Source: Holophaga sp. (GTDB lineage Bacteria; Acidobacteriota; Holophagae; Holophagales; Holophagaceae). From it: 31,326 nt of DNA. The stretch is from assembly GCA_031292735.1 (NCBI GenBank), contig JARLGP010000105.1, positions 1 through 31,326 of the forward strand, in the 5' to 3' direction. The position numbers were made by a program, and so were the translations under genes. Below are positions 1-31,326 of this stretch, piece by piece. Within the stretch, counting starts at the first letter, position 1; each line of letters starts with the position of its first letter. The notes below the pieces were generated by a model. The model searched no databases. It was given only the letters and a program-made list of their open reading frames with translations, and was not told where the DNA came from.

Positions 1-192
1 CTGTCTACGTATTGGAAGGCCCCGCGATGATGGCACCGGCCATGGCAAGACAAGGCACGCGAGGTGAGCGATTTGGATAATCGTTCGCCGAGCGTAACGC
101 GGGATTGCCGTGGCCGCTGCCATCACCCGAAGGGCGACGTCTGGAGATCAGGCCTCCAGACGTCGTCGCGGGGCCTTCGAATACGTAGACAG
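1..192. repeat. Long imperfect inverted repeat / giant hairpin element
   Basis: Positions 1-27 are the reverse complement of 166-192 with one mismatch, and 28-47 are the reverse complement of 106-125 with two mismatches. A weaker match pairs 63-74 with 78-89 around a 3-nt loop. The 40 bases 126-165, which have no partner on the left arm, contain their own perfect 12-bp stem-loop (135-146 with 154-165). The whole stretch can therefore fold as one branched hairpin on either strand. It ends 31 bases past the stop of hpdA and contains no convincing gene. It may extend left of the window. It could be a MITE-like element, a REP/BIME-type repeat, or a structured 3' end of the hpd transcript. I see no transposase and no integron attC core sites. 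Confidence 0.7.
135..165. terminator. GC-rich stem-loop downstream of hpdA (possible terminator)
   Basis: A perfect 12-bp stem with a 7-nt loop (147-153) lies about 60 bases past the hpdA stop codon. It has no U-tract on the minus-strand side, so it would be a weak or Rho-assisted terminator at best. It is also the side branch of the larger 1-192 hairpin. Confidence 0.35.
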
Positions 193-223
193 GCTCCTAG
201 CGTCCGGATCTTTGCCTTTCCAG

Positions 224-1177
224 CTAGAAGGGGGTATCACTGCCGATATAGCAGGTGATGCCCTCACTTTCATACAACCCTTGAATGTGCTTCATCACGG
301 AGTCTGGGGGCGACACCATATCCCGGCATCGGTACCCTTCATCCAGTTGCTCGTATTTTGAGGCTCCCAGGCGGTGGAAAGGCAGACAGTTCACTTCCTT
401 GACGCCAATCTTCCGAACGTATTTCGCCGTGGCCAGCACATTTTCATCATCCGTATTGAAGCCCTGGACCACAGGCATTCGCATGACAAGACGAAACTGT
501 CCAGCAATGGCCATCCTGGCCATCTTCGCGAGATTGTCCAGGATCAGTTCGTTGCCAACGCCGGTACCGGCCTTGTGGCGATCCGAATCCATATGCTTGA
601 TGTCCGCGAACAGCCAGTCCACATTCCGCAAAACCATCTCATAGTGCGGCCAGGGCGCATGGCCGGTGGTTTCGACGGCCGTGTGGATCTGGCTCTCATG
701 GCAAGCCTCGAGCAGGTTCGCCACAAAACGGTATTGAACCGCCATTTCGCCACCGCTCACCGTGACGCCGCCCCGACCTCCCCAAAACCGCCGGTCCCTT
801 TCGATCTTTTGCATGAGCTCATCGAGGGTGTACTTCCTGCCGGCCTGTTTCAGGGCATCATGGTAGCACTCGGCAGTGCAGGACAGGTCATCGCACGCGT
901 TGCAGGTTTCCCTGGCGATGGTCACATACCCGCCCGGCCCGCCCAGGCTTATGGCGTTCCTGGGGCATGCGTGCTCGACGCACCGGTAGCACTGGACGCA
1001 TTGGGTACGTCGGTATAGCAACTGCGGTCGCAGACTCCAACTTTCCGGGTTGCAGCACCAATAACAATTCAAAGGACAGCCCTTGAAAAACACCAACGTT
1101 CTGGCGCCAGGCCCGTCATGGACTGAATAGCCCTGAACATCAAAAATGATGGCTTCCGTGGCAACCTTCAACGGCAT
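224..1177 (-). CDS. hpdA: Glycyl radical activating enzyme of the HPA decarboxylase (radical SAM)
   Basis: Radical SAM activase of 317 residues that would use SAM and a [4Fe-4S] cluster to place the glycyl radical on HpdB. The SAM-cluster motif CX3CX2C is C34, C38, C41 (KGCPLNCYWC). It is followed by two ferredoxin-like Cys groups, C60/C63/C66/C71 and C92/C95/C100/C104, as in glycyl radical activases that carry extra clusters. The GGE motif (VTVSGGE) is present. I chose the ATG at 1177 because GGGAAGG lies 8 bases upstream and the protein then starts like family members. A longer reading up to 1354 would overlap hpdC and has no family-like N-terminus. It is the last gene of the hpdB-hpdC-hpdA order known from clostridial HPA decarboxylase loci, 52 bases after hpdC. 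Assignment to this decarboxylase rather than another glycyl radical enzyme rests on its neighbours. Confidence 0.88.
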   Translation of the reverse strand: MPLKVATEAIIFDVQGYSVHDGPGARTLVFFKGCPLNCYWCCNPESWSLRPQLLYRRTQCVQCYRCVEHACPRNAISLGGPGGYVTIARETCNACDDLSCTAECYHDALKQAGRKYTLDELMQKIERDRRFWGGRGGVTVSGGEMAVQYRFVANLLEACHESQIHTAVETTGHAPWPHYEMVLRNVDWLFADIKHMDSDRHKAGTGVGNELILDNLAKMARMAIAGQFRLVMRMPVVQGFNTDDENVLATAKYVRKIGVKEVNCLPFHRLGASKYEQLDEGYRCRDMVSPPDSVMKHIQGLYESEGITCYIGSDTPF

Positions 1178-1229
1178 GGTGACAGCCTTCCCATCCCGGC
1201 GGCCCGGGCAGCCCGCCATCGCTGGCGCC

Positions 1230-1469
1230 CTACTGCGCTGTGAATTGTTCACAACCGCCCAAATCCGGATAGACCATCTCACCCCCGCAGGTTCCCAGAA
1301 AGTCCCGGGCCGAGGGTTCATACTTGACGCAGAATTTGCATTTCCTGGCTGCATGAAAGGTCGGACAGACAGCAGCGTCGATCAGCACGGGTTGTTCTTT
1401 TGCTTCACAATAACCGTTGAATACATCACGGCTTGAGAGATGAATGCAGTCTGCACATTTATGAGCCAT
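1230..1469 (-). CDS. hpdC: 4-hydroxyphenylacetate decarboxylase small (Fe-S) subunit
   Basis: A 79-residue Cys-rich protein matching the small subunit unique to HPA decarboxylase, which carries two [4Fe-4S] clusters in two HiPIP-like half domains and helps regulate oligomerisation and activity. Candidate ligands are H3, C5, C8, C21 and C35 in the N-terminal half and C44, C47, C61 and C73 in the C-terminal half (KCKFC). The ATG at 1469 lies 4 bases after the hpdB stop. Its ribosome site GAGGGAG is inside the last hpdB codons, so translation is likely coupled. An in-frame ATG at 1487 would overlap hpdB and lacks such a site. By alignment from memory, the first ligand position of the known protein, a His three residues before the first Cys, is occupied here by C5 (CADC). 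Presence of this subunit separates the locus from toluene- or skatole-forming relatives, which as far as I know lack it. Confidence 0.88.
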   Translation of the reverse strand: MAHKCADCIHLSSRDVFNGYCEAKEQPVLIDAAVCPTFHAARKCKFCVKYEPSARDFLGTCGGEMVYPDLGGCEQFTAQ

Positions 1470-1473
1470 GTTC

Positions 1474-4119
1474 TTACACTCCCTCATATTCCGTTCGAGC
1501 GATCAGTTCGTCCTGGATGGGCTTGGAGATTTCACACCAGTATTGGGTGAACCCCGCAACTCTGACCATGAGGTCCCGGTAGTTCTCAGGATGGGCCTGG
1601 GCGTCCATGAGCATGCGCGAGTCGACCACGTTGAACTGGATGTGGTAGCCCCCCTTGTCCATATAAGCTTTGATCAGGTCGAGCATCTTTCGCGAGCCTT
1701 CCAGGCCATGGATGGCCGATGGATGCATTTTCATATTCAATTGAGTGTTCTTGAAGTCGGAGTGATCGATGATCGTGGCCGAATTAAGCACTGCGTATGG
1801 CCCATTGACATCGGTGCCCGGATGGGGAGACTGCCCACCGTCCGCCAGGGTGACGCCGGCAAAACGCCCGTCGGCAGAAGCGATATCCGCCTGCCCCAAA
1901 GGACCGTGGGTACCCACCGACAGCATGGAGGCAACCCAGGGGCGTCCAAACGGGTCCAGCGTCTTCTCTACCGTCCTCTTCCAATCGTCTGTGATCTCTT
2001 TGTAGATGGCGTCCGCCTCAGCATTGTCGTTGCCGAATTTTGGCGCATTGACACAGAGCGCGTGGATTCTATCCCACGCTTCAACACTCTTCTCCTTGAC
2101 CTGCTCCGCCATGGAGTAGTTACCAGTAACGAGCGCGCTCTTGAATCCGAAGTTGTTGATCAGCGCCTCTTTAAGTTCGTCCAGGGTAAAGTTTTTCATA
2201 TCGTATACGTTGGCCTTGATGGAAGCCAACGAATTGGTCGCGTTGACCTGGCCGGTGACCCAGGTCGTGAAGCACCGGTTGTAGCGACTGCCCTCATGGT
2301 CGATGTCCCCACCCTTTTCGATGCAATCGGCGGATAGCGCTGAGAGGAAGATCGGCTGATCAAGTTCAAAAGTGGCGGCCGCCTTGAGGTTGAAAGTTTC
2401 TTGGAAGATCCGCGTTACAGTTCCGAAATACTGCTTGAATTGCGCCAGCAGTTGGTCAAAGGTTTCCAGCTTGGAACCATGCGACGGGAACACCCTTACG
2501 CCGGTCCGGGGGCAAACCCCGTCCCAGAGCACAAGTTCCAATATTTTCGGCACATTGATGAAGTTGATTCCACTTGAGCTATAGGAGCCGGCTCCGATTT
2601 CACCGTTGACAACAGCGCCGGGCTGGATTTCCAGACACCCGCCGATACTCCATGCTCTTGCATCTTCGATCGTAATGCTTTCCGCTTGATGGGTCTTCAA
2701 ACAGTACTCGAGAGCAACTCTGTTGTTGACCCATGCGGGATAACCCGTACCGGTCTTGTTGCATTCAATGGCCTTCAGCAGGAACCGGTCACTCAGCTTC
2801 CCGTCATAAATCAGCGAGAGGGTGGGGGAAACCGTGGCGCATCTCATGGCTGCTTCGATGAACAGGTATTCCAGCTCGTTTTCCGCGGAAGTGCCATCGG
2901 GCTTTACACCACCCAAGGAGACGTTATTGAAGGTATTGCCGGATAGAATGCCCTGGGTCCCCGCACAGGTGGCGATTTCCAATTCCGTATATTTCACCCT
3001 CATGCATTGGAGAACATCCAGCGTTTGTTCCCGGGTGATCCGGCCTTCATCCATATCCTTTTTCCAGAAAGGGTAGAGTACTTGGCCCAGCCGTCCGGGA
3101 GAAAAGCCGGAGCCTTGCATCTCATTGTAGATTTCCAGCTGGCAGGTCCAATGCAGCTGGATGGCATCCATGAAGTTTCGTGGCTTGTTTTCCGCGATCC
3201 AGGCCATCCGTTCCGCGATCTCTTGGAATTCCAGCCTCTGTTGGGCATCTTTTTCCTTGGCCGCCAGCTGCCCAGCCTTCGCCGCGTAGTTCCTGACCCA
3301 GATCTGCACGCCTTCAATCACATGGATGCAGCTCTGCCAGAAGGCGATCTTGTCAACCTTGCCGGTGTCCAGGTGCTCGTGGATCTGCTTGCGGCACCAA
3401 TCAATCATCCCTTTGAAGCCCATCTGCAGGGGGTACTGAAAGTTGGTGACGCTCCGGCCATGGCGGTTGCCATATTCCTGGTCCGAAGACATCAGCACCG
3501 CCTTCTTCAGGTTCACCAGTGTGCTGTATTCGGGGTGCAGGGTGCCCCACAGGTAGCAGGTGTCTTCTGCTGACTTGTTGTTCCAGTAGCGGCACAATTC
3601 CAGCAGCGCCGGATACTCGTCCATCCGCTGCCCGAATCGGCCAGAGATGGAGAGCACCTCTTTAGTGCTTCCAGAAACAACCCCACCGCCCTTCCCCAGG
3701 ATGGTGATCTTCTCCAGTTCCATGTTACTGGCCTTGGAAGCGTCATTCTTCGCCCGCTCTTCGTCATTCAGCGGAAAACGGTTCGCGGTCCAAGGCACGA
3801 TGCTGGCCCCGCGAACGTATTTGTTCCGCTGCATGACAAGAAGCTCACCAGGACGGATGCAGGGTTCCAGGTGCGAGAAAGCGCTCTTGAAAGCAAGGCC
3901 GCGTCTGACGACCGGATGCTGACCTTCCTGTTCCTTCCACGTGCGGGTATACCAGTAGGGAAAGGTCGTATCCAGGGATACCTTCGCGTCATAGTAGTCC
4001 TGCAGCAGCTTCTTGGCCCTGGCACAGGCTTCCTTCTTGACCTCTCTGCCCGCCACCTTCGTGGGAACTTCTCCATAGTGGGGGGTGAGTCCTGATTCTG
4101 CCCTTGGCATTGGCTCCAC
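1474..4119 (-). CDS. hpdB: 4-hydroxyphenylacetate decarboxylase large subunit (glycyl radical enzyme)
   Basis: Pyruvate formate-lyase family enzyme of 881 residues. It is predicted to decarboxylate 4-hydroxyphenylacetate to p-cresol in the cytoplasm under anoxia. The active-site thiyl Cys is C495 in GGCLEIQPG, with the E497 expected two residues on, as in the C-x-E pair of arylacetate decarboxylases. The glycyl radical site is G856 in RVAGFTQYW near the C-terminus. The length and the positions of both motifs are within about 20 residues of clostridial HPA decarboxylase. The start is the GTG at 4119, which has GAGGTGAG 7 bases upstream. The ATG at 4110 has only a GGAG 3 bases away, too close. 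It is the first gene of the operon, followed by hpdC (4-base gap) and hpdA. Base composition is markedly lower in GC than the genes to the right. Phenylacetate (toluene) or indoleacetate decarboxylase activity is a lesser alternative. Confidence 0.88.
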   Translation of the reverse strand: MEPMPRAESGLTPHYGEVPTKVAGREVKKEACARAKKLLQDYYDAKVSLDTTFPYWYTRTWKEQEGQHPVVRRGLAFKSAFSHLEPCIRPGELLVMQRNKYVRGASIVPWTANRFPLNDEERAKNDASKASNMELEKITILGKGGGVVSGSTKEVLSISGRFGQRMDEYPALLELCRYWNNKSAEDTCYLWGTLHPEYSTLVNLKKAVLMSSDQEYGNRHGRSVTNFQYPLQMGFKGMIDWCRKQIHEHLDTGKVDKIAFWQSCIHVIEGVQIWVRNYAAKAGQLAAKEKDAQQRLEFQEIAERMAWIAENKPRNFMDAIQLHWTCQLEIYNEMQGSGFSPGRLGQVLYPFWKKDMDEGRITREQTLDVLQCMRVKYTELEIATCAGTQGILSGNTFNNVSLGGVKPDGTSAENELEYLFIEAAMRCATVSPTLSLIYDGKLSDRFLLKAIECNKTGTGYPAWVNNRVALEYCLKTHQAESITIEDARAWSIGGCLEIQPGAVVNGEIGAGSYSSSGINFINVPKILELVLWDGVCPRTGVRVFPSHGSKLETFDQLLAQFKQYFGTVTRIFQETFNLKAAATFELDQPIFLSALSADCIEKGGDIDHEGSRYNRCFTTWVTGQVNATNSLASIKANVYDMKNFTLDELKEALINNFGFKSALVTGNYSMAEQVKEKSVEAWDRIHALCVNAPKFGNDNAEADAIYKEITDDWKRTVEKTLDPFGRPWVASMLSVGTHGPLGQADIASADGRFAGVTLADGGQSPHPGTDVNGPYAVLNSATIIDHSDFKNTQLNMKMHPSAIHGLEGSRKMLDLIKAYMDKGGYHIQFNVVDSRMLMDAQAHPENYRDLMVRVAGFTQYWCEISKPIQDELIARTEYEGV

Positions 4120-4331
4120 TTTCTCACCTCAAAAATGACCAGACTGGATTTGTTGCGTGAAACGCCCAGGTCCGTCCGCGCCGTTGGCCTGGAACGGCCC
4201 CGGCGCCCATCGACGCGTGGATGCCCCTCCGGACGATCCCGATACAGATGGACCGCGAGTACCGGTGTTCACTGGGCCTCCATCACCTCCGGATCTCCGC
4301 AGGTTCGCCACCCAGTTTCCATGTCTGGCCA

Positions 4332-4348
4332 AAGTGTAGGGAACACTT
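4332..4348. promoter_or_regulatory. Dyad-symmetric operator candidate (AAGTGT-N5-ACACTT)
   Basis: A perfect 6+6 inverted repeat with a 5-base spacer overlaps the proposed -10 element of the hpd promoter. That position and symmetry fit a binding site for a dimeric repressor. No regulator gene is encoded next to it in the window. Confidence 0.45.
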
Positions 4349-4362
4349 GTTTTTCTGTCCAA
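4333..4362 (-). promoter_or_regulatory. Candidate hpd operon promoter
   Basis: On the minus strand TTGGAC (4362-4357) and TACACT (4338-4333) are separated by 18 bases, a plausible sigma-70-type promoter. It would leave a leader of about 200 bases before hpdB. The rest of the leader (4120-4332) shows no clear gene or known RNA motif. Confidence 0.4.
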
Positions 4363-4397
4363 AACCATTTTTATAGCAGATCCATAGTCGAAAGCTA

Positions 4398-5600
4398 TCA
4401 TTCCCCCTGGAGGAGCCGCCGAACCGGATCGGCCAGCGGGGAGCCCCTGCGGGCCAGGCGGAACACCCCGCCCCAGAACCTGAGCCCCGGAGCATTCAGC
4501 CAGACGTTCTGCCAAGGGTGGTCCTGGAAGTGGGAGAGCAGTTGGGCGTTGCCGAAGATATCCACATAGGCCACATATTCCCAGTTGCTGGGCGGCACCA
4601 GCGCCACCGGGTCCGAGGCGGCCGGCGGCGCCCCGGTGAGCCCACCGGCGGTCAGCCGCTGCACCCGCCAGCTGCCGTCCCGCCACAGGTCCTGGAGGTT
4701 CCCGGCCAGGTCGCGGTAGGTCAGGTGCTGGACGGCGCCCGCCACCACCCGGGCGCAGGGATTGCCCTGGGCCAGGGGGGCCTCGGTGCGCCCGCCGGCG
4801 TTCAGCAGTTCCTCGTGCCAGGAGCCGTCGTAGCTCACATCCCGGATGCCGCCCCGGCCGTCCCGGTAGCTGATGTGGTAGGCCCCGGGCACGCCCACCG
4901 CCACCGGGTCACCCATGGCCGCCGGGGCCCGGGTGGCTCCGCCATTGTTCACCTGCTCGGCATGCCAGAGGGTATCGAACCAGAGGTCCTGGATGGTGCC
5001 CTCGGCATCCCGGTACAGCACGTGGCGCCAGCCGTTGTGCACCAGCTGCACCGGATTGCCGACCGCCATGGGCGCGCCGGTGGCGCCGCCCTGGTTCAGC
5101 TGGCGCACGTGCCAGGTCCGGTCGAACCAGAGGTCCTGGACGCCGCCGGCCAGGTCCCGGTAGGTCACGTGGAACGCCCCCTGGAAGTCCGCGCCGCTGG
5201 GATCCCCGGCGGCTGGGGGAGCCTGGGTCCGGCCGCCATTGTTCAACGGGTCCACGTGCCACCGGTCCTTTTCCCGGTGGCGGTCGAACCAGAGATCCTG
5301 GATGCCGCCGTCGCGGTCCCGGTAGGTGAAGTGGCCCTGGGGCCCGGTCCGTTCCGTGCGCTTCACCGCGGTGGCGGCGGGATCCCCGGCGGCGGGCGGG
5401 CCATCGGTGGCACCTCCGTTGTTCAACCGGTTCCGGCCGCAGGTGAGGTTGCCCTCCGGATCCCTCAGGATCGACGGGAAGGTTCGCCACTCGGCAAAAT
5501 AGTCGCTGAACAGACAGGGTTTGCCCACCACGGCCTGGGCGTGGCCGGAGGGGGCGGCCAGGAACAGCGCCGCCAGGAGGAAGACAGGTTTTGGATTCAT
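4398..5600 (-). CDS. Secreted beta-propeller lectin-like repeat protein
   Basis: A 400-residue protein with an N-terminal signal peptide (KPVFLLAALFLAAPSGHAQA). The rest is six to seven tandem units of about 45-50 residues on the pattern Y-R-D-x-x-G-x-x-Q-D-L-W-F-D, W-H, then L-N-x-G-G-x-T-x-A-P-x-A-x-G-D/N-P. Such units build a propeller like those of PLL/AAL-type (fucose-binding) lectins. The first and last units are degenerate. The start at 5600 has AGGAGA about 11 bases upstream; an earlier start at 5642 would put charged residues before the signal peptide. It lies 88 bases downstream of the sugar kinase on the same strand, so it could be read through from that operon. A carbohydrate-binding role is inferred from repeat type only, and no ligand is predicted. 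High-GC codon use marks it as part of the host-like backbone, in contrast to hpdBCA. Confidence 0.75.
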   Translation of the reverse strand: MNPKPVFLLAALFLAAPSGHAQAVVGKPCLFSDYFAEWRTFPSILRDPEGNLTCGRNRLNNGGATDGPPAAGDPAATAVKRTERTGPQGHFTYRDRDGGIQDLWFDRHREKDRWHVDPLNNGGRTQAPPAAGDPSGADFQGAFHVTYRDLAGGVQDLWFDRTWHVRQLNQGGATGAPMAVGNPVQLVHNGWRHVLYRDAEGTIQDLWFDTLWHAEQVNNGGATRAPAAMGDPVAVGVPGAYHISYRDGRGGIRDVSYDGSWHEELLNAGGRTEAPLAQGNPCARVVAGAVQHLTYRDLAGNLQDLWRDGSWRVQRLTAGGLTGAPPAASDPVALVPPSNWEYVAYVDIFGNAQLLSHFQDHPWQNVWLNAPGLRFWGGVFRLARRGSPLADPVRRLLQGE

Positions 5601-5688
5601 GGAACGTGGTTCTCCTGCCCTGGACGTTTCCTGGGCGCCCATGGCTGGGGCACCTGTGGAAAGTTCAGGGCGTTATTCGGGTTGACGG

Positions 5689-6708
5689 TTAATTGGCTGG
5701 TGCCGTTCCCCTGGCAGCCAACGGACTGGCCAGGGGGGTTCCCTGTTTGCGCAACTCGTTCCAGATGAGGGCTCCCGCCCCCAGGATCGCCGCGTCGGTG
5801 CCCGCCACGCCCGAGGGCAGAAGGGCCACCTTGCCCTTGAAGGCCACAGGGAGGTTCTCATCCATGGCCCGCAGGGTGGGATTGAAGATCAGGTCTCCGG
5901 CGCCCGCCAAGCCGCCAAACAGGATGATCGCTTCGGGGCGGGAGAACAGGACCATGTCGGCCAGCTTGGACCCCAGGATCCGGCCGGTGAGGTCGAAGGC
6001 CTCCAGGGCCAGCGCGTCCCCCTTCCGGGCCAGTTCGAACAGCAGCTTGGAGTTCAGCTGGTCGAACGGAATGGCGCGCAGGGCGGAAGGCGCGCGCCGG
6101 GTGGCCATGAGTTCCATCGCCGTGCGGGTGATGCCGGTGGCGGAGGCGTAGGTTTCCAGGCAGCCCAGCAGCCCGCAGCCGCACTCCCGGCCGGAATGGG
6201 TGGATACCGGCACGTGGCCCAGTTCCCCGGCCAGGCCGTCGGCCCCGTATACCAGCTCGCCGTTCACCACGATGCCGCTGCCCATTCCGGTGCCCAGGGT
6301 GATGGCGATGAAGTCGCGCATGCCCTTGGCCGCGCCGAACAGCATCTCGCCGATGGCCACGGCGTTGGCGTCGTTGGTGGTGGCGATGGGAACCTGGTAG
6401 TAGCGGCGCATCTCGCCGACGATGTCCACGAAGTCCCACTTGAGGTTGGCCGGGCCATGGATGGTGCCCGTGAAGTAGTTGGCGTTGGGCGCGGCGATGC
6501 CGATCCCGGCGAGCGGGGCCCCGCCCAGGCTGGTGAGGAGGGCCGCGGCCTGCTCATGCAGCCGCCGGAAGAAATGCGCCACCGGGAACTGGGAGTCGGT
6601 GGGCATGACCCCGGAGCCCAGGCACCGGCCGGAGCGGTCCACATAGCCGAAGGCCGTTTTCGTCCCACCCACGTCGACGCCCAGCACGCATTCCCCGGAT
6701 TTATTCAT
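5689..6708 (-). CDS. ROK-family sugar kinase (glucokinase-like)
   Basis: ROK kinase of about 339 residues that phosphorylates a hexose or N-acetylhexosamine with ATP in the cytoplasm. The phosphate loop is DVGGTK (12-17), the catalytic Asp lies in TTNDANAVAIGE, and the ROK zinc-site motif GHVPVS...CGCGLLGCLE is intact. A second ATP-binding glycine-rich segment (ILFGGLAGAG) lies near the C-terminus. The start is uncertain: the ATG at 6708 gives the usual short N-terminus before the ATP loop, while the ATG at 6732 overlaps the stop of the upstream permease as ATGA and would add eight residues. Either way the two genes are translationally linked. Context with a FucP/GluP-type permease points to glucose or a close relative as the substrate. 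The exact sugar cannot be read from the sequence. Confidence 0.87.
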   Translation of the reverse strand: MNKSGECVLGVDVGGTKTAFGYVDRSGRCLGSGVMPTDSQFPVAHFFRRLHEQAAALLTSLGGAPLAGIGIAAPNANYFTGTIHGPANLKWDFVDIVGEMRRYYQVPIATTNDANAVAIGEMLFGAAKGMRDFIAITLGTGMGSGIVVNGELVYGADGLAGELGHVPVSTHSGRECGCGLLGCLETYASATGITRTAMELMATRRAPSALRAIPFDQLNSKLLFELARKGDALALEAFDLTGRILGSKLADMVLFSRPEAIILFGGLAGAGDLIFNPTLRAMDENLPVAFKGKVALLPSGVAGTDAAILGAGALIWNELRKQGTPLASPLAARGTAPAN

Positions 6709-6728
6709 GAATCCACCCCAGGAAATCA

Positions 6729-8012
6729 TCATAGACTCCCTTTGCCCGCCCGCGGCAGATACCCGGCCGCGCCGAAGAAGGCGATGTAGGCGTAGCAGAT
6801 AGCCGGCAGGACGAACCCGGTGCGGATCCCCTGCCAGTCGGCCAGCAGGCCCTGGGCCAGGGGCACCACGGCGCCGCCCACCACGGCCAGGCACAGGATC
6901 CCTGAAGCCTGCCCCATGTGCCGGCCCAGATCCTTGATGGCGAGGGTGAAGATGGTGGGAAACATGATGGAGTTGAAGAAGCCCACCGCCAGGAGGGCCC
7001 ACATGGAGGCCCGCCCCTGGGCGGCCATGGCGGTGAGCACCAGGGCCAGGGCGGCCAGGGCGTTGCAGGTCAGGACCCGGGGCGGAGGCACCAGGCGCAT
7101 GACCCCAGCGCCCACGAACCGGCCGACCATGGCCCCGCCCCAGTACAGCGACACATAGCGGGCGGCGTGGGCCAGGGGAATCCCGCCGACGCTGGGCTGG
7201 TTGATGTAGTTCACCAGGAAGCTGCCGATGCCCACCTCGGCTCCCACATAGAGGAAGATGCCGAGGGTGCCCAGCAGCATCGGCCGGTGCCGCCAGGGGC
7301 TGGACGGACCGTGCGGCACGCCCGCTGCGGGGTCATCCGGGGCGCCGGGATCCGGGCCCGCCACCGGCATGGGATACCATGCGGTGAATCCGGCCAGCGC
7401 CACCAGGGTCGCGGCCAGCCCCAGGTAGGGCAGCTGCACCGACGCCGCTCCGCCCCCGGCGAGGATGAGCACCGAACCGAACAGCGGCGCGAGGGTGGTG
7501 CCCAGGGAATTGAAGCCCTGGGTGAGGGTCAACCGGCTGGAGGCGGTTTCCGGGCGTCCCAGCACCGCCACGTAGGGATTGGCGGCCACCTGCAGCAGGG
7601 TGACTCCCGCCGCCAGCAGGAAGAGGGCGGCCAGGAACATGGCGTAGGCCTGGGATTCCGCCGCGGGATAGAACAGGAGGCAGCCCGCGGCCATGGTCAC
7701 CAGCCCGGAGACCATGCCCCGCTGGTAGCCCACCCGGTCCACCAGCCAGCCGGAGGGCAGCGACATGATGAAATAGGCCGAAAAAAAGCTGAACTGGATC
7801 AGCATGGCCCTGGCGTAGTTGAGCTCGAACACCGCCTTGAGGTGAGGCACCAGAATGTCATTCAGGCAGGTTATGAACCCGAATATGAAATACAGTGAAC
7901 CGAGCGCAGTCAAGGGCCCAGCGTAGGAGGTCGGGTGGTTCGTGTTCGGGTGATTGCCCACACCCACGAGACAGTCCCGATCCTCAGGAGCCAATTCATC
8001 CACGCTTTCCAT
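6729..8012 (-). CDS. Sugar MFS transporter, FucP/GluP family
   Basis: A 427-residue inner-membrane permease with about twelve hydrophobic segments, probably a proton- or sodium-coupled sugar importer. Family signs are GFITCLNDILVPHLK in the first membrane helix region and QVAANPYVAVLG in helix 5, typical of the fucose/glucose-galactose permease group. The ATG at 8012 has GGAG 5 bases upstream. It is the first gene of a pair with the ROK kinase, whose possible start overlaps its stop codon, so uptake and phosphorylation are coupled. Alternatives within the family are fucose or N-acetylglucosamine transport; the kinase partner favours a hexose that is phosphorylated on entry. Confidence 0.87.
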   Translation of the reverse strand: MESVDELAPEDRDCLVGVGNHPNTNHPTSYAGPLTALGSLYFIFGFITCLNDILVPHLKAVFELNYARAMLIQFSFFSAYFIMSLPSGWLVDRVGYQRGMVSGLVTMAAGCLLFYPAAESQAYAMFLAALFLLAAGVTLLQVAANPYVAVLGRPETASSRLTLTQGFNSLGTTLAPLFGSVLILAGGGAASVQLPYLGLAATLVALAGFTAWYPMPVAGPDPGAPDDPAAGVPHGPSSPWRHRPMLLGTLGIFLYVGAEVGIGSFLVNYINQPSVGGIPLAHAARYVSLYWGGAMVGRFVGAGVMRLVPPPRVLTCNALAALALVLTAMAAQGRASMWALLAVGFFNSIMFPTIFTLAIKDLGRHMGQASGILCLAVVGGAVVPLAQGLLADWQGIRTGFVLPAICYAYIAFFGAAGYLPRAGKGSL

Positions 8013-8364
8013 GGGTACTCCATCAAATATTAAATGTGAATTTATAAGTTAAATTAATGATCATATTAATGGTAAGAATAATGCTTAATCTATTTCGAAT
8101 AGAGTATACGCAGTAAAAATCGGCAATTCCAGCCCCATTTTCGATAAAAATAACCATGATATTTTGCAACACCTGGCACCCAAGGCCCACCCGGAGGCTG
8201 AATTCCAGGCGGCCTTCCGCGACGGCAAGCCGCGGCCGGGGAGAGAATTTTCATGGCAATCCAGCTTGTTTTTTTGGCACCGCTGAAGGACGCCTGGCAT
8301 CAGACCTGAATCACTGCGATCCAGGAACCCATCCTGTGCCGCCTATTCCATAGCGGGGATTTCC
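8013..8364. promoter_or_regulatory. AT-rich divergent intergenic region between permease and protease genes
   Basis: This 352-base gap separates divergent genes. Bases 8021-8160 are strikingly AT-rich for this genome and must hold the permease promoter on the minus strand. A TATACT reads there at about 8113-8118 without a good -35 partner, and a palindromic ATTAAT repeat flanks GATCAT near 8053-8070. The protease side (8161-8364) is GC-rich, with no clear promoter and no gene I can support. Confidence 0.45.
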
Positions 8365-10080
8365 ATGTCTCATTTCAGACCTCTATTCCTGTACCTGGCG
8401 CTCGCCCTTCCCTGCAGCTTCCTGCGGGGAGCGGATGACCATCCCGAACCGGATCCCGGCGCGGCCAGGGACGTCCTGCAGCGCCTGCTGGACCGACGCG
8501 CCGAGCTGGGCCTGCGCGAGGCCGACGACTTCAAGGTCAAGGACGTGGCGGCCGATCCGAACGGGGCCCTCCACGTGCGCCTCCAGCAGCGCTACCGGGG
8601 GCTGCGGGTGTGGGGCGGCGAGGCCATCGTGCACCTGGACGCCAAGGGCGCGGAGCAGCCCATGACCGACGCGCTGGTGCGCGGGATCCAGGTGGAGGTG
8701 ACGCCCAACCTGGACCAGGCCGAGGCCCTGGCCATCACCCATGCCAGCGAAGCGCCACGGGGCTCCTACGCGCGCGCCCCCACCGTCGAGCTGCTGGTCT
8801 ACCCGGACGCGGCGCTCCAGCCCCTCCCCGAGGCGCAGGGCGGGCGCAACGCCAGGGATTTCGCGCCCCGGGTCACCCGCCTGCACCTGGCCTACCACAT
8901 CCACCTGGACCTGCAGAACGGCGCCCCGGAAACCCGCAATGACGACTTCCTGGTGGACGCCCACACCGGCGCCATCCTGCGCCGGTGGTCCACCCTGTTC
9001 ACCGTCAGGAAGCCCAAGGGATCGCCCGCCACCACCCTCGGCCATTCCCAGTACAGCGGCGAGGTGAAGCTGGGGACCCTCTCCACCAGCTGCGGCTTCG
9101 TGATGGCGGATCCCACCCGGGCGACCATCTCCACCCGGGACCTGGCGGGCCGCACCGAGGGCCACGGGGTGCTCTACGTGAGCCAGGAAGGCCGCTGGGG
9201 CGACGGCGAGAACTACGACCCCCTCCGGGGCTCCAAGTCCCCCAACGGCCAGACCGCGGCGGTGGACGCCCACTACGGGCTGCAGACCACCTGGGACTTC
9301 TACCGGAACGTGCTGGGCCGGAACGGCATCGACGGCAAGGGCAGGACGGCCTACAACCGCGTCCACTACGCCTCCGGCTTCGACAACGCGTTCTGGGACG
9401 ACGACTGCTTCTGCATGACCTACGGCGACGGGGAGACCTTCAAGACCCTCACGGCCCTGGACGTGGTGGCCCACGAGGTTTCCCACGGGCTCTGCCATTC
9501 CACCGCGGACCTGGACTACCAGGGCGAATCGGGCGGCCTCAACGAGGCCAGTTCGGACATCTTCGGGGTCATGGTCTACCTCTACGGCCACGCGGCCCAC
9601 GGCAAGGGCCCGGGGCTGCCCGCCAAGGGCGGCCGCTGGACCATGGGCGACGACCTCAAGACCGCCGCCTTCCCCAACCCGCTGCGCTACATGTTCAAGC
9701 CCAGCCTGGACGGCTTCAGCCCGGACGCGTGGTCCCCGGACCTGGACTACCTGGACGTCCACCTGAGCTCCGGCCCCATGAACCGCGCCTTCTACTTCCT
9801 GAGCCAGGGCGCCAGCGCCCGGAAATCCGACGACGCCTACAGCGCGTTCCTGCCCAAGGGCATGCGCGGCATCGGCAACGACAAGGCGCTGCGCATCTGG
9901 TGGCGGACCCTGTCCACCTACCTCACGCCCAAGAGCCGCTACCAGGAGGCGCGCCAGGGCTCCATCCGCGCCGCCGGGGACCTGTTCGGCGAAAAGGGGC
10001 CGGAGGTGAAGGCGGTCCGCCTGGCCTTCCACGGCATCAACGTCGACGGGCCGAAGAACGCGACGATCCGGACGGATTGA
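8365..10080 (+). CDS. Secreted M4 (thermolysin-type) zinc metalloprotease precursor
   Basis: A 571-residue preproenzyme. A signal peptide (about 1-23) is followed by an FTP/PepSY-type propeptide of roughly 170 residues, then the peptidase. Zinc ligands and catalytic residues are H370-E371-x-x-H374 (VVAHEVSHGL) and E394 in GGLNEASSD. The 20-residue spacing from the second His to this Glu equals that in thermolysin. The later DVHLSSGPMNRAFYFL segment supplies the conserved active-site His. The start ATG is preceded by a modest GGGGA. It would digest protein outside the cell or in the periplasm and mature by removing its own propeptide. No typical C-terminal secretion or PPC domain follows. It is a single gene with no operon partner. 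Confidence 0.92.
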   Translation: MSHFRPLFLYLALALPCSFLRGADDHPEPDPGAARDVLQRLLDRRAELGLREADDFKVKDVAADPNGALHVRLQQRYRGLRVWGGEAIVHLDAKGAEQPMTDALVRGIQVEVTPNLDQAEALAITHASEAPRGSYARAPTVELLVYPDAALQPLPEAQGGRNARDFAPRVTRLHLAYHIHLDLQNGAPETRNDDFLVDAHTGAILRRWSTLFTVRKPKGSPATTLGHSQYSGEVKLGTLSTSCGFVMADPTRATISTRDLAGRTEGHGVLYVSQEGRWGDGENYDPLRGSKSPNGQTAAVDAHYGLQTTWDFYRNVLGRNGIDGKGRTAYNRVHYASGFDNAFWDDDCFCMTYGDGETFKTLTALDVVAHEVSHGLCHSTADLDYQGESGGLNEASSDIFGVMVYLYGHAAHGKGPGLPAKGGRWTMGDDLKTAAFPNPLRYMFKPSLDGFSPDAWSPDLDYLDVHLSSGPMNRAFYFLSQGASARKSDDAYSAFLPKGMRGIGNDKALRIWWRTLSTYLTPKSRYQEARQGSIRAAGDLFGEKGPEVKAVRLAFHGINVDGPKNATIRTD

Positions 10081-10089
10081 CCGGGCGGG

Positions 10090-10584
10090 CTATTCCGCGG
10101 GGATGCGGGGCACCCTGGCGCGGCCGGACTGGACGCCGCGCCGCAGCAGCCAGTGCATCACCGGCTCCATCTGGGCGCCGTGCCCCAGCAGGACGCTGCC
10201 GTCCCCGTGGTTCAGGGACAGCCGCTGCTCTTCCCACTGGAGGCTGGTCTCGGCCACCGGGAAGGTCTTGGGCCTGGGGTTGGTGATCTGGTTGTCCCGG
10301 CCCAGGAGGTAGAGCCAGGCGTAGCGGTGGGCCCGGGGGTTCAGCAGGATCACCCGGTCCGAAGCGGCTTCCAGTTCGCCGGGCAGCCTCCCCAGCAGGA
10401 AGGGCAGCACGAAGCCGCCCAGGATGGCGGCGAGGATCAGGAACTGGATGACGGAAAGGCGGAAAAACACCAGCAGCGGGCTCAGCAGGAACAACGTCAC
10501 CCAGATCCTCACGGCCCACTTGGCGTAGCCGGGCAAGGGGAGGCGGATGATCGGTCGGTCGAGGGTTCCAGGGTTGAGTTGCAT
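10090..10584 (-). CDS. Small membrane protein of unknown function
   Basis: A protein of about 164 residues with two adjacent hydrophobic helices (VRIWVTLFLLSPLLVFF and VIQFLILAAILGGFVLPFLL). A soluble C-terminal part of about 100 residues follows and contains a possible nucleotide- or lipid-facing beta-rich region. I do not recognise a family. The ATG at 10584 is chosen because a protein start there leads straight to the membrane part. The ATG at 10632 would add 16 residues, and neither start has a good ribosome site (GGAG only 2 bases before 10584). It lies downstream of the Dnmt2 gene on the same strand and converges on the protease gene, 9 bases stop to stop. Confidence 0.6.
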   Translation of the reverse strand: MQLNPGTLDRPIIRLPLPGYAKWAVRIWVTLFLLSPLLVFFRLSVIQFLILAAILGGFVLPFLLGRLPGELEAASDRVILLNPRAHRYAWLYLLGRDNQITNPRPKTFPVAETSLQWEEQRLSLNHGDGSVLLGHGAQMEPVMHWLLRRGVQSGRARVPRIPAE

Positions 10585-10644
10585 GACTCCATGATACGCT
10601 GCCAAGTCCCACCTGGGAAAAGCCCCACCCATGAGCCCGGTTTT

Positions 10645-11502
10645 TTACAGAAGCTGGTCCAGCACCCAGCGGGCCACCGGCAGGCTCAGGCCGTTGCCCA
10701 GCAACCGGTAGCGCTGCTCCAGGCGGGTCTCCGGGGGGAACCGGAAATCCTCGGGCAGACCCATGAGCCGGGCGATCTCGGCCGGCGAAAAGCGGCGGAT
10801 GCCCCGGGGCGTCTGCAGGAACGAGCCGCTGCCCACGAAGCGCTGGCCGTAGCCGCCGATGAAGCAGGCGGTGCGCCGGGACTCCGGGGTGGCCAGATCC
10901 AGCCCGGGCCCGTGGCGCAGGCCGGGCTCCAGGTAGAGGGCCGGATCCTCCTCCGGGTCCAGGAAGCCGGCCAGCCCGGCCGGGGCGACCACGGGCACCG
11001 GCCGGGCCTCCAGCGGGTGGCGCGCGGCCAGGAGGAACGCCCGCGGCCGCAGGTTGGGCATGCCGAAGCTGCTGGGGCAGAGCTGGTAGCTGAGGTGGTG
11101 GAAGCCCAGCTCCTCCAGCCGGGCTTCCAGCAACTGGTGGGCCGGGGAGCCCAGGAACCCCACCACGTTCTCCAGGGCCAGCCGTTCGGGCGGCGCCTCC
11201 CGGAGCACGTCCAGCAGGTGCAGGAAGGCCTGGCTGCGCGGGTCCGCCAGCCCGTGCCCCCTGCCCATGCGGCAGAAGGGCTGGCAGGGCGGACTCAGCA
11301 GCCAGGTGTCGGCGCCCAGGGCCTGGAACTCGGCCGGCTTGACCCGGGCGATCTCCCGGGCCAGGGGCGCCCGGCCGTGGTTGAGCAGGTAGGTGGCGTT
11401 GGCGGCGGGGCTGATGTCGTAGGCCGCCAGCACGGTCCCGCGGGCGCCCAGGGCATAGCTCCAGCCGCCCAGGCCGGAGAACAGCTCGAGCGCCCTCGGC
11501 AA
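10645..11502 (-). CDS. Dnmt2-type (tRNA) cytosine-5 methyltransferase
   Basis: A 285-residue C5-cytosine methyltransferase. Motif I is LELFSGLGG (5-13), the catalytic Cys is C73 in SPPCQPFCRMGR, and the motif VI Glu is E111 in ENVVGF. Motif VIII is around FGMPNLRPRAFLLA and motif X is RYRLLGNGLSLPVA. Beyond these shared motifs it resembles Dnmt2/TRDMT1 rather than restriction enzymes. It has D-x-R-x-x-x-FLH-x-LD-x-L after the Cys loop, CFIGGYGQRFVGSGS in place of the Dnmt2 CFTxxYG segment (C213, F214, then I where Dnmt2 has T), and RFSPAEIARLMGLPEDF before motif X. Dnmt2 proteins methylate C38 of tRNA-Asp or, in Geobacter, tRNA-Glu. The start is a TTG 1 base after the ahcY stop codon, so it is probably translated by coupling. 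No endonuclease gene is nearby. Confidence 0.8.
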   Translation of the reverse strand: MPRALELFSGLGGWSYALGARGTVLAAYDISPAANATYLLNHGRAPLAREIARVKPAEFQALGADTWLLSPPCQPFCRMGRGHGLADPRSQAFLHLLDVLREAPPERLALENVVGFLGSPAHQLLEARLEELGFHHLSYQLCPSSFGMPNLRPRAFLLAARHPLEARPVPVVAPAGLAGFLDPEEDPALYLEPGLRHGPGLDLATPESRRTACFIGGYGQRFVGSGSFLQTPRGIRRFSPAEIARLMGLPEDFRFPPETRLEQRYRLLGNGLSLPVARWVLDQLL

Positions 11503-11503
11503 C

Positions 11504-12907
11504 CTAGTAGCGGTAGGAATCGGGCTTGTAGGGGCCTTCCACCGGCACGCTGATGTAGTCGGCCTGTTCCTGGGTGAGCACCGAAAGCTGGGCGTTGAGC
11601 TTCTTGAGCTGCAGCCGCGCCACCCGCTCGTCCAGGTGCTTGGGCAGGGTGTAGACGCCGATGGGGTACTTGCCGGGGTTGGTCCACAGCTCGATCTGCG
11701 CCAGGGTCTGGTTGGCGAAGGAGGAGCTCATCACGTACGAGGGGTGGCCGGTGGCGCAGCCCAGGTTCACCAGCCGGCCCTTGGCCAGCAGGATGATACG
11801 CTTGCCGTCAGGGAAGATGACGTGGTCCACCTGGGGCTTGATCTCCTCCCAGGGGTAGCGCTCCAGGGAAGCGATGTCGATCTCGCTGTCGAAGTGGCCG
11901 ATGTTGCAGACGATGGCCTGGTTCTTCATGGCGGCCATGTGGTCATGGCCGATGACGTGGCGGTTGCCGGTGCAGGTGACGAAGATGTCGCCCTTGTCGG
12001 CGGCGTATTCCATGGTCACCACCCGGAACCCCTCCATGGCCGCCTGCAGGGCGCAGATGGGGTCGACCTCGGTCACCCACACCTGGGCCGACAGGGCCCG
12101 CATGGCCTGGGCGCAACCCTTGCCCACGTCGCCGTAGCCGCAGATCACCGCCACCTTGCCGGCGATCATCACGTCGGTGGCCCGCTTGATGCCGTCCACC
12201 AGGGATTCCCGGCAACCATAGAGGTTGTCGAACTTGGACTTGGTCACCGAATCGTTGACGTTGATGGCGGGGAACTTGAGTTCGCCGCGGGCGGCCATCT
12301 GGTAGAGCCGGTGCACCCCGGTGGTGGTCTCCTCGGAAACGCCCTTGATGGCGGCCAGCTGGCGGGAATACCAGCCGGGATCCTGGGCCAGCTTGGCACG
12401 GATGGCCCCGAACAGGGCGGTCTCCTCCTCGCTGCCCGGGTGGTCCAGCAGGGTGCGGTCCTGCTCGGCCCGGGCCCCCAGGTGCACCAGCAGGGTGGCG
12501 TCGCCGCCGTCGTCCAGGATCAGGTTGGCGGTGCCTTCCTTGAAGGCGAAGATCTCGTGGGTGTAGGCCCAGTAGTCGGTCAGGCTCTCGCCCTTGTAGG
12601 CGAACACCGGGGTGCCGCCCTCGGCGATGGCGGCCGCGGCGTGGTCCTGGGTGGAGAAGATGTTGCAGGAGGCCCAGCGCACTTCGGCGCCCAGGGCCTT
12701 CAAGGTCTCGATCAGCACCGCGGTCTGGATGGTCATGTGCAGGGAGCCGGCGATGCGCGCCCCGCGCAGCGGCTGGGCGGCGGCGTACTCCTCGCGGATG
12801 GCCATGAGGCCGGGCATCTCGATCTCGGCGATCGCGATCTCCCGCCGGCCCCAGGGGGCCAGGGCCGGATCGGCGATACGGTTGTCAAGGTTGGTGGTCG
12901 TGTTCAC
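11504..12907 (-). CDS. ahcY: S-adenosylhomocysteine hydrolase (adenosylhomocysteinase)
   Basis: A 467-residue cytoplasmic, NAD-dependent enzyme that splits S-adenosylhomocysteine to adenosine and homocysteine, relieving product inhibition of methyltransferases. The NAD site is [16 protein letters not shown], the catalytic segment is [18 protein letters not shown], and the C-terminal KPDSYRY end is typical. The start is the GTG at 12907, with AGGAG 5 bases upstream. An in-frame ATG at 12948 lies inside the SAH riboswitch and is not a start. It is followed after 1 base by the Dnmt2 gene. The riboswitch in the leader would raise expression when SAH accumulates. Confidence 0.96.
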
Positions 12908-12930
12908 GGAAGCTCCTGCGGAGGTTGTCG

Positions 12931-13012
12931 GAAAAGCGCCGTTGACCATGATCCGGCCGGAGCCGGGTCCGAGCCTGGGACGGAGGGGATGTCTCGCAGC
13001 GCTTCTCGGACC
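12931..13012 (-). ncRNA. SAH riboswitch in the ahcY leader
   Basis: The minus strand carries the conserved parts of the S-adenosylhomocysteine riboswitch in order. P1 GGTCCGAG (13012-13005) pairs with CTCGGACC (12973-12966). The core GAAGCGCTGCGA follows the first P1 strand, and CCCAGGCTCGG closes it. A distal AACGGCGCTT follows, whose GCGCTT (12939-12934) pairs with AAGCGC (13004-12999) as the pseudoknot. A small GAC/GTC stem and a CCGG/CCGG hairpin fill the variable regions. The ahcY ribosome site begins about 15 bases later, so control is probably at translation initiation. CTCC at 12923-12920 could pair with the GGAG of that site. This class is known to switch genes on with SAH and sits upstream of ahcY. 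Confidence 0.88.
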
Positions 13013-13014
13013 GG

Positions 13015-13024
13015 TATCATGATA
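13015..13024. promoter_or_regulatory. Palindromic TATCATGATA, probable -10 of ahcY
   Basis: On the minus strand TATCAT (13024-13019) matches five of six bases of a -10 element and would start transcription near 13012, exactly where the riboswitch P1 begins. The same TATCATGAT string recurs at 13042-13050 across the D-aminoacylase start codon, 27 bases away. No good -35 is visible on either strand. Confidence 0.45.
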
Positions 13025-13045
13025 GTCGAAACGGGGGAACCTATC

Positions 13046-14500
13046 ATGATCGCAAGCCGGCCAGCCTTCGACCTGATCATTCGCAACGGCATGGTGGTGG
13101 ACGGCACGGGCGCCCCGCCCCGGCGGGCGGATGTGGGCGTGCTGGGCGACCGGGTCAAGGCGGTGGGCCCGCTGGAGGAGGCCGAGGCCGCCGCCAGCCT
13201 GGATGCCACGGGCCTGATGGTGGCGCCCGGGCTCATCGACGTGCACACCCACGACGACCAGGCGGTGTTCCAGTGGGCCACCAGCGAGGCCAAGCTCAGC
13301 CAGGGGGTCACCAGCGTGGTGGTGGGCAACTGCGGCATCAGCCTGGCCCCCCTGCACCTGGGTGGGGATCCGCCGCCCCCGCTCAACCTCCTGGGCGGGC
13401 GCGAGCGGTTCCGGTTCGACGGGTTCGCCCAGTACGTGCGGGCGCTCCAGGAGGCGCCCCTGCCGCTGAACGTGGCGGCCCTGGTGGGCCACGGCACCCT
13501 GCGGGTGAAGAACCTGGACGACTACGCCCTGGCGGCCACCCCGGAGCAGGTCCGGGCCATGGCCCGGGACGTGCGGGCGGCCATGGACGCCGGCGCGTCG
13601 GGCCTGAGCTGCGGCCTGTCCTACCCCACCAACCGGGGGGCCGACACCGACGAGGTGGTGGCCCTGGCCCAGGCCGCGGCCGCGGGCGGCGGCCGGCTGT
13701 GCATGCACATCCGGGACGAGTACGACGGCGTCGCCGGGGCGGTGCGGGAGGCGCTGCAGTGCGCCGCCCGGTCCGGGGCGTTCCTGGTGCTTTCCCACCA
13801 GAAGGTGGCCGGCGAGGCCAACCGCGGACGCAGCCCCGAACTCATGGAGATCTACCGGCGGGAAGGCGCCGGCATCCCCTTCGCCATCGACACTTATCCC
13901 TACACGGCCGGTTCCAGCGTGCTGGACCCGGTCTCCGTGGGCCACTCGCGCAAGGTGCTGGTGGCCTGGTCCCTGCCCCACCCGGAGGTGAACGGCGCCA
14001 CCCTGGAGCGGATCGCCGCGGACTGGGGCTGCTCCCAGGCCGAGGCCATCCGCCGGCTGCAGCCCTCCGGGGCGGTGTACTTCCACATGGACGAGGCGGA
14101 CGTGAGCCGGTTCCTGGCCTGGGACCGCTGCATGGTGGGCTCCGATGGCCTGCCCAACGACCAGCACCCCCACCCCCGGCTGTGGGGCGCGTTCGCCCGG
14201 GTGCTGGGGGAGTACGCCCGGGACCGGGGCCTGTTCACCATCCAGGAGGCGGTGCGCAAGATGACCTCGCTGCCCGCCACGGTGTTCGGCCTGAAGGACC
14301 GGGGCCAGGTGCGGGAGGGCGGCTTCGCCGACCTGCTGGTGTTCGATCCGGCCCGGGTGCGGGACCGCGCCACCTACGAGGAGCCGCGGCTGCCGGCCGA
14401 AGGGATCGCGTCGGTGTTCGTCAACGGCCGGCAGGCCTGGCCGCTGGACCAGGACCGGGACCCGGGCGGATGCTGGGGCCGGTTCCTGCCGGGCTGCTGA
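13046..14500 (+). CDS. N-acyl-D-amino-acid deacylase (D-aminoacylase)
   Basis: A 484-residue amidohydrolase-superfamily enzyme predicted to remove the acyl group from N-acyl-D-amino acids. Zinc-site residues H67 and H69 (IDVHTHDD) and C96 (VVGNCGIS) fall at the same positions as in the Alcaligenes D-aminoacylase. Later conserved segments are [17 protein letters not shown] and the catalytic Asp in VGSDGLPND. The C-terminus returns to the small beta domain ([11 protein letters not shown]). The ATG at 13046 has GGGGGA 8 bases upstream. It is divergent from ahcY across a 138-base region holding the riboswitch and converges on the ABC permease gene. A role in recycling D-amino acids from cell walls or peptides is inferred. 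Confidence 0.9.
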
Positions 14501-14512
14501 GCCACCGGCCCG

Positions 14513-15385
14513 CTATTCCTTGACCGAGCCGGCGACGATGCCCTTGACGAAGTAGCGCTGGAGCGAGAAGAACACCGCCAAGGGCAGCAGCATGGCAACC
14601 AGGGCTGCGGCGGTCAGGTACTCCCAGTCGCCGCCCTGGGAGTTCACCATGCTGCCCATGACCACGGTCACCGGGGCGACATCCGGCGAGGAGCCGACGA
14701 AGATCAGGGCGACCAGCAGGTCGTTCCAGATCCACATGAACTGGAAGATCGCGATGGAGGCCAGCGCCGGCGCGCAGGTGGGCAGGACGATGCGGAAGAA
14801 GATCTGGGCGTGGTTCGCGCCTTCCATGGCCGCCGCCTCCAGCATCTCGCCCGGGAGCCGTCCCATGTAGTTCCGCAGGAGGTAGATGGACAGCGGCAGG
14901 GCGTAGGCGGTGTGGGCGATCCACACGGCGGCGAAGGACCCCTGGAGGTGGAGCGCGATGAACAGCTTCAGGACGGGAATCAAGGTGACCTGGAGCGGCA
15001 CCACCTGGAACCCCGCGATGGCCAGGAACAGCGCGCCCTGCCCGGGGAACCGCATCCAGGCGAACGCATAGGCGGCAAAAGCCGCCATCAGGATGGGCAT
15101 GACGGTCGCCGGAAGGGTGATCGCCAGGCTGTTGCCGAAGGCCCTGGCCAGATCGCCCTGGGCCAGCACATGCGAATAGTTTTCCAGGGTGAACCGGAGC
15201 GGGGTGGAAAAGGCCGTCCACCAGCCGGTGGTGGCCACCACGTCCGCCGGGCGGAACGAAGCCACCAGGAGCCCGGCCATGGGCGTCAGCCACAGCGCCA
15301 GGACAGCCAGGAGGAGCAGGTGGGTGGCCCCGCGCGTCGCCAGCGCGCGCAGCCTGCCTGGGCGGAAGGACGGAGCGGGCGTCAT
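14513..15385 (-). CDS. Sugar ABC transporter permease, MalG/AglG type
   Basis: A 290-residue inner-membrane permease with six predicted helices. The cytoplasmic EAA loop (EAAAMEGANHAQIFFRIVLP), which docks on the ATPase, is intact. Its ATG overlaps the stop of the preceding permease by four bases (ATGA), with GGGGAG about 7 bases upstream. It is the last gene of the four-gene importer operon and ends 12 bases from the convergent D-aminoacylase gene. It ends in VKGIVAGSVKE, as is usual for this family. Confidence 0.92.
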   Translation of the reverse strand: MTPAPSFRPGRLRALATRGATHLLLLAVLALWLTPMAGLLVASFRPADVVATTGWWTAFSTPLRFTLENYSHVLAQGDLARAFGNSLAITLPATVMPILMAAFAAYAFAWMRFPGQGALFLAIAGFQVVPLQVTLIPVLKLFIALHLQGSFAAVWIAHTAYALPLSIYLLRNYMGRLPGEMLEAAAMEGANHAQIFFRIVLPTCAPALASIAIFQFMWIWNDLLVALIFVGSSPDVAPVTVVMGSMVNSQGGDWEYLTAAALVAMLLPLAVFFSLQRYFVKGIVAGSVKE

Positions 15386-16362
15386 GGCGATCTCCCCTGC
15401 TTCCCGAAGCTCCTGATATTCATGATCATCACCGGAAGGATCGCCAGGAGCATGACCACCGCCAACGTGCTGGCCCGCTCGTAGTGGTTGTAGATGAACA
15501 TTTCTTTGTACATCCGGTTGCCGATCACGTCGGTGCCGAGGGTGCCGCTGGTGGTGACATAGACGAAGTCGAACACCTTGAGCGCGATGACCACATAGGT
15601 GGTGAGCACCACCACCACGGTGGACTTCATCAGGGGCAGCACCACCTTGAAGAAGACCTGGAATCCATGGGCGCCCTCCAGCCTCGCGGCCTCGAGGAGC
15701 GGCTCGGGAATGTTCTTGAGACTGGCCGAGAACAGCACCATGGCATACCCGGCCTGGATCCAGATCATTCCCGCGATGAGCGCCCCGTTGTTCAGGGCCG
15801 GGTCGAACAGCCAGGCGCGGGGCGTGAAGCCGGGGTCCATCCAGCAAAGCAGCGCGTTCACGCTGCCGGTCTGGGCCATCCCAGCCGGCTGATATTGATA
15901 CATGAACCGCCAAAGGACGCCGGCCACGGCCAGGGAGATGGCCGCCGGCATGAAGACCACCGATTTCAGCACCTTCTCGTAGGGCATCCGGTCGGCCAGC
16001 ACCGCGATGGCCAGGCCGGCCACGCCGGCCCCCACCGGGAACACCAGGAGCCAGCGCAGGTTGTTCCGGAGCACCAGCAGCATGCTCCGGTCACCGAAGA
16101 CATGGAGGTAGTTCCTGAATCCCGCGAAACCGGTGCCGCCGGCGTCCATGAAGCTCAGCGCCACCGTGCGGAGCACGGGATAGACCAGGAGTCCCCCCAG
16201 CAGCAGCGCGGCGGGCGCCAGCCACAGCCAGGGCCGCCAGACGTCCCTTTGGCCCACCCCCAGCCGGGCCAGGAAGGCTTCGGCCGCCAGGGCGTAGCCG
16301 CAGGACAGCAGGGGCACTCCCACGACCGCAACGAGACCCCAGAGTGCGCCCGCCCCGTTCAT
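15382..16362 (-). CDS. Sugar ABC transporter permease, MalF/AglF type
   Basis: A 326-residue inner-membrane permease. The N-terminal hydrophobic helix (GALWGLVAVVGVPLLSCGYAL), a short loop and then WLWLAPAALLLGGLLVYPVL resemble AglF-type proteins with an extra N-terminal segment. The EAA loop is EAARLEGAHGFQVFFKVVLP. The start ATG follows the binding-protein stop codon by one base, and its own stop overlaps the next permease start, so all are translationally coupled. It pairs with the MalG-type permease to form the channel. Confidence 0.92.
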   Translation of the reverse strand: MNGAGALWGLVAVVGVPLLSCGYALAAEAFLARLGVGQRDVWRPWLWLAPAALLLGGLLVYPVLRTVALSFMDAGGTGFAGFRNYLHVFGDRSMLLVLRNNLRWLLVFPVGAGVAGLAIAVLADRMPYEKVLKSVVFMPAAISLAVAGVLWRFMYQYQPAGMAQTGSVNALLCWMDPGFTPRAWLFDPALNNGALIAGMIWIQAGYAMVLFSASLKNIPEPLLEAARLEGAHGFQVFFKVVLPLMKSTVVVVLTTYVVIALKVFDFVYVTTSGTLGTDVIGNRMYKEMFIYNHYERASTLAVVMLLAILPVMIMNIRSFGKQGRSP

Positions 16363-16363
16363 C

Positions 16364-17659
16364 CTAGTTCCCGGGAAGCTGGTAGGCGTCCTTGCGGACC
16401 GTTTCCAGCGCGGCCAGGATCGCGTCCAGGTCCGCCGGGTTGGCGACGAAGCTCATGCAGGCCGACCAGAATGCGCGGCTCATCTCGCTTGGCATCATGT
16501 CCCCGGCGCCGAACACCGCGCCCTGGGCCTGGGTCAGGACCGCCGCGGCCTTCCGGCTGACCGGATCCGGGTAGAGGTCCAGGGGCACGTTGCGGTTGGC
16601 GGAAAGCCCGCTGGCCGTCCTGGCCCAGAAGGCCTGGGCCGGCGCCGAGGCCAGGTACCGGACGAAGGCTTCGGATTGCGGCGTTCGTCTGAACATGGCG
16701 AGCAGGTCTCCGGCGACCACCACGGCCCGGGCGAACTCCGGCCGGATGGCGGGGAACGGGAAGAAGTCGAAGTCCTCGCCCGGTATGAGCTTCGGGAACT
16801 GCTTGCGGATGAAGGCCTGGATGAAGGAGCCCTGGAAATGCAACAGGGCCCGGGGCGGGTCCTGGAACACGGGGGCGAAGGCGTGGCCGAAAGCGGTGGA
16901 AAGCACATAGGGGCTGCCGCCGTACACCATCGCCGGGTCGCCGGCGATCCGGCCCCAGGCCTGCCATGCTGCCCGCATCTCGCTGGAGGTCCAGGCCAGC
17001 CGGCCCTGGTACCAGTCCGTGTAGACCTCGGGCCCGTACATGCGCAGGAACAGGGTTTCCAGCCAGTCGGCGCCGGCCCAGCCGCTGGTGGAACCGCTTT
17101 CCAGCCCCATGGCCCAGGGGGTGGTGCCGCGGGCCGCAAGGCTTCCGGATTCCCCCATGAGCTGATCGAGGCTTTCCGGAACCTGGACATGGGCATCCTT
17201 CAGCGCCTGGGGACGATACCAGACCAGCCCCTTGAGGGCCGCCTTGGCGAAGATGCCGAGCAGGTGGTGGTTGGCGCTGCCGAGCGCGATCCAGTCCGGG
17301 CCGTAGGCGGCCCTGAGCTCCGTCATGTCCAGGACCGTGGCCAGGTCCACCAGCTTGCCTTGGGCCGCCAGCTCGGCCAGCTTGGCCGGACCGGGCAGGA
17401 CGGCAAGGTCCGGCAGGTTGCCCGCCGCGACCCGGGTGGTCAACACCGCATCGAGATCGCGGGTGCCGGCGAAGGCCACCCGCACCCCGGTCTGGGCTTC
17501 GAACGGCTTGACCATCTCATGGAAGGCGTCCAGTTCCTGGCCGCCCCAGACCCCCAGCACCGTCACCGTGCCGCCGAGTCCGGCGCCGGCCGGCAAGGCG
17601 GGCCCGGCCAGCGCCACCAGGGCCAGGATGGCGGACCTCATGGCCCCGCGCCAGCTCAT
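16364..17659 (-). CDS. Extracellular sugar-binding protein of ABC importer (alpha-glucoside type)
   Basis: A 431-residue family-1 solute-binding protein with a signal peptide (AMRSAILALVALAGPALPAGAG). The mature part begins VTVLGVWGGQELDAF and contains GTRDLDAVLTTRVAAGN followed by LPDLAVLPGPA, close to the AglE-type alpha-glucoside binding proteins. No lipobox Cys is seen after the signal. The ATG at 17659 overlaps the ATPase stop codon as ATGA. Upstream in-frame Met codons (17692) fall inside the ATPase gene and are less likely. The gene lies between ATPase and permeases in one operon. The ligand is inferred to be an alpha-glucoside or related disaccharide; no glycosidase gene lies beside it to confirm this. 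Confidence 0.85.
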   Translation of the reverse strand: MSWRGAMRSAILALVALAGPALPAGAGLGGTVTVLGVWGGQELDAFHEMVKPFEAQTGVRVAFAGTRDLDAVLTTRVAAGNLPDLAVLPGPAKLAELAAQGKLVDLATVLDMTELRAAYGPDWIALGSANHHLLGIFAKAALKGLVWYRPQALKDAHVQVPESLDQLMGESGSLAARGTTPWAMGLESGSTSGWAGADWLETLFLRMYGPEVYTDWYQGRLAWTSSEMRAAWQAWGRIAGDPAMVYGGSPYVLSTAFGHAFAPVFQDPPRALLHFQGSFIQAFIRKQFPKLIPGEDFDFFPFPAIRPEFARAVVVAGDLLAMFRRTPQSEAFVRYLASAPAQAFWARTASGLSANRNVPLDLYPDPVSRKAAAVLTQAQGAVFGAGDMMPSEMSRAFWSACMSFVANPADLDAILAALETVRKDAYQLPGN

Positions 17660-18771
17660 CCCGGGTTCCCCCGGGTTCCGTCCGGCGTCCATCGCCGTCC
17701 CGTTTCCCGGTCGAACAGGTGCAGCGAATCCAGCGCGAAGCGGAGATCGATCCGGGCGCCCGGCTCCGGCGCCGAATGGGCACCGGCCTTGAACACCCAG
17801 GTGTCGCCGCCCACCCCGCCGTAGACGATCACTTCGTCCCCCAAGGTCTCGACCATCTCGGCCGTGGCTTCCAGGCGCACCGCCTCCGCCGGGGCGGTCC
17901 TGCCCGGCCCGAACACCGCTTCCGGACGGATCCCGGCCACGATGCTCCGCCCTCCGGACCCGGCCGCGGCGCGGCAGAACTCCGGCGCGGGGATCGTCCA
18001 GCCGGAGCCCGCGATGGTGGTTCCGTCCCCGCTGAGGGTCGCGGCCAGCAGGTTCATGGGCGGCGCCCCGAGGAAACCGGCCACGAACACGTTGGCCGGG
18101 TGCTCGTACACCTCCAGCGGGGTGCCCACCTGCTGCAGCCGGCCGCGGTCCAGCACCGCGATCCGGTGGCCCATGGTCATGGCCTCCACCTGGTCATGGG
18201 TCACATACAGCGAGGTGGTCTCCAGCCGGGCCTGGAGCTGCTTGATCTCGGCGCGCATCCGCACCCGCAGCCGGGCGTCCAGGTTGGACAGGGGTTCGTC
18301 GAACAGGAACACCGAAGGCTTCCGGATCATGGCCCGCCCGAGCGCCACCCGCTGGCGTTCCCCGCCGGAGAGGTCCCCGGGCTTGCGCCCGAGCAGCGCG
18401 TCCAGGCCCAGGATCCCGGCCGCCTCGGCCACCAGCCGCCCCCTTTCAGCCTTGGGGGTCCTGCGGATCTTCAGGCCGAACTCGAGATTCTGGCGGACCG
18501 TCAGGTGCGGGAACAGCGCGTAGCTCTGGAAGACCATCGCCACGTCCCGGGCCTGGGGCGGCATCCCGTTGACCACGGTGTCCCGGATCGCGATGGTTCC
18601 GCCGGAAACCGGCTCAAGCCCGGCGATCAGCCTCAGGATCGTGGATTTCCCGCAGCCCGACGGCCCCACCAGCACCATGAACTCCCGGTCGCGGATCTCC
18701 AGGTCGAGGTCCTCGATGATCGTGGCCCCGCCCAATTGTTTGGAGACCTTGTTGAGGGTCAAGCCTGCCAT
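17656..18771 (-). CDS. Sugar ABC transporter ATPase, MalK/UgpC/AglK type
   Basis: A 371-residue ATPase that powers the importer. The Walker A motif is GPSGCGKST (36-44), the signature LSGGERQRVALGRA, Walker B FLFDEP, and the switch His lies in VTHDQ. A C-terminal TOBE/MalK-type regulatory domain (about 230-371) carries VAGIRPEAV. The ATG at 18771 has GGAG 6 bases upstream; earlier in-frame starts lie in the promoter region. It leads the operon ATPase, binding protein, permease F, permease G. Having the ATPase first differs from the more usual binding-protein-first order. Confidence 0.95.
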   Translation of the reverse strand: MAGLTLNKVSKQLGGATIIEDLDLEIRDREFMVLVGPSGCGKSTILRLIAGLEPVSGGTIAIRDTVVNGMPPQARDVAMVFQSYALFPHLTVRQNLEFGLKIRRTPKAERGRLVAEAAGILGLDALLGRKPGDLSGGERQRVALGRAMIRKPSVFLFDEPLSNLDARLRVRMRAEIKQLQARLETTSLYVTHDQVEAMTMGHRIAVLDRGRLQQVGTPLEVYEHPANVFVAGFLGAPPMNLLAATLSGDGTTIAGSGWTIPAPEFCRAAAGSGGRSIVAGIRPEAVFGPGRTAPAEAVRLEATAEMVETLGDEVIVYGGVGGDTWVFKAGAHSAPEPGARIDLRFALDSLHLFDRETGRRWTPDGTRGNPG

Positions 18772-18792
18772 GGCCGCTCCAGAAGTGCTCCG

Positions 18793-18823
18793 AGTATAGG
18801 TTGGATTGGCAAAAAAAAGACAA
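18793..18823 (-). promoter_or_regulatory. Promoter of the sugar ABC importer operon
   Basis: On the minus strand TTGTCT (18823-18818) and TATACT (18798-18793) are separated by 19 bases, the spacer starting with a run of T. It lies about 22 bases upstream of the ATPase start. The divergent pgi gene starts 160 bases away. Confidence 0.55.
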
Positions 18824-18983
18824 CCCAACCCATTCCAGCCGATCCGGATTTCCCCGGCTTTCCTGTGGCTGACTTTTGCCGAAGCTCGCCATGGCGCTTC
18901 CAGGACCGACGGCCCCGGGGCGGCGACGAAAAATTCGGCACGAAGCCGCCGGTTCTGCTGAAATGTACCGATAGGATCGCAAC

Positions 18984-20630
18984 ATGACCAGCAGCCTCAC
19001 CCCCCTTACCCAGCTCGCGGCTTGGCAGGCACTCGAAGCCCACCTGCCCAGGGCGCGGAACCTGCAGCTGCGCAAGCTGTTCGCCGACGACCCCAAGCGC
19101 GGGGAGCGCCTGACCGCTTCGGCCGCCGGCATCCATCTCGACTATTCCAAGCATCTGGTCAACGACGAGACCCTGGCCCTGCTGCTGCGGCTGGCGGAGG
19201 AATCCGGCCTGCGCGCCAGGATCGAGGCCATGTTCCAGGGCCAGCGGATCAACCTCACCGAGAACCGGGCGGTGCTGCACGTGGCCCTGCGCGCGCCCAG
19301 GGGCCAGGTCATCACCGTGGACGGGGTGGACGTGGTGGCCCAGGTGCACGCGGTGCTGGACCGGATGGACCGGTTCGCCCGCCAGGTGCGCGCCGGGGCC
19401 TGGCTGGGGCACACCGGCAAGCCGGTGCGCAACATCGTCAACATCGGCATCGGCGGCTCCGACCTGGGCCCGGTCATGGCCTTCGAGGCCCTGCGCCACT
19501 ACAGCCAGCGTGACCTGACCTTCCGTTTCGTCTCCAACATCGACGGCACCGACTTCGTGGAGGCCACCTGGGACCTGGATCCGGAAGAGACCCTGTTCAT
19601 CGTCTCCTCCAAGACCTTCACCACCCTGGAGACCATGACCAACGCCGGCACCGCCCGGGACTGGGCGCTGGCCCGGCTGAAGGATCCGGCCGCGGTGGCC
19701 CGCCACTTCGTGGCGGTCTCCACCAACACCGAGGCGGTGGCCGCGTTCGGCATCGATCCCGCCAACATGTTCGGGTTCTGGGACTGGGTGGGCGGACGCT
19801 ACTCCATGACCTCGGCCATCGGCCTGTCCACCATGATCGCCATCGGCCCCGACCATTTCCGCGCCATGCTGGGCGGCTTCCACGAGATGGACGAGCATTT
19901 CCGCACCGCCCCGTTCGAGCACAACCTGCCGGTGCTCATGGCCCTGCTGTGCATCTGGTACAGCAACTTCCTCGGCGCCCAGAGCGTGGCGGTGCTGCCC
20001 TACGAGCAGTATCTCAAGCGCTTCCCCGCCTACCTGCAGCAGCTCACCATGGAAAGCAACGGCAAGCGGGTCACCCTGGACGGCTCCGAGGCGGCCTACC
20101 AGACCGGGGCGATCTACTGGGGGGAACCCGGCACCAACGGCCAGCATTCCTTCTACCAGCTGCTGCACCAGGGCACCCGGATGGTCCCCTGCGACTTCAT
20201 CGCCTTCGCCCAGCCGCTGAACCCCCTGGGCCGCCACCACGACGTGCTGATGGCCAACGTGTTCGCCCAGGCGGAGGCCCTGGCCTTCGGCAAGACCGGC
20301 CACGAGGTGCAGGCCGAGGGCGTTCCCGCCTGGCTGGTGCCGCACCGCACCTTCCCGGGCAACCGCCCGTCCAGCATGCTCCTGCTGGAACGGCTCACGC
20401 CGGCGGCCCTGGGCCGGCTGGTGGCCCTGTACGAGCACAACGTGTTCGCCCAGGGCGCCATCCTGCGCCTGGACTCCTTCGACCAGTGGGGGGTGGAACT
20501 GGGCAAGGCCCTGGCCGGGAAGATCCTCCCCGAGCTGGAATCCCGCACCCCGGCCCCGGCCGAGCACGACAGCTCCACCAATGAACTGATCCGACGCTAC
20601 CTGACCCTCCACCACGGGAAGGCCCTGTGA
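18984..20630 (+). CDS. pgi: Glucose-6-phosphate isomerase
   Basis: A 548-residue glycolytic enzyme converting glucose 6-phosphate and fructose 6-phosphate. Family signatures are [14 protein letters not shown] and [15 protein letters not shown]. The phosphate-binding [13 protein letters not shown] and the C-terminal catalytic Lys region ([10 protein letters not shown]) are all intact. Length matches the long bacterial PGI form. The ATG at 18984 has AGGA 8 bases upstream. It is divergent from the sugar importer, so glucose units brought in nearby would pass through it, and a FUSC-family gene follows 31 bases later on the same strand. Confidence 0.97.
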
Positions 20631-20661
20631 AGGACCGCCCGCGGCGCCCTTGAGGCCGTCC

Positions 20662-22818
20662 ATGGACGCGCCGGTACGCTGGGTGCCGCGCATGCTGGGG
20701 CGGCTGGCGGTGCGCGAGCTGGTGGATCCCACCGCCAGCCGGGCGCTGCGCTCCACGGCGGCGTTCATGGTGCCCCTGGTGCTGGCCTTCATGGGCCTGA
20801 TCACCGGCACCCAGGCGGTGCTGGCCGCCTTCGCCGGCCACGCCATCAGCGGGATGGACGTGCGCGGCGCCTATGCCCTGCGCCTGGGGCTGCTGCTGGG
20901 CATCGGCCTGGTGTTCACCGGCTCCGCCTGGCTGGGGGCGGTGGCCGCGCCCAGCCTGGCCCTGGCGGTGCTGGCCACCGGTCTGATCGGCCTGGGGGCG
21001 GGCGCCTGGCGCCACGGCCTGGGCGAGTACGGGCCGGCCGTGGCCGCCTCGGCGGCCCTGCTGTTCTTCATCGCCCTGGCCTCGCCCCGGATTGAAGCCA
21101 CCCCGTTCCTGGCCGTCCAGGCCACCGCGGCCGGGGCCCTGGCGGGCATCCTGTACCATGCGGCGTTCTGGCCGTTCCTGGCCCAGCACCCGCTGCGGCG
21201 CGCCGTGGCCGGCAGCTGGACCGCGCTGGCCGAGCTGGCCGCGGCCATGCCGCCGGTGGACAACACGGCCGCGTTCCGCCGCCAGGAACAGATGGTGGCC
21301 TGCGAACACAACCTGCGCGCCGCCCTGGACCATGCCGCCCAGGTGCTGGCCGGGGTGCCGACCCGGACCATCCGTCCGCTGATCCACGAGCTGGAGGGAC
21401 TGAACCAGGCCGCCGCGGAACTGGCCAACCACCTCACCGCGCTCACCCCCAGCCTGGAGCGGCTCATGGCGCCGCCGGGGCCCGGCCCCCTGGCGGCGGC
21501 CTTCCGCTCGACCTTGTCCTCCCTGGTCAACACCTGCCGGTCCCTGGCCCTGGCGGTGGTTTCGCACCAGGCCGGCCACCTGGCCCGGTTCGAGGTGCGG
21601 CTGCTGCGGCTGGCCGGCCTGCTGGAACTGCTCCGCACCCGCACCGCCGCCAAGCTGGGCGACTCCCCCGAAGGCGCCCACCTGGCGGAAGTGCTCGAGG
21701 CCATCCGGCAGCACCTGCCGCGCATGCGCGCGGCGCTCCGGGCGGCCATGGAGCGGGCCCAGGAGCGCGGCCCGATCTCGTTCGAACTGTTCGACCTGGA
21801 GACCTGGACCCTGCGCCCCCTGGCGGCCGCGCTCAACTTCAGCCTGCGCATCGATCCGGCCCTGGTGCGCTACACCTTCCGGCTGGCGGCCATCATGATG
21901 GCGGGCACCGCCGCCTTCCGATTCTGGCACCTGCCGCACGGCTACTGGATCCCGTTGGGGGCCATGGTGGTGCTGCAGCCCGACTACGGCGCCACCCGGG
22001 CCCGGGCCACCCAGCGGGCCCTGGGCACCCTGGCCGGGGTCCTGGCCGGCAGCCTGCTGCTGTGGCTGCGGCTGCCGCCCTGGCCCCTGCTGGCGGCCAC
22101 CGCAGCGGCCTGCTGGGCGTTCACCTACCACATCAAGCGCAACTACGCGACCGGGGTGTTCTACATCACCCTGCTGGTGGTGCTGCAGTTCCAGGCCGCG
22201 GGCCCGGTCACCGCGGCCCTCACCCTGCAGCGCCTGGGCCTGACCCTGGCGGGCTGCCTCCTGGCCCTGCTGGCGGCCCTGAGCTTCTGGCCGGTGTGGG
22301 AACGGGACCGCTTCCCGCCGCTGCTGGCCACCGCCATCCGGGCCAACCGGGTGTTCCTGGAGCGGCTGTGCCAGGGGCTGGCCGGGGCGGCGGAGGTCAC
22401 CCCGGCGTCGGTGACCCGGCTCAAGCGCAAGGCCCAGCGCGCCAACAGCCTGGTGTTCTCCTCCCTGAACCGCATGGCCGGCGACCCCAAGATCCGCCAG
22501 GAAGGCATCGAGCGCGCCGCCGCCCTGGCCAACCACAACCAGCGCATCACCCGCGGGCTCAGCGTGGGTCTGGTGCACTTCAGCCCGGGCGCCCCGCCCA
22601 TGCCGGAGCTGGCGCCCATGGCCCAGGCAGCCGGAGCGGCCCTGGAAGCCCTGGCCGCGGTGGTGGAAGGGGCCGACCCCGCCAGCCTGGCCGGGCCCCG
22701 GGCCGGACTGGAGGCGGCGGCCCTGCCCTTGCCCTCCGACCCGCGCGGTGCCTGGGTGACGGCCCAGCTGGAGCAGGCCGGCACCGAGCTGAGCGCGATG
22801 CTGCTGCAGCCCCAGTAG
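20662..22818 (+). CDS. FUSC-family inner-membrane protein (YccS/AaeB-like)
   Basis: A 718-residue protein with two hydrophobic clusters (about residues 25-165 and 375-525). Each is followed by a soluble, helix-rich part, the layout of fusaric-acid-resistance/aromatic-acid-efflux-like proteins. The second cluster has the typical HGYWIPLGAMVVLQPDYG and the GTLAGVLAGS segment that follows it in this family. The ATG at 20662 has GAGG 6 bases upstream; the TTG at 20650 has none. It is probably cotranscribed with pgi. The substrate is unknown. Export of aromatic acids is a family-level guess and I see no sequence support for a link to the hpd operon. Confidence 0.82.
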   Translation: MDAPVRWVPRMLGRLAVRELVDPTASRALRSTAAFMVPLVLAFMGLITGTQAVLAAFAGHAISGMDVRGAYALRLGLLLGIGLVFTGSAWLGAVAAPSLALAVLATGLIGLGAGAWRHGLGEYGPAVAASAALLFFIALASPRIEATPFLAVQATAAGALAGILYHAAFWPFLAQHPLRRAVAGSWTALAELAAAMPPVDNTAAFRRQEQMVACEHNLRAALDHAAQVLAGVPTRTIRPLIHELEGLNQAAAELANHLTALTPSLERLMAPPGPGPLAAAFRSTLSSLVNTCRSLALAVVSHQAGHLARFEVRLLRLAGLLELLRTRTAAKLGDSPEGAHLAEVLEAIRQHLPRMRAALRAAMERAQERGPISFELFDLETWTLRPLAAALNFSLRIDPALVRYTFRLAAIMMAGTAAFRFWHLPHGYWIPLGAMVVLQPDYGATRARATQRALGTLAGVLAGSLLLWLRLPPWPLLAATAAACWAFTYHIKRNYATGVFYITLLVVLQFQAAGPVTAALTLQRLGLTLAGCLLALLAALSFWPVWERDRFPPLLATAIRANRVFLERLCQGLAGAAEVTPASVTRLKRKAQRANSLVFSSLNRMAGDPKIRQEGIERAAALANHNQRITRGLSVGLVHFSPGAPPMPELAPMAQAAGAALEALAAVVEGADPASLAGPRAGLEAAALPLPSDPRGAWVTAQLEQAGTELSAMLLQPQ

Positions 22819-22819
22819 C

Positions 22820-23584
22820 CTATCCCTGGCGGCGGAACACCCAGCGGTCGCCCTTGGAGGCCCCGGGGTCGAAGCGGTAGCGCTCCTCCGCGAAGCCCTG
22901 CAGGGCCTCCGGCCGGTCCAGCCGCTGGCGGATGGCGTAGCGGCACATGAGCCCCCGGGCCCGCTTGGCGTGGAACCCCACCACCCGGAAGGCGCCGCGG
23001 CTCCAGTCCTCGAACACCGGGGTGACCACCCGGCTGGCCGCCGTCCCGGGGTCCAGGGCCTTGAAATAGTCCGCCGAGGCCAGGTTCACCAGCACGGGAT
23101 CGGAACCCAGCGCGGCCTTCAGCGCGCGGGTGAGGCGGTCGCCCCAGAACGCGTACAGGTCGGCGCCCCGGGCGTTGGCCAGGCGGATCTTCATCTCCAG
23201 CCGGTACGGCCGGATCAGGTCCAGGGGGCGCAGGCAGCCGTACAGGCCGGAGAGGATGCGCAGGTGGTCCTGGGCGAAGTCCAGGTCCCCCTGCCCCAGG
23301 CTGGGCGCATCCAGGCCCCCGTACACGTCGCCATTGAAGGCCAGCACCGCCTGTTTGGCGTTGTCCGGCGTGAAGGGGGTCTTCCAGTCCTGGAAGCGCG
23401 CGGCGTTGAGCACCGCCAGCGGCTCGGAGATGCCCATGAGCCGGGCCAGCTGGTCGAGGCTCAAGGCCCGCAGCAGCTTCACCAGCCGGGCCGACTCGGT
23501 GAGGAAGCCGGGCTGGGTGAAGACGGCGGTGTGCGGCGGGGTGGCGAAGTCCTGGGTCTTGGCGGGGGAGATGACGAGGATCAT
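22820..23584 (-). CDS. yaaA: Peroxide stress protein YaaA family (UPF0246)
   Basis: A 254-residue cytoplasmic protein matching YaaA/DUF328 in length and throughout its sequence: MILVISPAKTQDF start, LSGLYGCLRPLDLIRPYRLEM core, LVNLASADYFKAL, and GFHAKRARGLM near the C-terminus. In E. coli YaaA lowers free iron during peroxide stress and binds DNA. The ATG at 23584 matches the invariant family start, and a longer in-frame reading has no support. It converges on the FUSC gene with one base between the stops. Confidence 0.93.
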   Translation of the reverse strand: MILVISPAKTQDFATPPHTAVFTQPGFLTESARLVKLLRALSLDQLARLMGISEPLAVLNAARFQDWKTPFTPDNAKQAVLAFNGDVYGGLDAPSLGQGDLDFAQDHLRILSGLYGCLRPLDLIRPYRLEMKIRLANARGADLYAFWGDRLTRALKAALGSDPVLVNLASADYFKALDPGTAASRVVTPVFEDWSRGAFRVVGFHAKRARGLMCRYAIRQRLDRPEALQGFAEERYRFDPGASKGDRWVFRRQG

Positions 23585-23694
23585 GCCCCCATCTTCCGGC
23601 AGCTCCAGGTCCGCGGCCAAGCGATCATTTGCCGTGGGGCATTCCAGCGGGTTTCCACGGCACCAGGAAGTTGCACAGATTTTTTTCATTGCGC

Positions 23695-23798
23695 TTGACA
23701 ACAACCGAAATGGCCCCAAACTACATCCGCAAATTGATCTGCTCTTAAAGGCAGGCCGTCTTGGCGCGCAGGAATATCTTCCATATGGCCTGTGAGTT
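23695..23798 (+). ncRNA. Structured leader or small RNA upstream of the chemoreceptor gene
   Basis: A perfect -35 box TTGACA (23695-23700) is followed by a region without coding potential. In it CAGGCC (near 23752) can pair with GGCCTG (23788-23793) around an inner GGAA-TATC-TTCC stem-loop. The region runs directly into a very strong terminator at 23800. The -10 element is poor (AAACTA at 17 bases), so the promoter is tentative. The RNA could be a free small RNA of roughly 120 bases or an attenuator leader for the downstream gene. It does not match a riboswitch class I know. The rest of the 23585-23908 gap (23585-23694) is the yaaA upstream region, with no gene. Confidence 0.45.
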
Positions 23799-23799
23799 G

Positions 23800-23855
23800 A
23801 AGGCGCAATAAACCTGATCCCTCCACAGGGATGGTTTGTTGCGCCTTTTTATTTT
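23800..23855 (+). terminator. Strong intrinsic terminator ahead of the chemoreceptor gene
   Basis: Stem strands AAGGCGCAA (23800-23808) and TTGCGCCTT (23839-23847) are perfectly complementary. They are continued by AAACC/GGTTT and ATCCCT/AGGGAT around a CCAC loop, and followed by TTTTTATTTT. About 20 pairs are uninterrupted except for one wobble and two unpaired bases. It acts on plus-strand transcripts only. No plus-strand gene ends just upstream, so it must stop a leader or small RNA. Confidence 0.88.
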
Positions 23856-23908
23856 CGGGTAATGGCCTTGCCCCCCAGGCCCCAGCCCACTCTTTTTCCG
23901 GGAACCCC

Positions 23909-25459
23909 ATGCCAAACTGGAACACCCTCAGTATCCGCAAGAAGCTCACACTGACCAACTTCCTGCAGACCGTCCTGGTGACCCTGGTCCTGGTCGCGGT
24001 ATCCGGCTGGATGTTGAACGACTCCGGCCAGCGGGCGCTGCAGTCCAAGGGCGCCATCCTGGCGGCCCTCTACGCGGAGTCCACCAAGGCCGCGGTGCAG
24101 TTCGAGGATGCCAGCCTGCTGGACCAGCAGTTCGACCAGCTGCTGGGGTCCGACCAGGAGCTGAGCATCGCCGCCATCGTCGTGCTGGATCCCGCCAGCC
24201 GGGCCCTGCGGGCCATCGCCCAGAAGAAGGCCGCCGGAGCGGCGGAGCTGGACACGCTCGGGTTCGCCAAGGTGCTGGCCACCCGCCCCCCGGAAAAGAA
24301 GGGCGAGATCCGCACCTTCGCGGGCTCCGGATACCAGGGCCTGGCCATCCCCGTGGAAGCCGGCGACAAGAAGGCCTTCTTCATCCTGGGGCTCAGCGAG
24401 ACCCGCATGAAGGCGGCGATCGTGCGAAAGATCGGCGGCATGGCCCTGGCGGGCGTCCTGATCCTGGCCCTGGGGTTCCTGGGCGCCCGCTGGATGGCCG
24501 GAACCCTGAGCCGGCCCCTGGAAGCGTTCCAGGAGCGGATGAAGGAAATATCGAGCGGCCACGGCGACCTGAGGGCCCGGCTGGAGGTCAAGGGGGATGA
24601 CGAGATCGCCCACCTGGCCACCCACTTCAACCTGTTCGTGGGCCACATCCAGTCGCTGGTGCTGGAGACCGTCGCCATCGCCGCCAACATCGCTTCCGGC
24701 ACCACCCAGATCGCGGCCGGCATGAACCAGATGACCTCGGCCGCCGACGCCATCGCCCACAGTGCGGAGGCGCAGAAATCCAGCGTCGCCCAGACCACCG
24801 AGACCCTCCAGACGGTCACCGGTTCGCTCCAGGTGAACCACCAGCACGTGGCCGCCGCCCTCGAGGGCTTCGACCACGCCCAGGAGGCGGCGGGCAAAGG
24901 CGAGACCGCGCTGGCCGCCTCGGTGGACGGCATGCAGGCCATCAGCCAGAATGCCGCGCGGATCAGCGACATCCTCACCGTCATCACGGAAATCGCCAAC
25001 CAGACCAACCTGCTGTCGCTGAACGCGGCCATCGAGGCCGCCAAGGCCGGCGAGCAGGGCCGGGGCTTCGCGGTGGTGGCCGAGGAGGTGCGCAAGCTGG
25101 CCGAACGGAGCGCCAAGGCCGCCAAGGAGATCGAAACGCTGATCCGCACCAGCGGGCAAAGCATCCAGACCGGAACCACCACCGTGGACGCCGCGAACAA
25201 GGCCCTGAAGCACATCCAGGCGGCGATCCTGGACAGCAACCGGCAGATGCGGGCCGTGGGACAGGAAAGCCGGACCCAGAGCGAAGCCACCAAGGGCATC
25301 GTCGGGGCCATGGGCAACCTGACCAGCATCGCCGAAGGGAACGCCAGCGCCACCGAGCAGATGGCCGCCACCATCCATGAAACCACCCGGACGGTGAACG
25401 AACTGGCCGCCCTGGCGGAGAACCTGAACACCCTGGTCTCGCAGTTCCGCACCGACTGA
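23909..25459 (+). CDS. Methyl-accepting chemotaxis protein
   Basis: A 516-residue inner-membrane chemoreceptor. Transmembrane helix 1 is about residues 16-36, with a periplasmic sensor of about 135 residues (CHASE8-like by look). Transmembrane helix 2 is about 173-198 ([20 protein letters not shown]), followed by a HAMP domain to about 250 and a long signalling coiled coil. The CheA/CheW-contacting hairpin tip is intact ([20 protein letters not shown], near 362-381, then [15 protein letters not shown]). There is no C-terminal CheR-docking pentapeptide. The ATG at 23909 has GGGAA about 5 bases upstream; an earlier in-frame start at 23831 lies in the terminator. No separate promoter is evident between the terminator and the gene. 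A secreted Cache protein follows on the same strand. Confidence 0.92.
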
Positions 25460-25517
25460 AGCCGCCCGCCGTGGGTGGCCCAGGCATTCCAACCGCCCTT
25501 TTCTCAAGGAGACATGC

Positions 25518-25976
25518 ATGCGAAACTTCCTCGCCATCCCGGTCCTCGTCGCCCTGGCCTTGCCGGCCTTCGCCCAGGCCACCCGCGACGACGCCAAGGC
25601 CCTGGTTACCCAGGCGGTCGACTTCCTCGCCCAGAACGGGCGCGAAAAGCTGGTCTCCGAAGTGGCTTCGCCCAAGGGCCGCTTCCACTTCCAGGCGGGC
25701 ACCAAGAAGGACCTCTACATCTTCGTCTACGACGAGAAGGGCACGGTCGTGGCCCATGGCGTGCGGCTGGAGTTGATGGGCAAGAACCGCTGGGAGTCCA
25801 AGGATCCCGACGGCAAGCCCTGGGTGCAGGACTGGACCCGGCTGGTGCAGCAGAAGGGCAGTGGCTGGATCGTCTACAAGGAACTGAACCCGGCCGCCGG
25901 CAACAAGGTCATGACCAAGGCTTCCTTCGTGCAGCTCAAGGACCACCTGATCATCGGCTGTGGAATCTATCAGTAG
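25518..25976 (+). CDS. Secreted single-Cache-domain protein
   Basis: A 152-residue protein with a clear signal peptide (MRNFLAIPVLVALALPAFAQ). The remaining ~130 residues look like one small-molecule-binding Cache domain (sCache_2-like), with the segments GRFHFQAGTKKDLYIFVYDE, HGVRLELMGKN, WIVYKELNP and a terminal HLIIGCGIYQ. It has no output domain. AAGGAG lies 6 bases before the ATG. It is 58 bases downstream of the chemoreceptor and probably cotranscribed, so it may serve as a free periplasmic ligand-binding partner. That link is inferred. Confidence 0.8.
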   Translation: MRNFLAIPVLVALALPAFAQATRDDAKALVTQAVDFLAQNGREKLVSEVASPKGRFHFQAGTKKDLYIFVYDEKGTVVAHGVRLELMGKNRWESKDPDGKPWVQDWTRLVQQKGSGWIVYKELNPAAGNKVMTKASFVQLKDHLIIGCGIYQ

Positions 25977-26011
25977 CCTAAGCCAGCAAGGGATGAAGGA
26001 TTGAGGGGTTG

Positions 26012-26066
26012 AACTCCGGGTTCTGATTATAATGGTTTAAACCATGAAATCACCCGGAGTTTCTTT
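26012..26066 (+). terminator. Nested inverted repeat, probable terminator of the chemoreceptor/Cache operon
   Basis: AACTCCGGGT (26012-26021) is perfectly complementary to ACCCGGAGTT (26052-26061), which is followed by TTCTTTC. Inside the loop sits a second perfect 14-base palindrome, ATGGTTTAAACCAT (26032-26045), and shorter GATT/AATC arms. The structure begins 36 bases after the Cache gene stop. The U-tract is short, so efficiency is uncertain. Confidence 0.6.
26028..26045 (+). promoter_or_regulatory. Consensus -10 with adjoining palindrome upstream of the hybrid kinase
   Basis: TATAAT (26028-26033) is a perfect -10 element that overlaps the first bases of the palindrome ATGGTTTAAACCAT. 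No good -35 sits 16-18 bases upstream. It lies about 50 bases before the kinase start and could be its promoter with an operator, or simply part of the terminator loop. Confidence 0.4.
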
Positions 26067-26081
26067 CGCCCCAGGCGGGAT

Positions 26082-28586
26082 ATGACCCTATCCATCAGGA
26101 ATCTCTTGCTTGGGCTGGGAGCCCTGATCTCCGTCCTGCTGATCAGCGGTCTGCTGGCCTACCAGAACACCCGCCAGCTCAGGGAGGACACCGCCCTGGT
26201 GGTCCGCGCCCACCAGGAACTGGAAGCGTTCCAGGGCGCCCTGGGCGCCATCACCGACGCCGAGACCGGGCAGCGGGGGTTCCTCCTGACCGGCGACGAG
26301 CGCTACCTGGAGCCCTACCACGCAGGGCTGGACCGGGCCCAGGCGCAGCTTCGGCGGCTGCGGGAAGGGGCGCCTCCCCAGCAGGCGCAGGTGGCGGCGC
26401 TGGAGGCCCTCATCGGGGCCAAGAGCCGGGAGCTGGAACAGACCATCGCCCTCCAGCGGCGGGATCCCCCCGCCGCACGGCAGATGGTGCTCACCCACCT
26501 GGGCAGGTCCATCATGGATTCGATCCGGGCCCAGATCGCAGCGATGGACCACGACGAGCGGGCCCTGCTGGCCGACCGGGAACGCACCTCCCGGCGCGGC
26601 TACCGCACCGTCATCCTTTCCGGAGCGGTGTTCGGCCTGCTGTCGCTGGGCCTGGCGCTGGCGCTGCTGGTCCAGCTGCAGCGGCACTTCCGGCAGCGCG
26701 ACGCCTTCGAGCAGGCCCTGGAAAGCCAGCGCCAGTGGCTGCAGGTGACCCTGCGCAGCATCGGCGACGCAGTCATCGCCACCGACCGGTCCGGCGCGGT
26801 GACCTTCCTGAACCCGGTGGCGGAGCGCCTGACCGGGTGGCAGGCGGAGGCGGCGGCGGGCCAGCCCCTGGAAGCGGTGTTCCCGCTCATCAACGAACAG
26901 ACCCGTGAGCCGGCGCCCAATCCCTGCGAGCGGGTGCTGCGCGAGGGGGCGGTGGCGGGCCTGGCCAACCACACCGCCCTGGTGGCCAGGGACGGCCGGT
27001 TCCTGCCCATCGAGGACAGCGCGGCGCCCATCGTGGACGGCGCCGGCCAGGTGTCCGGAATGGTGCTGGTGTTCCACGAGGTCAGCGGCAAGCGGGAAGC
27101 GGAACGGATCATGCGCGAAAGCGAAGAGCGGTTCCGCACGGTCTTCGAGCGGGGCGGCGTCCCCATGGCCCTGATCACCCCGGACGGACGGATCCTGCGG
27201 GCGAACCCGGCCCTGGGGCAGATGCTGGGAACCAGCGACATCGCATTGGCCGGGAGCACGGTGTGGGACATCACCCATCCCGAGGACCAGGCCCAGACCC
27301 GGGACGGGCTCCAGCGGATCGCCCGGGGCCAGGCGTCCTGGTTCCGCATGGAGAAGCGCTATCTGCGCCGGGACGGCGCCCTCATCTGGGGCGACATGTG
27401 CACCGCCTGCGTCAACGATGCCGAGGGCCGGCCGCTGTACCTGGTGACCCACATCCAGGACATCACCGAGCGCAAGCGGGCCGAGGCGAGCCTGCGCCAG
27501 GCCAACCAGCGCAAGGACGAGTTCCTGGCCACCCTGGCCCACGAACTGCGCAACCCCCTCGCCCCGATCCGCACCGGCGCCTTCCTGCTCACCCAGCGGG
27601 CCACCGAGGATCCCGAGCTGATGCAGCTCTACGCCATGATCGCCCGGCAGGCCGCGCACATGGCCCGGCTGGTGGACGACCTCCTGGATGTCTCCCGGAT
27701 CGAGCGCGGCCGGGTGGAACTGCGCAAGGAGCGGGTGGCGCTCGGCCAGGTGGTGGCCCATGCGCTGGAAGCCAGCAAGGCGCTCATCGAGGCCGGCGGC
27801 TACCAGCTCGCCGTCGAGCTGCCCGATCCGGCGCCGGAACTGGAGGCCGACCCGGTGCGCCTGGAGCAGATGCTCTGCAACCTCCTGAACAACGCCTGCA
27901 AGTACACGCCCGCCGGGGGCCGGATCCAGGTCCTGGCGGCGTGGGAGGGCGCCGAGGCGGTGCTGCGGGTCCGGGACGACGGCATCGGCATGACGCCGGA
28001 GGTGATCGAGCACATCTTCGACCTGTTCTACCAGGCCAACCCGAGCACCGACCGGCGCGGCGGCGGGCTGGGCATCGGCCTGACCCTGGTCCAGCGCCTG
28101 GCCCAGCTGCACGGGGGCGCCCTGGCGGCCACCAGCGACGGCCCCGGCAAGGGCAGCGAGTTCGTGCTCACCCTGCCGGCCCTCAGCCCTGCCCCTGCCC
28201 CTGCCCCGGCGGCGGAGCCCACCAGGGCCCGCAGGCAGGTGCTGGTCGTCGACGACGACCGCAACGTGCGCCAGACCCTGGAGCTGCTGCTGCATTCCCT
28301 GGACTACCAGGTGACCGCGGCCGCCTCCGGGGCCAAGGGGATCGAACTGGCCCTGGCCCAGCGGCCCGACATCGCCCTCATCGACCTGGGCATGCCGGGC
28401 ATGGGCGGCCTGGAGGTGGCCACACGGATCCGGGCGGAGCTGGGCGAGGCCATCCGGCTGGTGGCCCTCACCGGGTTCAGCGGCGAGACCGATTTCGCCG
28501 AAACCAAGGCCGCCGGATTCGACCATCACCTGGTCAAATCCGGCGACCCCCGGGAACTGCTGCAGCTGCTGGAGATGATTTTCTAG
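26082..28586 (+). CDS. CHASE3-PAS-PAS hybrid sensor histidine kinase
   Basis: An 834-residue inner-membrane sensor. TM1 is about 6-27, then a periplasmic CHASE3-like helical sensor (with TDAETGQRGFLLTGDERYL) and TM2 about 175-200. PAS domain 1 is about 220-340, PAS domain 2 about 345-465, and HisKA has phospho-acceptor H487 in LAHELRNPLAP. HATPase_c has the N box NLLNNACKYTP, DDGIGMTPE and GGGLGIGLTLV. A Pro/Ala linker then leads to a receiver domain with acidic DDD, phospho-acceptor D768 (LIDLGMPGM) and a conserved Lys in LVKSGDP. A separate phosphotransfer protein or output regulator must act elsewhere. The start ATG has only GGCGGGAT close by. The stop codon shares CTAG with the convergent small gene. 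Confidence 0.93.
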   Translation: MTLSIRNLLLGLGALISVLLISGLLAYQNTRQLREDTALVVRAHQELEAFQGALGAITDAETGQRGFLLTGDERYLEPYHAGLDRAQAQLRRLREGAPPQQAQVAALEALIGAKSRELEQTIALQRRDPPAARQMVLTHLGRSIMDSIRAQIAAMDHDERALLADRERTSRRGYRTVILSGAVFGLLSLGLALALLVQLQRHFRQRDAFEQALESQRQWLQVTLRSIGDAVIATDRSGAVTFLNPVAERLTGWQAEAAAGQPLEAVFPLINEQTREPAPNPCERVLREGAVAGLANHTALVARDGRFLPIEDSAAPIVDGAGQVSGMVLVFHEVSGKREAERIMRESEERFRTVFERGGVPMALITPDGRILRANPALGQMLGTSDIALAGSTVWDITHPEDQAQTRDGLQRIARGQASWFRMEKRYLRRDGALIWGDMCTACVNDAEGRPLYLVTHIQDITERKRAEASLRQANQRKDEFLATLAHELRNPLAPIRTGAFLLTQRATEDPELMQLYAMIARQAAHMARLVDDLLDVSRIERGRVELRKERVALGQVVAHALEASKALIEAGGYQLAVELPDPAPELEADPVRLEQMLCNLLNNACKYTPAGGRIQVLAAWEGAEAVLRVRDDGIGMTPEVIEHIFDLFYQANPSTDRRGGGLGIGLTLVQRLAQLHGGALAATSDGPGKGSEFVLTLPALSPAPAPAPAAEPTRARRQVLVVDDDRNVRQTLELLLHSLDYQVTAAASGAKGIELALAQRPDIALIDLGMPGMGGLEVATRIRAELGEAIRLVALTGFSGETDFAETKAAGFDHHLVKSGDPRELLQLLEMIF

Positions 28587-28900
28587 CGCTTGACCTGGGG
28601 CTGGGGAGCCGGCTTGCGCTCCGGGGTCGGTTTCGCGGTCGGTTGCGCGTTCGGTTTCGCGGTCGGTTGCGTGGCCTGCTGCGCGTCCTGCTGGCGCTGT
28701 CGGGCCTCTTCCTGCATCTGCAGGGTGCCGCTCTTCACCGCCGGGTCGGCGCGCTTGAGCTGGTTGGCGGGGCGCTTGTTCACCTGGGCCCGCTGGGGAC
28801 GGGTGTGGTCCCACCGGCCCTGTTGCTGGGCGCTGGCCGGAACGGCGCAAAGCAGAGCCAGGACGAGGGAAGTTCCCAGCCACCGTATGGAATTCGCCAT
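28583..28900 (-). CDS. Small secreted Pro/Gln/Lys-rich protein
   Basis: A 105-residue protein with a signal peptide (SIRWLGTSLVLALLCAVPASAQ). A short charged region follows, then a low-complexity tail in which QPTAKP occurs twice, ending in PTPERKPAPQPQVKR. I recognise no family. AGGAGG lies 7 bases before the ATG at 28900, so translation is well supported. It follows trpA by 56 bases on the same strand. Its stop codon overlaps that of the convergent kinase gene. The basic, proline-rich tail suggests an extended periplasmic or cell-wall-contacting polypeptide, which is inference. Confidence 0.65.
   Translation of the reverse strand: MANSIRWLGTSLVLALLCAVPASAQQQGRWDHTRPQRAQVNKRPANQLKRADPAVKSGTLQMQEEARQRQQDAQQATQPTAKPNAQPTAKPTPERKPAPQPQVKR
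28628..28671. repeat. Short tandem repeat within the secreted protein gene
   Basis: A 20-base unit is repeated exactly at 28628-28647 and 28652-28671, with a 24-base period. It encodes the doubled QPTAKP octapeptide of the small secreted protein, so copy number could vary in frame. Confidence 0.8.
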
Positions 28901-28956
28901 GTCCGCGCCTCCTGCACAAGAGTTCGTTCCTGATCTTGCTTGGGTTCCTGGCAAAG

Positions 28957-29709
28957 TCAAGGCCGCCCGCCCAGGCGCGGCCCCAGGAACCCGGCCAGCG
29001 ACTGGCCCCGGTGCAGCGCCTGCACCAGCGCCGAGCCGACCACCGGGGTGGCCCCCATGGCCCGCACCCGCGCCAGCAGGTCCGGATGGTCCAGCCCGAA
29101 GCCCACGGCCAGGGGCCGGTCGGAAAGGCCGCGCAACGCCTGGATGCGGGTCTGCACCGGGCCCAGGTCGGTGGCCTGGCCGTCGCCGGTGACGCCCATG
29201 CGCGCCACCACGTAGGCGAAGCGCTGGGCGAAGGGGGCTCCGGGGCCCGGATCGGGGCGGGCCGCCAGCAGCAGCCGCGCCCGCTCCGGCGGGGTGGTGG
29301 GGCTCAGCAGCGGCACGATGGGGTAGCCGGCCTGGCGCAGGGCGGCCTCCCAGGCCGGTTCCTCCCCGGGGGGCAGGTCCACCACCAGCAGCGCCTTCAC
29401 CGGAGTGGGGCGCAGCAGCGGCAGCAGGTCGCCGCCCAGCTGCAGCAGGGGATTGAAGTAGGTGAACAGCACCAGGTCGGGGCTCGGCCCGAACTGGGCC
29501 AGGGTCTCCAGCACCCGCCGGGGCGAGGCGCCGCCCGCCAGGGCGCGCTGGGCCGCGGCCTGCAGCACGGGGCCGTCGGCCACCGGATCGGAATGGGGCA
29601 GGCCCAGCTCGAGGGTGCGCACCCCCAGGGCGGAGAACTCCGCCAGCAGCGCGGGGAGCCCGGCGAGGTCGGGGTCGCCGGCGGTGATGAAGGGCAGGAT
29701 CGGTTCCAT
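28957..29709 (-). CDS. trpA: Tryptophan synthase alpha subunit
   Basis: A 250-residue subunit that releases indole from indole-3-glycerol phosphate and passes it to TrpB. The catalytic Glu and Asp lie in LELGLPHSDPVADGP, matching E49 and D60 of the E. coli protein. LFTYFNPLL and the C-terminal VGFGLDHPDLL phosphate-site region are also recognisable. It is a little shorter than the usual ~265 residues, mostly at the N-terminus. The ATG starts one base after the trpB stop. Confidence 0.94.
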   Translation of the reverse strand: MEPILPFITAGDPDLAGLPALLAEFSALGVRTLELGLPHSDPVADGPVLQAAAQRALAGGASPRRVLETLAQFGPSPDLVLFTYFNPLLQLGGDLLPLLRPTPVKALLVVDLPPGEEPAWEAALRQAGYPIVPLLSPTTPPERARLLLAARPDPGPGAPFAQRFAYVVARMGVTGDGQATDLGPVQTRIQALRGLSDRPLAVGFGLDHPDLLARVRAMGATPVVGSALVQALHRGQSLAGFLGPRLGGRP

Positions 29710-29710
29710 G

Positions 29711-30901
<1,191 letters not shown>

Positions 30902-30904
30902 GGT

Positions 30905-31326
30905 CTACTCCAGTTCGTGTGCGTTGTGGACAAAGGCGGCCACCCGGGCGGGGTCCTTGCGGCCGGGGGCGCTTTCCAGCCGGCTGGCGGCGTCGAAGCC
31001 CCGGCACCGGCCGCGCGCCTCGGCCGGCATCAGGGCCAGGCGGGAGCCCAGGACCGGGCCCTGCAGGCCTCCGCCCAAAAGGAACGGGCCGGGCGGGGGA
31101 AAGGCCATGGGGTGGCCCAGGCCGGAGCCGCCCAGCAGTCCGGTGGCCCTGGGGCTGGTCTCCCACAGGTAGAGGTCGGCGGCGGGCGCCAGCTGGTCCG
31201 GCTCGTCCGGCCAGGGCAGCAGCACCCGCCGGCCGTCCCCGTGCAGCAGCGCCACGGCCCGGGCCCGCTCCGGGGCCGGCAGGTAGGGCTGGACCCAGCC
31301 CGCCCCGGCCTCGCGGGCCAGGGCCA
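30905..31326 (-). CDS. trpF: Phosphoribosylanthranilate isomerase (C-terminal part, cut by window edge)
   Basis: The reading frame is open to the right edge, so the true start lies outside the window. About 139 residues are visible. They contain TrpF landmarks: LLGGSGLGHPM, PFLLGGGLQG (phosphate site) and the C-terminal SAPGRKDPARVAAFV. The middle of this half (GSRLALMPAEARGRCRGFDA) is divergent, but the RCRGFDAASRLESAPG stretch corresponds to the usual GVDVSSGVE segment. It is followed by trpB in the common trpF-trpB-trpA order. Confidence 0.85.
   Translation of the reverse strand, partial: ALAREAGAGWVQPYLPAPERARAVALLHGDGRRVLLPWPDEPDQLAPAADLYLWETSPRATGLLGGSGLGHPMAFPPPGPFLLGGGLQGPVLGSRLALMPAEARGRCRGFDAASRLESAPGRKDPARVAAFVHNAHELE

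Follow-up and report, generated by a model that had tools for sequence, protein, structure and literature searches.

The window, i.e. the whole 31,326-nucleotide stretch analysed from Holophaga sp. contig JARLGP010000105.1, encodes three proteins in the order B-C-A on the minus strand between positions 224 and 4119 (Table 1). The top NCBIfam families of these proteins were the large subunit, small subunit and activase, respectively, of 4-hydroxyphenylacetate (HPA) decarboxylase (HPAD), with all three scoring below the model cut-offs: 1009.9 bits against 1150 for the HpdB-like protein (NF033715), 43.4 against 50 for the HpdC-like protein (NF033716) and 370.8 against 420 for the HpdA-like protein (NF033717). 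Comparison against Pfam identified the PFL-like (PF02901) and Gly_radical (PF01228) domains and a radical SAM activase (PF04055) characteristic of glycyl radical enzyme systems. A 376-aa ORF reaching position 1354 is over-extended relative to the ATG start of the activase gene. The initial annotation had recognised all three HPAD components in this order, with C495/E497 in the active site and a glycyl G856; the order and best-scoring families agree, albeit below the cut-offs, and alignment places the residues exactly there. The analysis supports a complete operon of the glycyl radical decarboxylase type, located where the GC content of the acidobacterium-like contig drops.

Table 1. Features of the operon and its flank, with codons of the aligned active-site residues
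Feature	Position	Strand	Details
MITE-like palindromic element flanking operon	1..192	.	30-nt arms; DNA fold z = -13.4; apparently cut off at contig start
HpdA-like radical SAM activating enzyme	224..1177	-	317 aa from ATG
HpdC-like small subunit, eight Cys	1230..1469	-	79 aa from ATG; ORF opens at 1487
W-type HpdB-like glycyl radical enzyme	1474..4119	-	881 aa from GTG; 878 aa from ATG at 4110
Gly856 codon (glycyl radical site)	1552..1554	-	alignment; HPAD Gly873
Codon of Trp620 (place of HPAD Glu637)	2260..2262	-	alignment
Codon of Asn519 (place of HPAD His536)	2563..2565	-	alignment
Catalytic C-x-E motif, codons of Cys495 and Glu497	2629..2637	-	alignment; HPAD Cys503/Glu505
Codon of Ser337 (HPAD Ser344)	3109..3111	-	alignment

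The operon genes have GC contents of 0.51-0.57 (GC3 0.51-0.70), against 0.65-0.72 (GC3 0.87-0.95) for nine other contig genes, a set which includes the adenosylhomocysteinase and ROK genes and leaves out one ABC permease gene. The earlier statement that the operon is lower in GC than everything to its right therefore holds against the nine measured genes, but a 1-kb block at 7501-8500 is as low (0.571). Of the two flanking features previously described, the large hairpin is present as a strong one at the contig start, while the lectin-like right neighbour could not be confirmed, with the ORF at 4398-5642 having no Pfam match above cut-off. By eye, this ORF seems repetitive. The palindrome family of the hairpin was matched in seven of 357 Acidobacteriota genomes, and dispersed copies carry CTAGGAGCCTGTC ends, which, judged by eye, a MITE-like element fits better than a terminator or integron attC site. 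An Rfam scan of positions 1-6000 returned nothing at E <= 0.5.

Alignment to the Clostridium scatologenes HPAD shows that the carboxylate side of the HPAD pocket is retained in the window protein (Arg222, Ser337 and Glu497), while the ring-end residues Glu637 and His536 are replaced by Trp620 and Asn519, respectively. Trp620 was placed by sequence alignment, and an AlphaFold2 model was of low quality (21 rows; mean pLDDT 62.3, with residues 381-400 and 483-498 under 50). His536 of HPAD presumably contacts the para-hydroxyl. In the mechanism proposed for HPAD, Glu637 deprotonates the phenol, while hydrogen abstraction is proposed for indoleacetate decarboxylase (IAD), which has no Glu at this place (available text of PMC9248008). 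The residues considered in the initial annotation, C495, E497 and G856, occupy positions common to HPAD and IAD. All 38 listed homologues with at least 50 % identity to the window enzyme (P0002-P0039; hereafter W-type) have Trp at position 637 (HPAD numbering) and the residues of HPAD at positions 223, 344, 345, 405, 503 and 505. None has His at position 536, which is occupied by Asn (27), Gly (6), Ala (2), Phe (2) or Ser (1), and given this variability within the W-type clade the ring contact is not fixed. Among the next 81 listed homologues (46-50 % identity to the window), 78 retain the His/Glu pair. At 23 columns the 38 Trp and the 78 His/Glu homologues are each fixed (97 % or more) for a different residue, and nine of these columns (220, 221, 343, 396, 507, 530, 531, 635 and 637) lie at most five residues from a pocket position described for HPAD or for IAD. 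When 80 loci were compared, His536 and Glu637 were both kept in all 46 loci at least 49 % identical to the C. scatologenes HPAD, and both absent from all five W-type loci (39-43 %).

Quick trees, without bootstrap and with SH-aLRT values as support, place the window enzyme outside the HPAD clade, in a W-type clade (24 rows; SH-aLRT 99) that is sister to 28 HPAD-type rows. Sister clades were again recovered in a larger tree (SH-aLRT 99 for W-type and 100 for HPAD) with 44 W-type rows. These rows are non-independent, as clustering at 90 % identity leaves 21 groups and clustering at 80 % leaves 11. A tree of HpdB with PhdB and IAD had been suggested in the initial annotation; the W-type enzymes do not cluster with PhdB, a single clade being rejected (AU p = 1.1e-75), and stand apart from IAD in the best trees, but the latter separation is borderline when one clade is forced (AU p = 0.051). 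Five W-type members were scanned and, like the window protein, all fall below the NCBIfam HPAD cut-off. No relative is encoded in plasmid records at E <= 1e-100. At two actinobacterial W-type loci an MFS gene lies 105-109 bp downstream, with its best score, below cut-off, against a lactate/monocarboxylate transporter model. MFS genes adjoining IAD and HPAD genes have been proposed as arylacetate importers (available text of PMC6181972).

An HpdC-like gene occurs beside three of five W-type loci, 44 of 46 HPAD-type loci and none of six IAD-type loci. Being common to W-type and HPAD loci, the small subunit is no guide to which product is formed, contrary to the earlier argument that it favours p-cresol over toluene; it tracks the HPAD and W-type lineage, not the pocket. 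A single-sequence search of the PDB with the window HpdC gave no match. A profile of 19 HpdC sequences matches 2y8n_B, which proves little because the profile includes the protein of C. drakei, the large subunit of which is 99 % identical to that of the 2y8n structure.

The nearest genome relative of the window enzyme (85 % identity) is encoded by the MAG Tolsyn, a lower-GC acidobacterium (locus GC 0.534), together with a further glycyl radical enzyme. This MAG is presumably tied to the work on PhdB, and the latter enzyme matches C482, G815, H327 and Y691, which we take to be the residue numbers of PhdB. On the basis of the MAG name, these residues and the placement of PhdB in an acidobacterium from sewage (available text of PMC9226047), the Tolsyn enzyme appears to be PhdB. 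PhdB or a relative occurs in two of five W-type genomes (Tolsyn and one more with a PhdB relative) against none of 45 HPAD/IAD genomes, or in one of four against none of 45 (p = 0.08) when Tolsyn, the source of the query, is left out. No other match was found in 394 sampled genomes of the order of genome G002 or in 396 sampled Acidobacteriota genomes.

Sequence comparisons suggest that the window probably carries a transferred operon of the distinct W-type clade, encoding a three-component arylacetate decarboxylase for a substrate without a para-hydroxyl to present to a Glu base. The activase would install a radical on Gly856, to be passed to Cys495, with the carboxylate end of the substrate held as in HPAD by Arg222, Ser337 and Glu497. 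As the ring end would face Trp620 and Asn519, not Glu637 and His536, the most likely substrate would be an arylacetate without such a hydroxyl, the candidates being phenylacetate and other acetates with an apolar or heteroaryl group. In place of the proton-coupled Kolbe step of HPAD, the radical step would then be either abstraction of a hydrogen or simple electron transfer. The operon would have arrived in a GC-rich, Holophagaceae-like genome by transfer. Of these points, the gene set, residues, clade and compositional block are observed directly, and decarboxylation, substrate class, mechanism and transfer are inferences.

A special case of this explanation, which we consider rather doubtful, is a second toluene-forming phenylacetate decarboxylase that is not close PhdB kin, in which Trp620 would occupy the para-hydroxyl space and favour a bare ring. 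The loss of both Glu637 and His536 and the co-occurrence with PhdB argue for this, but a second such enzyme would be superfluous where PhdB is present, and the co-occurrence comprises two genomes, one being the source of the query. The p-cresol-forming HPA decarboxylase of the initial annotation is unsupported, considering the two ring-end replacements and the sub-cut-off scores, and it is unlikely that p-cresol is formed after all via a route independent of Glu637. The closest characterised relative is the C. scatologenes HPAD (42 % identity), with the same B-C-A operon, the arylacetate decarboxylase AAD decarboxylates HPA without the HPAD residues (available text of PMC9248008), and none of the other glycyl radical enzymes found in the five W-type genomes has His536/Glu637, as if the W-type enzyme substituted for HPAD. 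Against this stands the strict division of the His536/Glu637 pair between the HPAD-type and W-type loci.

A skatole-forming IAD is highly improbable. Although its union with the W-type clade is only borderline rejected, the signature Ala at 400 and Leu at 637 are absent from the window enzyme, which scores 797 against a cut-off of 1100 with the IAD model; furthermore, the W-type genome SUG145 holds a separate enzyme bearing the IAD signature, and the small subunit is missing from the IAD-type loci. A chimeric assembly, with the low-GC block foreign to the genome, is also very unlikely. The block is the terminal part of the contig and has its closest genome relative in a lower-GC acidobacterium, but the palindrome family beyond the operon is matched in the seven Acidobacteriota genomes and not in Tolsyn, and within positions 1-6000 only 225-4081 shows DNA similarity to the 22.7-kb locus of Tolsyn.

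Four radical arylacetate decarboxylases characterised so far are named in the available text of PMC9248008. The pocket residues and clade hint, tentatively, that the W-type enzymes could be a further kind, combining the small subunit and carboxylate site of HPAD with a non-HPA substrate, either phenylacetate or some aryl or heteroaryl acetate not yet assigned, and no Glu637 proton relay. If so, the clade would provide a natural test of the dependence of the HPAD mechanism on Glu637, with a Glu637-less, HpdC-bearing enzyme for probing the Kolbe proposal, and the PhdB genome itself might hold a second route leading to a toluene-like product. It also points to a candidate radical decarboxylase in an acidobacterial MAG apparently holding PhdB. 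Some sources label such genes HPA decarboxylase (P0025 and P0035), with p-cresol inferred; for the W-type clade, operon layout and catalytic Cys, Glu and Gly do not prove p-cresol.

Among known systems, IAD is a related enzyme which has the C-x-E motif and likewise no Glu at the 637 place. However, its pocket Ala396/His514/Leu616 (Olsenella scatoligenes numbering; available text of PMC6181972) is not matched, the window enzyme having Leu392 in place of the Ala and Trp620 in place of the Leu, while the six IAD-type loci, to which the window enzyme is 36-39 % identical, show Ala and Leu there. IAD is, in the same text, without the small subunit encoded in the window. The apparent PhdB of Tolsyn (L083) is a glycyl radical enzyme from the same genome as the closest W-type relative, but is 28 % identical to the window enzyme and has C-x-Q in place of C-x-E, and no small subunit was found in its 11.8-kb locus. 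PDB entry 7E7L, which we take to be AAD although its own name is hydroxyphenylacetic acid decarboxylase, scores 269 bits against the window HpdB-like protein, compared to 752 bits for HPAD. AAD is described without auxiliary subunits (available text of PMC9248008), unlike the window system. The HPAD systems HpdBCA/CsdBCA (PDB 2Y8N and 2YAJ) share with the window the B-C-A order, C-x-E motif, Ser344/Arg223/Gly345/Phe405, small subunit and activase family, and differ at the His536 and Glu637 positions, in clade and in NCBIfam scores for all three parts.

The core of the initial annotation is borne out, with three genes in the expected arrangement and matching Pfam domains in B (the large subunit) and A (the activase). 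The best NCBIfam families of B, C (the small subunit, HpdC-like) and A are the corresponding components of 4-hydroxyphenylacetate decarboxylase (HPAD), and all three proteins score below the curated cut-offs (B 1009.9/1150, C 43.4/50 and A 370.8/420 bits). Among solved structures, B is closest in sequence to the large subunit of HPAD (2Y8N, 752 bits; runner-up 326 bits).

Features at the left end of the window
Feature	Coordinates	Strand	Remarks
Large glycyl radical enzyme gene B	1474-4119	-	First in B-C-A order; Pfam PFL-like and Gly_radical domains
Small-subunit gene C	1230-1469	-	Second in B-C-A order
Radical SAM activase gene A	224-1177	-	Third in B-C-A order; Pfam Radical_SAM
Palindromic MITE-like element (hairpin)	1-192		Apparently cut at contig start; DNA fold z -13.4

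The HPAD pocket comprises Arg223, Ser344, Gly345, Phe405, Cys503, Glu505, Gly532, His536 and Glu637 (Clostridium scatologenes numbering), according to PMC4979209. Alignment of B with HPAD residues 32-896 and 119 proteins (the best 120 of 498 homologues, less P0001, the window's own) gives as counterparts, in the same order, Arg222, Ser337, Gly338, Phe397, Cys495, Glu497, Ser515, Asn519 and Trp620. Only the changes at 536 and 637 are telling, since Ser is usual at 532 in HPAD-type (His536/Glu637) homologues as well (77/78 among the best 120 of 498). His536 presumably contacts the substrate hydroxyl. Glu637 is specifically tied to the para-hydroxyl (PMC4979209) and is the phenol-deprotonating residue in the proposed Kolbe-type step of HPAD (PMC9248008), and Leu occupies this place in indoleacetate decarboxylase (IAD; PMC6181972).

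By identity to the window protein, the homologues (best 120 of 498) split in two. P0002-P0039, here termed W-type (36 at 61-86 % and two at 51 % identity), have Trp at 637 in 38/38 and His at 536 in 0/38 cases, the W-type rows not being independent (44 rows collapse to 21 clusters when grouped at 90 % identity and to 11 at 80 %), while His/Glu is found in 78/81 of P0040-P0120 (46-50 %). The three exceptions are P0098 and P0102 (His/Asn) and P0103 (Ser/Pro). The former two are HPAD-like proteins in which Glu505 is replaced by Gln and Glu637 by Asn, with His536 kept; P0102 nonetheless exceeds the HPAD equivalog cut-off (1442.7 bits), so this cut-off alone is no guard of the active site. Across at least 80 genome loci, among the matches listed, His/Glu occurs in 46/46 loci at least 49 % identical to C. 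scatologenes HPAD and Trp637 in 5/5 W-type loci (39-43 %). At least five W-type loci exist, in the acidobacterial Tolsyn MAG, Clostridiales SUG145, Superficieibacter electus, a Coriobacteriia MAG and Arcanobacterium sp. SUG972. The B and C genes of the enterobacterium S. electus (L003 10001-12865) lie, by eye, downstream of an apparent glnA and its two-component genes. Acidobacteriota glycyl radical enzymes at loci L104-L112 (830-872 aa, L112 partial; 32-42 % identity to the window) retain C-x-E and have Leu at the 637 place.

A 71-row tree puts the window enzyme in a W-type clade of 24 rows (SH-aLRT 99), whose sister group is made up of 28 HPAD-type rows (SH-aLRT 100), P0098 and P0102 included; P0103, IAD-type rows (Ala at 400, Leu at 637) and then phenylacetate decarboxylase (PhdB, toluene-forming) lie outside both. 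A 44-row tree gives the same picture (SH-aLRT: W-type 99, HPAD 100, jointly 100); both are quick searches without bootstrap that include the pocket columns and carry long-branch flags on PhdB and some outgroup rows. The earlier separation from PhdB stands, a single W-type and PhdB clade being rejected (AU p = 1.1e-75). The separation from IAD and placement in HPAD hold in part: IAD lies outside W-type plus HPAD, but the window enzyme is sister to, not within, HPAD, and a single W-type and IAD clade is borderline (AU p = 0.051).

A profile seeded with the HpdC of the window, Tolsyn, SUG145 and Superficieibacter (one iteration) was searched at 80 loci against ORFs of 45-199 aa on the plus strand whose start lies no more than 8 kb from the enzyme gene. 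Among the matches listed, HpdC-like genes occur at 44/46 HPAD-type loci (in one of the two exceptions the locus runs past the contig end) and 3/5 W-type loci, all three being profile seeds, and at 0/6 IAD-type and 0/23 other loci; the same search found none in the 11.8-kb PhdB locus. One IAD-type locus, L054, was scanned and exceeds the IAD cut-off (1624 against 1100 bits). HpdC is a marker of the HPAD and W-type lineage and, being present in both, cannot decide between p-cresol and toluene, contrary to what had been argued from the small subunit. With this, both pocket substitutions and the missed HPAD cut-offs, the p-cresol product originally proposed is unsupported. At the two actinobacterial W-type loci, the profile detected no HpdC-like gene in this 8-kb range; both have an MFS gene 105-109 bp downstream (best model L-lactate transporter, below cut-off). 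At the place of His3 in the C. drakei HpdC and 2y8n_B, the window's HpdC has Cys, as do some HPAD loci (e.g. L008). At L022, L025, L040 and L048, the HpdC-like proteins next to His/Glu HPADs are missing the first Cys residues, a hint that these systems may manage without one Fe-S cluster.

The closest genome-linked relative of the window enzyme among the matches listed is in 'Acidobacteria bacterium isolate Tolsyn' (PJLO01000005.1; 85-87 %). A Gly_radical search of this 3.6-Mb MAG yielded two enzymes: a W-type enzyme accompanied by HpdC and activase, and one of 839 aa (C482, G815, H327, Y691) adjoining an activase and without HpdC. The latter is taken to be PhdB from the MAG name and these residue numbers, those of PhdB; as one genome encodes both, the W-type enzyme is separate from PhdB. 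SUG145 encodes W-type and IAD-type enzymes and a PhdB relative (66 %), and a PhdB-type gene therefore exists outside the Acidobacteriota, its kinship judged by sequence (TVDHNP around the H327 place versus TVHHAP in PhdB). This relative is an 839-aa enzyme (G002 C17, locus L119, 1456-3975), after which an activase-like frame begins. PhdB matches of this grade occur in 2/5 W-type and 0/45 HPAD/IAD genomes (best other 38-39 % identity; Fisher p = 0.008, or 0.08 without Tolsyn), in few genomes picked for having W-type enzymes. With unequal thresholds, only SUG145 matched among 394 sampled genomes of its order (E <= 1e-200) and only Tolsyn among 396 sampled Acidobacteriota (E <= 1e-140). Against all 833 sampled genomes, at least one of which (G423) is double-counted, p = 2.9e-5 (0.005 without Tolsyn). 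The co-occurrence is a lead.

W-type enzymes occur in 1/396 sampled Acidobacteriota (Tolsyn) and 1/394 genomes of SUG145's order (two other matches there at 42 %). Both samples contained the genome on which they were centred, and no more than two candidates per genome were scored. HPAD-type genes are not unheard of in Acidobacteriota, as five further genomes of the 396 have 42-47 % matches with His/Glu. The host appears Holophagaceae-like, judged by one gene, adenosylhomocysteinase (Holophaga sp. MAGs 86-87 %, Mesoterricola sediminis 87 %; further matches up to 93 %). The low-GC island noted initially is confirmed at codon third positions (GC3 0.51-0.70 in the operon versus 0.87-0.95 in nine other genes of the window). 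Such an island could reflect transfer or an assembly chimera. Window positions 1-6000 are 74-81 % similar in DNA to the Tolsyn locus over 225-4081, with no similarity beyond, and the hairpin family with CTAGGAGCCTGTC ends matches 7/357 Acidobacteriota genomes but not Tolsyn. Hairpin relatives are intergenic by eye in the four loci looked at. Each flank therefore seems acidobacterial in character and different from Tolsyn, in favour of putative acquisition by transfer and against a chimera.

A search of open-licence PMC articles found no publication on the W-type clade. S. electus is a named strain in which this clade could be tested. The main point, as read from sequence, is a coherent clade that combines the HPAD layout with a changed ring pocket, a testable and mechanistically pointed departure from HPAD.
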